From contig JAFRSW010000019.1 in the NCBI GenBank assembly GCA_017427385.1, positions 124,001-188,000 on the forward strand: a DNA stretch of 64,000 nt. Direction: 5' to 3'. The translations under genes were made by a program, and so were the position numbers. Source of the stretch: Bacteroidales bacterium (lineage in GTDB: Bacteria; Bacteroidota; Bacteroidia; Bacteroidales; UBA932). Below the pieces are notes generated by a model. It was not told the DNA's origin and ran no database searches. It saw only the letters and a list, made by a program, of their open reading frames with translations. Positions within the stretch are counted from its first letter, which is position 1. Each line of letters starts with the position of its first letter. This document shows positions 1-64,000 of this stretch, piece by piece.

Positions 1-3000
1 AGACTTCCTTCAGCATTTCGGCCACGGCGGCTTCAAGCTGCTTGTCTTCGCCGCGCGCGACGCTTTCGGGATCGTTGTAGACCACGATGTCCGGCTCAAG
101 CTGCAGATTCTCTAGATAACGGCCGTTGGAGACGCTCCAGGAGCCTATCTGCGGGATGCCAAATACAAGGCTGGGATCCACCTGGTTCTCCCACCACACC
201 GATGTGGCGGTGCCGGGAACTGGTGCCCCGATAATCTTGCCGGTGCCAAGGGCCCTGTAGCAGTAAGGGAAGCCGCAGGCGTCGGAGTAGTTGGCTTCGC
301 AGACGACCACGCAGGAAGGCTTCACCCACTTGTCGTAAGGTTCGGGTGCCATGTACACGCCGCGGGACTCGCGTTTGGTATACATCTTTCCGTCCAGGAA
401 AGTGGCCAGGTCGTTGTGCAGCCAGCCGCCGCCATTGTTACGGGTATCCACGATCAAGGCGTCGCAGGTGCGATACTTGCCCAGGGCCTTGGAATAGACC
501 TCGCGGAAGCTTGCGGAGTTCATGCCGCGCACGTGCACATAACCCACGCGGCCGCCGGAAAGCTGCTCGACGCGCTTTTCGTTGTTGCGAACCCATCGCT
601 GATAGTATCCTTCGGTGTCATTGGCGGAAGGAGTGATTATAATTTCCTTTTCCTTGCCTCCGGCCTTTACGGTAAGAAGTATGCGTTTGCCGTTCTTCCT
701 GTACAGCGCCTGATACCAGGGTGTACCGGCCTCAACGGGCTTGCCATCAACAGCAAGCACCAGATCGCCTTCCTTCATTTCGGGGACTATGCGCTGCAGG
801 TTGCTATAAGGCAGGAATTCCTTGATCTTCAGGCCCTTGCCCGTGTAGTCTTCATCGAATATCACACCCAGGTGTCCTATACCTGTGGATGATCCGCCGT
901 AGCGGCCACCGGTGTGCGATCCGTTAAGCTCTCCGAGCATCTCGGAAAGGATCTCGCGGAAGGCCCAGTTGTCGGTCACGTAAGGGAGGAACTGGCGGTA
1001 GTTCTCGCAGACCGCATCCCAGTCCACGCCGTGCATGTCGGCCACATACCACTTCTCCTTGACCTGCCTCCAGCAGTGGTCGAAGATGTATTCGCGTTCC
1101 TTGGCGGCATCGTATTCAAATTCGCCGCTGAAGCTGACGTTCTTGGTGCTGAAGGTCTTGGGATCAGCCTTCACAACGCTGTTGCCTCCCACCACAAACA
1201 CGCTCTTGCCGTCGGCGGAAGGGATCAGGCGTCCGGTGAAGCTCTTCTTCACCACCTTGATGCTGCCGTCGGTGCGGTCTACGCACACCAGGTCGTGATT
1301 CTTTTCGAGCTGCACGGTATAGTAGAGTTTCTTGCCGTCGGGGGTGAGCAGGTAGTCGCCTATATGGCCGGAGTTGCGGGTAAGCTTGACTACGCGGTCG
1401 AAGCGGCGTTCGAGCTCCAGTTTCACCTTCTCGGGCTTCTTGGAAGCGGTGCTGTCCTTTTTCTCCTTCTCATCCTTCTTCTTGTCCTTGGCGGCCTGCT
1501 TGTCGCTCTTGAGGAGGTTCTCTATCTTTTCCATATCCTCGCCCTGCACGAACTTGAGGTAGGCCTCGTCGTCGAAGAACATGATGTAAATGTCGCCCTC
1601 GGCGCCCCAGCTGCCGTGGCTGCGGTAGCCGGCCTTATCGCTCTCCCACATCATCGCCTTACCGCCCATGGCCCACTTGAAGTTGCCGTCGGAGTAGCCA
1701 CTCAGGGTGAGGTCGGTGATCTCCCCGGACTCGATGTCTATCAGGCAGATATCCTCATTGTACATGCGCTGCTCGCCCTCGTAGCTGGAGAGGATGTAGC
1801 GGCTGTCCGGGCTCCACTCGAACTGGATGTCGCCGTCGGAGTAGGAGTAGTTGACGCCCTCGGGGATGAGGACCTTCTCCTTGCCTCCGTCGGTGCTGCA
1901 GATCACGAGGCCGGTGCGGTTGCGGAGGTATGCCACCCACTTGCCGTCCGGCGAGACGCTGGGCTGGAAGCAGACCTGCCCTTCGGGGGTGATGCGCTTC
2001 TCCTTGGTGCGGGTGGTGAAGGTGAACATCTGGTCCTTCTTGTCGGTGAGCTCGCGCTTGTAGATGGCCCACTCGCCGTTCCGTTCGGAGTCATAGAAGA
2101 TGCTGCGGCCATCCTTGCCGAAGGCCACCCAGCGCTCCTGCTCGGGGGTATCGGTGATGCGGCGGGTATCCCCAAGTTCCAGCGGGGTCACGAACACGTC
2201 GCCCCTGGAGACCACAGCGATCTCCTTCCCGTTGGGGGATGCGGCAAAGCCGCGGATGCCGTCCCTGGCGATGCGGAAGATGTGCTCGCGCTCGTTCTTG
2301 TCTTTCTTGACGGTGATGGCGAGCTTGGCCGGCTGCTGTCCCTCCTTCTGGGTGTAGAGGTCTCCGTTCCAGGAGTAGCAGAGGATGCCGTTGCCGCTGA
2401 TGCTGAGGTAGCGGACGGGGTTCTTGGTGAAGGATGTGATGCGCACGGGTGCAGCACCATTTATGTCTGACTTCCAGACGTTTGCATCGCCCGCCCAGCC
2501 GTTGGGCTGCACCGGGGTCTCGCTCTGTTCGCTCACGTAGTAGTAGTGGATGCCGTCGGGGGCGAACACGGGCGTGCGGTCTTCGCCGATGAAGCTGGTG
2601 AGCTTGGTGTATTTGCCGTTCTGTATCTTCCAGATATTGTGTGCTGCTGAAGAAGTGTGGTGCTTGCGGTAGGGGTCCTCGGGCGTGACGTAATCTTCAT
2701 AGAGGATGGTGCCGTCGGCGGAGATGTCGGCGGAGCCCGCCTTCACGGTTGCGATGCGCTCGGGCAGGGGCAGTTTGCCGGGCTCGGCCGCAAGCGCCGC
2801 AGCGAAGTCCAGGCTATAGAGATTGTTCGCCCCGGGGAAGGCACTTGAGCTTGCAAGTTCCTGATAATAAGCGCTGAAGATTATCTTGCCGTCTTTGCTG
2901 ACCGCATAGGGGGTCTGCGCTCCGCCATAGTCGGTGAGACGCTTGGGGCGTCCTCCGTCCTTCGAAATTGCCCAGAGGTCCTTCTGGCCTTCGCGGTAGG

Positions 3001-3244
3001 ATGCGAAGATGACGTATTTGCCGTCCGGGCTCCAGCGCGGCTCGGTGTCGTGAGCGGGATTGGTGGTCAACTGGACGGCCTCTCCGCCAGTGGCGGGCAC
3101 GATCCAGATATCGCCCTGATAGACGAACGCAACGGTGGCGCCGTCGGGAGAAATGGCGTTCTGGCGGAGCCAGCGGGGAGTTTCATTTGCAATTGAGAGT
3201 GTGCAGACAAGCGCGGCAGCGGCCGCAAGGAGGAACTTCTTCAT
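1..3244 (-). CDS. Tricorn-like S41 family peptidase, secreted (3' end outside window)
   Basis: A large periplasmic or exported protease of the S41/tricorn type, which in this family trims peptides. The ATG at 3244 is followed by a signal peptide (about residues 1-20, hydrophobic core LLAAAAALVCTLSIA). The next ~500 residues form beta-propeller blades with repeated SPDG/WSPD motifs (SPDGATVAF, WSPDGKYVIF, SPDGKWVAY). A Lys/Glu-rich linker follows near residues 550-580, then a PDZ-like segment and the S41 core with DTRNNGGG (about residue 928). The probable nucleophile serine lies in NYSDACGF (about residue 987). 1081 residues are visible. The reading frame is open at base 1 and the visible end looks close to the natural C terminus. 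It is divergent from recO, so it is not in that operon. The family call is secure; the substrate is unknown. Confidence 0.93.
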   Translation of the reverse strand, partial: MKKFLLAAAAALVCTLSIANETPRWLRQNAISPDGATVAFVYQGDIWIVPATGGEAVQLTTNPAHDTEPRWSPDGKYVIFASYREGQKDLWAISKDGGRPKRLTDYGGAQTPYAVSKDGKIIFSAYYQELASSSAFPGANNLYSLDFAAALAAEPGKLPLPERIATVKAGSADISADGTILYEDYVTPEDPYRKHHTSSAAHNIWKIQNGKYTKLTSFIGEDRTPVFAPDGIHYYYVSEQSETPVQPNGWAGDANVWKSDINGAAPVRITSFTKNPVRYLSISGNGILCYSWNGDLYTQKEGQQPAKLAITVKKDKNEREHIFRIARDGIRGFAASPNGKEIAVVSRGDVFVTPLELGDTRRITDTPEQERWVAFGKDGRSIFYDSERNGEWAIYKRELTDKKDQMFTFTTRTKEKRITPEGQVCFQPSVSPDGKWVAYLRNRTGLVICSTDGGKEKVLIPEGVNYSYSDGDIQFEWSPDSRYILSSYEGEQRMYNEDICLIDIESGEITDLTLSGYSDGNFKWAMGGKAMMWESDKAGYRSHGSWGAEGDIYIMFFDDEAYLKFVQGEDMEKIENLLKSDKQAAKDKKKDEKEKKDSTASKKPEKVKLELERRFDRVVKLTRNSGHIGDYLLTPDGKKLYYTVQLEKNHDLVCVDRTDGSIKVVKKSFTGRLIPSADGKSVFVVGGNSVVKADPKTFSTKNVSFSGEFEYDAAKEREYIFDHCWRQVKEKWYVADMHGVDWDAVCENYRQFLPYVTDNWAFREILSEMLGELNGSHTGGRYGGSSTGIGHLGVIFDEDYTGKGLKIKEFLPYSNLQRIVPEMKEGDLVLAVDGKPVEAGTPWYQALYRKNGKRILLTVKAGGKEKEIIITPSANDTEGYYQRWVRNNEKRVEQLSGGRVGYVHVRGMNSASFREVYSKALGKYRTCDALIVDTRNNGGGWLHNDLATFLDGKMYTKRESRGVYMAPEPYDKWVKPSCVVVCEANYSDACGFPYCYRALGTGKIIGAPVPGTATSVWWENQVDPSLVFGIPQIGSWSVSNGRYLENLQLEPDIVVYNDPESVARGEDKQLEAAVAEMLKEV

Positions 3245-3265
3245 ATACTTTTTGTACTTAACCTT

Positions 3266-3273
3266 CAAAAGTA
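3266..3273 (-). promoter_or_regulatory. Putative -7 box (TACTTTTG) for the S41 peptidase gene
   Basis: On the minus strand the sequence reads TACTTTTG, a full match to the Bacteroidota TAnnTTTG element, 21 nt upstream of the peptidase ATG. The nearest TTTG upstream is only 13 bp away, closer than the usual 19-20 bp, so the -33 element is not convincing. Confidence 0.45.
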
Positions 3274-3294
3274 AGAAAAATCCCTGCAAAATCC

Positions 3295-3302
3295 TATCTT
3301 TG
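3295..3302 (+). promoter_or_regulatory. Putative -7 box (TATCTTTG) for recO
   Basis: TATCTTTG matches TAnnTTTG and ends 7 nt before the recO ATG at 3310, so the transcript would have almost no 5' leader. An ATG at 3305 is followed at once by TGA (ATG AAA TGA) and is not a usable start. No clear -33 TTTG is seen. Confidence 0.5.
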
Positions 3303-3309
3303 TAATGAA

Positions 3310-3957
3310 ATGAATTCCGCCGTACGTCTGATTGTCCTTAATTCCACCAAACTGGGAGACTCGTCCCTGGTGCTGCATTGCCTTTGCCGGGAGATGGGAC
3401 GGCGGAGTTTCATCGTAACAGTGCGCAAGGGAGGTTCGCGTGCATTGTATCTACCATTCAGCGTGCTGGATGCTGAGGTTTTGGAGAACCGCAAATCTGA
3501 CCTCTGGCGGCTCCGCGGGGTTTCCGCAGCGTATCCCCTTAATGGCGTGCGGTCGGATTTCAACAAGAACGCCATCACCCTTTTCATGAGCGAGGTGCTT
3601 TGGAGGGCTGTGCAGGACGGGGCCGCCGAGGAAGGCCTGTATGACTGGTGCGAGCGCAGCATCCTCACTCTGGATGCCCTGGAGGGGAGTTTTGCCAACT
3701 ATCATCTCCGCTGGCTGATGGAGCTCGCCGGCGTGCTGGGCTTTTCTCCTTCGTTCGAGTCGCTGGCCCCCTTCGCCGGGGAGAATCTGCAGGTTATCGG
3801 CGACCTTCTCTCCGCCGGATTCGAGGAGTTCCTGGTCTATCCCCTCAACGGTTCCCGGCGCAGCGCCATCGCCGGCTCGCTCCTCCGCTATCTCTCCGCC
3901 CATCTGGAGATTCCCCTCAACATCCGCTCCCTCGACGTGCTCGGAGAGCTCTACTGA
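3310..3957 (+). CDS. recO: DNA repair protein RecO
   Basis: RecO helps load RecA onto SSB-coated single-stranded DNA in the RecFOR pathway. The 215-residue protein has the expected N-terminal OB-fold signature (SAVRLIVLNSTKLGDSSLVLHCLC, with the following RRSFIVTVRKGG) and an all-helical C-terminal half. It is slightly shorter than typical Bacteroidota RecO (about 240 aa), and I see no CxxC zinc motif. The start follows a -7 box by only 7 nt. The TGA stop coincides with the first three bases of the 75-bp repeat copy A, so the repeat sits exactly at the gene end. The gene is divergent from the S41 peptidase and upstream of the RAYT transposase, with no sign of co-function with either. Confidence 0.85.
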   Translation: MNSAVRLIVLNSTKLGDSSLVLHCLCREMGRRSFIVTVRKGGSRALYLPFSVLDAEVLENRKSDLWRLRGVSAAYPLNGVRSDFNKNAITLFMSEVLWRAVQDGAAEEGLYDWCERSILTLDALEGSFANYHLRWLMELAGVLGFSPSFESLAPFAGENLQVIGDLLSAGFEEFLVYPLNGSRRSAIAGSLLRYLSAHLEIPLNIRSLDVLGELY

Positions 3958-4029
3958 GTATCAAGCACTTACGCAAAACCGTCTGGTGAAAATGCACCAG
4001 ACGGTTTATAGTAACTAATTGATAATCAA
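3955..4029 (+). repeat. 75-bp REP-like hairpin repeat, copy A
   Basis: A 75-bp unit that aligns without gaps to copies at 5076-5150 and 19497-19571. It contains a perfect 13-bp stem (AAACCGTCTGGTG at 3976-3988, CACCAGACGGTTT at 3995-4007) with a 6-nt loop. It ends in TGATAATCAA, and its start (TGAGTATCAA) is a two-base variant of the same 10-mer. By my hand alignment it matches copy B at 61 of 75 positions and copy C at 57 of 75. It starts on the recO stop codon and lies upstream of the RAYT gene. Confidence 0.88.
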
Positions 4030-4133
4030 GTATGATGTAGAAAGATGAAAAAGGGTATTGTGAATTGCGTGGAAGTTTACGATATTTGCAGAAAGCCCTA
4101 TGTCTGGGCTATGGATAAATAGAATTGAAAGCT

Positions 4134-5069
4134 ATGAAGGGTCAGAACAGAAAACTCTATCCGGACATAATCAATCATTGTTATCAGAGAACCATAAATG
4201 GAGACCTGATCTTTTACAATGTTTATGATTGCCTGATGTTTTTTACCATTTTTTGCGTTCAAGCGCCAAAATATGGAATCAGGGTTTATAAACTATGTTT
4301 GATGCCGGACCATATTCATAATTCTTCTTCCGCAAAAAGAAAGAAGGATTTATCGGATTTCACCCAGGTTTATACTGCAATGTACGCCAGGGAACACAAC
4401 ATTGTATGCAATGAGAAGGGGTCTGTATTTCAGTCCCCATTCGGCAGTGCACCTAAATATGGAGAGAAAAAAGCACGCTCCAATCTTATTTATGTCGATA
4501 ACAACCCGGTAGAGCGACACCTTGTGGAAAAGGCTGAAGACTATCGTTGGAATTTTCTTGCCTACGCAAAAAGCAATCACCCCTTTTCAAAGCCTCTGGC
4601 ATTGAAAGAGACTTCAAAAGCAATGAAAACAGCTATAGAAATAGTAGATGCATGGTATAATGATGGAAAGTATCTATCGTATTTTATGCTGAGAAGGATG
4701 TTTTCACCTCTTTATGAAGAGGAAAAGCGTCAATTAGTAGATTACATTGTAACCAAATACAACATTCTGGACTATGAGGGAGGGGCCGCTTTTTTTGACG
4801 GTTATGAGAACATGTTAATTGCAACACACTCTGTCACCGGCAGTGAACACGACTTAAACGAAGTCTTTGTTGGCAAATCTGATGAATACTATAACAAGAT
4901 GACTTCGATTCTTATGAATACAGGGAGATTCAAGGATATCCATGATGTGTTTTCTTTGTCTATCGAAGACAGGATGGGTTTACTCAAGATGCTGAACTCC
5001 CAGACCGATGCGACACTGGAGCAAATTGCGAAGTATCTGCACATTCCCTTTAAGCACGAAAAAGGTTAG
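4134..5069 (+). CDS. REP-associated tyrosine transposase (RAYT), IS200-like Y1 family
   Basis: A single-strand HUH transposase of the Y1_Tnp type (COG1943). The diagnostic HUH motif appears as MPDHIHN (about residue 62), and the Tyr nucleophile is likely in LIYVDNNPVERHLVEKAEDYRW, which matches the YxxxNPV...W block of RAYTs. About 150 further residues follow the Y1 domain. The last 30 (TLEQIAKYLHIPFK) look like a helix-turn-helix. Length is 311 residues from the ATG at 4134; an in-frame TTG at 4125 would add three residues. The gene is clearly more A+T-rich than its neighbours, suggesting horizontal acquisition. It is bracketed by two 75-bp hairpin repeats in the same orientation, the arrangement expected of a RAYT with its cognate REP sequences. 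The frame is intact, so it may be functional. The exact RAYT group is not determined. Confidence 0.87.
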   Translation: MKGQNRKLYPDIINHCYQRTINGDLIFYNVYDCLMFFTIFCVQAPKYGIRVYKLCLMPDHIHNSSSAKRKKDLSDFTQVYTAMYAREHNIVCNEKGSVFQSPFGSAPKYGEKKARSNLIYVDNNPVERHLVEKAEDYRWNFLAYAKSNHPFSKPLALKETSKAMKTAIEIVDAWYNDGKYLSYFMLRRMFSPLYEEEKRQLVDYIVTKYNILDYEGGAAFFDGYENMLIATHSVTGSEHDLNEVFVGKSDEYYNKMTSILMNTGRFKDIHDVFSLSIEDRMGLLKMLNSQTDATLEQIAKYLHIPFKHEKG

Positions 5070-5075
5070 CACCCT

Positions 5076-5150
5076 TGATAATCAAGCACTTACACAAAAC
5101 CGTCTGGTGCGTTTTAACCAGATAATTTATAGTAACTATCTGATAATCAA
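5076..5150 (+). repeat. 75-bp REP-like hairpin repeat, copy B
   Basis: Downstream partner of copy A, in the same orientation, starting 7 bp after the RAYT stop. Both termini read TGATAATCAA exactly. The left arm AAACCGTCTGGT (5097-5108) is identical to copy A, but the right arm reads ACCAGATAATTT (5117-5128), so the base of the stem has decayed. The distal flank TTTATAGTAACTA is shared with copy A. Confidence 0.87.
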
Positions 5151-5190
5151 CAGGACAGAGGGGCAATCAAGCTCGGGGAGAGCTCTACCG

Positions 5191-6261
5191 CTAGCGTATT
5201 CCGTACTTCCGGAGGATCCTGACCAGGGGCTTGCGGATGCTCTCTGCCCAGAGGTAGTAACCGATGTCGCTGGGATGGGTGCCGTCCAGCGAGGTCTCGT
5301 GGTCGGGGGTCGAGGCGTCGGATGTCTTGATGTAATACACATCCTTATAGCGCTTTACGGCGACGGCCATCACGCTGTCGGCGGTAGCTATCTTGGCCTT
5401 TTCGATCGCGTCGCGACGGATGTTGAAGTTGCGGTTCTCCCGATAGATGGTGCGGATGAAGATCAGCGGCACGCCGGGATGGGTGGCCTGGATTTCCTCG
5501 ATGAACCCGAAGGTGCGGGTGCGGATCTCCTTCGGACTGGGATTTGAGAAGGTGTCGAAGAAGAAGGCGTCGGCGTGAGCATCCTTCAGGGCACGGAGAT
5601 ATTCCGGCTGCATCTTGCAGTCGCCCGCCACTCCCAGGCTGTTGAACTGGAATCCGGTCATCCTGCTGAGGAACCCGGGGATGGTGTTGGCGCACCTGGC
5701 GGAGCCGTGGCCATGGGTGAAACTGGAGCCGTACAGCACTATATCATATTTGAACGGTTTGTCGCCAGGCTCCAGCACGTTGCCGGCAGGAACGCCGACC
5801 TGGGCGGACTTGATGACGCTGAAATTCGAGAAGTAGACTATGCACTCCTTCATGCCCGGGGCCATGCCCTCCACCAGGGTGCAGGTCTTGTAGTCGTCGT
5901 TCCCCTTGGGGATGTAGGCCGATCCCGCCCAGAGCCAGGAACCATCCTTCTTTATATAGAGGTCGTAGCCCCTCTCCCCACGGGTGGAACCACCTTCGTT
6001 CTCGGTGAGGGTGCGCATGGTGATGGCCCGGGCATCGGTGCGGAAACTGCAGATGATGCCGGAGCTGGAGCTCAGCAGCTTGACGCTGTTCTCGGTCCAG
6101 CCGCCGTACTTGCCGAAATCCATACGCTTGTACGGGTCCGGGGTGTCCGGGAAAACCTTCCCGACGATGGTGAGGTCCGTCGCCTCTACATAATTATAAT
6201 CCTGCGCAAAGGCAGAAAGCACCGCGATCAGCGCGGCAATCAGGAAAAACAGGCGTTTCAT
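5191..6261 (-). CDS. SGNH/GDSL hydrolase with N-terminal beta-domain, exported
   Basis: A predicted periplasmic ester hydrolase of the two-domain SGNH type seen in Bacteroidota carbohydrate esterases. The signal peptide is at residues 1-19 (FFLIAALIAVLSAFAQ). A beta-sandwich N-terminal domain runs to about residue 160. The SGNH core follows: block I GSSFTHGHGS (nucleophile Ser, GSS in place of GDS), block II around GVAGDCKM, and the C-terminal catalytic pair in DGTHPSDIG (Asp and His). The 356-residue length is normal. It is the last gene of a minus-strand operon behind a DMT transporter (3-bp gap) and two phosphoesterases, which suggests it removes acyl or similar ester groups from the same substrate. 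The substrate itself cannot be told from sequence. Confidence 0.85.
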   Translation of the reverse strand: MKRLFFLIAALIAVLSAFAQDYNYVEATDLTIVGKVFPDTPDPYKRMDFGKYGGWTENSVKLLSSSSGIICSFRTDARAITMRTLTENEGGSTRGERGYDLYIKKDGSWLWAGSAYIPKGNDDYKTCTLVEGMAPGMKECIVYFSNFSVIKSAQVGVPAGNVLEPGDKPFKYDIVLYGSSFTHGHGSARCANTIPGFLSRMTGFQFNSLGVAGDCKMQPEYLRALKDAHADAFFFDTFSNPSPKEIRTRTFGFIEEIQATHPGVPLIFIRTIYRENRNFNIRRDAIEKAKIATADSVMAVAVKRYKDVYYIKTSDASTPDHETSLDGTHPSDIGYYLWAESIRKPLVRILRKYGIR

Positions 6262-6264
6262 AAA

Positions 6265-7107
6265 CTATAACGAACTAATCATCAGAAGCACCACCCCGGC
6301 GAGCATCAGCAACAGCACGCCGGCCTTCTGCGCGATGCGCTTCTCTTTGAAGAGCGCTGCTCCCAGCGCGAAGGTTACGATGACGGAGCTGCGGCGGATC
6401 AGCGAGATTACCGACAGCATCGATCCGTCCGCCTTCAGCGAGAAGAAGTAGAGCATGTCGGCGGCGGTGATGAAAACGGCGATCAGCACCAGCGTCCAGT
6501 CCCAGCGGAAGGGTTCCGACACCCCGCGCGAACGGCGGAAAAGGATGATCATCACCAGGAACAGGGTGATGTAGATGTTGGTCCAGCCCTGCACGAAGAG
6601 TGGCTGCATGCCGGCCATGATGTGCTTGTCCCAGAGCGCGCTGGCTACCCCGGTGAACACCGACACCAGCAGGGCCCAGAAGCCCTTGTTGCCCTTGAAG
6701 GAGATGCCTTCCCGCTCGCTGCTCACACTCAGCAGCCACAGGGCGAGAAGCACCGCCGCAACCCCGCACCACTGCATCCAGTTCAGCCTTTCTCCAAATA
6801 GGATAATGGAGAAGATGACCACGAACATGGGCCGGGAGGTCTTGAAGGTGCTGACGGTGGTGATGGGAAGCAGCTGCAGGGCGATCATGCCGCTCACCCA
6901 CGAGACCGTCACCAGGACGGCCTTGAAAAGGAGCCGGAGATGGTCCGCTCCGGCTCCCAAGGTCAAGAAAGGACTCACGAATATGGCGCTCAGGCAGGTG
7001 GCCACCAGCAGGATGCCGTATACGCCGTTGCGCTTCAGCGCAGCTTTCTTCGCAACGTCATATACGCCCAGCAGCACCGCCGAGGCGAGAGCCATCCATA
7101 TCCACAT
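6265..7107 (-). CDS. DMT/EamA-family inner-membrane transporter
   Basis: A 280-residue integral membrane protein with about ten hydrophobic helices (for example WMALASAVLLGVYDVA, GILLVATCLSAIFVS, ALLVSVFTGVASALW, AGVLLLMLAGVVLLMISSL) and an internal two-fold EamA repeat. DMT proteins move small metabolites across the inner membrane, and some RhaT-like members import sugars. It lies 3 bp downstream of a phosphoesterase and 3 bp upstream of the SGNH hydrolase, so it is surely co-transcribed. A DMT carrier is not a usual PUL component. By inference it carries the low-molecular-weight product of the locus. The direction of transport is unknown. Confidence 0.85.
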   Translation of the reverse strand: MWIWMALASAVLLGVYDVAKKAALKRNGVYGILLVATCLSAIFVSPFLTLGAGADHLRLLFKAVLVTVSWVSGMIALQLLPITTVSTFKTSRPMFVVIFSIILFGERLNWMQWCGVAAVLLALWLLSVSSEREGISFKGNKGFWALLVSVFTGVASALWDKHIMAGMQPLFVQGWTNIYITLFLVMIILFRRSRGVSEPFRWDWTLVLIAVFITAADMLYFFSLKADGSMLSVISLIRRSSVIVTFALGAALFKEKRIAQKAGVLLLMLAGVVLLMISSL

Positions 7108-7110
7108 AAG

Positions 7111-8523
7111 CTACTTGAGATTGAATTCCTTCGCCCAGTGCCTGCCGTCCGGAGCGGTGACGCTGATCTCGATTACGGAAGCGTCCTTCGAAGGCTTGAC
7201 GGCAAAGTAATGGATATTCTTTCTGGGCTGTTTGTATTTGGGAATCGGCTTGTCGCCGAACTTCTTTTCAATCTGTTCGATGAAGGTGGGGGAGACGTCC
7301 GCGACCAGTTCCGGAGTGCCCATGGCTGTACCGTCCTGGACCCATTCGACCTTCCAGTCTTCATCGTAATCCCAAACGTTCGCAAGATAGCAGTCCGGGT
7401 TGAAGCGTGATTCGCCCCTGGCGATGAATTCCACCTGGAAATCATCGGGATAATCGATGTTATGCCAGTACCAGGACAGGTTTTCTCCCTCGCGGTCGAA
7501 AATCAGGTAGCCGCGCGGCGTGCCGTCGTTGCACCAGATGGTTTCCCACCAGGTTCCGCAGATGGATGCCGGGTTGTGGTCCCGGATGTCCGGAGTGTAG
7601 CGGTGGTTGTTGAAGATGTGGGTGTGGCCGGAGAGGAAATCCACCTTGTAGCCGTCCAGCATCTCGATGAGCTCCTTGCCGTTCACGATGTAGACATCTT
7701 TCCACCAACGGTAGGTGGGGCTGTGCTGGGCGATGAAGATGTGGGTCCCCTTGGGCACGTACTCCAGCAGTCCGCGCATGAAGTCCATGGTCCACTCGGG
7801 ATAGCCTTCTGTGTATTTGCCGGATACCTTCGGATCCTTGACCTCGCCGCGGAAGCGGATGTTGTTCACGCCGACCACCAGGTCCTTGCCAAGCCAGAAA
7901 GCCCAGTTGGCAGGGCCGAAGTGATCTTCGTATGTTGCTTCGGCAGCCTTGCCGCCCATGTTCTGGATAAAGTCGTGGTTGCCGATCACAGAATAAAAAG
8001 GTATTCCGGTCTTGGCTATGGCTTCCTTGTAGGGCTCGAATATCTCGAGCTCGTTCCAGCCCTGGTCGCCGAGGGATATGCCCACGGTGTTATGCTTGGC
8101 CAGGTGTGCCTGTCCCTGCTCAGTAAGGTCCTGGAGAGGCTCCTTGCAGAACTTCTTCAGGTGCCTTTCGTGCTTCATCTGGGGGTCCGATACTGCAAAC
8201 AGCGTGAAATCGTCGCCGTCTGCGGTGCGGTTCAGTTCGAAGTGATACTTCTTTGCCTTGGTAAGAGGCTGGTAGAACTGAGGGGCTCCCGTGCTGAAGT
8301 CCGGCTGGTAGCCTGCAGGGCTGACGATATACACGAAACGGGCGTCTCCCGCCACGTCCAGCTTGAACTTGCCGTCGGTGCCGGTGGTGGTGAAGTTCGC
8401 TCCGTCTGTGACGATAACGCCCGCCAGGGCATCGCTGCCGCAGGCGACGCTACCGCTCACGCGGCGAGCCTCCGCGCCGAGGCAGAGGCTCGCTGTGAGC
8501 AATAGGATTAAGAGTTTCTTCAT
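7111..8523 (-). CDS. Calcineurin-like metallophosphoesterase, periplasmic
   Basis: A secreted metal-dependent phosphoesterase of the three-part MetallophosN-Metallophos-MetallophosC type. The signal peptide is at residues 1-19. A CarboxypepD-like beta domain spans about 20-95 (GVIVTDGANFTTTGTDGKFKL). The catalytic core has metal motifs SDPQM, SLGDQGWNE, IGNHDF and SGHTHIF. The C-terminal domain carries the family marker NVWDYDEDWKVEW. The first metal motif is DPQ rather than the commoner DxH, which the fold accepts. Length is 470 residues. It is a paralogue of the 667-residue lipoprotein encoded at the other end of the same operon. It is expected to hydrolyse phosphomono- or diesters released by, or attached to, the substrate that SusC/SusD imports. 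The real substrate is unknown. Confidence 0.88.
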   Translation of the reverse strand: MKKLLILLLTASLCLGAEARRVSGSVACGSDALAGVIVTDGANFTTTGTDGKFKLDVAGDARFVYIVSPAGYQPDFSTGAPQFYQPLTKAKKYHFELNRTADGDDFTLFAVSDPQMKHERHLKKFCKEPLQDLTEQGQAHLAKHNTVGISLGDQGWNELEIFEPYKEAIAKTGIPFYSVIGNHDFIQNMGGKAAEATYEDHFGPANWAFWLGKDLVVGVNNIRFRGEVKDPKVSGKYTEGYPEWTMDFMRGLLEYVPKGTHIFIAQHSPTYRWWKDVYIVNGKELIEMLDGYKVDFLSGHTHIFNNHRYTPDIRDHNPASICGTWWETIWCNDGTPRGYLIFDREGENLSWYWHNIDYPDDFQVEFIARGESRFNPDCYLANVWDYDEDWKVEWVQDGTAMGTPELVADVSPTFIEQIEKKFGDKPIPKYKQPRKNIHYFAVKPSKDASVIEISVTAPDGRHWAKEFNLK

Positions 8524-8529
8524 TTGTCT

Positions 8530-10743
8530 TTACTTGGTCACGATCTTTATGTTGTCAAGATACCATCGGTTCTGGCCGCGGGTATTACTCACATAAGGAT
8601 CGGAATTGGTAGGACGCAGGGTAATCCTGGTTTCGGCCGTTGCGCCATTGATGGTTACCGAGGCGTGCTGCCACTCAAGTTTGGTCTGATCCTCTGCGGT
8701 AGGCTGGGCGGAAGTGAGCTCGGTGCTCTCTCCACCGGACACGGCTGCGGTAAGTGTCATGATATCCGGCTTTGAGCCGCCGGTCATGCACCAGCACCAG
8801 TCGAAGGTGAGTTCCACGTTGGCTGCTGAAGTAAGAGCCGTGAGCGCGGGAAGGATAAGACCGGAGCTGTAGTCGGATTTACCGAACTTAAGATAGTTCT
8901 TCTGCAGATAGAGGGTACGGCCGTTGCCGCTGTCGGGCTCGGCTGTGCTCCACTCCAGGCCCTTACCACCCCAAATGAAGCCGTAGCCCTTGGTCTGAAG
9001 GTCGGCCAGGATGGGCTGAAGCGCTGCGGTAGTAAAGATGTTCGGCGAGGAACCAACGGAGTTGTTAGTAACATCGTCGGGAGCATTTGCTGCCGTGGCG
9101 TAAGGCTCGAGCCACTCGAAATCCTCTTCAAAGACAATGGTTCCGGCAGGAATTCCGCCACCACCGCCTTCAGGGGCGTTGGTGACTTCAAATACAGGAC
9201 CGGCATCTTCGCCATCGTCACCATTATCGGCAATACGGCAGGTGCCTCCGTTCGGGGCTGCGAGGGGACCCTTGTCATTTGCCTGGGCGTTGGCGACGCA
9301 GCGCATCCTGAACTTGGGTTCGCGGCAAGGAGCTGCGAGAGTCCAGTTGCACTCGACGGCCACATTGGCTGTAGGCTCGATGAAGTTGTAACTTGCATTT
9401 GCGCCAGATTCGGTCTCGGTCGAAATAGGATACTCATCGGCAGGCTTCCAGTCTTTTCCGTCGAAGTACTCGAGCATCCAGTATCTCTGTCCGGTAGCGG
9501 AAACGCGGGTGAGGAACTTGATGTGCAGATTGGTTCCTGCAGGATATTCGTAGTTGTCGGTAGCGGAGAACTGCCAGTAATCGCCGGGCCATGCGCCGGT
9601 TACGTAAGGATGTCCGGTGCCGCCGATTATACGGGATGCCTTGTTAGCGGTGTCGATGCCTGTCTTGTCGATCTGCCAGTACTCGATCTTACCGTTGCCC
9701 TCTACATTGGAAGGAACATAAAGCCCGCCGAAGCCTTCAGTGGCATCGGGTTTGCCGGCGGTGCCGCCGAAGAATTCCTGATATGCAGTCATGGTGGTAG
9801 CTGTGAAGCGCCACTTGGCATAGAGGAGTTTATCCGGTCTGGGCACTACCGCAGGACCATTGTCCTTTACGGCGGTAGTCAGGATTCCGAACATCTTGGC
9901 TCCGAGCAGTCCACTGATGTAGCCGGTCAGGTCTACCTTGTTGCCGTTGAGGCCGGAGATGCTCAGTTCTGCAGGGCAGTCGACCTGTTTGACGGAGTAT
10001 TCCACTTCGTCGACGGTAACCAGCAGGTTGCCACCGGAGACCACACCGGAGACGGTCACATAATCCGTGGCAGAAGCCGTGTACGTGGCAATGACTTCAT
10101 TCAGGTTGATGGGAGTAGGATAAGTGTAGGTGCCGGAAGACTTGATGGTGACTTCATCGGCGGGAGAGCCCTTGACAGCCTTGACTGAAACCACGTCTCC
10201 AACTTTCACACTCTCGGTGGACTGGATGTAGACATTGGTGGTTCCGCTGTTCACTACAAAGCCTTTGGAAGTTACTGCCACAACAGTGGCTTCATCGAGG
10301 ATGAATGCCTTTCCGTCTGCAAGCTCGGCGACTTTATCGAGAGTCATATGCTGTGCATTGCGGTAGGCATCGCCTTCCTGGTTCACGAAGATGAGCAGGC
10401 GGCTGGCAAGGGTGTTTCCGGACACGATGAGCGTGTCCTTGCGGGGCTCGAGCATGCCCTGGGAATCGGTATTGTTCGCTGCCGTGACCGTTACGGTCGT
10501 TACACCGTTGCCGGTGCTGGGATCGACGGTGATCCAATCAGGGGCGGTGGTGTGCCAGTCGCCGTCTGAATATACGGTTACCGTCTGCGCCGCAGGGTTG
10601 CTGGCAGAGAAGTTCATCAATGTCACATCGCCCAGCACGGCCTTGGCAACGCTGGAAGTAGGCTCCTGCTCACAGGAGACCATGGCGCTTCCAAGCACGG
10701 CCGCAATGGCGGCGATTCTTATTATGCTATATAATCTTTTCAT
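8530..10743 (-). CDS. Surface lipoprotein with BACON and OB-like domains (SusE-position protein)
   Basis: A 737-residue lipoprotein (lipobox GSAMVSC, Cys about residue 24) encoded directly after susD, where PULs carry surface glycan-binding proteins. A BACON domain lies at about 45-125 (FSASNPAAQTVTVYSDGDWHTTAPDWITVDPSTG). Two OB-like beta-barrel segments follow at about 130-300 (AFILDEATVVAVTSKGFVVNSG and DYVTVSGVVSGGNLLVTVDE). The C-terminal part has two jelly-roll-like modules, the last beginning IVFEEDFEWLEPY and ending NRWYLDNIKIV. A glycine run (GGGGG, about residue 535) separates them. No catalytic motif is evident. By position and domains it probably binds the substrate at the cell surface; this is inference. 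Confidence 0.75.
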   Translation of the reverse strand: MKRLYSIIRIAAIAAVLGSAMVSCEQEPTSSVAKAVLGDVTLMNFSASNPAAQTVTVYSDGDWHTTAPDWITVDPSTGNGVTTVTVTAANNTDSQGMLEPRKDTLIVSGNTLASRLLIFVNQEGDAYRNAQHMTLDKVAELADGKAFILDEATVVAVTSKGFVVNSGTTNVYIQSTESVKVGDVVSVKAVKGSPADEVTIKSSGTYTYPTPINLNEVIATYTASATDYVTVSGVVSGGNLLVTVDEVEYSVKQVDCPAELSISGLNGNKVDLTGYISGLLGAKMFGILTTAVKDNGPAVVPRPDKLLYAKWRFTATTMTAYQEFFGGTAGKPDATEGFGGLYVPSNVEGNGKIEYWQIDKTGIDTANKASRIIGGTGHPYVTGAWPGDYWQFSATDNYEYPAGTNLHIKFLTRVSATGQRYWMLEYFDGKDWKPADEYPISTETESGANASYNFIEPTANVAVECNWTLAAPCREPKFRMRCVANAQANDKGPLAAPNGGTCRIADNGDDGEDAGPVFEVTNAPEGGGGGIPAGTIVFEEDFEWLEPYATAANAPDDVTNNSVGSSPNIFTTAALQPILADLQTKGYGFIWGGKGLEWSTAEPDSGNGRTLYLQKNYLKFGKSDYSSGLILPALTALTSAANVELTFDWCWCMTGGSKPDIMTLTAAVSGGESTELTSAQPTAEDQTKLEWQHASVTINGATAETRITLRPTNSDPYVSNTRGQNRWYLDNIKIVTK

Positions 10744-10749
10744 AATCTG

Positions 10750-12600
10750 CTACCAGTTAGGATTCTGTTTGAGATTTGTGTTGAGCTGGAGATCCTTCTC
10801 GTTCAGAGGATAGAAGTAGTGCTTGCTCTCATCGAAGGAGTGAGGAACGGTGCGGAGTATGTCACGCACACCTGCGGTGGCATCGTTACCCGTGTTGGGA
10901 TCCACCAGATAGAACATCTCGTCGGTTGCGGTTTCGTTCGCAACGGAGGGATCATGTATCTGGTAACGGACGCCGGTCGCGGCGGATGTGCCTACATAGA
11001 AGGTGTACTTGCTGTCGTCGCCGAAATCATAGGCGCCGGGTCCGGGGATATACATGCCCCAGTAAGGCTGATTAAGGCAATATCCGGCCTTCCAGCGGAT
11101 CAGGTCGAAGTAGCGGCCGTAACCTTCCTGGAAGAGCTCGATGGCACGCTCGCGGCGGATTTCGAGTATGACACCCTTGTTGGAACCGGTGACGTTGGTA
11201 TATCCGAACTGTGCGGATCCCAGATAGCTGTTGTCCGGGTTCGCATTGGCTGCATCCTTGTTCAGGTCGGGCATGCCGACGCGCTTGCGGATGAGGTTGA
11301 CGGAGATATCCAGGTCGTCCTGGGTGAGGGTTCCGAGTTCGGCCTTCGCCTCTGCGTAGTTGAGTAGTGCTTCTGCATAGCGGAATACCGGCATGTCGTT
11401 GAAGCAGTTGTCCGTGGAATACGGCTTGGTGTCGTATGCTGGGATGTACTTGATAGTCTGATAGCCGGACTGGCAGTAGGCGAATTCGGGGCCGTCCTTG
11501 CTGGTGCCGGGCTTCTTCCAACTGTAGCCGGGAGTGCGTATGGTCTGTGCAAGACGGGGATCGCGGCCTGCCACCTCATCGGCGAAGGCCATTACGTTCC
11601 AGCCGGGCTTGTCGGTGAAACGGGTTCCGTCGGCCATAAGGTACATATCTACCATTTTCTTGGTCATGCCGTAGCGGGCAGAGGTCTGGTTGGTGATGTC
11701 ACGCCCAAGGTCATGCTTGATCTTCAGGTCGCGGTCGAAGTTGATTGCAAGGATTATCTCATCAGTGTTGGCATTGTCCGAGTTGAACAGTGTGAGATAG
11801 TCGCTGTTGGGCTTTCCGGTGGAGAAGAGTTTGTATGCCTTGGAATCTATCAACTGCTTTGCGGCATCGGCTGCCAGGCCGAGATAATAGTCTGCATCAT
11901 GGGTGCTTCCGTCGGCTGCAGTATAGGAATTATCGAACGGCGCAGGGGAGCTGTGGTACTTGCGGAAGGTTCCTTCGAAGAGGCAGAACTGAGCCTTCAG
12001 GAACATGGCGGTGTACTTGTTCACCCTGTATGCGGTCTGCGGTGCCTTGGCCTTGCCGGGCAGGTCTTCGATTGCGCAGTCGATATCCTCTATGATGTGC
12101 TTCAGCACCTCCTCGCGGGTGTCGCGCGGAGCATAGAGGTCTTCGTCATCAGAACCGATTTCATGGTCAATCCACGGAACGTCGCCGAACTTGCGTATCA
12201 TGTCGGCATAGTAGTATGCGCGCCAGAACCTCGTAAGTGCGGTGTATTCCTTCACTGCCGCTGCATCGTCGCAATGGTCGATATTGGCAAGCAGGGTATT
12301 CATCTTGCGGAGGTTGGTGAAGGACCATCCGCCGCCGGATGTGGGAACGGTGCGGTCGGCACCGCCACGGATGAGGTTCGAAGGATTCATCTTCACGAAT
12401 ACGTCGCTTTCGACTGCGAAAGGCTCTTTATCGAGAAGGTTGTTGTAGAAGGTATTGGAGAAGAGCTGAAGGTCTTCTGCCCTTGTGAAATATGCATCCG
12501 GGGTCAGCTGAGACTCTGGAGTGAGCGACAGCACGTCTTCGAGATTGCAGGAAACAACTGCGAAAGATGCAAGAATAAGGGATATTATAGTCTTTTTCAT
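10750..12600 (-). CDS. SusD/RagB-family outer-membrane lipoprotein
   Basis: The substrate-capturing partner of SusC. The 616-residue protein has a lipobox ending SFAVVSC (Cys about residue 19), the SusD N-terminal block (LTPDAYFTRAEDLQLFSNTFYNNLLD), TPR-like helices and the typical C-terminal motif region (RRERAIELFQEGYGRYFDLIRWKAG). It begins 14 bp downstream of the SusC gene and is followed 6 bp later by the BACON lipoprotein, as in most PULs. Sequence does not reveal the ligand. It is encoded with phosphoesterases rather than glycoside hydrolases, so its ligand may not be an ordinary neutral polysaccharide. Confidence 0.93.
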   Translation of the reverse strand: MKKTIISLILASFAVVSCNLEDVLSLTPESQLTPDAYFTRAEDLQLFSNTFYNNLLDKEPFAVESDVFVKMNPSNLIRGGADRTVPTSGGGWSFTNLRKMNTLLANIDHCDDAAAVKEYTALTRFWRAYYYADMIRKFGDVPWIDHEIGSDDEDLYAPRDTREEVLKHIIEDIDCAIEDLPGKAKAPQTAYRVNKYTAMFLKAQFCLFEGTFRKYHSSPAPFDNSYTAADGSTHDADYYLGLAADAAKQLIDSKAYKLFSTGKPNSDYLTLFNSDNANTDEIILAINFDRDLKIKHDLGRDITNQTSARYGMTKKMVDMYLMADGTRFTDKPGWNVMAFADEVAGRDPRLAQTIRTPGYSWKKPGTSKDGPEFAYCQSGYQTIKYIPAYDTKPYSTDNCFNDMPVFRYAEALLNYAEAKAELGTLTQDDLDISVNLIRKRVGMPDLNKDAANANPDNSYLGSAQFGYTNVTGSNKGVILEIRRERAIELFQEGYGRYFDLIRWKAGYCLNQPYWGMYIPGPGAYDFGDDSKYTFYVGTSAATGVRYQIHDPSVANETATDEMFYLVDPNTGNDATAGVRDILRTVPHSFDESKHYFYPLNEKDLQLNTNLKQNPNW

Positions 12601-12614
12601 AATCGTAGCCTCCT

Positions 12615-15600
12615 TTAGAATGTGATGTCGATACCGAACATGAAAGTCTTCTGCCAGGGGTAGGAAGTATTGTTCAGGTCATCCACAGGGTCGCCTCCGC
12701 GGTCGAAGCAGCTTTCGGGATCCAGATGGGTGGTGTACTTCTTGATGGGAGACCAGTATGCCAGATTCTCGCCGGAGAAGTAAACTCTCACCTGCTCGAG
12801 ACCAACATGGGAGATGAGTTTCTTGGGAAGCTCATAACCCACTGTGAGGTTCTTGAAACGGAGATATCTGATGTTCTGGATGTAGCGGTCGTTCACGCGG
12901 CCGAGTTCGCCGCCGCCGTTGGATGCGACGTTGGAACGGGGCCTCGGGAAGTAAGCGTCAGGGTTATCCTCGCTCCAGCAGTTGCTCAGGAAGTTCTTGT
13001 CCAGGAAGGTGGGATAACCGAGGCTGAACGGGCCCCAGAAGTCGAAGTTGTAGCGGGAAGGATACCAGTAGTGGGTGCCGGTGCCTTCGAAGAACACGCT
13101 CACATCGAAGCCGTTCCAGGAGAAGCCGGTCTGGAATCCGTAATGGAGGCGGGGCAGTCCGTTACCGAGATAGATCTTGTCCCCGTGCTCTTCAAGAGTG
13201 TTTGCACCGATGCCGATTACACCGTCACCGTCGAGGTCGGCATATTTGAGGTCACCGGCCTTCCATCCGCCGTTGAGGTTGGCGTTGCAGTAAGACTGGT
13301 CAACCTGACTGGTGTAGGCTGCGGCCTCTGCGTCGGAAGCGAAGAGACCATCAATATGGAAGCCCCAGATTTCGCCGAGCTCCATACCCTCATAGTAATT
13401 GGAAAGGAGCTTGGTTTCGTTCTTGAACTTAGTGATGGTGGAGCGGAACTCGCTGAGAGTGCCCTTCAGGAAGTACTGAAGGTCTTTTCCTCCAAGCTTG
13501 AAGGAATCCCTCCAGCTCAGCGAAAGCTCATATCCCTTGGTGCGGAGGTCTGCAGCATTCATCTGGGGAACGCCTGCGCCATACACCGAAGGAAGGTCCA
13601 TACCATCGGTGAGCATTCCGTCGGTGTCGCGGATGTAGGCCTCGCCGGTGAATTCGAGTTTGTTGCCCAGCAGGGCGAGGTCGAGACCGAGGTTGGTCTG
13701 TTTGGAGACTTCCCAGGTCTTGTTGGATGCCACGGGATCGTCGAGGTTGGTGTAGCGTGCCATCACGGGATCACCGAAGCTATAGCCTGCGAAGGTCTTG
13801 AAGTTCACCAGACGGATGTAGGAGAAGTTGCCCACATTCTGGTTACCAAGAGTACCGTAAGATGCACGAAGCTTGAGGTTATTGATGTAAGGCTTGAGGG
13901 ACTCGAAGAAAGGCTCCTCACTCACGCGCCAGCCGGCGGATGCGGACGGGAAGAATCCGAACTGATGTCCGCGGGCAAAACGGGAGGAACCGTCATAACG
14001 GGCAGATGCCTCGAAGAGATAGCGCCCCTTGTAGTCGTAGTTCACGCGGCCGAAGAAACCTGCCACCCTCCATGCGGACTGGTTTCCTCCTACTTCGGGG
14101 GTACGGGTCTCGGTGGAGATGAGGGCGAGGTCGGAGAGTTCGGCGGTGATGAGGTCATAACCCTTTGCGTAAACTCTCTTATAGTGGTAGTCGTCGTAGT
14201 TGAAACCGCCCATTACCTTGAGGTTGTGTGCATCTGCGAAAGTGTTCTCGTAGGTGGCATAGGCGTTCCAGGTCTGGCGTACATATTCCTGTACGGATTC
14301 CGTCATGTAGTTGTCGAATGCGCCTGCATTGTTGTATTCCACGATCTCACCTGCATACTGGGAATAGGTAATCAGGTTCCTGCGGTGGGTGTCATGGTTG
14401 TTGTAGGTGCGGTAGCTGTAGTTCGCCTTGAGGGTGAGACCCTTGAAGGGAGTGATGGTAAGTTCCGTGGTGTTGGCGAGGTCTGTGCGCTTCTCCACGT
14501 TGAGGTTGCCGCTCTGGTATGCCCAGTGACGTCCGTTACATACGCGGTAGCCGAGGGCGTCCACGAAATAGAGGAAAGTGCCGTCGGGGTTGGTCAGAGG
14601 GAAGCACGCGGGAGCGTGACGGTCGCCGTACGCGAAGGAATCCTGAATGTCGGCGAGGCCGGGGAAGTCGTATGTGCCGACGAAGAAGTTGGTGTTGTTG
14701 CTGATGCGTGCGTACTTGTTGATGCGTGCATCGAACTTCGCGCGGAGGTTGTACTTCTCATACACGTCCGGGCGAACCTTCACCATACCCTGCTGGCGGT
14801 CGTACTGGCCGGAGAGATAGTACTTGACGGCCTTGTTTCCGCCGCTCACGCTCACGCTGTGGTTCTGGGTGGGATGAACGTCGTTGTAGAGTTCGTGCCA
14901 CCAGTCGGTGTTGGCGTAGTACTTATAGTGCACGCGGCCCTGGGAGTCGGGAGCGGTGGTGACGACCCACGGACGCTCGGGATTCTCGGTCTTGTCGTTC
15001 ACGCGGGCGAGGAGTTCCATCATGTCCTGCTGGGTGTAGTTCACATAGTTGGAACCCTTGCTCTCGTACCAGAACTTGTTGATGGTGTAGACGGACCAGT
15101 AGCCCCTGGTTTCCCATTCGGTGGAGGTGGTAGGCATTTCAACGCCCCAGCGGCCGTTGTAGCGGACCGTGGCCTTGTCTTTATCTACCGAACCTTCCTT
15201 GGTGGTCACCAGGATGACGCCATAGGCTGCACGGGCGCCGTAAACGGCTGCTGAGGATGCATCCTTGATGACGGAGATGGAGGCCACGTCCTGAGGGTTG
15301 ATGCGGTTGATGCTGCCTTCGATGCCGTCGATGAGCACGAGGGGATCACCACCGTTGATGGAGGTGTAACCGCGGATGTTCAGCGAGCCGGTGGAACCGG
15401 GGTTACCGCTGGATGTGGAAATGTTGAGTCCGGGCACGGAACCCTGGAGCATGGTTGTCAGGTTGTGCGCACTGCGGTTTTCGAGCGCTTTGCTCTCCAC
15501 CTGGGTGATTGCACCGGTCAGGTTGACCTTCTTCTGAACACCGTAACCCACGACGACGGTCTCTTCGAGAGTCATCGCATCGTCTTCCAGAGTCACGTTG

Positions 15601-15875
15601 ACTGTTCCCTGGCTTGCGGGTACGTTGACCGTTTTGGTCTGGTAGCCGAGGCTCGAGAACTCCAAGACGGCATTTCCCTCCGGAATCCTGATGGAATAGG
15701 ATCCGTCGTTGCCGGTCATTGTGCCGTTTGTGGTCCCCTGGAGAATGACGGCAACACCGGGCACAGGCTGTGCTGCGGCATCGGTCACCTTTCCCTGGAC
15801 CGTGCGGTTCTGTGCATTCAGGCTGAAGCCCAAAAGCATCAGTGCCGCCACGGCTAGAATCTTGTGTAATCTCAT
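12615..15875 (-). CDS. SusC/RagA-family TonB-dependent outer-membrane transporter
   Basis: A TonB-dependent channel that imports oligomers delivered by SusD. The signal peptide is followed by a CarboxypepD_reg-like domain (VQGKVTDAAAQPVPGVAVILQGTTNG, about 25-100) and a TonB-box region (EETVVVGYGVQKKVNLTGAI). The plug domain carries the SusC motif block (SLNIRGYTSINGGDPLVLIDGIEGSINRINP...ISVIKDASSAAVYG), and the beta-barrel ends in an aromatic residue (FMFGIDITF). Length is 1086 residues, normal for the family. It is second in the operon, 29 bp after the phosphoesterase lipoprotein, with no separate -7 box visible in that gap, so it is probably read from the promoter at 17943-17950. Confidence 0.95.
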   Translation of the reverse strand: MRLHKILAVAALMLLGFSLNAQNRTVQGKVTDAAAQPVPGVAVILQGTTNGTMTGNDGSYSIRIPEGNAVLEFSSLGYQTKTVNVPASQGTVNVTLEDDAMTLEETVVVGYGVQKKVNLTGAITQVESKALENRSAHNLTTMLQGSVPGLNISTSSGNPGSTGSLNIRGYTSINGGDPLVLIDGIEGSINRINPQDVASISVIKDASSAAVYGARAAYGVILVTTKEGSVDKDKATVRYNGRWGVEMPTTSTEWETRGYWSVYTINKFWYESKGSNYVNYTQQDMMELLARVNDKTENPERPWVVTTAPDSQGRVHYKYYANTDWWHELYNDVHPTQNHSVSVSGGNKAVKYYLSGQYDRQQGMVKVRPDVYEKYNLRAKFDARINKYARISNNTNFFVGTYDFPGLADIQDSFAYGDRHAPACFPLTNPDGTFLYFVDALGYRVCNGRHWAYQSGNLNVEKRTDLANTTELTITPFKGLTLKANYSYRTYNNHDTHRRNLITYSQYAGEIVEYNNAGAFDNYMTESVQEYVRQTWNAYATYENTFADAHNLKVMGGFNYDDYHYKRVYAKGYDLITAELSDLALISTETRTPEVGGNQSAWRVAGFFGRVNYDYKGRYLFEASARYDGSSRFARGHQFGFFPSASAGWRVSEEPFFESLKPYINNLKLRASYGTLGNQNVGNFSYIRLVNFKTFAGYSFGDPVMARYTNLDDPVASNKTWEVSKQTNLGLDLALLGNKLEFTGEAYIRDTDGMLTDGMDLPSVYGAGVPQMNAADLRTKGYELSLSWRDSFKLGGKDLQYFLKGTLSEFRSTITKFKNETKLLSNYYEGMELGEIWGFHIDGLFASDAEAAAYTSQVDQSYCNANLNGGWKAGDLKYADLDGDGVIGIGANTLEEHGDKIYLGNGLPRLHYGFQTGFSWNGFDVSVFFEGTGTHYWYPSRYNFDFWGPFSLGYPTFLDKNFLSNCWSEDNPDAYFPRPRSNVASNGGGELGRVNDRYIQNIRYLRFKNLTVGYELPKKLISHVGLEQVRVYFSGENLAYWSPIKKYTTHLDPESCFDRGGDPVDDLNNTSYPWQKTFMFGIDITF

Positions 15876-15904
15876 AATGTTTTAAAGGTTAATAGTTGAA
15901 TTGA

Positions 15905-17908
15905 TTATTTGTTTTTGTAATCGTTTACAGTGAATGCCTTGGGGCGCGTCATGGTTTCCGTGTAGGTCTTGCCGTTGGCGTCGGTGACCGAAATGACAAC
16001 GGTGGAGCTTGCACTGCTTGCGGTTGCAGTGAAGTAGTGGCTCCAAAGTCCGGTGGGGAAGGAAACGGATGTGGATGAGGCGCAGCGGGGGAAGGTATAG
16101 GCCATCGCGTGGAGCGGGTCGTAGGTGTATGCCTTGGTGAGAGTCAGTTCCTTGCCGTTCTCGGTGATGCTGACCTTCCAGTCGGGATCCCAGTTCCATA
16201 CGTTGAGGAGTATGGAGTTTGCGGGAAGATTGTTGACCGCATTGATGATAGGATTCGTGTACTTGGTGTTTTCGCTCTTGACACTTGCGGCAGCTGTCGT
16301 ATACGTATCCTTGACTTTGTTGACGTCGTAGGCGCGGAACTGATAGTTGGCATCGTGGCCTGCAGCCTGGAAATACTGCTTGAAGTTCTTTCCGGTGAAC
16401 TGCCATACGGCGAAACCTCCCGGAGTGCCGTCCTGCGAGACGTGGATGCCGGACGTGATTTTGCCCGTCCACCACCAGCATGCGCAGATGGCGCCCTCGT
16501 TGTGCTCGGAGAACTTGTCGTTGTGCTTGCGATGGAAGAGGTTGTGGGTGTGGCCGCTGAGGAAGTTGACGTTATAATCCTTTACGGTTGAAATGAACGC
16601 CGCCATGTTGGCTTCGCCGGCGGAATTGGCGCCGTTCATATACTTGTCGTTGAAGGAGGTGGCGCCGTTAGGCCTGGATACGGGGGCGTGGGATGTGATG
16701 AAAACCGGCGTGCTCTTGTCTACATAGGAAAGATCCTTCACAAGCCACTGCATCTGCTCCGCGGTGTAATCCAGCACATACTCGCCGCGGTGGTCGGTGC
16801 CTGTGGTGCTGCCGCTGCTGTTCAGAGTGTTGGCTTCCACGTTGTTATAGTCGATGTTGTCCATCACCACGAAGTGGATCTGGCCTAGATTGAAGGAATA
16901 GAAAGTGGGGGCGATATCCCGCGTGTAACGGAAAGACTTGTCGAAATCTCCCACCTGGGTCATATCGTTGTCGTGGTTGCCCATGGTGTGGAAAAAGGTT
17001 ACATCCTTGAAGTTGGTGTTGACGGTCTGGAGGTACTGGGGGAACTCATACTTGTTGCTATACCAGTAATTGTCCCAGGTCATGTCGCCAAGAGTCATTA
17101 CATATGTTTTGCCTCCGGTGGCAGCGATAGAGGAGTTGAGCGTCCTGGCAACATCGCCGAACTGGGAGACGTCGTTGTTGCGGTTCGCAAGATGCATGTC
17201 TCCGCATACAAAAAGGGTGAAGTTGTCGTTGTCTACCTTGATGAGTTCGAAGTCCTTGCGTTCGGCCACGTTCGCTCCCTGGGTAAGGATCTGGTGGAAC
17301 TTGGGCAGGATGCCGTCGTTGGGCACTTCGTATCCGGAGGGGATGACCACGAACACGTACTGCCACTTTTTCTGGGACTTGAGCTGATAGATGCCCTTGG
17401 CGTCGGTCTTTACGATTTCTGCGCCGTCCGATACAAGCACGTCCGGCACTCCCTTGCCATCGCAGGTTACTATCCCATACACGGTTACGCCCTCTCCCGG
17501 CTCGACGTTGAGCGAAGCTTTCACCGACAGGTCGAGCATTCCGGCGTAGTAATTGATGCCGGCATTGCGGATGTAAACTTTATATGAGCCGTTGGTAATA
17601 TCGGCCGGGGGTGCGAAAACGAGGTAGGAACCGTCTTTGAGGTCGACAATAGGGCAGTATTTGTCTTCGCCTGCCGCATTCCTGAGCACGACCTGATCTT
17701 CTTTGGTGATGTTGGTGGTGCCGCGAAGCGTGATGGTGATAGTCTGCCCCTCCTCGATTTCGACGGGGGAAGGAACCGAGATGTTTGTCGTGACAATCTT
17801 TACGCTGTTTTCTTCTTCAGGATCTTTTTCACAGGAAGTGACGGCTGCGGCCGAGCAGATCACTGCAAGGAGAAGCGCAACCGAACCGAATCTATTCAGA
17901 AAAGTCAT
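15905..17908 (-). CDS. Calcineurin-like metallophosphoesterase lipoprotein, first gene of the PUL
   Basis: A 667-residue lipoprotein (lipobox AAVTSC, Cys about residue 26). It starts with an Ig/IPT-like domain (about 35-130, VPSPVEIEEGQTITITLRG). Then comes a CarboxypepD-like MetallophosN module (GIVTCDGKGVPDVLVSDG), the metallophosphoesterase core and a MetallophosC domain (LLNVWNWDPDWKVSI). The metal ligands are all present: GDMHL, LGDMTWD, MGNHD, SHAPV and SGHTHN. It is a longer paralogue of the 470-residue enzyme downstream. The lipid anchor suggests it acts on the cell surface or the periplasmic leaflet, so the two enzymes could act in sequence. Having the phosphoesterase ahead of susC is unusual. 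Its promoter and an 18-bp palindrome lie just upstream. Confidence 0.9.
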   Translation of the reverse strand: MTFLNRFGSVALLLAVICSAAAVTSCEKDPEEENSVKIVTTNISVPSPVEIEEGQTITITLRGTTNITKEDQVVLRNAAGEDKYCPIVDLKDGSYLVFAPPADITNGSYKVYIRNAGINYYAGMLDLSVKASLNVEPGEGVTVYGIVTCDGKGVPDVLVSDGAEIVKTDAKGIYQLKSQKKWQYVFVVIPSGYEVPNDGILPKFHQILTQGANVAERKDFELIKVDNDNFTLFVCGDMHLANRNNDVSQFGDVARTLNSSIAATGGKTYVMTLGDMTWDNYWYSNKYEFPQYLQTVNTNFKDVTFFHTMGNHDNDMTQVGDFDKSFRYTRDIAPTFYSFNLGQIHFVVMDNIDYNNVEANTLNSSGSTTGTDHRGEYVLDYTAEQMQWLVKDLSYVDKSTPVFITSHAPVSRPNGATSFNDKYMNGANSAGEANMAAFISTVKDYNVNFLSGHTHNLFHRKHNDKFSEHNEGAICACWWWTGKITSGIHVSQDGTPGGFAVWQFTGKNFKQYFQAAGHDANYQFRAYDVNKVKDTYTTAAASVKSENTKYTNPIINAVNNLPANSILLNVWNWDPDWKVSITENGKELTLTKAYTYDPLHAMAYTFPRCASSTSVSFPTGLWSHYFTATASSASSTVVISVTDANGKTYTETMTRPKAFTVNDYKNK

Positions 17909-17924
17909 AGTGAATGAGTAGTGT

Positions 17925-17942
17925 TATCCATTATAATGGATA
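17925..17942. promoter_or_regulatory. 18-bp perfect palindrome at the PUL transcription start (putative operator)
   Basis: TATCCATTATAATGGATA is a perfect 18-bp inverted repeat. It abuts the minus-strand -7 box at 17943-17950, so it covers the expected transcription start and first nucleotides of the phosphoesterase-PUL mRNA. It ends 45 bp short of the xylB -7 box on the other strand. Position and symmetry suit a dimeric repressor site. No regulator gene is encoded within the window. Confidence 0.6.
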
Positions 17943-17950
17943 CAAATATA
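17943..17950 (-). promoter_or_regulatory. Putative -7 box (TATATTTG) for the phosphoesterase PUL operon
   Basis: On the minus strand the sequence is TATATTTG, a full TAnnTTTG match, 34 nt upstream of the first PUL gene. No good -33 TTTG is seen, which may fit an activator-dependent promoter. Confidence 0.6.
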
Positions 17951-17986
17951 GAAATTTTTTCATTACTTGGTCTGCCATCTTTTTAT

Positions 17987-17994
17987 TATATTTG
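17987..17994 (+). promoter_or_regulatory. Putative xylB promoter (-7 box TATATTTG)
   Basis: TATATTTG precedes the xylB ATG by 27 nt. A TTG at 17967-17969 lies 17 bp upstream of the box, slightly closer than the usual spacing. It is back to back with the PUL promoter on the other strand. Confidence 0.6.
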
Positions 17995-18021
17995 TATGTT
18001 GTACTCAAACCACACGGCACT

Positions 18022-19509
18022 ATGTTTCTATTGGGTTATGATATAGGCAGTTCCTCGGTTAAAGCCAGTCTGGTGGACGCTGAAAGCGGCAAATGCATCG
18101 CTTCGGCATTCTACCCTAAAAGCGAGGCTTCAATCCTTTCGCGGCAGCCCGGCTGGGCGGAGCAGGATCCGGATGCCTGGTGGGAATACCTCAAGGCCGC
18201 TACTGCAGAAGTTTTGAGTGCCATACCGAACGGAGTGAAGGTATCTGCCATCGGCATCTCCTACCAGATGCACGGCCTGGTGTGCGTGGGGAAGGACGGC
18301 CGCCCCCTGCGCCCGGCCATCATCTGGTGCGACTCCCGCGCCGTCCCCTACGGGCAGAAGGCATTCGAGGATCTGGGGTCCGGCTGGTGCCTGAAGCATC
18401 TCCTGAACTCTCCCGGCAACTTCACCGCCGCCAAGCTTGCGTGGGTGAAGGAGAACGAGCCGGAGTTGTTCGCCCGCATCCACAAAATCATGCTCCCCGG
18501 GGACTACATCGCCATGCGCCTCACTGGCGAATGCTGCACCACCGTGAGCGGGCTATCGGAGGGGATGATGTGGGATTTCGCGCAGAACCGTCCGGCGCGC
18601 GAACTGCTTGATTATTATGGATTTGACCCAGCCATCCTGCCGGAAATACGGCCCACTTTCTCGGAGCAGGGAAGGGTGAGCGCGGCTGCCGCGTCGGAGC
18701 TTGGCATTCCCGCTGGAGTGCCTGTCTGCTACCGCGCTGGCGACCAGCCGAACAACGCGTTGAGCCTGAACGTGCTGAACCCGGGAGAAATCGCCGCAAC
18801 GGCCGGCACTTCCGGAGTGGTTTACGGTGTGCTCGGGGAGGTGAATTACGACCCTCTTTCGCGTGTGAATACTTTCGCGCACGTCAATCATACGGTTGAG
18901 GATCCACGCCTAGGGGTGCTCCTCTGCATCAACGGCACCGGTATCCTCAATTCCTGGATGCGCCGCAACGTTGCCTTCGACGGAATGACCTATCCCGGCA
19001 TGAACGCCCTGGCCAAAGAATCTCCTGTCGGCAGCCGCGGAATCAGCATCCTTCCCTTCGGAAACGGAGCTGAACGCATGCTCGGAAATGCCGCTCCCGG
19101 GTGCAGCTTCCATGGCATCGACTTCAACCGCCACGGCCGCGGAGACCTCATCCGCGCAGCCCAGGAGGGGATAGTCTTCTCGTTCCAGTACGGCATCGAG
19201 GTGATGCAGGCGATGGGCATGAAGATAGATCGTATCCACGCAGGCAACGCGAACATGTTCCTCTCGGAGATCTTCCGGGAGACCCTGGCAAGTGTTTCCG
19301 GCGCCACCATCGAACTCTATGATACCGACGGGTCCGTCGGCGCCGCCCGCGGTGCCGGCCTCGGCGCTGGCATCTACGCCTCGCCTGCCGAAGCCTTCTC
19401 TACTTTGGAGCGTTTGGCGCTGGTAGAACCTGCCCCCGACCGGGGGCCATATCTGGAAGCCTATGCCCTCTGGCGCGACCTCCTGCAAAACACTGCTGAT
19501 AATCAATGA
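18022..19509 (+). CDS. xylB: Xylulokinase (FGGY family)
   Basis: Phosphorylates D-xylulose to xylulose-5-phosphate, the second step of xylose use. The N-terminal FGGY phosphate loop is GYDIGSSSVKASLVD. The substrate-side motif is SYQMHGLV, and the C-terminal ATPase part includes GDQPNNALSLNVLNPGEIAATAGTSGVVYG and a late glycine-rich GAARGAGLGAG. The start chosen (MFLLGYDIG) gives 495 residues, normal for the family; upstream in-frame codons encode sequence with no homology to a kinase. The last three codons (Asp-Asn-Gln) and the TGA stop lie inside repeat copy C, so insertion of the repeat probably rewrote the C terminus. It is followed by xylA 69 bp later, in the same operon. Confidence 0.93.
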   Translation: MFLLGYDIGSSSVKASLVDAESGKCIASAFYPKSEASILSRQPGWAEQDPDAWWEYLKAATAEVLSAIPNGVKVSAIGISYQMHGLVCVGKDGRPLRPAIIWCDSRAVPYGQKAFEDLGSGWCLKHLLNSPGNFTAAKLAWVKENEPELFARIHKIMLPGDYIAMRLTGECCTTVSGLSEGMMWDFAQNRPARELLDYYGFDPAILPEIRPTFSEQGRVSAAAASELGIPAGVPVCYRAGDQPNNALSLNVLNPGEIAATAGTSGVVYGVLGEVNYDPLSRVNTFAHVNHTVEDPRLGVLLCINGTGILNSWMRRNVAFDGMTYPGMNALAKESPVGSRGISILPFGNGAERMLGNAAPGCSFHGIDFNRHGRGDLIRAAQEGIVFSFQYGIEVMQAMGMKIDRIHAGNANMFLSEIFRETLASVSGATIELYDTDGSVGAARGAGLGAGIYASPAEAFSTLERLALVEPAPDRGPYLEAYALWRDLLQNTADNQ

Positions 19510-19571
19510 GTTGCTTAAAACCGTCTGGTAAAAATGCACCAGACGACTATGCGTAAATAATTGATATACAA
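19497..19571 (+). repeat. 75-bp REP-like hairpin repeat, copy C, between xylB and xylA
   Basis: This copy aligns gap-free over 75 bp to copies A and B. The stem is CGTCTGGT (19522-19529) with ACCAGACG (19538-19545) around an 8-nt loop. It starts with TGATAATCAA and ends with TGATATACAA. It supplies the last three codons and stop of xylB and nearly the whole intercistronic region, ending 7 bp before the xylA ATG. No transposase lies next to it, as expected of a dispersed REP. Confidence 0.87.
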
Positions 19572-19578
19572 TAAACAT

Positions 19579-20892
19579 ATGAAACAGTATTATCCGACAA
19601 TCGGCAAAATCCCCTTCGAGGGGCCGGCAAGCAAGAATCCCCTTGCATTCCATTATTATGAACCCGAGCGAGTAGTCCTCGGCAAACCCATGAAAGACTG
19701 GCTTCGTTTTGCGCTGGCCTGGTGGCACAGCCTCGGACAGGCCTCCGGCGACCAGTTCGGCGGCCAGACCCGCAGCTACGAGTGGGATAAGGCGGCCGAC
19801 CCCATGCAGCGGGCCAAGGACAAGATGGATGCGGGTTTCGAGATTATGAGCAAACTCGGCATCGGTTTCTTCTGCTTCCACGATATCGACCTGATCGAAG
19901 ATACCGACGATATCGCCCTCTACGAGGCCAGGATGAAGGAAATCACCGATTATGCGCTGGTCAAGATGAAGGAAACCGGAATCAAGAACCTCTGGGGCAC
20001 CGCCAACGTGTTCGGCCACAAGCGCTATATGAACGGCGCTGCAACCAATCCCGATTTCGACGTGGTCGCCCGTGCTGCCGTGCAGATCAAGAACGCCCTT
20101 GACGCCACAATCAAGCTCGGTGGCGAGAACTATGTTTTCTGGGGCGGACGCGAGGGCTACTCCAGCCTCCTGAACACCCAGATGCAGAAGGAGAAGAACC
20201 ATCTGGCCAACATGCTGAAGGTCGCCCGCGACTATGCCCGCGGCAAGGGATTCAAGGGCACCTTCCTCATCGAGCCCAAGCCTATGGAACCCACCAAGCA
20301 TCAGTATGATGTTGACACAGAGACGGTCATCGGCTTCCTCCGTGCCAACGGCCTGGACAAGGACTTCAAGGTCAACATCGAGGTCAACCATGCCACTCTA
20401 GCCGGCCACACCTTCGAGCACGAGCTTGCGGTCGCGGTGGATAACGGCCTGCTCGGTAGCATCGACGCCAATCGCGGAGATGCCCAGAACGGATGGGATA
20501 CCGACCAGTTCCCGAACGACGTTCTGGAGATGACCCAGGCTATGCTGCAGATCGTACGCAACGGCGGTCTGGCCCCCGGCGGATCCAACTTCGACGCCAA
20601 GCTGCGCCGCAATTCCACCAACCCCGAGGACATCTTCATCGCCCATATCAGCGCGATGGACGTGATGGCCCACGGCCTGCTGAATGCAGCGGAGATTGTG
20701 GAGAAGAGCCCCATTCCCGCCATGGTGAAAGAGCGTTACGCCTCGTTCGACGCCGGTCTCGGCAAGAAATTCGACGAGGGCAAGGCCACGCTCGAAGACC
20801 TGGTAGCCTATGCCAAGGCAAACGGCGAACCCAAACAGATTTCCGGACAGCAGGAGCTTTATGAGACACTGGTCAACCTGTATTCTGTATAG
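19579..20892 (+). CDS. xylA: Xylose isomerase
   Basis: Interconverts D-xylose and D-xylulose using divalent metals. The 437-residue protein is the standard class II length. It shows FCFHDIDL (catalytic His), WGGREGYSSL, FLIEPKPMEPTKHQYD (metal-binding Glu) and the late metal site region EVNHATLAGHTFEHELA with SIDANRGD. The ATG at 19579 is preferred to an in-frame TTG at 19561, which falls inside repeat copy C. It is co-directional with xylB and separated from it only by the repeat. Its last 32 bp overlap the start of the downstream sialidase-like gene in another frame. Confidence 0.97.
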   Translation: MKQYYPTIGKIPFEGPASKNPLAFHYYEPERVVLGKPMKDWLRFALAWWHSLGQASGDQFGGQTRSYEWDKAADPMQRAKDKMDAGFEIMSKLGIGFFCFHDIDLIEDTDDIALYEARMKEITDYALVKMKETGIKNLWGTANVFGHKRYMNGAATNPDFDVVARAAVQIKNALDATIKLGGENYVFWGGREGYSSLLNTQMQKEKNHLANMLKVARDYARGKGFKGTFLIEPKPMEPTKHQYDVDTETVIGFLRANGLDKDFKVNIEVNHATLAGHTFEHELAVAVDNGLLGSIDANRGDAQNGWDTDQFPNDVLEMTQAMLQIVRNGGLAPGGSNFDAKLRRNSTNPEDIFIAHISAMDVMAHGLLNAAEIVEKSPIPAMVKERYASFDAGLGKKFDEGKATLEDLVAYAKANGEPKQISGQQELYETLVNLYSV

Positions 20893-21928
20893 CATCTGCG
20901 CTGCAGTGATATTGTTGCTGGCATCCGGCTGTGCAAGGCGGGATGCCGGCAACGACATTTCAATAAAGGTAGACCGCATCTGGGATAGCGAAAAACATTG
21001 CGCCTTCACCTCTCTGACCGAGTTCGACGGCCGCTATTACATTGCATTCCGCGAGGCGGGAAGCCATATTTTCGAGGCCGACGGAACCGCCCGCGGTCAA
21101 ATCCGGGTCCTTCAATCACGAAACGGAAGGAAGTGGAAATCCGTCGCTTGCCTCGCCAAAGAAGGTTATGATCTTCGCGACCCTTCGCTTTCGGTAACTC
21201 CCGACGGCCGCCTGCTGGTGTCGATGGGCGGATCGGTGTATGTGGACAAGAAACTTGTCGGTCGGGATCCAATGTATTCCGAAAGCCGAGATGGCCTCAG
21301 CTTCAGCGATCCGGAACCCATAGAAATAGTCTCCGACATCGCTACAGGCGAAGACTGGCTTTGGAAGATAGATTGGAATGGCGACACCGGATACGGAGTG
21401 GTGTATTCCTCATTGGAAGATGATTCCGACCCTGATAACAAGACAATAGTTTTCCTGGTGAAGACGACCGACGGAATTCATTACGAGGATGTCGCTAAAA
21501 TCGATGTCCCTGGCTTCCCCAACGAGGCTTCGGTGCATTTCCTGCCGGATGGACGGATGATGATGCTCCTGCGCCAGGAGCGCCTGGACAGGCAGGGAAT
21601 ATGGGGAGTGAGCGAAGCGCCTTACACGGATTGGAAGCTGAACAAGATAGGATTCCAGCTCGGCGGACCCAACTTCATCGCCCTGAACGACAGCACCATA
21701 GTGGCAGGTTCCAGGTCGTATTTGATCCCGGGATCCTACAAGACCATGTTGCTGAAAGGTGGTCTGGACGGCCGTTTCGAGCAGATCGCCGTGCTCCCTT
21801 CGGGCGGCGACACCAGCTACCCCGGATTCCTTGTCGTGGGCGACGAACTATGGGTCAGCTACTACTCATCCCACGCCACCCCCAAGGCCGCGGTTTATCT
21901 CGCGAGGATTCCGCTTAAGCAGATTTAG
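20861..21928 (+). CDS. Sialidase-like beta-propeller lipoprotein
   Basis: A 355-residue exported protein with a lipobox (LLLASGC, Cys about residue 24). It has short Asp-box-like turns (SRNGRKW, SESRDGLSFSD, TTDGIHYED) typical of the sialidase/BNR propeller superfamily. The start overlaps xylA by 32 bp, and an alternative ATG at 20810 would overlap more and lacks a signal sequence at its front. It could be an exo-glycosidase, but I do not see an arginine triad that I can assign, so activity on sialic acid is not claimed. Its tight coupling to xylA suggests a role in xylose-containing glycan use; this is inference. It ends convergently with the xylE-like gene (14-bp overlap). Confidence 0.75.
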   Translation: MRHWSTCILYSICAAVILLLASGCARRDAGNDISIKVDRIWDSEKHCAFTSLTEFDGRYYIAFREAGSHIFEADGTARGQIRVLQSRNGRKWKSVACLAKEGYDLRDPSLSVTPDGRLLVSMGGSVYVDKKLVGRDPMYSESRDGLSFSDPEPIEIVSDIATGEDWLWKIDWNGDTGYGVVYSSLEDDSDPDNKTIVFLVKTTDGIHYEDVAKIDVPGFPNEASVHFLPDGRMMMLLRQERLDRQGIWGVSEAPYTDWKLNKIGFQLGGPNFIALNDSTIVAGSRSYLIPGSYKTMLLKGGLDGRFEQIAVLPSGGDTSYPGFLVVGDELWVSYYSSHATPKAAVYLARIPLKQI

Positions 21929-23357
21929 AACGCCAGAGGGCAGTCATGTCTTCCAGCGTCTTGCCTTTCGTTTCTGGGACGAGTTTCCAGACGAACACCG
22001 CGGCGATGATGCATATCACGCCGTAGAGGGCGTATGCGAAGAAATGGCCGAAGCTGTCGCCCATTGCACCCAGGCGCATGTTGTACATGGGTACGAAGGT
22101 GCTGGAAACGATGAAGTTGAATATCCACTGGAACGCCACAGCAATGGCCGTAGCCTGGCTGCGGATTGTGTTGGGGAACAGTTCGGAAATGTACACCCAG
22201 CAGATAGGGCCCCAGCTGAACATGAAGCATGCGCTATAGAGCATGATGCTGACGACCGGCACCACCGCGGGCAGCGAAACCACGTTGGAAAGAGCCACTC
22301 CGGCCGCGCCCAGAGCCATTCCCAGCGAGCCGGTGATCAGCAACGGCTTTCTACCCAGTTTCTCCACAGTGAAAACAGCCACCAGAGTGAATGAAATGTT
22401 GATTACTCCCATGATCACGGTGAAGAGCATATTGTTGCTTACACCCATGGATTCGAAGATTCTCGGGGCAAAATAGAGCACTGCGTTGATGCCGATAATC
22501 TGCTGGAACACGCTTAGCATGCAGCCTATGAAAATCACCAGCCATCCGTAGCTGAAAAGCTTCTCGGTTTTCTCGACGGCAGTGGCCTTTATCTCCGCCA
22601 GGATCTCGCGTCCGCGGGCCTCGCCGTTGATATTGCTCAAAACTGTGAGAGCCTTTTCGTCCTGCCCGTTCAGAGCAAGATAACGCGGAGTTTCCGGCAC
22701 CAGAAGTATCAACAAAGCAAACAAAGCGGCGGGCACCGCCTCGCTCACGAACATAAGCCTCCAGCCTATGCTGTTGGTCCACTCCACCACCGCAGGATCG
22801 TTCGCGTGCGAACGTATAATAAGGAAGTTCACGAAGTAAACCACCAGCTGTCCGAATATGATAGCGAATTGGTTCCAGGACACCAGCGTGCCGCGCTTGT
22901 TCGCAGGCGAAACCTCAGCGATATACATCGGGCACAGCGCGGAAGCCATTCCGACGCCTATCCCGCCCAGTATGCGGTAGAAGTTGAACGCTATCATCAG
23001 GCCCTTGGTGGCAACCCCCTTCTGGAAGAAGAGAAACTCGGGATGATAGGATCCCAGTGCGGAAAGCAGGAACAGGATGCCGGCCACGAACAGGGAGCGC
23101 TTGCGCCCGAGGCGGGAAGCCAGCAACCCCGAAATCAGAGCTCCGATCACGCATCCGATAAGCGCAGAAGACGTGGTGAACCCGTGCAGGGCGTCGGAAT
23201 AAGTAAAATCGCCGGCACTCTGGAAGAAGGCCTGCAGGCCCCTCTCGGCACCTGAAATAACGGCTGTATCGTATCCAAAAAGAAGTCCGCCGATAACGGC
23301 TACCAGCACTATGCCGGTAAGGTAGGCCCGACTGCCCGTTTGTCTGTATGTGGTCAT
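21915..23357 (-). CDS. xylE: MFS sugar:proton symporter, XylE-type
   Basis: A 12-helix sugar porter of the SP family. The signature motifs are present: GGLLFGYDTAVISGA in TM1, RLGRKR (loop 2-3), PMYIAEVSPANKRGTLVSWNQ (PxYIAE, loop 4-5), PETPRYL, QQIIGINAVLYFAPRIFE in TM7, EKLGRKP and the C-terminal PETKGKTLE. The 480-residue length is typical. The QQxxGINAxxYYAP region and long loops resemble E. coli XylE, and the location next to xylB-xylA supports D-xylose uptake, although arabinose or glucose cannot be excluded. It is convergent with the xyl operon and has its own promoter in the gap it shares with the alpha-galactosidase gene. Confidence 0.88.
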   Translation of the reverse strand: MTTYRQTGSRAYLTGIVLVAVIGGLLFGYDTAVISGAERGLQAFFQSAGDFTYSDALHGFTTSSALIGCVIGALISGLLASRLGRKRSLFVAGILFLLSALGSYHPEFLFFQKGVATKGLMIAFNFYRILGGIGVGMASALCPMYIAEVSPANKRGTLVSWNQFAIIFGQLVVYFVNFLIIRSHANDPAVVEWTNSIGWRLMFVSEAVPAALFALLILLVPETPRYLALNGQDEKALTVLSNINGEARGREILAEIKATAVEKTEKLFSYGWLVIFIGCMLSVFQQIIGINAVLYFAPRIFESMGVSNNMLFTVIMGVINISFTLVAVFTVEKLGRKPLLITGSLGMALGAAGVALSNVVSLPAVVPVVSIMLYSACFMFSWGPICWVYISELFPNTIRSQATAIAVAFQWIFNFIVSSTFVPMYNMRLGAMGDSFGHFFAYALYGVICIIAAVFVWKLVPETKGKTLEDMTALWRSKSA

Positions 23358-23377
23358 ATAGAGATAATTAAATCACA

Positions 23378-23385
23378 CAAAGTTA
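23378..23385 (-). promoter_or_regulatory. Putative -7 box (TAACTTTG) for the xylE-like gene
   Basis: A minus-strand TAnnTTTG match 20 nt upstream of the transporter ATG. It lies 10 bp from the oppositely oriented box of the alpha-galactosidase gene, so the two promoters may interfere. Confidence 0.5.
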
Positions 23386-23395
23386 CACTTTTTTG

Positions 23396-23403
23396 TATAT
23401 TTG
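23396..23403 (+). promoter_or_regulatory. Putative -7 box (TATATTTG) for the alpha-galactosidase gene
   Basis: A full TAnnTTTG match ending only 5 nt before the ATG at 23409. The expected start of transcription falls on or beside the start codon, implying a leaderless mRNA. Confidence 0.6.
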
Positions 23404-23408
23404 TAACT

Positions 23409-25643
23409 ATGAAAAACCACATGATCGCCCTGGCGGCCATCGCTCTGCTCGCCGTCACCCTTCCCGCACAGGCGGGGAAACCCAACAAGAAGGCCAAAAA
23501 GTTCACCCACGAGACCGTCGAGATCCCGGCGGTGACGCCGAAAGTGATAGCGGTGGAAACCGCCGGCACGCAGTTGCTGATCCAGGTAGACAAAAAGGGG
23601 ACGCTGCGCACCGTGCATTACGGCGCGCCTGCGGGCAATCCGGACGCTTTCATCAAGTTCAGCGTCGGCGCATCCGTTCCCGAGACTTATCCGGCCGTGG
23701 GCGGCAGGTTCAACGGCCAGGACGCCCTCCATGTGAAGTATGCCGACGGCACGCAGAACACCGAACTCTACTATGTGTCGCACGAGACCGTGGCCAAGGG
23801 TGGAATCACAACCACAACCGTCCATACCAAGGATTATGTGACCGCCCTCGAGGTGGACCTGGTCTATGAGGCCCACCGGGCGGAAGACGTCATCCTCATG
23901 CATAGCGTCATCCGCAACCCCGGTAAGAAGCCGGTGGAACTCCGGAACTATGCCTCCGCCTCCCTGAACCTGGCGGCGGATGATTTCCTCCTGACCCACT
24001 TCTATGGCGGCTGGGCGAGGGAAATGCAGATGGACCAAACGCTCCTCACCCACGACATCAAGGTGATAGAGACGCGCCGCGGCACCCAGGCCACCCAGAG
24101 CAACAATCCCTCCTTCCTCCTGACCCTCGGAAAGAACTTCAGCGAGACCGACGGCGAGGTGATTGCGGGCGCCCTCGCCTGGAGCGGCAACTTCCGCATC
24201 AGCTTCGAGATAGACCAGAGCGAGCGCCTGAACATCGTATCCGGCATCAACCCCTATGCATCGGCGTACCCGCTGAAGGCAGGGGAGAGTTTCACTACTC
24301 CGGAGATGATCTACACCTGGAGCCGCGAGGGTGCCGGCGGAGCATCCCGCAATCTCCACCGCTGGGCCCGCAAATATGGCGTGTGGAACGGAGGAAAGGT
24401 CAACCCCACCCTGCTCAACAGTTGGGAGGGGGCCTACTTCACTTTCACCACCGAAACCCTGCTCCGCATGATAGACGATGCGGCCTCCATGGGCCTGGAG
24501 ATGTTCGTGCTGGACGACGGCTGGTTCGCCAAGGACCATCCCCGCAACTCCGACAAGGCCGGCCTGGGTGACTGGGAGCTCAACGATGCCAAGATCCCGG
24601 AGGGGATAGATTATGTGGCGTCCTACGCTCACTCCAAGGGCCTCAAGTTCGGCATCTGGATAGAGCCGGAGATGGTCAACCCTGACTCCAACCTCGCCCA
24701 GGCTCACCCCGAGTGGGTGGTGCAGAGCCCCGGCCGCGAGATCTACCAGAGCCGCAACCAGTGGCTGCTGGATCTCACCAACCCGGAGGTACAGGATTTC
24801 GTGTTCGGAGTGTTCGACCGTACCATGAGCCTCTCGCCAAACATAGATTATATAAAGTGGGACTGCAACAGGAACGTGACGTCTTTCGGCAGCCCGTATC
24901 TGGGGGATGAGCAGGACCGCTTCTTTGTGGAATATGTGCAGGGTCTCTACAAGGTCTGCGAGCGCATGCGCGAGAAGTACCCGGACGTGATAGTGCAGTG
25001 CTGCTCCTCCGGCGGAAGCCGCATAGATTACGGCTCGATGCGTTGGTTTAACGAAGTGTGGACCAGTGACAATACCGATGCCATCACCCGCATCGGCATT
25101 CAGTATGGCACCTCGATGATTTATCCCGCATGCGTGATGGCATCGCACGTGTCGGCCGTTCCCAACCATCAGACCGGCAACATAACATCGATCAAGTTCC
25201 GTTTCGACGTGGCATCTGCCGGAAGGCTCGGAATGGAGCTCCAGCCCAAGAACCTGTCGGCCGAAGAGAGGGCTATCGCGGACCGCTGCATCACTTCCTA
25301 CAAGGGCTACAGGGATGTCGTCTTCAACGGAGACCTGTACCGTCTGGGTTCGCCCTATGAAGGTGATTACTACGGACTTATGTATGTCTCTCCGGACAAG
25401 AGCAAGGCGGTGGTATTCACCTATTGCCTGCGCTACCAGAACCGCGCCTCCGGCTCGCACGTATTCCGCCTCCAGGGCCTCGACCCGGCAAAGAACTACA
25501 AGGTTACCGAGCAGAACGTCGACAAGAGTTGCTGGTGGGGGAACGGCAAGAGCTTCTCCGGCGCATTCCTTCAGGAAGGCGGCTTCAATCCCAAATTGCT
25601 GAAGACCAATACCAGCGCGGTGTTTATCCTCGAGAGTAAGTAG
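23409..25643 (+). CDS. Alpha-galactosidase, GH36, exported
   Basis: Removes alpha-1,6-galactosyl groups, for example from galactomannan or raffinose-type sugars. The signal peptide is at residues 1-20 (MIALAAIALLAVTLPAQA). The N-terminal beta-supersandwich is followed by the (beta/alpha)8 domain with NSWEGAYF, DDGWF, GLKFGIWIEPEMV, the nucleophile in YIKWDCNRN and the acid/base Asp in EVWTSDNTDA. The 744-residue length suits the family. The ATG at 23409 is chosen because an upstream in-frame ATG at 23340 would read through the promoter and place a non-signal sequence ahead of the leader. It lies beside the mannan genes, which implies a debranching role for galactomannan. Confidence 0.92.
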   Translation: MKNHMIALAAIALLAVTLPAQAGKPNKKAKKFTHETVEIPAVTPKVIAVETAGTQLLIQVDKKGTLRTVHYGAPAGNPDAFIKFSVGASVPETYPAVGGRFNGQDALHVKYADGTQNTELYYVSHETVAKGGITTTTVHTKDYVTALEVDLVYEAHRAEDVILMHSVIRNPGKKPVELRNYASASLNLAADDFLLTHFYGGWAREMQMDQTLLTHDIKVIETRRGTQATQSNNPSFLLTLGKNFSETDGEVIAGALAWSGNFRISFEIDQSERLNIVSGINPYASAYPLKAGESFTTPEMIYTWSREGAGGASRNLHRWARKYGVWNGGKVNPTLLNSWEGAYFTFTTETLLRMIDDAASMGLEMFVLDDGWFAKDHPRNSDKAGLGDWELNDAKIPEGIDYVASYAHSKGLKFGIWIEPEMVNPDSNLAQAHPEWVVQSPGREIYQSRNQWLLDLTNPEVQDFVFGVFDRTMSLSPNIDYIKWDCNRNVTSFGSPYLGDEQDRFFVEYVQGLYKVCERMREKYPDVIVQCCSSGGSRIDYGSMRWFNEVWTSDNTDAITRIGIQYGTSMIYPACVMASHVSAVPNHQTGNITSIKFRFDVASAGRLGMELQPKNLSAEERAIADRCITSYKGYRDVVFNGDLYRLGSPYEGDYYGLMYVSPDKSKAVVFTYCLRYQNRASGSHVFRLQGLDPAKNYKVTEQNVDKSCWWGNGKSFSGAFLQEGGFNPKLLKTNTSAVFILESK

Positions 25644-26787
25644 TCAGGATTTCCAGGCACATCCTGCCATTGTGATAGGGGCATTTCCAGAAGCCGGCGC
25701 GGTCGTCGCGGGTGTTGGGATGCCCCTCGGCGTCTGCGCTCCAGTACCATTCACCGTCGGGGGCGATCAGATGTGATTTGATGTACTCCCAGCAGCGGAT
25801 GGCTCTGTCGGTCCATCCCTGATTCAGGCAGCCGACCACCGTCTCGGCCTGGACCCACCAGTGGCGGTCGGTGTCGAATGACGCCGGCGGCGTCCCTTCG
25901 TAGATCATGCTGCCATCCGGCTGCAAGCCTTCCAGCGAGGCAGTGGCGATACGCCCGCAGCACTCGCGGACGCGGCGCAGAAGAGCCTCATCTTCAAGCA
26001 GTTCCGCAGTTTCGCACAGCAGCCAGGAGGCCTCGATATCGTGCCCGAAACTGACCATATCGGACTGCGAACGCCAGTCCTCGTCGAAGAACAGGCCCAG
26101 GTGCCCGTCCGGGCGCACGATGCGCACCATGAATATCTCGCAAAGGTCCGTTAGGCGCCGGCGCAGGGTCTCATCCTTCCACACCCTATATAATCCTGTG
26201 TAGCCCTCGAGTATGTGAAGGTGGGTGTTCATGGTCTTGGCATCGTTGCGATCCTTCTCGGAAAGGCGCATGTCGGCGATGGGCTTCCAGTCCCTTGTGC
26301 AGGCCTCGATGTATCCTCCCTTCTCCAGATCCAGGCTGTGGCCTTCGATGCTGCGCCATAATTTTATTGCAAGCTCCAGCGCCTCTTCTTCGCCGGTGGC
26401 GCGGAAATACTCGGCGCAGCCGTAAACCGCGAAGGCGATGGCGTAGAACTGCTTTTTTGTGTCCAGCGGGGTGCCGTCGGCGTTCAGGCTCCAGTAGATG
26501 CCGCCGAACTGCCGGTCGAAAAACCGATCCCGTATCTGGACGAAAGCATTGCGGGCAGCATCCAGATACTCAGCCTTGCCCAGCACGCGGTAGGCCGCGG
26601 AAAATGTCCAGAGGATGCGTGCGCAGAGTATGCCTCCGCGGGGTGCATCCGGCACCAGCCGGCCGCTGCCGTCCATCTGCCCGTAGAAGCCCCCGGCAGG
26701 GTCCTGCATGCGGCTCAGCCAGAAGGGGAGTATGTCGTTTTCGAGTTCGGCGCGCACTTCTGCGGCCAGCCTTTGGGGTGCGTTCAT
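25624..26787 (-). CDS. Cellobiose/mannobiose 2-epimerase (AGE family)
   Basis: Converts the reducing-end glucose or mannose of beta-1,4-disaccharides to its C2 epimer, for example mannobiose to mannosylglucose. The 387-residue (alpha/alpha)6-barrel protein shows the AGE-family histidine-containing blocks MNTHLHILEGYTGLYR, FGHDIEASWLLCE and DRHWWVQAE, and the C-terminal GFWKCPYHNGRMCLE. No signal peptide is present, so it is cytoplasmic. It is divergent from the mannanase operon and overlaps the 3' end of the alpha-galactosidase gene by 20 bp on the opposite strand. With the GH130 phosphorylase it completes the mannan route described in Bacteroides fragilis. Discrimination from N-acylglucosamine epimerase rests on this context and the motif pattern. 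Confidence 0.9.
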   Translation of the reverse strand: MNAPQRLAAEVRAELENDILPFWLSRMQDPAGGFYGQMDGSGRLVPDAPRGGILCARILWTFSAAYRVLGKAEYLDAARNAFVQIRDRFFDRQFGGIYWSLNADGTPLDTKKQFYAIAFAVYGCAEYFRATGEEEALELAIKLWRSIEGHSLDLEKGGYIEACTRDWKPIADMRLSEKDRNDAKTMNTHLHILEGYTGLYRVWKDETLRRRLTDLCEIFMVRIVRPDGHLGLFFDEDWRSQSDMVSFGHDIEASWLLCETAELLEDEALLRRVRECCGRIATASLEGLQPDGSMIYEGTPPASFDTDRHWWVQAETVVGCLNQGWTDRAIRCWEYIKSHLIAPDGEWYWSADAEGHPNTRDDRAGFWKCPYHNGRMCLEILTTYSRG

Positions 26788-26792
26788 GTCTG

Positions 26793-26800
26793 CAAATTTA
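26793..26800 (-). promoter_or_regulatory. Putative -7 box (TAAATTTG) for the 2-epimerase gene
   Basis: A minus-strand TAnnTTTG match that ends 5 nt before the epimerase ATG, again implying a leaderless message. It is separated by 2 bp from the mannanase-operon box on the plus strand. The pair forms TGCAAAT and ATTTGCA arms around an 8-bp core. Confidence 0.6.
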
Positions 26801-26802
26801 TA

Positions 26803-26810
26803 TATATTTG
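26803..26810 (+). promoter_or_regulatory. Putative -7 box (TATATTTG) for the mannanase operon
   Basis: A full TAnnTTTG match 19 nt upstream of the GH5 start codon. A TTTG at 26772-26775 is 27 bp away, too far for a standard -33 element. Confidence 0.6.
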
Positions 26811-26829
26811 CATAACGAACGACACTTTT

Positions 26830-28005
26830 ATGGCCAAAACCCGACTTCTCCTCCTTTCAGTCCTGCTTGTTCTTTCGGCGCTTTCCTGCGCCGGTGCGGA
26901 TAAGCCCAAGGATTACTACATAGGAACCAACGTCTGGTATGCCTCCAGGCTGGCGGTCGAGGACCCGGTGCGTTTCGGGGCGGAGCTGGATTCGCTGAAG
27001 GCCCACGGCATCACCAACCTCCGTGTGCTGGCCACCGACGAGAACTGGGCGGGGATGGATGCGATGCTGAAGGAAATGAGCCGCCGGGGCATGAAGGCGG
27101 TGATGTTCCTGAACAATGCCTGGGAATGGAGCCCGGACGGGTATGCATCCTACCTGGAAAAGGCCGGAGCCGGCCATCAGCCCCACCCGGCGGTGGAAGG
27201 ATATCACATCTACATGCCCGCGATGGCTGCATTCGCAAAGAACGAAAAGGCGGTGAAGCTCTACCAGGAGCACGTCCGCAAAGTGGTCCGCCGATATAGT
27301 AAGTCGGATGCCATCTATTCCTGGCAGATATGCAACGAGCCCCGTCCGTTCAAGAAAGACAAGGAGACCTTCGAGGCCTTCCTTAAATATATAAGGGGCA
27401 CCGCCGCCCTCATCAAGAGTATCGATCCCGTGCATATGGTAAGCACCGGGAACGAGGGCTTTATGGGCTGCGAGAAGGATTATCCCCTCGTTGAGGAGTT
27501 GAACGCCTGTGCGGACATCGACTACATCACCATCCACATCTGGCCCTACAACTGGCGCTGGATCAGGGAAGACAGCATCGCGGCGGATGCCGAGGCTGCC
27601 ATAGTCAAGGTTCAGGACTACATCGACCGTCACCTGGAGATCGCCCGCAGGCTGGGCAAGAAGGTGGTGATAGAGGAATTCGGATACCCGCGGGACGGCT
27701 TTTCCTTCAGCCGCGAATCGGCAACTACCGGCCGCGACAAGGTCTACGGCTACGTGTTCGGACGTGTGGTGGAATCCGCCCGCGAGGGCGACGTCCTGCT
27801 CGGATGCAACTTCTGGGCATGGAGCGGCCTCGCGCGCCAGACCCCCGGCCATGACTTCTGGCAGGAGGGGGATGACCTCTGCGGAGATCCCTTCCAGGAG
27901 GCCCAGGGACTGAACGGAGTCTACCTGACTGACAGCACCACCATGGCCGTGATCGACGCCTGCACGGCCGCACTTCAAAAGATTAATAACGATAAAAAAG
28001 AATAA
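26830..28005 (+). CDS. Beta-mannanase, GH5 (subfamily 7-like), lipoprotein
   Basis: An endo- or exo-acting beta-1,4-mannan hydrolase anchored by a lipid (lipobox LSALSC, Cys about residue 20). The (beta/alpha)8 core shows YIGTNVWYAS, FLNNAWEWS, the acid/base Glu in QICNEPR, and the nucleophile in KKVVIEEFGYPR. Length is 391 residues from the ATG at 26830. An in-frame ATG at 26773 is rejected because it precedes the promoter and would bury the signal peptide. It is first in an operon with GH26, GH130 and a GPH symporter, with gaps of 1-2 bp or 4-bp overlaps. The subfamily assignment is by motif resemblance only. Confidence 0.88.
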   Translation: MAKTRLLLLSVLLVLSALSCAGADKPKDYYIGTNVWYASRLAVEDPVRFGAELDSLKAHGITNLRVLATDENWAGMDAMLKEMSRRGMKAVMFLNNAWEWSPDGYASYLEKAGAGHQPHPAVEGYHIYMPAMAAFAKNEKAVKLYQEHVRKVVRRYSKSDAIYSWQICNEPRPFKKDKETFEAFLKYIRGTAALIKSIDPVHMVSTGNEGFMGCEKDYPLVEELNACADIDYITIHIWPYNWRWIREDSIAADAEAAIVKVQDYIDRHLEIARRLGKKVVIEEFGYPRDGFSFSRESATTGRDKVYGYVFGRVVESAREGDVLLGCNFWAWSGLARQTPGHDFWQEGDDLCGDPFQEAQGLNGVYLTDSTTMAVIDACTAALQKINNDKKE

Positions 28006-28006
28006 T

Positions 28007-29104
28007 ATGCTGAAACCTATCCTTTGTGGCGCTCTCGCCATAGTGCTCGCAGTTTCCTGCGGCAGCAAAGCCCAGACCGGCCGTGCGCGCCTGCTCGCAT
28101 GCCTCAAGGCATCCGTCGATGCCGGAAAGATAATGTACGGACATCAGGACGACCTCTGCTACGGCCATGCCTGGACCGTTGAGGATCCCGGGAACGATCC
28201 TCTGGACCGTTCGGACGTCAAGGACGTGTGCGGGAAGTATCCTTCCATGCTTGGTCTGGAGCTCGGCGAGATCGAGCTCGGCGGCGACAAGAGCCTGGAT
28301 GCCGTCCCCTTCCTGCTCATCCGGCGCGCTGCCCTCAGGCAGGTGGAGAGAGGGGGAGTGGTCACCTTCTCCTGGCATCCGCGGAATCCGCTGATGGGCG
28401 GCACCGCATGGGACAACACCGACGGCGTGGTCACTTCCATCCTCGAAGGCGGGGAGAACCATGCAAAGTTCATGGGCTGGCTGCAGATCCTGGGGGATTT
28501 CTTCGACACCCTGCGCGATGCCGACGGCAAGCGCATCCCCTTCATCTTCCGCCCCTGGCACGAGCACACCGGCAACTGGTTCTGGTGGGGGCAGAAGCAC
28601 TGCACCACCGAGGAGTACGTAGCCCTCTGGAAGATGACCTACGACTACCTTGCCGGCGAGCGTGGCTTCGACAACATAGTCTGGTGCTACTCGCCCAGCA
28701 TGAACGTGGATGCCGCGGGCTACGTGGAGCGCTATCCCGGCGACGAGATCATCGACATCCTCGGCCTGGACGGATACACCTACAAGGAGGAAGAAAGGGG
28801 GATAGAGGTCGCCTGCGCGGATTTCCGGGACCTGCTGAAAGCCACCCTCGATTATATGGTGCCTCTCGCTAAACAGCACGGCAAGCTGATAGCCCTTTCG
28901 GAGACGGGCCTGGAAGGCATCTGCGCGCCCACATGGTGGACCGAAGCCCTCTACCCGGCGATCAAGGACTACCCCGTGGCCTATGCCCTCACCTGGCGCA
29001 ACGCCTGCGACAAGCCGGAGCATTTCTACGGCCCCTGGAAGGGATTCGAATATGAGGATGATTTCAAGGCATTCGCCGAAAAAGACCAGATAGTATTGCT
29101 TTAG
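28007..29104 (+). CDS. Beta-mannanase, GH26, lipoprotein
   Basis: A 365-residue GH26 hydrolase with a lipobox (AIVLAVSC, Cys about residue 18). Key blocks are [27 protein letters not shown], the acid/base Glu in [15 protein letters not shown], and the nucleophile Glu in ALSETGLEG; all are intact. GH26 enzymes of Bacteroidota often release mannobiose from the non-reducing end (ManA type), which is the substrate of the adjacent 2-epimerase. The gene starts 1 bp after the GH5 stop, and the GH130 gene starts 2 bp after its own stop, so the products are translationally coupled. Confidence 0.93.
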
Positions 29105-29106
29105 AC

Positions 29107-30270
29107 ATGGATTATAAAGAGAGAGAACATCTCCTCCGCGTACGTCACGAGGAGTTGCTCAAGAGGATAAACGTTCCCGTCGAGGACAACGGAATATACG
29201 AAAGGTACATGTTCCCGGTGGTGACGGCTGCCCATGCGCCCCTGGAGTGGCGCTACGACTTCGACCCCGTCGCCAACCCGTACCTCATGGAGCGCTTCGG
29301 CATCCACGCCGCGTTCAACGCCGGCGCCATCAAGCTGTGCAGCCGCTACTATCTCGTAGTGCGCGTGGAGGGTGCCGACCGCAAGTCCTTCTTCGCGGTG
29401 GCTGAAAGCACGCACGGAACGCACGGGTTCCGTTTCTGGGACAGGCCCATAACCATGCCGGAGTGGGGAGAACCTGCCACGAACGTGTATGACATGCGCC
29501 TCACCGCCCACGAGGACGGCTGGATCTACGGCATCTTCTGCGTGGAGCGCAAGGATCCTGATGCCCCGGAAGGAGACCTTTCCTCGGCCGTGGCGGCCGC
29601 CGGAGTGGTTCGCACGAAGGACCTCCGCAGTTGGGAGCGCCTGCCGGACATCCAGGCCGGCAGCCAGCAGCGCAACGTGGTGCTGCATCCAGAGTTTGTG
29701 GACGGCAAGTACGCCCTCTACACCCGCCCGCAGGACGGCTTTATAGACGCCGGCAGCGGCGGAGGCATAGGCTGGGCGCTGGTGGACACCATGGACGGGG
29801 CGGTTATCCGGGACGAGAAGATAATCAACACCCGCCGCTATCACACCATCAAGGAAAGCAAGAACGGAGAGGGCCCCGCGCCCATCAAAACCGAAAAAGG
29901 ATGGCTTCATCTCGCCCACGGCGTGCGCGGATGCGCCTCCGGCCTGCGCTACGTCCTCTACATGTATATGACCGCCCTCGACGACCCGTCCCGCGTGATC
30001 GCGGAGCCCGCCGGATTCTTCATGGCTCCGGAAGGGGAGGAGTACGTCGGCGACGTGATGAACGTCCTGTTCTCGAACGGCTGGATAGCCGACGAGGACG
30101 GCACGGTCTACATCTATTATGCTTCCAGCGACACCCGCATGCACGTGGCGGTTTCGAGTGTTGACAAGCTGGTGGACTACTGCCTGAATACGGCTCCGGA
30201 CGGCTTCCGCACGGGCCTCACGGTGGAGCGCCTGAATAAACTTATCGACAAAAACCTCGGCAGCAAATGA
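29107..30270 (+). CDS. 4-O-beta-D-mannosyl-D-glucose phosphorylase, GH130
   Basis: Phosphorolyses mannosylglucose to alpha-mannose-1-phosphate and glucose in the cytoplasm; no signal peptide is present. The 387-residue five-bladed propeller has the GH130 family blocks FNAGAIKL, the likely general-acid Asp in [17 protein letters not shown], and phosphate-side RNVVLHPEF and HLAHGVRG. Length and motifs fit the mannosylglucose phosphorylase branch rather than the mannosyl-chitobiose branch. The neighbouring 2-epimerase, GH26 and transporter reproduce the described Bacteroides mannan pathway. The stop overlaps the next start by 4 bp (ATGA). Confidence 0.92.
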
Positions 30271-31652
30271 GCACCATACGCACATCTTTTGGCGAGAAGG
30301 TAGGCTACGGCTTCGGAGATATGTCTTCCTCGATGTTCTGGAAGATTTTCTCCTACTATCTGCCCTTCTTCTACAGTAATATCTTCGGTCTGAGGCTGGA
30401 CCAGGTGGCCCTTCTGCTGGTGGTTACACGCATCTGGGATGCGGTCAGCGACCCTATGATGGGCATCCTGGCAGACCGCACCCGCACACGCTGGGGCAAG
30501 TACCGCCCGTACCTGCTCTTCATGGCCCTGCCCTTCGCCCTCTGCGGCGTGCTGCTGTTCACCACCCCGAATGCTGGCCCTTCCTTCAAACTGGTCTGGG
30601 CCTATGTGACCTACATCCTCATGATGACGGTCTATACCGGCATCAACGTGCCTTACGGGGCGATGCTGGGGGTGATGACAGACGATTCCGACGGTAAGAC
30701 GGTGCTGAGTTCCTACCGAATGTTCTTCGCATACGCAGGCAGTTTCATAGCACTTTTCTGCTGGGAGCCCCTCTGCAAGGCCCTGGGTGGATATGATACA
30801 TCTGCCGGCTGGCAGCACGCCATGTTCGTGATTGCTACGGTTTGCCTCGTGCTCTTCCTGCTCTGCTTCGGCATGACGCGCGAAAAGCTGCATACGGTGA
30901 GCACCGCATCGGTCGGTAGCGACCTGAAATCCCTGGTGCGGAACGCCCCCTGGTGGATACTCATCGGCGCAGCCCTCTGCTCGAACCTGTTCTGCACCGT
31001 CCGTGGAAGCACCGTGGCCTATTTCTTCAGCGATGTGATCGGTGCCGACGTGCATCTGAACCTGGGCGGATGGAGTTTCCTCTTCTACGCCGGACTCTTC
31101 CTTTCGATTGGGGAGGTCTGCAATATGATAGGCGTGGCGCTGGCGGTTCCGCTGGCGGCCAGACTCGGCAAAAAGACTACCTACATGATGTCTTTCGCTG
31201 CGCTGATAGTGCTCAGCGCCGCCTTCTTCTATATCCCCGTGAGCGGTTCGGGCTACTGGTGGATGCTGGTGCTTCAGGTGCTGATAAGCGTCTTCACCGG
31301 CGTACTGTTCCCCATGGTCTGGAGCATGTATGCCGATGTGAGCGACTTTGCCGAGAACCGGGACGGATCGGCCTCTACGGGCCTGATTTTCTCTTCATCC
31401 TCCATGGCCCAGAAGTTCGGCGGAGCCTTCGGCGGCGCTGCCGTGATGTGGCTGCTGGCCGCGTTCGGATACGACACGACCGCCGGTGCCGTGCAGACGC
31501 CCGAGGCACTGAACGGTCTGAAGATGCTGATGAGTTGGATACCCGCCGCGGTGGCCGCCCTGGCCGTGCTGGTGGTGTCTTTCTATCCTCTTACCCGCAG
31601 CCGGATGGAGGCTATTCAGAAGGAATTGGCAGAGAAACGGGGATTGTCTTGA
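30267..31652 (+). CDS. GPH-family (MelB-like) glycoside:cation symporter
   Basis: An inner-membrane sugar symporter of 461 residues with about 12 helices. Family motifs include the N-terminal [42 protein letters not shown] (the DPxxGxxxDRTxTRWGKxRP signature) and NVPYGAMLG. It overlaps the GH130 gene by 4 bp, so it most likely brings mannobiose or manno-oligosaccharides into the cytoplasm for epimerisation and phosphorolysis. The role matches the transporter of the B. fragilis mannan cluster. It is the last gene of the operon. Confidence 0.92.
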
Positions 31653-31684
31653 GGACCAGAGTATAATTATCAAGGTATCATTAT

Positions 31685-31981
31685 ATGAGAAGAATCGTCG
31701 TTTTACTGATTGTTTTTTTGCTTTGTTTGTCTTGTTCTTCTTCAAAGAAAGCAACTACTCTTGTTCCTGTCTCTCCCATTGCTTCATTTGATACAAAAAC
31801 ACAACGTTATGTTTATACCGGGAAAAAGAGTGATGACAAGAATACTTCGGAATACTGGGAGTTTCAATCGGTGAAAAGGGAGAATGAAATACTGGATTCT
31901 CTTGAAAATGTAGCTAAAAAAAATGGACAGGAATTCAAGGTTTTTTATCCAGATTATAAACCCGCGGCTTTAAACAAATAA
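31685..31981 (+). CDS. Small A+T-rich lipoprotein of unknown function
   Basis: A 98-residue protein with a clear signal and lipobox (VVLLIVFLLCLSC, Cys about residue 17), followed by a charged, soluble stretch (YVYTGKKSDDKNTSEYWEFQSVKRENEILDSL). I do not recognise the family. The gene is visibly more A+T-rich than the mannan operon upstream, which argues for a separate origin. Its 3' end overlaps the oppositely oriented YiiX-like gene by 28 bp. No good TAnnTTTG box is seen in the 32-bp gap behind the symporter gene, so it may be read through from that operon. Confidence 0.72.
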   Translation: MRRIVVLLIVFLLCLSCSSSKKATTLVPVSPIASFDTKTQRYVYTGKKSDDKNTSEYWEFQSVKRENEILDSLENVAKKNGQEFKVFYPDYKPAALNK

Positions 31982-32610
31982 TCTACTTGTTTTAGGACTC
32001 TCGCCTCGCTCATATCCTGAGGGTTCGTGCCGGGCTCGTCCTGGGGGATGCTCTGGCCGATGAGGGCAAAGAGTTGTTGCCAGTAGAGCGGGAATTCTCC
32101 GTCCTCGTTCTTGAAGTTCATGGGTTTGGCATCGAAGAGATAGTCTCCGTCCGGAGTGCGATAGCTGTCGCGCACCAGTTCGGAGCAGTACATCGCTTCG
32201 TTGTCCGGGCTGAACCATACGTCGTATGGGCGGCCGAGGAACTTCTTGGCATTTTCTACATACTGTGCCGCTTTTCTGCTGTATTTCAGGCGTTTGACTA
32301 TGTACGTGGGCTGGGAGCCGTCTTTCAGCGTAAAGTCTTTTAACATGGTGTCCAGAGGGTGGCGGTCCACTCCGTGCTTGATGGTGGCGTCGATTATCCA
32401 GGTGGTGTCTTTGCCTACTTCCAGTATTGCCACGTGGATGAGGTTGAGGGCGTCTTTGTTGCCCGTGGCGGCGCTGATTGCCCCGTCCATCTCGGACTCG
32501 TCCAGGCTGTAATCCGCCGGAATTCCGACAAACACAAGGTCCCCGGTCTTGATGCCGGATTTGCAGCTTGCCAGTAAAACGGCTGCGACAATTAATAAAA
32601 ACCTTCTCAT
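31954..32610 (-). CDS. YiiX/YebB-like NlpC/P60-superfamily cysteine hydrolase, lipoprotein
   Basis: A permuted papain-fold hydrolase (DUF830/YiiX type) of 218 residues with a lipobox (AAVLLASC, Cys about residue 16). The catalytic His is likely in LIHVAILEV and the Cys in MYCSELVRDSY, the order seen in permuted NlpC/P60 proteins. Related proteins cut amide or ester bonds in peptidoglycan peptides or lipids; the substrate here is not known. The ATG at 32610 is set by a -7 box ending 4 nt upstream, and a longer frame would read through the promoter and a repeat array. It is divergent from uvrA. Confidence 0.82.
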   Translation of the reverse strand: MRRFLLIVAAVLLASCKSGIKTGDLVFVGIPADYSLDESEMDGAISAATGNKDALNLIHVAILEVGKDTTWIIDATIKHGVDRHPLDTMLKDFTLKDGSQPTYIVKRLKYSRKAAQYVENAKKFLGRPYDVWFSPDNEAMYCSELVRDSYRTPDGDYLFDAKPMNFKNEDGEFPLYWQQLFALIGQSIPQDEPGTNPQDMSEARVLKQVDYLFKAAGL

Positions 32611-32614
32611 ACTG

Positions 32615-32646
32615 CAAATATAGCAAAACCTCATTTCCTCCACAAA
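32615..32646 (-). promoter_or_regulatory. Promoter of the YiiX-like gene, TTTG-N20-TATATTTG
   Basis: The minus strand has TATATTTG at 32615-32622 and TTTG at 32643-32646, spaced 20 bp apart: a full Bacteroidota promoter. Only 4 nt separate the box from the ATG. The -33 element borders the 52-bp array, and the stretch GCAAAACCTC (32623-32632) is shared with the array units. Confidence 0.7.
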
Positions 32647-32647
32647 T

Positions 32648-32803
32648 CGGCTATTCTTTGCCCCACCTGTAAAGGAAACCCTACAAAACCTCGACTGGTC
32701 GGCTATTTTTTGCCCCACCTGTAGGGGAAACCCGGCAAAACCTTAACAGGTCGGCCATTTTTTGCCCTACCCGTAGAGGAAACCCGGCAAAACCTCAACA
32801 GGT
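32648..32803. repeat. 52-bp tandem repeat, three units
   Basis: Three head-to-tail units of exactly 52 bp start at 32648, 32700 and 32752, each beginning CGGCYATTYTTTGCCC and ending ACCTNNACNGGT. Units 2 and 3 are closest. A partial unit continues on each side (GCAAAACCTC at 32623, CGGCC at 32804). The middle unit can form CCCC-N7-GGGG, and unit ends form ACCT-N4-AGGT. There are no unique spacers. Together with 32804-32959 it fills most of the 349-bp gap between the YiiX-like gene and uvrA. Confidence 0.85.
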
Positions 32804-32845
32804 CGGCCAAGAAAAACGGAAAGGCGGGTCGTAAATGACCAATCC

Positions 32846-32924
32846 GTTCCGAAAAACGGCCATAAACGGGAACAAACCACCGAAATCTGAAGCTTTGTTC
32901 CGGAAAATGGCGGAAAACGGGAAC
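32846..32924. repeat. Pair of 28-bp GTTCC...GGAAC repeats upstream of uvrA
   Basis: Two 28-bp segments (32846-32873 and 32897-32924) match at 23 of 28 positions, and each is bounded by the inverted pentamers GTTCC and GGAAC. Their starts are 51 bp apart, close to the 52-bp period of the adjacent array, although their sequence differs from it. Confidence 0.65.
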
Positions 32925-32942
32925 GGGGTGAAAAAAAATCCG

Positions 32943-32950
32943 TAAATTTA
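32943..32950 (+). promoter_or_regulatory. Possible -7 box (TAAATTTA) for uvrA
   Basis: One mismatch to TAnnTTTG, ending 9 nt before the uvrA ATG. No -33 element is found at the expected distance, so the call is weak. Confidence 0.35.
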
Positions 32951-32959
32951 CCGGATTCT

Positions 32960-35719
32960 ATGAACAAAGGGGAGTACATAAAGATACGTGGCGCTAAAGC
33001 CCATAACCTGAAGAATGTCGACGTGGATATCCCGCGCGGCACTTTCACGGTAATTACGGGCATCAGCGGCAGTGGCAAGAGTTCCCTTGCCTTCGACACC
33101 ATCTACGCCGAAGGCCAGCGCCGCTACCTGAACACCCTCTCGCCCTACGCCAAGCACTTCATGGGCATTCTCGACAAGCCCGAAGTGGAAAGCATCGAGG
33201 GCCTCAGCCCCATCATCGCCATAGAGCAGAAGACCACAGGCAACAACCCCAGGTCCACCGTAGGAACCATCACGGAAATCTCCGACTTCCTGCGCCTCCT
33301 CTACGCCCGCGCCTCCACCGCATACTCGCCCGTAAGCGGCAAGGAGATGGTGCGCTACACCGACGAGCAGATAGTGGATCTGATAATGACGAACTACGAG
33401 GGCCGCAAATGCTTGCTGCTCTCTCCGCTGGTGCGGGGCCGAAAGGGCCATTACCGCGAGCTCTTCGATTCCCTCCGCAAGAAGGGCTACACCCAGGTTC
33501 GCATCGATGGCGAAATAGAATACCTGAATGACGTCGAGGCTCTGGACCGCTACAAGGGGCATTTCATCGAACTGGTGATCGACAAGCTCAAGCCCGGCGA
33601 GGGTGACGAAAAGCGCATCCGCGCATCGGTTATGACAGCCCTCGGCATGGGCAAGGGCTCGCTCGCCATCCTCGACCACGAGACCGGAGAACTCCATCAT
33701 TACTCCAAGCATCTGGTGGATCCACAGACCGGCCTGTCCCTTCAGGAACCCGCCCCGCACACCTTCTCGTTCAACTCTCCCGAAGGCTACTGCCCCCATT
33801 GCAAGGGCCTCGGCACGGTGGTGGACGTGAATCCCGCCACCATCATCCCGAATCCCGAGCTCAGCATCGCTGACGGCGGCATCGTGCCCCTCGGCAAGGT
33901 GCGTGAGAACAAGAAGTTCGAGGTCATCCGCTCCATCGCCCGCAAGTACAACTTCTCCCTGCACGAACCCATCGCAGCCCTGCCGGACGAGGTGGTGAGC
34001 CTGCTCATCTACGGTTCCGACGAGTTCTTCCGCATCGGGGACGGTATGAGTTCTCAGATGGTGAACTGGCCGGGCATCGTGGACCACATAGAAGACAAGA
34101 TAGTATGTCCGGTATGCCACGGAACACGCCTGAAGGAGGAGACCAACTGTTTCAAGATCGACGGCAAGACCATCTCCGAGGTATCTGCCATGGAAATCAG
34201 CGAGTTGCACGAATGGCTGGGGACGCTCCCCGGCAAGCTCTCGCACCGGGCCGGCACCATCGCCCGGGACATCCTCAAGGAACTCCGGGACCGTGTTTCG
34301 TTCCTGATGGACGTGGGGCTGGAGTACCTGTCGCTGGATCGCGCCACCGGTTCGCTTTCCGGCGGTGAAGGCCAGCGCATACGCCTTGCCACGCAGATAG
34401 GCTCGCGCCTTGTTAACGTGATCTACATCCTCGATGAGCCTTCGATCGGCCTGCATCAGAGGGATAATTATAAGTTGATAAACTCGCTGAAGGAGCTCCG
34501 CGACGAAGGGAATACGGTGATCGTCGTCGAGCATGACGAAGCGACGATGCGTTCTGCCGACTGGCTGGTGGATGTTGGCCCCGGTGCGGGTGACGATGGG
34601 GGAAAGGTTATCTTCAGCGGCCCGGCATCAGCTATTGAAAAAGGAGAATCTGAAACATTACGATATCTGCGTCAGGAAGAAAAGATAGAGGTCCCGAAGA
34701 AGAGACGGATAGGGAATGGGAAGGTGCTGGAGCTGATGGGAGCGAGCGGCAACAACCTGAAAGATCTGGACGTGGAATTCCCGCTGGGATGCATCATCGG
34801 CGTAGCCGGAGTGAGCGGCAGCGGCAAGAGCAGCCTCGTGAACGAGACGCTGGTACCCATCCTGAAAAAGCAGTTCTACCGCTCCACCGACAAACCCCTT
34901 CCGTATCGCGAGCTTGTCGGCTACCGCTTTATAGACAAGGTAATCGAAGTGGACCAGAGCCCCATCGGGCGCACGCCACGCAGCAATCCGGCAACCTTTA
35001 CGGGAGTCTTCGACGACATTCGCGCCCTTTTCGAGGACACGCCTGATGCCAAGGTCCGCGGCTTCAAGGCCGGCCGCTTCTCGTTCAACGTGCCGGGAGG
35101 CCGCTGCGAAGAATGCAAAGGCGCCGGCATCAAGCAGATAGAGATGAACTTTCTGCCGAGCGTGAACGTGCCCTGCGAGGTCTGCGGCGGCAAGCGCTAC
35201 AAGGAAGACACCCTCGCGGTGCACTACAAGGGCAAAAACATCAACGATGTGCTGGAGATGAGCATCAGCGAAGCGTACGAGTTCTTCGGCAAGAACTCCC
35301 GCATCGCGCCCAAGCTGAAGGCCCTGGAAGATGTGGGCCTGGGATACGTCCGCCTGGGGCAGAGCTCGGTTACCCTTTCCGGCGGCGAGAGCCAGCGCAT
35401 GAAGCTGGCGGCGGAGCTGTTCCGCAAGAGCACCGGCAACACGCTGTACATTCTGGACGAACCCACCACGGGCCTTCATTTTGCAGACATAAAAACTCTC
35501 TTGGGAGTGCTGCAACAGCTTGCAGACCAGGGGAATACGATAATAATAATTGAGCACAACCTCGACGTGCTGAAGAGCGTGGACTACCTTATAGACATGG
35601 GCCCCGAGGGAGGACGCAAAGGCGGCCGCATAGTCGCGAAAGGCACACCGGAACAGGTTTCGAAAGACAAGAACTCGGTCACAGGGCCTTTCCTGAAAGA
35701 AATATTGAAACACAGATAA
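32960..35719 (+). CDS. uvrA: UvrABC excinuclease subunit A
   Basis: DNA-damage recognition ATPase of nucleotide excision repair. The 919-residue protein has two ABC modules: Walker A GISGSGKSSLAFDTIYAEGQRRY (about residue 35) and GVSGSGKSSLVNETL (about 618), signatures LSGGEGQRIRLA and LSGGESQRMKLAAELF, and Walker B YILDEPSIGLHQRDN and YILDEPTTGLHFAD. The second zinc module is intact (CEECKGAG...CEVCGGKRY). The first keeps only the distal pair CPHCKG (about residue 277); the proximal CxxC is replaced by LVDPQTG (about residue 252). I recall partial loss of this pair in other Bacteroidota UvrA proteins, so it may be lineage-typical. It ends 1 bp before the nucleoside kinase gene. Confidence 0.96.
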   Translation: MNKGEYIKIRGAKAHNLKNVDVDIPRGTFTVITGISGSGKSSLAFDTIYAEGQRRYLNTLSPYAKHFMGILDKPEVESIEGLSPIIAIEQKTTGNNPRSTVGTITEISDFLRLLYARASTAYSPVSGKEMVRYTDEQIVDLIMTNYEGRKCLLLSPLVRGRKGHYRELFDSLRKKGYTQVRIDGEIEYLNDVEALDRYKGHFIELVIDKLKPGEGDEKRIRASVMTALGMGKGSLAILDHETGELHHYSKHLVDPQTGLSLQEPAPHTFSFNSPEGYCPHCKGLGTVVDVNPATIIPNPELSIADGGIVPLGKVRENKKFEVIRSIARKYNFSLHEPIAALPDEVVSLLIYGSDEFFRIGDGMSSQMVNWPGIVDHIEDKIVCPVCHGTRLKEETNCFKIDGKTISEVSAMEISELHEWLGTLPGKLSHRAGTIARDILKELRDRVSFLMDVGLEYLSLDRATGSLSGGEGQRIRLATQIGSRLVNVIYILDEPSIGLHQRDNYKLINSLKELRDEGNTVIVVEHDEATMRSADWLVDVGPGAGDDGGKVIFSGPASAIEKGESETLRYLRQEEKIEVPKKRRIGNGKVLELMGASGNNLKDLDVEFPLGCIIGVAGVSGSGKSSLVNETLVPILKKQFYRSTDKPLPYRELVGYRFIDKVIEVDQSPIGRTPRSNPATFTGVFDDIRALFEDTPDAKVRGFKAGRFSFNVPGGRCEECKGAGIKQIEMNFLPSVNVPCEVCGGKRYKEDTLAVHYKGKNINDVLEMSISEAYEFFGKNSRIAPKLKALEDVGLGYVRLGQSSVTLSGGESQRMKLAAELFRKSTGNTLYILDEPTTGLHFADIKTLLGVLQQLADQGNTIIIIEHNLDVLKSVDYLIDMGPEGGRKGGRIVAKGTPEQVSKDKNSVTGPFLKEILKHR

Positions 35720-35720
35720 T

Positions 35721-36728
35721 ATGAGCGAAGAGATTTCCAAGATTGAAGCGGCACGCCGCGAGTATGCCGACTGGTGCTCGGCAGTGGGTATCGACACCAT
35801 CGAAAAGCTGAACAGCGTCCTTGCCGACGGGCAGGCCATACGCCTTATCAACCTCTGCGAGGCGCGCCAGGAGCGCAAGTATGCCGAGATTGCCAACCAG
35901 ATTTTCTGGCACAAGAAAAAGACCAAGATCGTGATGATGTCGGGCCCGTCTTCGAGCGGCAAGACCAGCAGTTCGCTGCGCATCGCCCAGCAGTGCCAGG
36001 TTCTGGGCCTGAACCCTAAGGTGATAGAACTGGACAATTATTTCGTGGACCGCGAGCATACTCCCAAGGACGAGAACGGGGAGTATGACTTCGAGAGCCT
36101 CGGAGCCATGAACGTGGATCTCCTGAACGAGAACCTGAACGACCTGCTGGCCGGAAAGGAAATCATCGTCCCCAAATTCGACTTCAAGGAGGGCAAGACC
36201 ATCTTCGACGAATCCCGCCGCATGACGCTGGAAGAGAACGACATGCTCTTCATGGAAGGCATACATGCCCTGAATCCGGCGCTTACGCCCGACGTGGATC
36301 GGAACCGCATCTACAACGTGTACATCTCCGCTTTGTCCGCACTTCCGGGTGGCCATAAGGAACATGGATCCACCACGGATAAGCGCTTGCTCCGCAGGAT
36401 AGTCAGGGATAACAGGGTGCGTGGCATCAATCCCGAGGAGAACATCCTCCGCTGGCCCAGCGTACGCAGGGGAGAAACCCGCAACATCTTCCCCTTCGAA
36501 GAGAACGCCCGCGTGGTGTTCAACTCCTCCACACTCTACGACCTTCCGCTGCTCAAGTACTACGCGGAACCCCTCCTGTACGGGGTTACGGAGGCATCTC
36601 CCGCCTACCAGAAGGCGCAGGACCTGCTCAAGTTCATAGAGCCTGTCATCGCCCTCAAGCCCATGGAGATAGCGGCCATCCCGCCCACCTCCATCATGCG
36701 TGAGTTCATAGGAGGGCAGACGCTGTGA
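35721..36728 (+). CDS. Uridine kinase-like P-loop nucleoside kinase (short form)
   Basis: A 335-residue cytoplasmic kinase of the uridine kinase/PRK superfamily. The Walker A is SGPSSSGKTSSSLRIA (about residues 74-89), the acceptor-side Asp-Tyr is IELDNYFVDREHTP, and LFMEGIHALNP is the Walker B-like region. In many Bacteroidota the homologue is about 550 residues, with an N-terminal TGS/ThrRS-like part. Here only about 70 residues precede the P-loop, so the protein is a short form. It sits 1 bp behind uvrA and overlaps murQ by 4 bp (GTGA). The phosphorylated nucleoside is not predictable from sequence. Confidence 0.85.
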   Translation: MSEEISKIEAARREYADWCSAVGIDTIEKLNSVLADGQAIRLINLCEARQERKYAEIANQIFWHKKKTKIVMMSGPSSSGKTSSSLRIAQQCQVLGLNPKVIELDNYFVDREHTPKDENGEYDFESLGAMNVDLLNENLNDLLAGKEIIVPKFDFKEGKTIFDESRRMTLEENDMLFMEGIHALNPALTPDVDRNRIYNVYISALSALPGGHKEHGSTTDKRLLRRIVRDNRVRGINPEENILRWPSVRRGETRNIFPFEENARVVFNSSTLYDLPLLKYYAEPLLYGVTEASPAYQKAQDLLKFIEPVIALKPMEIAAIPPTSIMREFIGGQTL

Positions 36729-37531
36729 GGCAGACGGAACAGAATTCCCTGTATCAGGACCTCGAGAAGATGTCCACGGCAGAGCTGTTGGAAGGTATCA
36801 ATGCGGAAGACCGCAAGGTGCCGGAGGTGGTGGCGGGAAGCATCCCGCAGATAGCCCGCCTGGTGGATGGTATAGTGGAGAGGATGGAACGCGGCGGACG
36901 GGTATTCTACATCGGCGCCGGAACCAGCGGCCGCCTTGGCATTACCGACGCATCGGAAATCCTGCCCACCTACGGCCTGGACGGCGCTTTCATCGGCATC
37001 ATCGCCGGTGGGGACGGCGCCATCCGCAGGGCTGTGGAAGGCGCGGAAGATGATCCCGGGCAAGGCTGGAAGGATATCCTGGCCTTCGGTCCGAAGCCGG
37101 AGGATACTGTCGTGGGAATCAGCGCGTCAGGCGGCGCTCCGTACGTGCTGGGCGCAGTCCGCAAAGGGCGAGAGGCCGGCATGCTGACATCCTGCATCAC
37201 CTGCAACGAAGGCTCTCCGTTGGCCTCGGAAGCCGAGATTTCGGTCGTGGCGGTCGTGGGGCCGGAGTTCGTGACCGGGAGCACCCGGATGAAGGCCGGG
37301 ACGGCCACGAAACTGATACTCAACATGATATCTACATCCGTGATGATACGCCTCGGCCATGTGAAGGGCAGCCACATGGTGGATATGCAACTGACCAACA
37401 AGAAACTCGTGGACCGTGGGACCCGCATGATCATGGAAGAGACCGGAATCACAGATTACGACTATGCGCGCAGTCAGCTGATCCGCTATGGCAGCGTGCG
37501 CGCTGCGGTGGATGCTATCTCTAAGGTGTAA
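36725..37531 (+). CDS. murQ: N-acetylmuramic acid 6-phosphate etherase
   Basis: Splits the lactyl ether of MurNAc-6-phosphate to give GlcNAc-6-phosphate in peptidoglycan recycling. The 268-residue SIS-domain protein shows FYIGAGTSGRLGITDASE, the catalytic Glu region ...EDDP, VVGISASGGAPYVLGA and the diagnostic GPEFVTGSTRMKAGTATKLILNMIST. The start is a GTG whose last bases form the stop of the kinase gene upstream. A sugar kinase follows 4 bp later, which fits the MurK-MurQ arrangement reported in Tannerella. No MurNAc transporter (MurT) is encoded nearby. Confidence 0.95.
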   Translation: MRQTEQNSLYQDLEKMSTAELLEGINAEDRKVPEVVAGSIPQIARLVDGIVERMERGGRVFYIGAGTSGRLGITDASEILPTYGLDGAFIGIIAGGDGAIRRAVEGAEDDPGQGWKDILAFGPKPEDTVVGISASGGAPYVLGAVRKGREAGMLTSCITCNEGSPLASEAEISVVAVVGPEFVTGSTRMKAGTATKLILNMISTSVMIRLGHVKGSHMVDMQLTNKKLVDRGTRMIMEETGITDYDYARSQLIRYGSVRAAVDAISKV

Positions 37532-37535
37532 TTAT

Positions 37536-38399
37536 ATGGCAGAGTCAGACATCATAATCCTTGTCGAAAGCGGCGCTACCAAGAGCGACTGGCGCGTTGT
37601 CGACAGCAGTGGAACAGCCGTAAGGCAGTTCCTGGGGCCGGGAATGAATGTGTCCACCATGAAGATGGATGCTATCCTGGCAACAATTTCCGATACTTTC
37701 AAAGCAGAAGGCCTTGATGTTCTTGGTGCCAAAGGATTCTATCTCTACACCGCCGGTGTGGTTACCGATCAGATCAGGAAGGGAATCGCTTCTCACGTGC
37801 AGTCGATATCATCAATAGAAGATGTCGATGTGCAGGACGACCTCATGGGGGCCGCCAGGGCGGTTTGCGGTCGTGAACTCGGCATAGCCGCCATACTCGG
37901 AACAGGATCCAACGCATGTTTTTATGACGGGGTGAGCATTCACCGCAATGTGTATTCGGGAGGATTCATCCTCGGAGATGAGGGCAGCGGCGCAAGGCTG
38001 GGCAAACTTTTCCTTTCGGACTTTATCAAAGGTGACGTGCCTGCAGCCGTAGCGGAGGATTACTCGAAGGAATTCGACGCTTCTTATTCCGCGATAGTCG
38101 AAGGCGTGTATCGCTCTCCGTCCCCTTCGGGATACCTTGGAAGCCTGGCGCCCTTCATCCTTCGCCATAAAGATGACGGTTATGTCAAAGGGTTGATAGT
38201 GAGCAATTTCGAAGCGTTCATCGACCGCTTCCTTTCGAAATACGACATCTCCCGGTATCCTGTCGGCCTGGTCGGAGGATTCGCTTGGGCCTGCCGGGAT
38301 ATGCTTGAGCCTTTGCTGGAGGAGAACGGTATCCGCGTGGCCGGTTTTGTCAAGGCTCCGATCGAGGGGCTTTGCAAATATCACGCTATCCTTCGGTAA
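37536..38399 (+). CDS. BadF/BadG-type amino-sugar kinase, probable MurNAc kinase (MurK-like)
   Basis: An ASKHA-fold kinase of 287 residues. The phosphate-1 loop is VESGATKSDWRVVDSSG, followed by AAILGTGSNACFYDG (phosphate-2) and a glycine-rich GGFILGDEGSGARLG typical of the N-acetylglucosamine kinase group. The ATG at 37536 follows murQ by 4 bp; upstream in-frame codons lie within murQ. Placement right after murQ suggests it makes MurNAc-6-phosphate for MurQ; GlcNAc kinase is the alternative. The 3' end overlaps the convergent MBL hydrolase gene by 14 bp. Confidence 0.82.
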   Translation: MAESDIIILVESGATKSDWRVVDSSGTAVRQFLGPGMNVSTMKMDAILATISDTFKAEGLDVLGAKGFYLYTAGVVTDQIRKGIASHVQSISSIEDVDVQDDLMGAARAVCGRELGIAAILGTGSNACFYDGVSIHRNVYSGGFILGDEGSGARLGKLFLSDFIKGDVPAAVAEDYSKEFDASYSAIVEGVYRSPSPSGYLGSLAPFILRHKDDGYVKGLIVSNFEAFIDRFLSKYDISRYPVGLVGGFAWACRDMLEPLLEENGIRVAGFVKAPIEGLCKYHAILR

Positions 38400-38931
38400 A
38401 TAATTCCTCCCTTTCGTTAAAAGGCTCCAGGAAGGGGTTTTCCATGCGCTCGCGGGCGATGGTGCTGGCCGGGCCGTGGCCGGGGTAGATGTCGGTTTCG
38501 CCGGGGAGGAAAATGAGTTTTTCCATTATCGAACGTATTTCGGCGTCGTAGTCGCCGCCCGGCAGGTCGGTGCGGCCTATGCTGCCGGCGAACAGCGTGT
38601 CGCCGGTGAACAGCACGTGTTCGGTTTCGCTGTAGTAGCAGACGCTGTCCGGCGTATGGCCCGGGGTCTCGATTATCTTGAACCAAGGGACGGCGGGGTT
38701 GACAGGTATTTCGAAGCGTTCCACCAGGGCGGAAACCCCCAGCGTATGGTCCCAGTGGCTGTGGGTCAGGAGGATGGCCTCGGGCCTGAGCCCCTCGGCC
38801 TCCAGATAGCTATACAGCCCGTCCAACTCGCCGCCGGCGAATCCCGGATCTATAATGACGCAGCGGCCCTCGTCGGAAACCACATAGCAGTTCTCCTGGA
38901 AGGCATTGCAGACAAATTTCTTGATCTTCAT
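38386..38931 (-). CDS. Metallo-beta-lactamase-fold hydrolase (glyoxalase II-like)
   Basis: A 181-residue cytoplasmic hydrolase with the HxHxDH metal motif (LTHSHWDHTLG), GHTPDSVCYY, FTGDTLFAGSIGRTDLPGGD and the late GHGPAST. It is a short form of the glyoxalase II-related group, which acts on thioesters or related small molecules; the precise substrate cannot be assigned. The ATG at 38931 (MKIKKFVCNAF) is preferred to one at 38958, because that start would lie inside the putative -7 box. Convergent with the MurK-like gene and divergent from the deoxynucleoside kinases. Confidence 0.85.
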   Translation of the reverse strand: MKIKKFVCNAFQENCYVVSDEGRCVIIDPGFAGGELDGLYSYLEAEGLRPEAILLTHSHWDHTLGVSALVERFEIPVNPAVPWFKIIETPGHTPDSVCYYSETEHVLFTGDTLFAGSIGRTDLPGGDYDAEIRSIMEKLIFLPGETDIYPGHGPASTIARERMENPFLEPFNEREELFTEG

Positions 38932-38955
38932 ATTCACAACAAGCGATTGTAAAAG

Positions 38956-38963
38956 CAAAAATA
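38956..38963 (-). promoter_or_regulatory. Putative -7 box (TATTTTTG) for the MBL hydrolase gene
   Basis: A minus-strand TAnnTTTG match 24 nt upstream of the chosen ATG. The nearest TTTG (38976-38979) is only 12 bp further upstream, so it is not a proper -33 element. Confidence 0.4.
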
Positions 38964-38985
38964 AGAAAAGTATGGCAAATTTTAT

Positions 38986-38993
38986 TAAATTTG
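38986..38993 (+). promoter_or_regulatory. Putative -7 box (TAAATTTG) for the deoxynucleoside kinase pair
   Basis: A full TAnnTTTG match, 26 nt upstream of the first kinase ATG, in a short A+T-rich divergent promoter region. No clear -33 element is visible. Confidence 0.5.
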
Positions 38994-39019
38994 TAGGTTA
39001 AGACCAAAATGTGTACTGA

Positions 39020-39631
39020 ATGCATATCGGTGTAGCGGGAAATATCGGAAGTGGAAAGACCACCCTTACCAGGATGCTGGCGGAGCATTACGGCTGGAAA
39101 CCCCAGTTCGAGTCCGTCACGTATAATCCTTATCTCGAGGATTACTACAAAGACATCCCCCGCTGGTCGTACAATCTGGAAACATACTTCCTCGCCCAGC
39201 GTTTCCGGGACGTGCTGGAGATCGCCAAATCCAAAGAGACCATCATCCAGGACCGCACCATTTCGGAAGGCGTCTATATCTTCGTGGCCAATAACTACGA
39301 GATGGGGAACCTTTCCGAACGGGACTACCAGACCTATATGCAGCTGTTCGAACTTATGATGAGCACCGTCAAGCAGCCGGATCTCCTCATCTATCTCAAA
39401 TCCGGCATCGAGCATCTGGTTGCCAATATCCAGAAGCGTGGGCGGGAATACGAACAGAGCATCAGCATCGAGTACCTGGATGGTCTCAACCGCCATTATG
39501 AGCAGTGGATATCCAAGTATACGGGGCCTCTTCTCATCGTGGAGACAGACAATATAGACTTCAAGAATAATCCTGAGGACTTCGCGGCGATCACCGACCG
39601 TATCGACGCGCAGCTCTTCGGCCTGTTTTGA
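39020..39631 (+). CDS. Deoxynucleoside kinase, copy 1
   Basis: A 203-residue salvage kinase (dAK/dGK/dCK family) that phosphorylates deoxynucleosides to 5'-monophosphates. It has the P-loop GNIGSGKTTLTRML (residues 7-20), the catalytic DRx motif QDRTISEGVYIF and the lid IQKRGREYEQSI. It is a close paralogue of the next gene, whose coding sequence begins 20 bp after its stop. Tandem deoxynucleoside kinases are also known in lactobacilli, where two subunits form a heterodimer; whether these two pair is inference. Confidence 0.92.
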   Translation: MHIGVAGNIGSGKTTLTRMLAEHYGWKPQFESVTYNPYLEDYYKDIPRWSYNLETYFLAQRFRDVLEIAKSKETIIQDRTISEGVYIFVANNYEMGNLSERDYQTYMQLFELMMSTVKQPDLLIYLKSGIEHLVANIQKRGREYEQSISIEYLDGLNRHYEQWISKYTGPLLIVETDNIDFKNNPEDFAAITDRIDAQLFGLF

Positions 39632-39651
39632 AAATTAAAACTTTAAGAGTC

Positions 39652-40293
39652 ATGCATATAGCTATCGCAGGTAATATCGGAAGCGGCAAAACCACTCTCA
39701 CGAAGATGCTGGCCGCGCACTACGGATGGATCCCCAAGTTCGAGTCGGTGGACTTCAATCCCTATCTCTCTGATTTCTATGAGGATATGGCCCGCTGGTC
39801 GTTCAATCTCCAGATCTATTTCCTGAACAAGCGCTTCAAGGATGTGGTGGATATCTCCAAGACCGACGACATCATCATCCAGGACCGCACCATCTACGAA
39901 GACGCCCGCATCTTCGCTCCCAACCTGCATGACATGGGCCTCATGAGTTCCAGAGATTTCGAGAACTACTCGGACCTCTTCGACCTGATGATGAGTCTGG
40001 TGGGATATCCCGACCTGCTCATCTACCTCAAGAGCAGCATCCCGAACCTGATCGCCCAGATCCAGAAGCGCGGCCGCGAATATGAGCGCAGCATCCGCAT
40101 CGATTATCTGACGGGGCTTAACGAGAAGTATGAGAACTGGATTGCCGACTACAAGGGCAATCTGTTGGTCATAGACGCCGACAACATCAAGTTCGGCAAC
40201 AGGCCGGAAGACTTCGAGAAGGTCACCGATATGATCGATGCCCAGATGTTCGGCCTCTTCTCCGCACCCAAACCGAAAACCACAGATTTCTAA
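39652..40293 (+). CDS. Deoxynucleoside kinase, copy 2
   Basis: A paralogue of the preceding gene, 213 residues, with GNIGSGKTTLTKML, QDRTIYEDARIFA and IQKRGREYERSI. It extends about ten residues beyond copy 1 at the C terminus (SAPKPKTTDF). The ATG at 39652 is chosen over an in-frame TTG at 39628 because it aligns exactly with the start of copy 1. The specificity-loop residues differ from copy 1 (EDARIFAPNLHDMG against SEGVYIFVANNYEMG), which suggests a different preferred base. The acyl-CoA ligase gene follows 4 bp later. Confidence 0.92.
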   Translation: MHIAIAGNIGSGKTTLTKMLAAHYGWIPKFESVDFNPYLSDFYEDMARWSFNLQIYFLNKRFKDVVDISKTDDIIIQDRTIYEDARIFAPNLHDMGLMSSRDFENYSDLFDLMMSLVGYPDLLIYLKSSIPNLIAQIQKRGREYERSIRIDYLTGLNEKYENWIADYKGNLLVIDADNIKFGNRPEDFEKVTDMIDAQMFGLFSAPKPKTTDF

Positions 40294-40297
40294 TACT

Positions 40298-42223
40298 ATG
40301 GCAGACAAAACCAGACCTACCATCATCGACTTCGTAGAGAAGTACACCCATCAGTTTCCCGACCATGTCTACCTTCGTGAGAAAGTGGACGGGAAATGGA
40401 CTGAGATAACCCAGGAGCAGACGCGCGAGACGGCCTACCGCATCGGCGCCGGCCTGATGGCCCTCGGCCTGGAGAAAGGGGACAAGATCGCCCTCCTCTC
40501 CGAAAGCCGCTCCATGTGGATACTCTCCGAGCTCGGCGCGATGTATGCGGGTGCCACTGACGTGCCCCTCTCCGTCAACCTGGGCAGCGCGGCAGACCTT
40601 ATCTTCCGCATCCACCACTCGGACAGCAAATGGATACTCGTATCCGCCAACCATCTCCCCAGAATACGCGAGATCATGCCGGAATGCCCGGACGTGAAGA
40701 AAGTCATAGTCTTCGACGATACCGCCTTCTTCGTGGACAGCCTGCAGGAGGGCGAGATCCGCATCTCCGAGGTGATGAAGATGGGCGATGAATTCCTCTC
40801 CAAGGACCGCCAGGCCTTCGTGGACCGCTTCAACTCCATCGGCCCGGACGACTACGCCAACATCAGCTACACCTCCGGCACCACCGCCGACCCGAAGGGC
40901 ATCCTGCTCACCCACCGTAACTACACAGCGAACGTGGCACAGGGCTCCTCCGTCATCTCCGTTGAGGAGAACAGCGTGATGCTGATAATCCTGCCTCTGG
41001 ACCACTGCTTCGCGCATGTGGCCGGCATGTACACGATGATGAGCTACGGCGGAAGCATAGCCTTCGTGCCCATCGGCAAGAACGCTCTTGCAACCCTCAA
41101 GAACGTCCCCACCGCCATAAAGGAAACACGCCCTCACGTGATGCTGTCGGTGCCTGCCCTTGCCCGCAATTTCAAGAAGAACATCGAATCTGCCATCAAG
41201 GCCAAAGGCCCTACCGTGGAGAAGCTCTTCAATTTTGCGGTGAAGAATGCAATCGCTTATAACAAAGAGTATTACAACCGCGGCGGATTCCTGTATTGGT
41301 GGCGCAAGCCACTTATGTGGATCTTCGACAAGCTCATCTTCAAGGCCGTACGCGAGAACTTTGGCGGCCGCATGAAATTCTTCGTTGGCGGAGGCGCCCT
41401 GCTCGACATCGAGCTCCAGCGCTTCTTCTGCGCAGTCGGTATGCCGATGTTCCAGGGCTACGGCCTCACCGAGGCGACCCCTATCATCTGCGCCAACTCC
41501 TCCGGCCACGCCATCTTCGGCAGTTCCGGCCGCATCGTGCGTCCGATGGACTGCAAGATCTGCGACGACCAGGGCAACGAGGTTCCCCACGGCACCAAGG
41601 GCGAGATCGTCATCCGCGGCGAGAACGTCATGGCGGGATACTGGAAGAATCCTACTGCTACCGCCGATACCATCATCGACGGCTGGCTGCACACCGGCGA
41701 CATGGGCTACATCTGCCCCTGGGATCCGGACTTCCTCTATGTGGTGGGCCGTTTCAAGAGCTTGCTGATTTCCGCCGACGGCGAGAAATACTCACCGGAG
41801 GGATTCGAAGACAGCCTGCCGGAAGTTTCCAAATATGTGGAAGCGGCCGTGCTGCACAATAACCAGAGTCCTTACACGATCGCCCTCATAGTGCCCGCAA
41901 AGGATGCACTTGCCGAGTATGCGAAGCAGCAGGGTCTGGATCCCGCCTCGCGTGAAGGCAAGGAGGCGATGCTCCTCAAGATACAGTCCGAGATAGACAG
42001 CTACAAGACCGGAGGTCCCCACGCCGCCCTCTATCCCGACCGCTGGCTCCCTACCGCCGTGGTCATCTGCGACGAAGGCTTCACCATCGCCAACGGAATG
42101 CTCAATTCCACCATGAAGATGGTCCGCCGCAAGGTAGAGGAACACTATGCCGACCGTATGGCATACGCCTATACCCCCGAGGGCAAGAATCTCCTGAACG
42201 AGAAGAATATCGAATCAATCTAA
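40298..42223 (+). CDS. Long-chain acyl-CoA synthetase (AMP-forming)
   Basis: Activates fatty acids with ATP and CoA. The 641-residue ANL-superfamily enzyme carries the P-loop-like YTSGTTADPKGILLTHRN, QGYGLTEATPII, GEIVIRGENVMAGYWKNP and WLHTGDMGY, followed by the hinge region VVGRFKSLLISADGEKYSPE. All are consistent with FadD/FAA-type ligases. The ATG at 40298 is preferred because the upstream in-frame extension lies within the kinase gene. No signal peptide is found. It is probably co-transcribed with the kinases (4-bp gap) and followed 12 bp later by the FucP-type transporter, without a functional link that I can see. Confidence 0.93.
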   Translation: MADKTRPTIIDFVEKYTHQFPDHVYLREKVDGKWTEITQEQTRETAYRIGAGLMALGLEKGDKIALLSESRSMWILSELGAMYAGATDVPLSVNLGSAADLIFRIHHSDSKWILVSANHLPRIREIMPECPDVKKVIVFDDTAFFVDSLQEGEIRISEVMKMGDEFLSKDRQAFVDRFNSIGPDDYANISYTSGTTADPKGILLTHRNYTANVAQGSSVISVEENSVMLIILPLDHCFAHVAGMYTMMSYGGSIAFVPIGKNALATLKNVPTAIKETRPHVMLSVPALARNFKKNIESAIKAKGPTVEKLFNFAVKNAIAYNKEYYNRGGFLYWWRKPLMWIFDKLIFKAVRENFGGRMKFFVGGGALLDIELQRFFCAVGMPMFQGYGLTEATPIICANSSGHAIFGSSGRIVRPMDCKICDDQGNEVPHGTKGEIVIRGENVMAGYWKNPTATADTIIDGWLHTGDMGYICPWDPDFLYVVGRFKSLLISADGEKYSPEGFEDSLPEVSKYVEAAVLHNNQSPYTIALIVPAKDALAEYAKQQGLDPASREGKEAMLLKIQSEIDSYKTGGPHAALYPDRWLPTAVVICDEGFTIANGMLNSTMKMVRRKVEEHYADRMAYAYTPEGKNLLNEKNIESI

Positions 42224-42235
42224 ACAAACAACAAT

Positions 42236-43504
42236 ATGACAACTGCAAAGAAACAGAACTACACTCCGGCCATCGTGGTGATGTTCGCACTCTTCTTCAT
42301 GATTGCGTTCGTCACGAACCTTGCAGGTTCCATGGGTGTGATCGTAACCAACCAGTTCGGCGCTTCCAAGGCTCTTTCGCAGCTTGGAACCCTGGCCAAT
42401 TTCATCGCATATGCCTGCATGGGCATCCCTGCCGGTATCATCCTCAAGCGCAAGGGCTATAAGTTTACCGCCCTGGCAGCCGTCACCGTCGGTCTCGTCG
42501 GTGTGGCCATCCAGTTCCTCTCCGGATATGTGGAGAGCTTTGGCGTATACGTGCTCGGCGCATTCGTGGCCGGCTTCTCGATGTGCATGCTCAACATCGT
42601 CGTGAACCCCATGCTCAACACCTTGGGCGGTGGCGGCAACAAGGGTAACCAGCTGATTCAGTGGGGCGGCACCTGCAACTCCACCGGCGGCACCCTGGCG
42701 CCTATCTTCGTCGGCTGGCTCGTCGGCGGCAGCATCGCTGATGCAACCGTATCAAAGGCTGCTCCCGTGATGATCATCGCCATGGCCATCTTTGCCATCG
42801 CTTTCGTCATCATCTGGTTCACCCAGATTCCCGAGCCTCACATGGAGACTCCCGAGGAGAAGGCTGCCCGCCTTGCCGGTAATGAGAAAAAGGATCCCCA
42901 CAGCGCACTCAGCTTCCGTCACTTCGTGCTCGGAGCTATCGCGATCTTCTTCTATGTGGGCATCGAGGTCGGTATCCCCAACACCGCAAACGTCCACTTC
43001 AGCAGCATCCCCAATGTGGGTCCCGCCCTTGCAGGAACCATGATCGGATTCTACTGGTTCAGCATGCTCATCGGCCGTCTGATCGGCGCTTCCGCAGGAT
43101 CCAAGATCAGCAGCAAGATTATGCTAGGTGTGATGTCCTCCGTGGCAATCGTCCTGCTTTTCTGCGCCATTTTCGTGCCCGAGACCATCGAGATCAAGGT
43201 CGGTGCGAACGTGATTCCGCTTTCGCTCGGATTCCTGGTGCTCTGCGGCCTCTGCACCTCCATCATGTGGGGCGCTATCTTCAACCTTGCGGTCGAAGGT
43301 CTCGGCAAATACACCGCAGCTGCATCCGGCATCTTCATGACCCTGGTCTGCGGCGGCGGCATCATTCCGTTCTTCCAGAACCTCCTCGCCGATCACGTGG
43401 GGTCCATGCAGAGCTACTGGCTCATCATCGGCTGCCTCGGCTTCCTCGTATACTATGCATTCCTCGGTTCGAAGAATGTCAACAAGGATATTCCGGTAGA
43501 ATAA
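42236..43504 (+). CDS. MFS sugar transporter, FucP/GluP family
   Basis: A 422-residue, 12-helix transporter of the fucose/glucose-galactose proton symporter family. Typical blocks include MFALFFMIAFVTNLAGSMGV, YACMGIPAGIILKRKGYK, MLNIVVNPMLNTLGG and the QWGGTCNSTGGTLAP helix, where related proteins have a conserved Asn-Gly-Gly pattern. The central cytosolic loop is long (EKAARLAGNEKKDPHS). It is followed 1 bp later by a ROK glucokinase gene, which points to glucose (or galactose/mannose) as the cargo. Fucose is unlikely without fucose genes nearby. Confidence 0.9.
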   Translation: MTTAKKQNYTPAIVVMFALFFMIAFVTNLAGSMGVIVTNQFGASKALSQLGTLANFIAYACMGIPAGIILKRKGYKFTALAAVTVGLVGVAIQFLSGYVESFGVYVLGAFVAGFSMCMLNIVVNPMLNTLGGGGNKGNQLIQWGGTCNSTGGTLAPIFVGWLVGGSIADATVSKAAPVMIIAMAIFAIAFVIIWFTQIPEPHMETPEEKAARLAGNEKKDPHSALSFRHFVLGAIAIFFYVGIEVGIPNTANVHFSSIPNVGPALAGTMIGFYWFSMLIGRLIGASAGSKISSKIMLGVMSSVAIVLLFCAIFVPETIEIKVGANVIPLSLGFLVLCGLCTSIMWGAIFNLAVEGLGKYTAAASGIFMTLVCGGGIIPFFQNLLADHVGSMQSYWLIIGCLGFLVYYAFLGSKNVNKDIPVE

Positions 43505-43505
43505 T

Positions 43506-44465
43506 ATGGATAAAGATTACGTAGTAGGTATAGACATCGGCGGCCAGAGCAGCAAGCTCGGCGTGGTCGATGCACGCGGCGAGGTTCTCGCCCAGAGCGT
43601 TGTGAAGGCTAATCCCAGTGCGGATGCCGATGTGATTATCAAAGAGCTGGCCGATGCGGTCATCAAACTCGTTGCGCAGTCCGGCAAGCATGGCCAGATC
43701 CGCGGTATAGGCGTGGGCGCTCCGAACGGTAACTATTATACCGGAAGCATCGCTTTTGCACCCAACCTTCCCTGGGCGGCACACGGCGAGGTAAAGTTTG
43801 CGCAGAAGCTATCAGAGGCCTGCGGCGGCATCCCCGTATCCCTTACCAACGATGCCAATGCGGCAGCCGTGGGTGAGATGACTTACGGTGTTGCCAAGGG
43901 CATGAAACACTTCATCATGATCACCCTCGGCACCGGTGTCGGCAGCGGCATCGTGATCGACGGCAAGGTGGTCTACGGAGCCGACGGTTTTGCAGGAGAG
44001 CTCGGCCACACCATAGCGGTGCGTCACAACGGACGCCTCTGCGGATGCGGCCGCACAGGTTGCCTGGAGGCCTACTGCTCCGCCATCGGAGTGGCCCGCA
44101 CGGCACGCGAGTGGCTGGATCTCAGCGAGGAGCCTTCACTCCTCCGCGAGTGCCAGAACATCACTTCCAAGGACGTCTACGAGGCGGCCAAGGAAGGCGA
44201 TGCGGTGGCCCTGCGAGTTTTCGACTTTACCGGGCGCATTCTTGGCGAGAAACTTGCAGACTTCATCCAGTTCTCCGCCCCCGAGGCCATCGTGCTCTTC
44301 GGCGGACTGGCACGCGCCAAGGAGTTCATTTACGAGCCCACCCTCAAGGCGATGAACGACAACGTGCTGCCTTTGTGGAAGGGAAAAGTTAAATTGTTGT
44401 TCTCCCAGCTGAAGGAAAGCGATGCCGCCATACTCGGCGCATCCGCCCTTGCCTGGGAACTTTAG
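43506..44465 (+). CDS. glk: ROK-family glucokinase
   Basis: Phosphorylates glucose on entry. The 319-residue protein has the ATP motif VGIDIGGQSSKLGVVD, the sugar-binding NDANAAAVGE, and LGTGVGSGIVIDGKVVYG. The ROK zinc centre is complete (GHTIAVRHNGRLCGCGRTGCLEAYCS: one His and three Cys). It starts 1 bp after the transporter gene, forming an uptake-phosphorylation pair. Free glucose released by mannosylglucose phosphorolysis would need such an enzyme; that link is inference. Some ROK enzymes accept mannose or GlcNAc. Confidence 0.92.
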   Translation: MDKDYVVGIDIGGQSSKLGVVDARGEVLAQSVVKANPSADADVIIKELADAVIKLVAQSGKHGQIRGIGVGAPNGNYYTGSIAFAPNLPWAAHGEVKFAQKLSEACGGIPVSLTNDANAAAVGEMTYGVAKGMKHFIMITLGTGVGSGIVIDGKVVYGADGFAGELGHTIAVRHNGRLCGCGRTGCLEAYCSAIGVARTAREWLDLSEEPSLLRECQNITSKDVYEAAKEGDAVALRVFDFTGRILGEKLADFIQFSAPEAIVLFGGLARAKEFIYEPTLKAMNDNVLPLWKGKVKLLFSQLKESDAAILGASALAWEL

Positions 44466-44491
44466 AAACTACTTTAAACATCTATAAAACA

Positions 44492-45292
44492 ATGAGAAAG
44501 CATTTTTTATTTGCAGTCCTCGCAGCAGGACTTGCTGTAGTCGCCTGCTCACCCAAGGCTGAGAAGGCGGCAGACGTGGAAGATGGCGAAGAAGCTGTCG
44601 AGACCGTAAAAGAGGTTGTCAAGACCGCAAAGGATTACAAGCCCTCCAAGGCTCAGCTCGATTCCGTATCATACCTTGTGGGTATCAACTTCGGTTCCTT
44701 CATCAAGGGATATGACTTCGGCGACCTGAATTATGCCCAGATCAAGAAGGGTATGAAGGATTTCATCAAGGCCAAGGGCAATATGCGTGATCCCGACTTC
44801 GGCGAGCAGTTCAAAGTCAATCCCGAGGAGATGAACCGCCTCTTCGGCGAATTCCTCGAAAACAGGCGTTCCCTCAAGCTCCTCACCAACAAGGAAGCTG
44901 AAGAGAAGTTCCTTGCAAAGAACAAGACCAAGGAAGGCGTCGTCGAGCTCGAGAGCGGCCTCCAGTACAAGATCCTCAAGGAAGGCGGCGTGAAACCCAC
45001 CAGCCCCAAGGACACCGTATGGGTACGCTATCAGGGTAAGACCCTCGACGGCAATGTGTTCGATGAGGTCACTCCCGACCGCGACTCCGTCCGCTTCACC
45101 CTCGACCGCGTGATCAAGGGTTGGACTGAAGGTATCCAGCAGGTTGGCGAAGGCGGCCAGATCGAACTCTACGTTCCTGCAGCCCTCGGATATGGCGAGC
45201 GCGGCAACCAGGGCATCGAGCCCAACGCCACCCTCGTCTTCACTGTGGACCTCTGCAAGGTCGCACCTTTCGTGGAGAAGGAAGCTGAGTAA
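44492..45292 (+). CDS. FKBP-type peptidyl-prolyl isomerase lipoprotein (Mip-like)
   Basis: A 266-residue periplasmic foldase anchored by a lipid (lipobox LAVVACS, Cys about residue 19). The N-terminal half is helical and dimerisation-like (SKAQLDSVSYLVGINFGSFIKG), linked by a charged helix (LLTNKEAEEKFLAKNKTK) to the FKBP core (GLQYKILKEG...VWVRYQGKTLDGNVFDE...VIKGWTEGIQQVGEGGQIELYVPAALGYGERG...LVFTVDL). This is the FkpA/Mip layout. It stands alone after glk and converges with the acidic-tailed gene; the two stop codons flank a small hairpin. Confidence 0.93.
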   Translation: MRKHFLFAVLAAGLAVVACSPKAEKAADVEDGEEAVETVKEVVKTAKDYKPSKAQLDSVSYLVGINFGSFIKGYDFGDLNYAQIKKGMKDFIKAKGNMRDPDFGEQFKVNPEEMNRLFGEFLENRRSLKLLTNKEAEEKFLAKNKTKEGVVELESGLQYKILKEGGVKPTSPKDTVWVRYQGKTLDGNVFDEVTPDRDSVRFTLDRVIKGWTEGIQQVGEGGQIELYVPAALGYGERGNQGIEPNATLVFTVDLCKVAPFVEKEAE

Positions 45293-45305
45293 AGATTAAT
45301 TACTC
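45287..45305. terminator. Small convergent hairpin between two stop codons
   Basis: GAGTAA (45287-45292) and TTACTC (45300-45305) form a 6-bp stem around a 7-nt loop, covering both convergent stops and followed by GTTTT on the plus strand. It is short and A+T-rich, so a terminator function is only possible. Confidence 0.35.
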
Positions 45306-45887
45306 GTTTTCGTCATAGATGACGTCCTCTTCTTCGAGGGCGTCATCTTCGTTTTCGTCGTCCTCGTCGTCTTCGTCATCTTCGTCATCGAGGTCTTCAT
45401 CGTCGTCGAGACCGAGCATGCCGAGTATGCCGGAGGGCTTTTCGCCGGGGAGGCGGCGACGGTTGTCGGGGAGGTCTTCGAAGGCCACGTAGCCATGTTC
45501 GAACTCGATGGGGAGGGGCCCCTTGGTATCGACAATCTCGGGAAGATTCACTTCCTTTCCGGGCTCAATGCCTTCGAAGGTGATGATGACATATTTTTTT
45601 GAACTGACGTCGTAGAAGTACTGGTAGCGCACGATGCCGGCCTTCACTGTTTCGGCCATGGAGACCTCGTCCACCGCTTTGTTGCCGGGAAGGGGCATCA
45701 GCGCAAAGCGCCCCGCCACGTTACCGGCTTCGTCGAATGCCTTGAACAGAATCTGCTGATCCTGAGGGAACTCGAGATCGGCGCGGAGCTGCTTGTGAAG
45801 AGTGTATAGACTGTTCGTGGCGTTTACCAGATAAACCCTGTAAAAGCCCTTGATTCCTTCCAACGTAACGCGGTAACGGTAAGTCAT
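45300..45887 (-). CDS. pRiA4b ORF-3/IS1096 TnpR-like cytoplasmic protein with acidic tail
   Basis: A 195-residue protein whose first 150 residues (YRYRVTLEGIKGFYRVYLV...HKQLRADLEFPQDQQILFKAFD...GIVRYQYFYDVSSKKYVIITFEG) resemble the plasmid pRiA4b ORF-3-like family common in Bacteroidota, whose role is not known. The last 40 residues are nearly all Asp and Glu. The start MTYRYRV at 45887 is preferred because upstream in-frame codons run into the divergent yigZ promoter. No signal peptide. It is unlikely to be a real transposon gene here, since no mobile element surrounds it. Confidence 0.75.
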   Translation of the reverse strand: MTYRYRVTLEGIKGFYRVYLVNATNSLYTLHKQLRADLEFPQDQQILFKAFDEAGNVAGRFALMPLPGNKAVDEVSMAETVKAGIVRYQYFYDVSSKKYVIITFEGIEPGKEVNLPEIVDTKGPLPIEFEHGYVAFEDLPDNRRRLPGEKPSGILGMLGLDDDEDLDDEDDEDDEDDENEDDALEEEDVIYDENE

Positions 45888-45911
45888 CTTCCAACCAAAT
45901 TTCGTTTTACA

Positions 45912-45942
45912 TTGCGAATATACAAGATTTTTGCTAATTTTG
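45912..45942 (+). promoter_or_regulatory. Promoter of yigZ, TTG-N20-TAATTTTG
   Basis: TTG at 45912-45914 lies 20 bp before TAATTTTG (45935-45942), a full promoter match. Only 3 nt separate the box from the ATG at 45946, so the message for yigZ and possibly the serC-serA run starts at or next to the start codon. Confidence 0.62.
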
Positions 45943-45945
45943 GTT

Positions 45946-46593
45946 ATGCTTTCGCCCGATAAATACCTCACAATCGCCGCGCCGTCCGAAGGGCTCTTCA
46001 AGGACAGCGGTAGCCGCTTTATCGCATATGCATACCCAATCTCTTCTGAGTCAGATGTTAAACCGATTGTAGACAGGCTGCGGGCGGAGCATCACGGAGC
46101 GAGGCATCACTGTTTCTCCTACCGCATAGCCAAGGTGGATGATACGCTCGAAGGCCCTACCCTCACCAAGGAGGGCATCTGGCGCGCAAACGACGACGGC
46201 GAGCCCTCCGGAACGGCCGGAAGGCCCATCCTCGGGCAGATAGACTCGAAGGGCCTGCAGAACGTGCTGGTGGTGGTAGTGCGCTACTTCGGAGGCATAC
46301 TGCTTGGCGTACCCGGCCTTATCAGGGCCTACAAATCAGCCACGGCCGATGCCCTGGAGAAGGTGCAGATCGTAGAGAAAACCGCCACCCGCCGCTGGCA
46401 GATTGGCTTCGGTTATGACCTGATGCCGGCCGTAATGGGCGAAATCAAGGCCCTCGGCCTGGAAACCGTCGCCCGGGACTTCGCGGAGGAATGCAGCCTC
46501 ACCTTAGATGTGCCCCTCTCGAAAGAACAGACATTTTTGGAACATACAGAAAAAATTGGTATCTTTAAAGATAAAATCATTTTAACGCTATGA
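45946..46593 (+). CDS. yigZ: YigZ/IMPACT family protein
   Basis: A 215-residue protein of the UPF0029/IMPACT family. The signature block is [17 protein letters not shown], followed by [28 protein letters not shown]; the C-terminal part is ferredoxin-like. The family is linked to translation or ribosome-associated proteolysis (the name YigZ is carried by the E. coli member), but the biochemical role is uncertain. The ATG at 45946 is fixed by the promoter 3 nt upstream. The stop overlaps the serC start by 4 bp (ATGA). Confidence 0.9.
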
Positions 46594-47663
46594 GCAAAAT
46601 CCACGTATTTAATGCAGGCCCCTGCCTTCTGCCGCAGGTCGCCATTGAGCACGCACGCGAAGCCCTTCTCGACTTCAAGGGCACGGGTGTATCACTGATA
46701 TCCATTTCGCACAGGACAAAAGAATGGGAGGAGACGATGAACGAGACTCGCGCACTCTGGCGCGAGATCCTGAACATCCCCGATGATTACGAAACCGTCT
46801 TCCTCGGCGGCGGCGCAAGCCTGCAGTTCCTCTATGTGGCCATGAACTACCTCGAGAAGAAGGCCGCATACCTCGACACGGGCGTGTGGGCGCACAAGGC
46901 CCTCAAAGAGGCCCAGGGCATTGGCGAAGCCTACGCAATCGCCTGCTCCAAAGACAAGAACTACACCTACATCCCCAAGGGATTCGAAATCCCCACCGAT
47001 CTGGACTATCTCCACATCACCACCAACAACACCATTTACGGCACCGAGATCAAGCACGACATGGACTGCCCCGTTCCCCTCATCGCGGATATGTCTTCCG
47101 ACATCCTCTCCCGCAGGGTGGACGTGAGCAAGTATGAGATGATCTACGGCGGCGCCCAGAAGAACGCGGGCCCTGCCGGCGTGGCATTCGCCATCATCCG
47201 CAAGGACAGCCTCGGCAAGGTCAGCCGCTACATCCCCACCATGCTGGACTACCGCGTGCATCTCGACAAGGAATCCATGTTCAACACCCCTCCCGTGTTC
47301 TCCATCTTCGTGATGAACGAGACCCTCAAGTGGCTCAAGAGCATCGGAGGAATCGACGCCATCCACGAGATCGACGAGAAGAAGGCCGCCACCCTTTATG
47401 CCGAAATCGACCGCAACCCGCTCTTCGTGGGCACCGCAGAGAAGGAAGACCGTTCCATTATGAACGTCTGCTTCGTGATGGCTCCCGGCTACGAAGACCT
47501 GCAGGACGAGTTCTTAGCCTTTGCAAAGAGCAAGGGAATGATAGGCATCAAGGGCCACCGTTCAGTGGGCGGCTTCCGCGCATCTCTCTACAACGCCTGC
47601 ACCCAGGAAGATGTGGAGGCGCTGGTTGCAACTATGAAGGAATTTGAAGCTCTCAAGAAATGA
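46590..47663 (+). CDS. serC: Phosphoserine aminotransferase
   Basis: Makes 3-phosphoserine from 3-phosphohydroxypyruvate and glutamate. The 357-residue class V aminotransferase shows [46 protein letters not shown] and the PLP lysine in [12 protein letters not shown]. It overlaps yigZ and serA by 4 bp at each end (ATGA). The chain serC-serA-DUF1015 is commonly seen in Bacteroidota genomes and indicates one co-regulated serine-synthesis unit. Confidence 0.96.
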
Positions 47664-48580
47664 AAGTCCTGATTGCAACCCAGAAACCCTTTGCCGCTGC
47701 AGCAGTGGCAGGGATCAAAGATATCCTCGTAAAGGGCGGGCACGAAGTGGCGCTGCTCGAAAAGTATCCCGAGCAGGCCGACCTGGTGAAGGCAGTCGCC
47801 GATGTCAACGCCCTTATCATCCGTTCGGATAAAGTTACCGCCGAGGTGCTCGACGCCGCTCCTCAGCTTAAGATAGTCGTGCGCGCAGGTGCGGGATTCG
47901 ACAATGTCGATCTCGCCTCTGCCACTGCCCATGGCGTAGTGGTGATGAACACCCCCGGCCAGAACTCCAACGCAGTGGCCGAGCTTGCCATCGCAATGAT
48001 GATTTTCATGGCCCGCACTCAGTTCACTCCCGCAACCGGCTCCGAAGTTCAGGGCAAGACCCTGGGCATCCAGGCATTCGGCAACGTGGGCCGTCTGGTG
48101 GGCGCCAAGGCAAAGGCCCTCGGTATGAAGGTCAAGGCCCTCGACCCCTTCCTCACCGACGAGCAGATTACATCCGGCGGAGCCGAGCCCGTGCATACCC
48201 TGGATGAGCTCTACACCGGCAGCGACTACCTCTCCCTCCACATCCCGGCCCTGCCCGCCACGATCGGCAGCATCAACTACGAGCTTATCACCAAGATGCC
48301 CAAGGGCGCAACGCTGGTGAACACCGCCCGCAAGGAGGTCATCGACGAGGCCGGCCTCGAGAAGGCCCTCGAAGACCGCCCGGACCTTAAGTACGTCACC
48401 GATGTGATGCCGGACAACTATGCAACCCTGCAGGATAAGTTCGGCCTCCGCGTGTTCGCGACTCCAAAAAAGATGGGCGCGCAGACCGCCGAAGCCAACG
48501 TGAACGCAGGACTTGCCGCCGCGAATCAGATAGTGGATTATTTTGCAACGGGCAACACCCGCTTCCAGGTAAACAAGTAG
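47660..48580 (+). CDS. serA: D-3-phosphoglycerate dehydrogenase, short form
   Basis: First enzyme of serine synthesis. The 306-residue protein is the short type without the regulatory ACT domain. It shows the NAD-fold region [13 protein letters not shown] and the catalytic Arg in [10 protein letters not shown]. Where most members have a catalytic His in TPHxG, this sequence has [13 protein letters not shown], so Lys occupies the His position. A lysine at this place is known in Entamoeba PGDH and, from memory, in other Bacteroidota SerA proteins. Lacking ACT, it should not be feedback-inhibited by serine through that domain. DUF1015 follows 3 bp later. Confidence 0.93.
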
Positions 48581-48583
48581 GAT

Positions 48584-49882
48584 ATGGTACGAGTAAAACC
48601 CTTTGCGGCAATCAGGCCGCCCAAGAACCTCGTCACCGAGGTCGCAGCACCTCCCTACGACGTGCTGAACTCCCAGGAAGCAAAGGCGATGGCAGGGGAG
48701 AAGAGCCTCCTGCACATCACCAAGCCCGAAATTGATTTCGATCCCATCGCAGGCGAGCACGAGCAGCGCACCTACGACAAGGCTGTCGCCAACTTCAAGC
48801 TCTGGAAGGAGCGCGGCTGGCTGGTGCGCGAAGACAAAGAAAAGTACTATGTCTATGCCCAGACCATGGGCACCCGCACCCAGTACGGCCTTGTGCTCTG
48901 CGCACATACCGACGATTACGCCAACGGCATAATCAAAAAGCACGAACTCACCCGCAAGGACAAAGAAGACGACCGTATGATCCACGTCCGCATCCAGAAT
49001 GCCAACATCGAGCCCGTCTTCTTCGCCTTCAAGGACAACAAGGAGCTTGGAGATATCATCGCCAGGACCGCTGCCGGGGAGCCGGAATACAAGTTCGTAG
49101 ACGAGAACGACTTCACGCACACCTTCTGGGTAATCAACGATGATGCGGTCAACGCCCGCATCACGAAGATCTTCGAAACGGAAGTGGATGCTTTCTACGT
49201 TGCCGACGGGCATCACCGCACTGCGGCCGCCGCCCGCGTGGGCGCCGAGAAGAAGGCCCAGAATCCCAACCACACCGGCAACGAGGAGTACAACTTCTTC
49301 ATGGCCGTGTGCTTCCCCCAGAGCCAGCTCGCCATCATCGACTACAACCGCGTGGTGAAGGATCTCAACGGCCTCAGCCCGAAAGATTTCTTCAAGGCTC
49401 TTGAAGAGGATTTCGTTGTGGAATGCAAGTGCGATTGCACGAAAGACGGAGGCGAATGCCATTGCGAGTATCCTTGCCATTGCAGCTGTTCCGAGATATA
49501 CCATCCATCAGGCCTTCACAACTTCTCGATGTATTTTGAAGGTGTGTGGTACAGCCTGACCGCCAAGCCCGGCCGTTACGACGACGCCGATCCGATCGGC
49601 GTGCTGGACGTGACCATCCTTTCCAACCTCGTGCTGGACAAGATCCTGGGCATCAAGGACCTCCGCACCGACAAACGAATCGACTTCGTCGGCGGAATCC
49701 GCGGCCTCGGGGAGCTCAGCCGCCGCGTGGACAGCGGCGAGATGGCCGTTGCCTTTGCTCTCTATCCCGTTTCGATGGACCAGCTCATCCGCATCGCGGA
49801 CACAGGCAACATAATGCCGCCCAAGACAACCTGGTTCGAACCGAAGCTCCGCTCCGGCCTCGCAATTCATTCGCTGGATTAA
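48584..49882 (+). CDS. DUF1015 family protein with a cysteine-rich insert
   Basis: A 432-residue DUF1015 protein with the family blocks VKPFAAIRPPKNLV, VAAPPYDVLN, FYVADGHHRTAAA, DFVGGIRGLGEL and PKTTWFEPKLRSGL. Homologues often sit behind serC-serA, and an ATP-dependent serine kinase related to ParB is one possible relative; its function here is unproven. Unusually, residues 281-302 carry a CxCxC-x6-CxC-x3-CxCxC segment (eight Cys, two His), inserted between the FVVE strand and the EIYHPSGLHNFSMYF block. The rest of the sequence is normal, so this looks like an added metal-binding hairpin. The recQ gene follows 9 bp later. Confidence 0.9.
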   Translation: MVRVKPFAAIRPPKNLVTEVAAPPYDVLNSQEAKAMAGEKSLLHITKPEIDFDPIAGEHEQRTYDKAVANFKLWKERGWLVREDKEKYYVYAQTMGTRTQYGLVLCAHTDDYANGIIKKHELTRKDKEDDRMIHVRIQNANIEPVFFAFKDNKELGDIIARTAAGEPEYKFVDENDFTHTFWVINDDAVNARITKIFETEVDAFYVADGHHRTAAAARVGAEKKAQNPNHTGNEEYNFFMAVCFPQSQLAIIDYNRVVKDLNGLSPKDFFKALEEDFVVECKCDCTKDGGECHCEYPCHCSCSEIYHPSGLHNFSMYFEGVWYSLTAKPGRYDDADPIGVLDVTILSNLVLDKILGIKDLRTDKRIDFVGGIRGLGELSRRVDSGEMAVAFALYPVSMDQLIRIADTGNIMPPKTTWFEPKLRSGLAIHSLD

Positions 49883-49891
49883 ATATAATAT

Positions 49892-52105
49892 ATGAAGGAC
49901 TACTCTGCCGAAATACACAGCACTCTGAAGGAATTCTTCGGGTACGATAACTTCAAGGGAGACCAGGAGCGGGTGATAAACCACCTTCTCAACGGCGGCG
50001 ATGCCTTTGTGCTCATGCCGACGGGGGGAGGTAAGAGTCTCTGCTACCAGCTGCCCGCCCTCGTGGCGGACGGCACGGCAATCGTGATCTCTCCGCTCAT
50101 CGCACTCATGAAGAATCAGGTAGATGTGCTGCGCGGATTCGTCAGCAGCAACGAGAGCATAGCCCACTTCCTGAATTCCTCGCTTTCGAGGCAGGAGATC
50201 GACGACGTGAAGGCAGATCTCGTCGCCGGGCGCACCAAGATACTCTACGTCGCTCCCGAATCCCTCACCAAGGACGAGAACATAGCCCTTCTGAAAGAAA
50301 TCCACATATCCTTCTACGCGGTGGACGAAGCGCACTGCATCTCGGAATGGGGCCACGATTTCCGCCCGGAATACCGGCGTATCCGCAGCCTCGTGAATGA
50401 GATAGGCCGCGCGCCCATCATCGCCCTCACCGCCACCGCCACACCCAAGGTTCAGAGCGACATCCTCAAGAACCTCGGCATCCACGATGCGGTGATCTTC
50501 AAATCTTCGTTTAACCGCCCGAATCTCTACTATGAGATCCGCAACAAGGTGGAACCGGAGAAAGATATTGTGCGTTTCATCCGCCAGAATCCCGGCAAAT
50601 CGGGCATCATCTACTGCCTGAGCCGCAAGAAGGTGGAAGAAATGGCGGCCTTCCTCAGCATCAACGGCATCCGGGCCCTGCCCTATCATGCGGGGCTCGA
50701 TGCCAAGGTGCGGGCCGAGAATCAGGACAAGTTCCTGATGGAGGAGATTGATGTGATAGTGGCCACGATCGCCTTCGGCATGGGAATCGACAAGCCGGAC
50801 GTGCGCTTCGTGATCCACTACGACATCCCCAAGAGCATAGAAAGTTACTATCAGGAGACAGGCCGTGCCGGCCGCGACGGCGAAGAAGGCCTCTGCATTA
50901 CCTATTACTCCTACAAGGACATACGCAAGCTGGAGAAGTTTATGCAGGGTAAGCCGGTGGCGGAACAGGAAATCAGCCGCCAGCTCCTTAACGAGGTGGT
51001 GGCGTACGCCGAATCCGGCCAGTGCCGTCGCAAGCTCCTGCTCAACTACTTCGGAGAGGAGTACGACCAGGAGAACTGCGGCTGCTGCGACAACTGCCTG
51101 CACCCCAAGCCGGTGTTTGACGGCCGCAAGGATATGCAGCTGGTCATAGACCTCATCACCAGTCTGCCCGAACACTTCAAGGTGGAGCATCTCGCCTGCA
51201 TACTCGCCGGAAAGGAGAATGCTCTCATAAAGAGCTACCGCCACGACGAATTGGAATTCTTCGGCAAGGGTAGCGCCCACGACGAACGCTACTGGATTAC
51301 CGTCATCCACCAGGGCGTGGTGCACCATCTGCTTGAGAAAGAGATAGATACCTACGGCCTGATTTCCGTGACCGGCACCGGGCTCGAGTTCCTCATCAAT
51401 CCATGGAAGTTGGAGCTCGTGCAGGACGGAGTCTTCTCCGACGATGGCATCGACGATTTCGACGACGATGAAACCCTCGCGGCGGCCAATGCCGTCCGCG
51501 GCGGCGGAGGATGCGATGAAAACCTCCTCAAGATGCTGAAGGACCTCCGGAAGGATGTGGCCCGCCGCCTGCATCTCCAGCCATGGATCATCTTTGGCGA
51601 CCCGGCCCTGCAGGATATGGCCATACTCTATCCCATCACCCTCGACGAACTCAAGAACTGCCAGGGTGTGGGCGAGGGCAAGGCCCGCAAGTTCGGCGGC
51701 GAGTTCGTGAAGATGATCGCGCAGTATGTGGAGGAGAACGACATCACGCGTCCGGACGACTTCGTGGTGAAGTCGGCCCCCAACCGCAGCGCAAACAAGA
51801 TATTCATAATCCAGAGCATAGACCGCCGTATGGACCTTGAGGACATAGCCTCCGCCAAGGGAATGGATATCGAAGAACTCGTGTCCGAGATCGAGGGCAT
51901 TGTGGCCACCGGCACCAAGCTGAACCTGGATTACTACATAGAAGAAAACTACGATGAAGAAGACGTGGAGGACATCTACGACTACTTCCGGGACGAAGCT
52001 GAATCCGGCTCCGCCGAAGAAGCCATCGCGGCCCTCGGAGGCGACTTCGAAGAACTCGAGATCCGTCTCATCCGCGTCAAGTTCCTCTGCGACATAGCAT
52101 CATAG
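49892..52105 (+). CDS. recQ: ATP-dependent DNA helicase RecQ
   Basis: A 3'-5' helicase of recombination repair. The 737-residue protein has Walker A PTGGGKSLCYQ, DEAH (VDEAHCISEWGHDFRPEYR), TATATPKV, motif V/VI IAFGMGIDKPDVRFVIH and YYQETGRAGRDG. The zinc cluster is present (QCRRKLLLNYFGEEY...CGCCDNCLHP). A winged helix and then an HRDC domain (LKDLRKDVARRLHLQPWIIFGDPALQDMA) follow. The C-terminal extension of about 120 residues is strongly acidic (EENYDEEDVEDIYDYF). It lies between DUF1015 and dnaG in one transcription direction. Confidence 0.96.
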   Translation: MKDYSAEIHSTLKEFFGYDNFKGDQERVINHLLNGGDAFVLMPTGGGKSLCYQLPALVADGTAIVISPLIALMKNQVDVLRGFVSSNESIAHFLNSSLSRQEIDDVKADLVAGRTKILYVAPESLTKDENIALLKEIHISFYAVDEAHCISEWGHDFRPEYRRIRSLVNEIGRAPIIALTATATPKVQSDILKNLGIHDAVIFKSSFNRPNLYYEIRNKVEPEKDIVRFIRQNPGKSGIIYCLSRKKVEEMAAFLSINGIRALPYHAGLDAKVRAENQDKFLMEEIDVIVATIAFGMGIDKPDVRFVIHYDIPKSIESYYQETGRAGRDGEEGLCITYYSYKDIRKLEKFMQGKPVAEQEISRQLLNEVVAYAESGQCRRKLLLNYFGEEYDQENCGCCDNCLHPKPVFDGRKDMQLVIDLITSLPEHFKVEHLACILAGKENALIKSYRHDELEFFGKGSAHDERYWITVIHQGVVHHLLEKEIDTYGLISVTGTGLEFLINPWKLELVQDGVFSDDGIDDFDDDETLAAANAVRGGGGCDENLLKMLKDLRKDVARRLHLQPWIIFGDPALQDMAILYPITLDELKNCQGVGEGKARKFGGEFVKMIAQYVEENDITRPDDFVVKSAPNRSANKIFIIQSIDRRMDLEDIASAKGMDIEELVSEIEGIVATGTKLNLDYYIEENYDEEDVEDIYDYFRDEAESGSAEEAIAALGGDFEELEIRLIRVKFLCDIAS

Positions 52106-52111
52106 AAAGCA

Positions 52112-54073
52112 ATGATACCTAAAGATACGGTCGACCTCATCCTGAATACCGTTCGGATAGAGGACATAGTGGGAGACTTCGTGACGCTGAAGCGCCGCGG
52201 GGCCAACTATGTGGCCTGCTGTCCGTTCCATCAGGAGAAGACGCCGTCTTTCTATGTGTCTCCTTCGAAGGGTATCTACAAGTGCTTCGGATGCGGGAAG
52301 TCCGGCTCGGCCGTGGGGTTCCTTATGGAGCACGAGCACAGTTCGTACGTCGAGGCGCTCCGTTACATCGCGAAGCGTTATAATATAGAGGTAGTGGAGG
52401 AGGAAGAATCCCCCGAGGTACTGGCCAGCCGCCAGCGGAGCGAAAGCCTGCTGGTTGTGAGCGAGTTCGCCCAGAAGTTCTTCGCGGAACAACTGAAGTC
52501 GGGCGAGGGGAAGGACGTCGGCCTGGCCTACTACCATTCCCGCCATCTCGAAGACGAGACCATCGCCCGTTTCGGGCTGGGATGGGCCCCGTCAGGAAAG
52601 GATGACCTGCTCCAGGCCGCCCGCAAGGCAGGATACAAGGATGAATACATGCTGGATGCCGGTCTGGCGGTTAAGCGCGAAGACGGCACCCTGGCCGACA
52701 AGTTCCGCGAGCGGGTGATGTTCCCCATCCAGTCTGTGAGCGGGCGCACCATCGCGTTCAGCGGCCGCACCCTCAAGGCGGACAACCCCGCCAAGTACGT
52801 GAATTCCCCCGACACGGAAATCTACCGCAAGAGCAATATCCTCTTCGGCATCTACTATGCCAAGAACGAGATCTCGCGGCAGAACGAGTGCATAATCGTG
52901 GAGGGCAACATAGACTACGTGATGCTGCAGCAGCTGGGCATCCACAACGTGGTGGCCCCCTGCGGCACCGCCCTCACCGTGCAGCAGGTGCGCCTGATCC
53001 GCAAGTTCACCGACAACATCCTGCTGATGAACGACGGCGACAGCGCGGGCATACACGCATCGCTGAAGGATATAGACCTGATCCTGTACGAGGGCCTGAA
53101 CGTGCGCGTGGTGCTGTTGCCGGAAGGGGAGGACCCGGATTCCTTCAGCCGCGGCAAGTCGCTGGAGGAGGTGCAGAAATACATCGCCGACAATGCCAAG
53201 GATTTCCTGGATTTCAAGACGGACATCCTGCTCGGCGAAGCTGCGGGCAATCCGCTGAAGAAAGCGAACTTCGTAAACGACATCGCAGATACGATCGCGC
53301 GCATCCCGGACGCCGTGAAGCGTTCGGTGTACGTGAATGCGGCCGCGGAGAAGTTCGACGTGGCGGCGGATATCATTTTCCGGCGCGTCAAAGTCACGCG
53401 GGACAAGTTGCTGGAAGATGAGCGTCGCGAGAGAGAACGTGAAGAACGCTTGGCGACTGTTGTTGAAGAGCCATCCGCCCCGGCTGACCTTCCGGCCCCG
53501 CTCCCGGAAAAGTACTACCCGGAAAACAAAATCTTGGCGGCGGTTGAAGAGGATATTCTAACGTTCCTGCTGCAACACGGCAGCGAGGAACTCCACTTCG
53601 AAACGGACTCCCCGTACTACGACCCCGAAACAACCGACACGGTTGCCGATTTCATCTCGGCGACCATCGAATCCACCGGGCAGCCTTTGGCGAATGCCGG
53701 ATACAGGCGCGTTTACGATGCCTATCTCGACCTTTACTACGAAGGCCATCCGCAGGACGAGATTATCCGCACCCTGCTTGATTCTCCCGACCGCACCCTC
53801 GCGGAGATAGCCGGGGAATACTCTACACGGCGTTATCAGCTAAGCGTGAAGCGCTTGGAGAGCTCGATGACCTCAGAGCAGTCCTGGCTGGTGAGTTATG
53901 TGCCGCGTGCGATGCTCACCCTCGTGGAAAGGCGCGCCGCCTCCCGCCTGGAGGAAATCAGGAAGGCACTTAACAAAGCCTCCGGCGAAGAAGAGTTGGC
54001 GCTCATGAAAGAAATGACCACTCTTCAGCGCCGCCAGAAAAAACTGAAAGAAAACCTGAAAAAGGAAGATTAG
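52112..54073 (+). CDS. dnaG: DNA primase
   Basis: Synthesises RNA primers at the replication fork. The 653-residue protein carries the CHC2 zinc finger ([26 protein letters not shown], near residues 38-63), the N-terminal core with [20 protein letters not shown], and a TOPRIM domain ([16 protein letters not shown] and [16 protein letters not shown]). EGN replaces the usual EGY in the first TOPRIM motif. A helical C-terminal region of the kind that contacts the replicative helicase follows. It starts 6 bp after recQ and is followed 5 bp later by metG. Confidence 0.96.
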
Positions 54074-54078
54074 AAGAT

Positions 54079-56175
54079 ATGGAAAAGAAATTCAAGAGAA
54101 CCCTTGTGACCTGTGCGTTGCCATACGCCAACGGTCCCGTGCATATCGGACACCTTGCGGGCGTGTATGTGCCTGCGGATATTTATGTAAGGTATCTGCG
54201 AATGCGCGGGGAGGATGTGCTGTATGTGTGCGGAAGCGACGAGCACGGCGTGCCCATCACCATCAAGGCCCGCCAGCAGGGATGCAGCCCTCAGGACATC
54301 GTGGACAAATACCACAAGATAATCGCCGATAGTTTCAAGGCGCTGGGCATCAATTTCGATATCTACGGCCGCACAAGTTCGAAGATACACGAGAAGAATG
54401 CATCCGAATTCTTCCGCAAGCTCTACGACGAAGGCAAGTTCGTCACTCAGGAGAGCGAGCAGTACTACGACCCGGAGGCTAAGACCTTCCTCGCAGACCG
54501 CTACATCGTGGGCACCTGCCCCAAGTGCGGCAACGAGAACGCCTACGGCGACCAGTGCGAGAAGTGCGGCTCCACCCTCAGCCCCGAGGAACTCATCAAT
54601 CCCCACTCCAAGCTGAGCGGCGCGGCCCCCATCAAGAAGAAGACCACCCACTGGTATCTGCCCCTGCAGGATTATGAACCCTGGCTCCGCGAGTGGATAC
54701 TCGAGGGTCACAAGGAGTGGCGTTCCAACGTCTACGGCCAGGTTAAGAGCTGGCTGGACGGAGGCCTGCAGCCCCGTGCCGTCACCCGTGACCTCGACTG
54801 GGGTGTGCCGGTGCCCGTGGAGGGTGCTGAGGGCAAGGTCCTCTACGTCTGGTTCGACGCTCCCATCGGCTACATCTCCAATACCATGGAGCTCCTCCCC
54901 AACGACTGGGAGAAATGGTGGAAGAGCCCGGACACCAAGCTGGTGCACTTCATCGGCAAAGACAACATCGTGTTCCACTGCATTGTGTTCCCTTCCATGC
55001 TCAAGGCCTACGGCGACGGCTACATCCTCCCGGAGAACGTGCCCGCCAACGAGTTCCTGAACCTCGAGGGAGACAAGATATCCACCTCCCGCGGCTGGGC
55101 CGTGTGGGCGCACGAGTACGTGCAGGATTTCCCCGGCAAGGAGGATGTGCTGCGTTATGTGCTGACGGCTAATGCCCCCGAGACCAAGGATAACGATTTC
55201 AGCTGGAAGGAGTTCCAGACGCGGAACAACTCCGAGCTGGTGGCCATCTTCGGCAACTTCGTGAACCGTGCCGTGGTGCTCACGCACAAGTATTTCGAGG
55301 GGCGCGTGCCTGCCGCCGGCGAGCTGACGGATGTGGACCGCGAGACGCTGGCGGAGATTCCGGCTCTTCGCGAGAGTCTGGAGAAGAATATAGAGAATTA
55401 CCGTTTCCGCGAGGCGCTGAAGGATGCGATGCAGATTGCGCGCGTTGGCAATAAGTACATTTCCGATAGCGAGCCGTGGAAGTTGGCGAAGACGGATCTG
55501 GCGCGCACGGGCACCATCCTGAACGTGTGCCTGCAGCTTTGCGCCGACCTTGCCATTGCTTTCGAACCTTTCACTCCGTTTGCCTGCGAACGCCTTCGCA
55601 AAATGCTCAACGTCCCCTCCGCGACGGGCTCTGTCATTCCGAGCGAAGCGAAGGAATCTCTGTCGTGGGAGCAGCTGGGCGCAAGCGATATTCTGCCTGA
55701 AGGTCATCAACTGGGCGAGGCGGAGTTACTGTTCGCGAAGATCGAGGATGACGTAATCCAGAAGCAGCTGGACCGTCTGGCAGCCATTCGCGCAGAGAAG
55801 GAGGCGGAGGCAAAGGCCGAGCTGGCGAAGCAGGTGACTCCCCAGAAGGAGGAATGCACTTTCGAAGATTTCGAAAAGATGGATATCCGCACCGCCACAG
55901 TGCTCGAGGCCGAGCGCGTGCCCAAGACCGACAAGCTTCTCAAACTCACCATCGACACCGGCATCGACAAGCGGGTGATAGTCTCCGGCATTGCCGAGTA
56001 TTACAGCCCAGAAGATATGCTGGGCAAGCAGATCTGCATCCTCGCCAACCTCAAACCGCGCGTTATCAAGGGCATTGAGAGCAAGGGAATGATTCTGATG
56101 GCCAAGCAGAACGACGGCACCATGCGCTTCATCACTCCGCAGGAAACTGTCACCAACGGTGCTGAAATAGGATAA
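54079..56175 (+). CDS. metG: Methionyl-tRNA synthetase
   Basis: Charges tRNA-Met. The 698-residue class I enzyme has the HIGH-type motif [12 protein letters not shown], a zinc knuckle [18 protein letters not shown], and the KMSKS-type motif [10 protein letters not shown]. The C-terminal tRNA-binding OB domain ([19 protein letters not shown]...[16 protein letters not shown]) is the EMAP-like appendage. In the linker before that domain, residues 519-528 are encoded by a 28-bp repeat (55633-55660). This makes the linker about ten residues longer than I expect for the family. The frame is kept, so the enzyme should be functional. Confidence 0.96.
55633..55660 (+). repeat. Intragenic CATTCCGAGCGAAGCGAAGG-type repeat within metG
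   Basis: This 28-bp stretch has short inverted ends (ATTCC and GGAAT) around GAGCGAAGCGAA. It resembles a sequence (CATTCTGAGCGAAGCGAAGA and variants) that I recall as a dispersed repeat in Bacteroidota and other genomes. It falls in frame in the metG linker and encodes V-I-P-S-E-A-K-E-S. Only one copy is in the window, so repeat status rests on recall. Confidence 0.5.
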
Positions 56176-56189
56176 TTATTATCATCAGG

Positions 56190-57260
56190 ATGAGTACCTT
56201 CGAAGAATATATCCGTCAGGGAGAGCCGGACCGCAGTGTAAAAGCGGCTGCCTGGCAGACGGCTATCGGCCTGCAGGATGTCGATGGCCTCAAGCCCTCG
56301 GAGTATCTCGTGGAGACGGCCAGGCGCCACATAGAAGGCGATGTCACCATTCAGGAAGTCAAGGGGCTCATCGATACCTATTACAAGTCCCGTGCGGCAA
56401 GATTGTCTGAGCAGGATACTCGCACCGAAGAAGCGGACAAAGTTTCAGCCAGAATTACCGAGATCCTGCAAGAAGAAACGTTCTCCTTTACACCTGCCGA
56501 ATTGCAGCGGATTCACCGTCGCTTGTTCGAGGGTATTTTCAAGTTTGCCGGCAAGTTCAGGAATTATAACATCTCAAAGAAAGAATGGGTGCTGAACGGT
56601 GCTACTGTCCTTTACAATCCCTGCGATAATCTGAAAGAGACGTTGGACTATGATTTTTCCGAGGAGAAGAAGTTTGATTACAGCACCGCCAAGTCTGATG
56701 AAGCCATCGGGCATATCGCATCTTTTATAGCCGGCATCTGGCAGATTCATCCTTTTGGAGAGGGCAACACCCGTACTACGGCCGTGTTTCTGATCCGCTA
56801 TCTCCGGAGTTTTGGCTATTCCATCTCCAACGAACTGTTTGCAAGCCACTCCTGGTACTTCCGGAATGCACTTGTGCGCGCTAACTATTTTAATAGGGAG
56901 AAAGGAATTGTTCCCAACAGCAAGTATCTGGAAGACTTCCTTCGGAATCTCATACTTGGCGAGAACAACAAACTGAGGAACCGATATCTTCATATAGATT
57001 ACCCTGCTCAAAGTGACACTGATGAGATTTCAAAGGGACAAGCTGGCACTTTGAGAGTCACTTTGGAAGAATTAGCGGTACTGAAACTGCTTCTGAGTAA
57101 TCCACGGATGAAGCAGACTGATATCGCCGCCAAGATTGGGAAATCTGAAAGGACTGTCAAACGTATCACTGATTCATTAAAAGGGAAAGAAATCATCGTC
57201 CGCCGCAATGGTAAACGTGACGGCTGGTGGGAAGTGCTGGTTCCCATCCCTGAAGATTAG
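56190..57260 (+). CDS. Fic-domain protein with N-terminal VbhA-like antitoxin segment and C-terminal HTH
   Basis: A 356-residue putative AMP-transferase. The Fic active site HPFGEGNTRTT (residues 187-197) keeps the catalytic His and the GN anion-binding core; the last Arg of the canonical motif is replaced by Thr. Residues 15-65 (AAAWQTAIGLQDVDGLKPS...HIEGDVTIQEVKGLIDTYY) resemble the VbhA-type antitoxin, here fused to the toxin, with DG instead of the usual EG in the inhibitory helix. The last 70 residues form a winged helix-turn-helix (MKQTDIAAKIGKSERTVKRITDSLKG). It is more A+T-rich than metG, which lies 14 bp upstream, and may be a recent arrival. The target is unknown. Confidence 0.85.
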   Translation: MSTFEEYIRQGEPDRSVKAAAWQTAIGLQDVDGLKPSEYLVETARRHIEGDVTIQEVKGLIDTYYKSRAARLSEQDTRTEEADKVSARITEILQEETFSFTPAELQRIHRRLFEGIFKFAGKFRNYNISKKEWVLNGATVLYNPCDNLKETLDYDFSEEKKFDYSTAKSDEAIGHIASFIAGIWQIHPFGEGNTRTTAVFLIRYLRSFGYSISNELFASHSWYFRNALVRANYFNREKGIVPNSKYLEDFLRNLILGENNKLRNRYLHIDYPAQSDTDEISKGQAGTLRVTLEELAVLKLLLSNPRMKQTDIAAKIGKSERTVKRITDSLKGKEIIVRRNGKRDGWWEVLVPIPED

Positions 57261-57268
57261 ACTAAGTT

Positions 57269-58285
57269 ATGAAATATAAACACTTTTCAATTCTGGGACT
57301 GGCTCTTTTTTGTCTGTGCACGTCCTGCACGGAGGAGCCGCGGAATACCGAGCCGCTGACCGACCCGTGGCTGCGGGAGCGCACTCCGGTGAATATCCGG
57401 CTGGAGTCTCAGATCGGTGCGGCGGTAATCTCCGACGACTGGACCGACGATACCGTGGGTGCCGTCACCGTGAGCCTGATCACCACCGGGCTGGACCTCA
57501 GCAAGGTGAAGGTTGAGGCAGTGGATTTCAAATATCCCGACAGCGAGTTCTGCCCCAAAGCGAGCATAGGCCCGGGAAGCACCCTGGACCTCAGTTCCGG
57601 CAAGACATCGTTCACGGTTACTGCCTATAATGGCGAGACGCGCACCTATTCGCTTGAATACAGCAAGTTCCGGGATCCGCTGGAGGGCACCTATTCCTTT
57701 ACCAAGGTGGCTGGAATCCTGGACGAAAAGAACGCCCCCAAATGCTCCTTCATAGTAGTCGGAGGCTGGGATGGCGAGGTGGTCCGTTCTACCATAATGG
57801 ATAAATGGTGGCACTGGGACACAGGTTATATGCCCACCGATGAAGACGACAACATCCTGAGTTTCCGCCTGGAAAAGGCAGATGCCGAGACCGGCGAAAC
57901 CTATGGTACGCTGGACAACAAGGCCGGCCCGGACGGGCTCTATGCCAATTACATGTACGACGGCACCAAGGACATGAACGACAAATACCGCATTTTCCCC
58001 AAGGGCAAGAGCCGCTGGCACAAGCCTGACGAGAATACGGTAATCATCCATGACATCGGCGACACTGAATACACCACGCCGCTCTACACGGTTTACATAG
58101 TCGGCGCCGGCGAGCAGACGGTGGCCGGAGTCAGCTACATGATTCCTTCCGGTGCTTTCGCCCGCGCCTTCCCCGGTCCGTTCAATACCATCGACTGGAA
58201 CTATCCCGACACCCGTTGGTATACCGACAACCTGCGCTTCACCGTCTGGCTGGTGCAGAAAGATTCCGACAATCCCACCGAATAA
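57269..58285 (+). CDS. PUL-associated surface lipoprotein of unknown function
   Basis: A 338-residue lipoprotein (lipobox CLCTSC, Cys about residue 19). Residues 40-130 form an Ig-like module ending in TSFTVTAYNGETRTYSLEY, a repeat type frequent in Bacteroidota surface proteins. Residues 135-330 are a beta-rich domain with aromatic patches (GGWDGEVV, MDKWWHWDTGYMP, IDWNYPDTRWYTDNLRFTVW) of the sort that binds glycans. I do not recognise a catalytic motif. It lies 3 bp before a GH26 mannanase and then SusC/SusD, so it is probably a mannan-binding surface protein; that role is inferred only from location. Confidence 0.75.
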   Translation: MKYKHFSILGLALFCLCTSCTEEPRNTEPLTDPWLRERTPVNIRLESQIGAAVISDDWTDDTVGAVTVSLITTGLDLSKVKVEAVDFKYPDSEFCPKASIGPGSTLDLSSGKTSFTVTAYNGETRTYSLEYSKFRDPLEGTYSFTKVAGILDEKNAPKCSFIVVGGWDGEVVRSTIMDKWWHWDTGYMPTDEDDNILSFRLEKADAETGETYGTLDNKAGPDGLYANYMYDGTKDMNDKYRIFPKGKSRWHKPDENTVIIHDIGDTEYTTPLYTVYIVGAGEQTVAGVSYMIPSGAFARAFPGPFNTIDWNYPDTRWYTDNLRFTVWLVQKDSDNPTE

Positions 58286-58288
58286 GTC

Positions 58289-59731
58289 ATGCTTCGCCTT
58301 AGGATCATAAGCCTGCTGGCCGTGCTTTCGCTCGCGTGCGCGCACTCGTGCACGAGGCCAGATTCTGCGCCTGTGCCTGTAGACACCCGGGAAATCAGCC
58401 TGTCCAGCGAAGAGGTTTCCATCAGCCCCGCCGGTGGCATGTTCGAGGTGGAAGTGTTCTGCAACTTCGCCTATCGCATCAGCATCGACGCTTCCTGGAT
58501 AGTGGAAGACGGCGGCACCGAGCTCCTTCCCAAGTTCAAGGCTGAGCCCAATCCGGACATCTTCCAGAGGAGCTGCAAGATACGCTTCATCGACAAGACC
58601 GACCGATACTACTATAAAGAAGTGACCGTGACCCAGCGGGCGGATTCCTCCCTGGGCGGCACCCTTAGCATAGTGGACAAGAACGCCACCCCCGAAACCA
58701 AGGCTCTGCTGGCCAATCTCTGGAAGATAGCGGACAAGGGATGGATGTTCGGGCATCACGATGATCTCTGGTATGGCCGTTACTGGTACAACGAGCCCGG
58801 TGGATCCGACACAAAGGCCGTTTGCGGGGACTATCCCGCCGTGTTCAGCGTAGATTTCGGCGAGATAATGGACGACCGCTGGCAGGATTCCTCCAACGCC
58901 ATCCGCCGCAGGGTGATACTCGAGGCCCGCGAGAGGGGAGAGGTGATCATGGCCTGCATGCACGTGAACAATCCCAAGACCGGCAAGGACTCCTGGGACA
59001 ACTCTTCCGCCGAGGTAGTTAAGGAACTCCTGACGGAAGGATCCGCCACCCAGAACAAGTACCGCGGCTGGCTCGACCGCCTTGCAGACTTCGCCAACAA
59101 CCTTAAGGATTCGAAGGGCAACCTGGTGCCTATCATCTTCCGAATGTACCACGAGCACACCCAGGAATGGTCGTGGTGGGGCTCCTCCTGCACCACCGCC
59201 AGCGAGTTCCAGCTGCTCTGGCAGATAACCATCCAGTACCTGCGGGATTACAAGGGAGTGCACAATTTCCTCTATGCCATCTCTCCCCAGATGGACGGCA
59301 TCTACACCGATCCGCAGGAGCGCATCCGTTTCCGCTGGCCCGGGGATGAATGGGTGGATTTTCTCGGGATGGACTGCTACCACGGCAAGAACAATGTGGC
59401 TTTTGCCGCCAACCTGAAGGCCCTGGTGGCTGTTTCCGAGGCTAAGCGCAAGCCTTGCGGGGTCACGGAGGACGGGCTCGAAGCCTTCACACAGTCCGAT
59501 TACTGGAGCCGCTTCCTGGTGAACCCCACCGAAGGCCGCCGCATATCGATGATAACGATGTGGCGTAACAAGTACGTGGGCAACGACGAAGCCGACACAC
59601 ACTATTTCAGCGTCTATCCCGGGCATCCTTCCGAAGAAGATTTCCGGAAGATGTACGCTCTTGACAGGGTACTTTTCAGCAAAGACCTCCCGGACATGTA
59701 CACCATGCCGGCAGGATATGAAGTAAAATAA
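58289..59731 (+). CDS. BACON-GH26 beta-mannanase lipoprotein
   Basis: A 480-residue surface mannanase with a lipobox-like leader (LACAHSC). A BACON domain lies at about 30-115 (ISLSSEEVSISPAGGMFEVEVFCNFAYRISIDASWI). The GH26 barrel follows with FGHHDDLWYG, MACMHVNNPKTG, the acid/base Glu in FRMYHEHTQEWSWWG, and the nucleophile in CGVTEDGLEAF. All key residues are present. The BACON domain may keep the enzyme away from the membrane or bind mucin. It is a second GH26 in the window, divergent in sequence from the one at 28007, and is followed 9 bp later by SusC. Confidence 0.92.
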   Translation: MLRLRIISLLAVLSLACAHSCTRPDSAPVPVDTREISLSSEEVSISPAGGMFEVEVFCNFAYRISIDASWIVEDGGTELLPKFKAEPNPDIFQRSCKIRFIDKTDRYYYKEVTVTQRADSSLGGTLSIVDKNATPETKALLANLWKIADKGWMFGHHDDLWYGRYWYNEPGGSDTKAVCGDYPAVFSVDFGEIMDDRWQDSSNAIRRRVILEARERGEVIMACMHVNNPKTGKDSWDNSSAEVVKELLTEGSATQNKYRGWLDRLADFANNLKDSKGNLVPIIFRMYHEHTQEWSWWGSSCTTASEFQLLWQITIQYLRDYKGVHNFLYAISPQMDGIYTDPQERIRFRWPGDEWVDFLGMDCYHGKNNVAFAANLKALVAVSEAKRKPCGVTEDGLEAFTQSDYWSRFLVNPTEGRRISMITMWRNKYVGNDEADTHYFSVYPGHPSEEDFRKMYALDRVLFSKDLPDMYTMPAGYEVK

Positions 59732-59740
59732 ACACACCAT

Positions 59741-62700
59741 ATGACAAAAACCTTTATCAGAACCCTTGTGCTTGCCCTGGCGCTGCTGGCGGGAACGCTG
59801 GCAACGGCCCAGAACACGCGCACGCTGCGGGGAAAGCTCACCGAAGACTCGGGAGAGCCCCTGCCCGGAGCGGCCGTGGTGATCAAGGGTACCACCCGCG
59901 GAGCGGTGGCCGGAGATGACGGCCGCTACACGCTGGACCTGCCTGCCGGGGAAGTTACCGTGGAGGCATCCTTCGTGGGCTACCTCTCCAAAACCTTCCG
60001 TGTGGGTGCATCGCAGGCCGTGCTCGACATCGTGCTGCAGCCGGACATCAACCTGATGGAAGAAGTGGTGGTGACGGCATTCGCTACCCAGAAGAAAGTG
60101 AACGTCACCGGAGCTATCAGCTCCGTGGGAGGCGGCGACCTGCTGGCCACGCCGGTATCCAACATCGCCAACGCCTTGATAGGCAATACCCCCGGCGTGG
60201 CGGGACTGCAGACCTCCGGTGAACCTGGCCGCAATGCGGCGGACATCTACATCCGCGGCGTCTCCACCTACGGGAACTCCACCCCGCTCATCATAATCGA
60301 TGGCGTGGAGCAGGCCAGCGAGCAGGCCTTCCAGGAGTTCAACGCAATAGATGCCAACGAGATACAGAGCGTCAGCGTGCTGAAGGATGCATCTTCCACG
60401 GCGGTTTATGGTGTGCGCGGTGCGAACGGTGTGATCATAGTCACGACCAAACGCGGATCCGCAGGCAAGCCGGTAATCAATTTCTCCGGAGGCTTCGGCC
60501 TCACCTCGGCAAATATGCTCCAGGAGGGCACCACGGCCTATGAATACGCCCTTTTCCGCAACGAGGCCATACGCAATGAACAGCGCGGCTACGCCGGCAA
60601 CGAAGGCCTTTCCGCCTACATCTACGACGACTACGACCTCTGGAAGTTCAAGAACAACCGGGACTTCACCCCGCAGGAGGTGGATGCCATGACCGGCCTG
60701 ACGGCGGAGCAGAAGGAGCAGCTCAAGAACACTCCGGCCCTCTACTACGCCGACCACAACCTCTACAAGGAACAGTTCAACGGAGTGGCTCCCCAGTATC
60801 AGGCCAACCTGAACGTGAGCGGAGGAACCGACAGGGTGAAGTACTTCGTATCTTTCGGCTACTTCCGCCAGGAAGGTATAGGAAAGGACGTTTCCTACTA
60901 CGGTGCCAACACCGGGTCTCTTTTCAACCGCTACAACTTCCGTTCGAATTTCGACGTGGCCATCACTCCCCGCACCACCCTCACGGTGAACACCGCAGGG
61001 CAGTTCGGCGAGACCACGGGCCCGGGCAACAGCGCCGATGCCTACGATATGGAGGCGCGCTATAAGATAATAATGCAGTACATCTACGACTGCAACCCCT
61101 TCATCAGCCCCGGCATAGTGGACGGGCATCTGATCAGCGGCTTCTCCGGCATCGAAGGATCCATCCAGAATCCTCTTGCGGCCAAGACCAACAGCAACAT
61201 CGGATTCCAGAACGCGCTTTATAACCTGCTGATGAGCGGCACCGCCACCATCTACAACAGCCTGCTGGACAATACCTTGCGCCTCACTCACCAGATGGAC
61301 TGGCTGACCCCCGGCCTCAAGGCTCACGCCACGGTTTCCTATCAGGACAACTACAACCGTTATGTGAAATATACCCCCACCCTGCCCGCCTATTCCATAC
61401 AGCGCAACGCCGACAATCCCCTCGAGTACGATTTCTTCGGCGGTTCGATGGGCGCGGGGTCATTCGAATCCTGGGGCTATTCCAACTGGAACAAGTTCTA
61501 TGTGGATGCCGGTCTGGACTGGGCCGCGACCTACGGCAAGCACGAGCTGAGCGCCCTGCTGCTCGGCAAAGCTTCCAAATACACTATGCCTTACGATAGC
61601 TTCCACGTGCCTTCCGGCATCATAGGTTTCGTGGGGCGCATCACTTACAACTATGCCGACCGCTATATGGCGGAGTTCAACGTTGGCTACAACGGCACCG
61701 AGCAGTTTGCGGAAGGCAGGCGCTTTGGCCTCTTCCCGGCAATCTCCGCAGGATGGGTGCCTTCGCTCGAGCCCTGGTTCCCCCAGAACAGGATAGTGAG
61801 TTTCCTGAAGATTCGCGCATCCTACGGCGAGGTGGGTAACGACCAGCTCGGGGCCAGCCGCCGCTATTACTACCTGCCCAATACCTGGAAACTGAACCAG
61901 AGCGGATACTGGCTGGGCAATGCCGACGGCACCTCACAGAACGCCTACTATCCCGGCGCCCTCGAAGGCAGCCTGGGCAACCCGGACATCACCTGGGAGC
62001 GTGCGCGAAAGTACGATGTGGGCGTCGAATCCAAGTTCTTTGACAGCCGCCTCTCCGCCGACTTCGACTGGTTCTACGAGTACCGTAACAACATCCTCAC
62101 CACCCTGGGCATCATCCCCGCCATCTACGGCGTGCCCCAGGCGGACGTGCCTCCGGCCAATGTGGGAGAAACCACCAACCGGGGTTATGAGCTGGTGCTG
62201 GGATGGACCGACAAGATAGGCGATTTCATCTACACCCTCGGGGCGGACATCAGCTACTCCCGCAACAAGATCCTCTATATGGCGGAAGCGAACAACCCTT
62301 ATCCCTGGATGAACAAGACCGGCCATATGATAGGCCAGCGCTACGGCCTGACCTCCGACGGCCTGTTCAATACCCAGGCAGAGCTGGACGCCCGCCCGTT
62401 CAACACCTATACCGGCAACCAGGCCACCCTGGGCGACATCCGCTACAAGAGCCTGGACGGCAATGCGGTGATAGACCAGAACGACATCGGGCCCATAGGC
62501 TTCCCGAACTACGCCCTCTATCACTTCAACTTCAAAGTGCAGCTGGGCTGGAAGGGCTTCGACCTCAAGATGCTCTTCACCGGCAGCAAGGACGGATCTT
62601 ATTATCTGCCAAGCGGCTACACCATCCCGTTCTTCAAGAACGCCGGCAATGCCTGGAAGTGGCAGTACGACGGCCGCTGGACCGAGGAGAAATACCTCGC

Positions 62701-63019
62701 CGGCGAGGAGATCACCTTCCCCCGCGCCACCTATAGCGCCACTCCCAGCCACAACAACTACCTCGTGAGCGATTACTGGATGAAGTCCAGCGATCACCTC
62801 AAACTCAAGAATGTGGAACTCGGCTACACCTTCAACATAGGCACGGCCTCCCACAGCAACATCCTACAGGCTCTGCGCGTGTATGTGAACGCGAACAACG
62901 TCTACACCTTCCGCAATGCTCTGACTCCTTACGGCATCGACCCGGAAACCACCGACGGAAGCACCTACGTGTATCCGCTCACCCGGGTATTCATGGCAGG
63001 CATCAGTTTCCGGTTCTAA
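59741..63019 (+). CDS. SusC/RagA-family TonB-dependent transporter (mannan PUL)
   Basis: A 1092-residue outer-membrane channel. The signal peptide (LALALLAGTLATAQ) precedes a CarboxypepD_reg-like domain (LRGKLTEDSGEPLPGAAVVIKGTTRGA). The plug (EEVVVTAFATQKKVNVTGAIS, DIYIRGVSTYGNSTPLIIIDGVEQ, ISVLKDASS-like SVSVLKDASSTAVYGVRGANGVI) and barrel follow, ending in an aromatic residue (FMAGISFRF). It sits between a GH26 mannanase and a SusD gene, so it very probably imports manno-oligosaccharides. This would give the cell the outer-membrane step missing from the mannan genes at 23-31 kb. It is a paralogue of the SusC at 12615. Confidence 0.95.
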   Translation: MTKTFIRTLVLALALLAGTLATAQNTRTLRGKLTEDSGEPLPGAAVVIKGTTRGAVAGDDGRYTLDLPAGEVTVEASFVGYLSKTFRVGASQAVLDIVLQPDINLMEEVVVTAFATQKKVNVTGAISSVGGGDLLATPVSNIANALIGNTPGVAGLQTSGEPGRNAADIYIRGVSTYGNSTPLIIIDGVEQASEQAFQEFNAIDANEIQSVSVLKDASSTAVYGVRGANGVIIVTTKRGSAGKPVINFSGGFGLTSANMLQEGTTAYEYALFRNEAIRNEQRGYAGNEGLSAYIYDDYDLWKFKNNRDFTPQEVDAMTGLTAEQKEQLKNTPALYYADHNLYKEQFNGVAPQYQANLNVSGGTDRVKYFVSFGYFRQEGIGKDVSYYGANTGSLFNRYNFRSNFDVAITPRTTLTVNTAGQFGETTGPGNSADAYDMEARYKIIMQYIYDCNPFISPGIVDGHLISGFSGIEGSIQNPLAAKTNSNIGFQNALYNLLMSGTATIYNSLLDNTLRLTHQMDWLTPGLKAHATVSYQDNYNRYVKYTPTLPAYSIQRNADNPLEYDFFGGSMGAGSFESWGYSNWNKFYVDAGLDWAATYGKHELSALLLGKASKYTMPYDSFHVPSGIIGFVGRITYNYADRYMAEFNVGYNGTEQFAEGRRFGLFPAISAGWVPSLEPWFPQNRIVSFLKIRASYGEVGNDQLGASRRYYYLPNTWKLNQSGYWLGNADGTSQNAYYPGALEGSLGNPDITWERARKYDVGVESKFFDSRLSADFDWFYEYRNNILTTLGIIPAIYGVPQADVPPANVGETTNRGYELVLGWTDKIGDFIYTLGADISYSRNKILYMAEANNPYPWMNKTGHMIGQRYGLTSDGLFNTQAELDARPFNTYTGNQATLGDIRYKSLDGNAVIDQNDIGPIGFPNYALYHFNFKVQLGWKGFDLKMLFTGSKDGSYYLPSGYTIPFFKNAGNAWKWQYDGRWTEEKYLAGEEITFPRATYSATPSHNNYLVSDYWMKSSDHLKLKNVELGYTFNIGTASHSNILQALRVYVNANNVYTFRNALTPYGIDPETTDGSTYVYPLTRVFMAGISFRF

Positions 63020-63031
63020 AGAGAAAGAGTT

Positions 63032-64000
63032 ATGAAAAAGATAATTTTCAGTTTCTTTGCAATCTGCATCCTTGGATCCTGCAGCCTCTTCCTCGAGAAG
63101 CCGGATACCACCGGCACCGTGGACCAGGACGATGTGTTCTCCACCACCAAAAATGCCGGCTCGGCGCTGATGAGCTGCTACCGCAACATCCTCAAGCACG
63201 GCTGGCCGGGCGGAATGGGCATAGGGCACAGCACCTACGGAGCGCTCAGCGGCGAGATAGGCCGCGGATACAGCTGGCACGGCAGTTACATAATCGCCCA
63301 GCAGGGGCTCTCGGTGAACGGTGTGGACGGATCCGATTCCGGCACCGACAGTTACGAGAAAAGCTGGAGCTACATCCGCCAGTGCTGGCTGGTGAACGAG
63401 AATATAGATAAAGTGGCGGATCTCTCCGAAGGCGACAAGGCCACCGTCAAGGCCGAAACCATGGGGCTGGTCGCCTACAGATATATGGGTATGCTCTACC
63501 GCTACGGCGGAGTGCCCATCGTGCGCAAATCCTTCCTCTCCACCGATGACCTCTCCGCTCCCCGCGCGAGCGTGAAGGATGTGGTGGACTACATCTGCGA
63601 GCTCTGCGATGCCGCTTATGCGGTGCTGCCCGTGAGCTGGCCGGCCGCCTACACCGGCCGCCTGACCAAGGGCGCCGTGCTCGCTATCAAGGCCAGGACA
63701 CTGCTCTTCGCGGCCAGGCCCCTCTTCAACAGCGCCACTCCATATCTCGACAACGGCGAGCATAACGACCTTATCTGCTTCGGCAACTACGATAAAGAAC
63801 GCTGGAAGGCGGCCATCGATGCCAATGAGGCCGTGCTTGCCTGGGCAGTGGATGCCGGAGTGGAACTCCTGAACACCGGCGGTGCCGGCAAGGGCAACCC
63901 CAATCCAAACGCCTTCGACGACTATGCCCAGGCTACTTCCGTGTTTGCCAATCCCGAGATAATCCTCGCCTACAAGCTCGGCAAGCAGGAGGGATGGGAG
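63032..64000 (+). CDS. SusD/RagB-family lipoprotein (3' end outside window)
   Basis: The SusD partner of the preceding SusC, starting 12 bp after it. The first 323 residues are visible. The lipobox is CILGSC (Cys about residue 17). The N-terminal SusD pattern is clear (LEKPDTTGTVDQDDVFSTTKNAGSALMSCYRNIL), as are the TPR-like helices (AETMGLVAYRYMGMLYRYGGVPIVRKSF and LTKGAVLAIKARTLLFAARPLFN). The reading frame is open to the window end, so the C-terminal region is missing. Confidence 0.93.
   Translation, partial: MKKIIFSFFAICILGSCSLFLEKPDTTGTVDQDDVFSTTKNAGSALMSCYRNILKHGWPGGMGIGHSTYGALSGEIGRGYSWHGSYIIAQQGLSVNGVDGSDSGTDSYEKSWSYIRQCWLVNENIDKVADLSEGDKATVKAETMGLVAYRYMGMLYRYGGVPIVRKSFLSTDDLSAPRASVKDVVDYICELCDAAYAVLPVSWPAAYTGRLTKGAVLAIKARTLLFAARPLFNSATPYLDNGEHNDLICFGNYDKERWKAAIDANEAVLAWAVDAGVELLNTGGAGKGNPNPNAFDDYAQATSVFANPEIILAYKLGKQEGWE

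Follow-up and report, generated by a model that had tools for sequence, protein, structure and literature searches.

The window, a stretch of 64,000 nucleotides from the genome of a Bacteroidales bacterium (UBA932; contig JAFRSW010000019.1), carries a RAYT-like gene of the HUH/Y1 type downstream of recO, enclosed between two 75-nt hairpin units (Table 1). The reading frame is free of internal stops and contains the HUH motif and, 60 residues further on, the tyrosine of YVDNNPVE, in agreement with the HUH transposase gene that the original prediction had placed between the two units. The match between the units, at 61 of 75 positions (81%), was also confirmed.

Table 1. Features of the RAYT-like locus and of one dispersed unit, in window positions
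Feature	Positions	Strand	Remarks
recO, upstream neighbour	3310..3957	+	Pfam RecO_N, RecO_C; anchor for between-species site comparison
Upstream hairpin unit, 75 nt	3955..4029	+	first TGA is the recO stop codon
Outer box of upstream unit (TGAGTATCA; consensus TGATWATCA)	3955..3963	.	
Stem of upstream unit, 13 bp, loop 6 nt (AAACCGTCTGGTG / CACCAGACGGTTT)	3976..4007	+	fold; covariation over species
Second outer box of upstream unit (TGATAATCA)	4020..4028	.	
RAYT-like HUH/Y1 gene, 311 aa	4134..5069	+	best start ATG 4134; in-frame TTG at 4125
HUH motif H60-I61-H62	4311..4319	+	both H invariant, 90/90 members
Tyrosine Y120 (in YVDNNPVE)	4491..4493	+	invariant 90/90; aligns with Y115 (chain numbering) of 4er8_A
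C-terminal part, ~160 aa	4581..5066	+	family-conserved; helical in model; no Pfam family common to members
Downstream unit, 75 nt	5076..5150	+	stem decayed
Dispersed unit copy	19497..19571	+	76% match; lies at end of one gene, ahead of a same-strand gene; same site in G045

As single-stranded DNA, the upstream unit folds with -19.6 kcal/mol (z -8.3, none of 200 shuffles as good). The downstream unit has a weak fold (z -1.4) that does not stand out from shuffles, 25 of 200 being as good, because one arm of its stem has decayed. The two copies lie in the same orientation, as had been described, but orientation is a weak notion here, since each unit is a near end-to-end palindrome: among the flanks of 51 listed loci, this one included, the direct match was better in 33, the inverted match in 17, and one was equal. 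The outer box TGATWATCA is itself palindromic and therefore an inverted repeat as much as a direct one. In seven relatives, recO ends one codon later, with a stop codon of its own. The gap that separates the upstream unit from the gene contains a short reading frame of 25 codons, noticed by eye (4046-4123). The gene names used here (recO, SGNH/GDSL hydrolase, EamA transporter, chorismate synthase, exonuclease VII large subunit) were taken from Pfam.

The predicted fold of the protein agrees with that of TnpA-REP (4er8), while the best solved relatives in a sequence-profile search were the ISDra2 transposases 2xm3 and 2xo6 (E 0.003), with 4er8 at E 0.093. Pfam Y1_Tnp matched 86 of the 90 family members at E 0.1 and the window protein with 23.9 bits (cut-off 23). 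The NCBIfam model REP_Tyr_transpos (NF047646) matched all 90 members with E-values of 0.1 or lower (5.9e-14 for the strongest), the window protein scoring 35.3 bits, below the curated cut-off of 80. In the region that recognises GTAG, the residues aligned to W94 and Q95 are not kept (F 77/90, Q 10/90), and R104 is not conserved among the 90 members. Bac_DnaA_C, HTH_23 and HTH_28 gave no Pfam match in the 90 members at E 0.1, and the fold comparison barely extended beyond residue 231. Between species, synonymous sites of the recO-site gene are saturated while pN is only 0.11-0.26, so selection has kept the gene.

To locate further copies, a covariance model (R1) was built from 14 unit copies that align without gaps (alignment A1) and run against the whole genome (22 contigs, 1.93 Mb, 77.75% complete). 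It found 17 distinct loci of at least 64 bits on the better strand, spread over 7 contigs and consisting of the 14 model-building copies and three others, as well as 7 weaker loci. The repeat is thus not confined to three loci; such confinement would have counted against a cognate pairing. The figure of 17 may be an undercount, since scoring covered 150 of the 542 first-look candidates. A simple ORF caller placed eight of the 17 units between convergent genes and seven between same-strand genes; one was called divergent, but the exonuclease VII gene upstream of it ends inside the unit, and one lies inside an ORF. Fifteen overlap a gene end or lie within 20 nt of one. Among the eight convergent cases, five are at most 20 nt from both stop codons and seven from at least one, and several genes terminate within a unit; as a baseline, 10 of 42 gene junctions in the window are convergent. 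The motif TGATWATCAR occurs nine times on both strands of the window (0.37 expected), eight times inside units. A terminator scan found only the decayed unit, at chance level (2 versus 1.5 expected). Pairing among this genome's copies was equalled by 47 of 500 shuffles and their covariation score by 25 of 500, little beyond shuffles because the copies are too alike. The genome holds a second family gene, 40% identical, after chorismate synthase (G000:C4:50592-51482, L025), whose flanking hairpin is private to it and differs from the one described above (GCCTCTACAG).

Across species, the units combine a constant frame with a variable stem. Alignment A3, which is free of gaps, takes in 22 units, each 79 nt long, from as many genomes. 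Paired bases fill 98.3% of the cells of its central helix, 12 of the 13 pairs show changes on both sides, and covariation reached 0.507 compared to 0.176 in shuffled alignments (0 of 500 as high; 0.07-0.13 when slid), a value that leans upward because the units were picked by a structure-holding model and the genomes are related. The foot reads TTA in columns 17-19 (20/22 units) and TAA in columns 60-62 (18/22); TGA occupies columns 3-5 (15/22) and 68-70 (19/22), and TCA columns 9-11 (17/22) and 74-76 (14/22). GT[AG]G was absent from the foot columns, on both strands, in all 14 units of A1 and all 22 of A3, as was GGGGWSAS from the unit consensus of both alignments.

Comparing the 250 bp before each gene with the 250 bp after it at 91 gene loci (88 usable), we found the own partner flank to be the best of 88 in 47 loci, where about one is expected; at the remaining 41, the own flank did not come first. 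Among 46 further loci from named records, the own flank was best in 22. The matched pieces were mostly hairpins whose stem varied by gene, such as ACCTCTGGGA, CGACCTGGT, CTCCCGGC and GCCTCTACAG. In the nine genomes with at least two matched loci, self-scores had a median of 32 (18 or more by selection) and scores across paralogues one of 9.25, two of the 22 reaching at least 16. Of 19 dispersed units, just 6 had their best match in the flanks of a gene fetched from the genome in which they lie, a count that rests on incomplete gene sets per genome; some dispersed units look orphaned.

Within the genus, 89 of the 151 genomes, this one among them, contain relatives of the gene (E 1e-10), up to eight per genome, and 74 of the 151 gave unit matches. 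Both were present in 65 genomes, the gene only in 24, the unit only in 9 and neither in 53 (odds ratio 15.9); for genomes at least 90% complete, the counts were 25, 8, 4 and 25. Repeat and gene thus go together, as had been anticipated, with the proviso that the counts are not independent trials because the genomes are related; shared ancestry among members of the genus pushes up the results of both the co-occurrence and the covariation tests. In the nine unit-bearing genomes without the gene at E 1e-10, the profile at E 0.01 gave weak matches in seven, nearly all to the core alone, and none in two. A frame-type unit lies within 300 bp of the gene at 49 of 91 related loci, on both sides in 24.

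Repeats without their gene, the observation that had been named as weakening the pairing, were encountered in part. Genome G045 (96% complete) has at least eight units of at least 73 bits, and for G045, G085 and G121, which all carry strong units of this stem, the closest relatives of the gene reach about 40% identity. The G045 units look like inherited relics, because five of the eight checked lie at the same sites as units of this genome (one judged by a single close flank).

Outside the genus, R1 had no hit at E 0.001 among 148 further genomes from the order sample, searched with stricter filters and 31 candidates scored per genome. The protein profile at E 1e-25 matched, among 295 genomes of the order (two of this genus), this genome and, partially (profile 5-154), one genome of another genus of the same family, with at most seven candidates scored per genome among the matches listed. 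For the 80 best of 180 loci, the named records belonged to uncultured Bacteroidales or Bacteroidia, and every title that told a source named a ruminant. Several genomes of the same genus also contain another Y1 family of about 290 aa (MSNHVHF and similar; L180, L181, L183, L184, L185, L193, L204); of its seven loci read, five have no matched flanking repeats.

The recO site was compared across species. Five species have the gene after recO: this one, G099 (62% identity) and three from named records (79%, 75% and 64% identity). The stems at this site are CGTCTGG (here and L264), GCCTCTGG (L265) and TCTCTGG (L266 and G099), and unit cores share a mean identity of 89% within a species (only 72% here) and of 65% between species. 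The flanking pair thus evolves in concert. By RecO identity, the nearest genomes are G085 (86%), G121 (83%), G045 (81%) and G099 (73%). In G045 (L208 / L358) the gene is missing after recO and the left 22 nt of a unit are kept, up to the stem foot, which could be a cleavage scar or a simple deletion. No unit was seen after recO in G085 and G121. In G094, recO directly abuts an EamA-type gene, forming an empty site.

Other unit sites changed as well. After the exonuclease VII gene, this genome has a unit where G045 and G121 have none, which is evidence of a change, though not of its direction. The box TGATAATCAA, which the original prediction had proposed as a possible target site, was not seen there in G045 and G121, nor at the empty recO site of G094, and a duplicated target is thus not supported. 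At C18:231643, this genome, G045 and G121 share the CGTCTGG unit, and G085 (L348, G085:C24:51000-51600) has a unit with a different stem, ATGCCTGCC, and a similar frame. Relative to its neighbours in G045, G085 and G121 (only one neighbour matched in G045), a 4-5-kb block (L235) is inverted here, and both of its ends carry units, one being the gene module. A second inversion (G045, G121) has one end at the unit C13:133476, with no unit of this family seen at the other, and a third (G085) ends at C18:213965. This coincidence is an observation and not proof of a role, because units sit where breaks harm least.

By predicted fold and arrangement the module is a RAYT system, but its finer features set it apart from a canonical REP system: it is without GTAG or the conserved residues that read it, has few copies and a long C-terminal part, and falls below the NCBIfam cut-off. 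The description as a Bacteroidota REP/RAYT module therefore stands as regards the RAYT-like gene, the repeat that brackets it and the dispersal of that repeat, and does not stand for REP in the strict sense. As in RAYT systems, the gene is flanked by a palindrome with further extragenic copies, and it is stationary and vertically inherited rather than multiplying like an insertion sequence. Compared with the TnpA-REP/RAYT REPtrons of E. coli, Stenotrophomonas and Marinomonas, as far as the accessible text of PMC8266576 describes them, the foot here is without GT[AG]G, the equivalents of W94, Q95 and R104 (residues as given in PMC6006769) are not kept, the unit is two-sided with 75 nt, and the protein has ~160 further C-terminal residues. 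REP palindromes usually exceed 100 copies according to the part of PMC2817692 available, compared to 17 strong and 7 weaker loci in this 77.75% complete genome with 150 of 542 candidates scored.

A Bacteroidota kind of REP/RAYT is already known, since the accessible part of PMC6006769 describes TnpAY1 subclass 2.6 (Quentin et al. 2018; Bertels group 5) from Bacteroidetes with 'atypical secondary structures'. The present family shares with it the phylum, atypical flanking hairpins and copies elsewhere in the genome, but differs in the distance from HUH to tyrosine (60, median 82 there) and in length (311 aa, median 179). In the same text, subclasses with a large C-terminal domain are set apart from REP-bearing ones, in contrast to this family, which has both. 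The TIRYTs of TIRtrons, largely subclass 2.1 (PMC3733652, PMC6006769), resemble it in their longer Y1 proteins, C-terminal additions and moderately abundant flanking repeats that are possibly self-complementary. However, GGGGWSAS is absent from the unit consensus here, Bac_DnaA_C, HTH_23 and HTH_28 gave no match at E 0.1 in 90 members, and a shared frame like this one was not met in the available parts of those descriptions. The 'double foot' REPs of subclass 2.4 are likewise two-sided palindromes with a foot at each end, there GT[AG]G and here TTA/TAA with TGATWATCA, and have a median HUH to tyrosine distance of 88 (PMC6006769, accessible part). RayT genes have been reported in Chryseobacterium, with no repeats mentioned in the portion of PMC11194056 available. 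We saw no earlier description of this family in the literature searched, whose scope left out most subscription papers.

Taken together, we consider this probably a lineage-specific type of RAYT system, in which a stationary HUH/Y1 single-strand nuclease acts on its own hairpin unit. Directly observed are the conserved catalytic residues, the private flanks at about half of the loci, the 17 dispersed loci, the covarying stems in a constant frame, the orthologous gene position with concerted flank change, and the unit presence/absence and stem change at orthologous sites; the predicted TnpA-REP fold adds to these. The vertically inherited nuclease would recognise its own folded unit as a single strand, cut near the foot and insert units, by pasting or copying, wherever single-stranded DNA is exposed; the insertions that survive would be those at gene ends. 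These binding, cutting and moving steps are borrowed by analogy from RAYT work (PMC8266576, accessible part). The units would be small non-autonomous passengers, copied or moved into gene ends by the protein, the two beside the gene would be renewed from the same pool as the dispersed ones, and loss of the gene would leave relic units. Each gene would recognise its own stem, the frame (box TGATWATCA, TTA/TAA foot) being the shared part; we infer a role for the C-terminal part and a frame that probably holds the cleavage and joining sites. The element may still be able to act, as the original prediction likewise inferred.

An unlikely alternative is a domesticated protein for which the hairpins are fixed binding sites (for example in termination, replication or repair), spread by recombination or gene conversion instead of catalysis. 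The excess of units between convergent genes and close to stop codons, the genes that terminate in a unit and the sites shared with G045 would all fit, and gene conversion would also produce the joint flank change at recO. A mere binder, however, would not need the HUH motif and tyrosine that are invariant in 90 of 90 members, unit presence or stem varies between sister species, and a terminator role sits poorly with the chance-level scan. More improbable still is an IS200/IS605-like or TIR-bounded transposon, in which gene and both units move jointly and the dispersed units are solo ends. Matched units do bound the gene on both sides, the closest solved profile relatives are ISDra2 transposases, and G045 retains its half unit without the gene; against IS200/IS605 elements, we found no near-identical copies of gene and ends among the loci examined, the two genes of this genome being 40% identical and 43 within-genome pairs from the fetched loci reaching at best 78.3% (median 47%). 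Finally, that the units are accidental or convergent hairpins, intergenic terminators of like composition beside the gene, is scarcely credible: they do form hairpins at gene ends, but chance does not account for 47 of 88 private matches, for a constant frame with covarying stems in 22 genomes, or for the lack of matches in 148 other genomes of the order.

Beyond the preferred reading of a stationary nuclease with its own unit, the genus might have radiated a set of enzyme-hairpin pairs that are blind to one another and have an address in two parts, the frame stating the kind and the stem stating 'mine'; we regard this more detailed version as tentative and rather doubtful. The frame would then be read by shared protein parts, perhaps by the C-terminal part on double-stranded DNA, and the stem by the HUH domain on the single strand, with units that carry stop codons of their own, come to rest at the ends of genes and replace one another at a given site from species to species. 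Such pairs may also rearrange the chromosome, because units mark inversion breakpoints.

Discrimination between own and other palindromes by RAYTs has been tested for three pairs, according to the accessible part of PMC8266576. Here, dozens of natural pairs occur within a single genus, in some genomes several at once, with an unchanging frame and a stem that is free to vary, which makes the recognition code readable from sequence and testable by stem swaps. The family also runs counter to the published contrast that sets REP-associated Y1 proteins against those carrying a large C-terminal domain (PMC6006769, accessible part). Gene, repeats and empty sites can be traced across related species. 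This bacterium has relatives in ruminant guts, and the related genes, whose repeats share the outer frame and differ in the stem, provide a natural data set on DNA recognition by these enzymes. Elsewhere in the window, positions 32647-32807 hold 3.1 tandem copies of a 52-bp unit.
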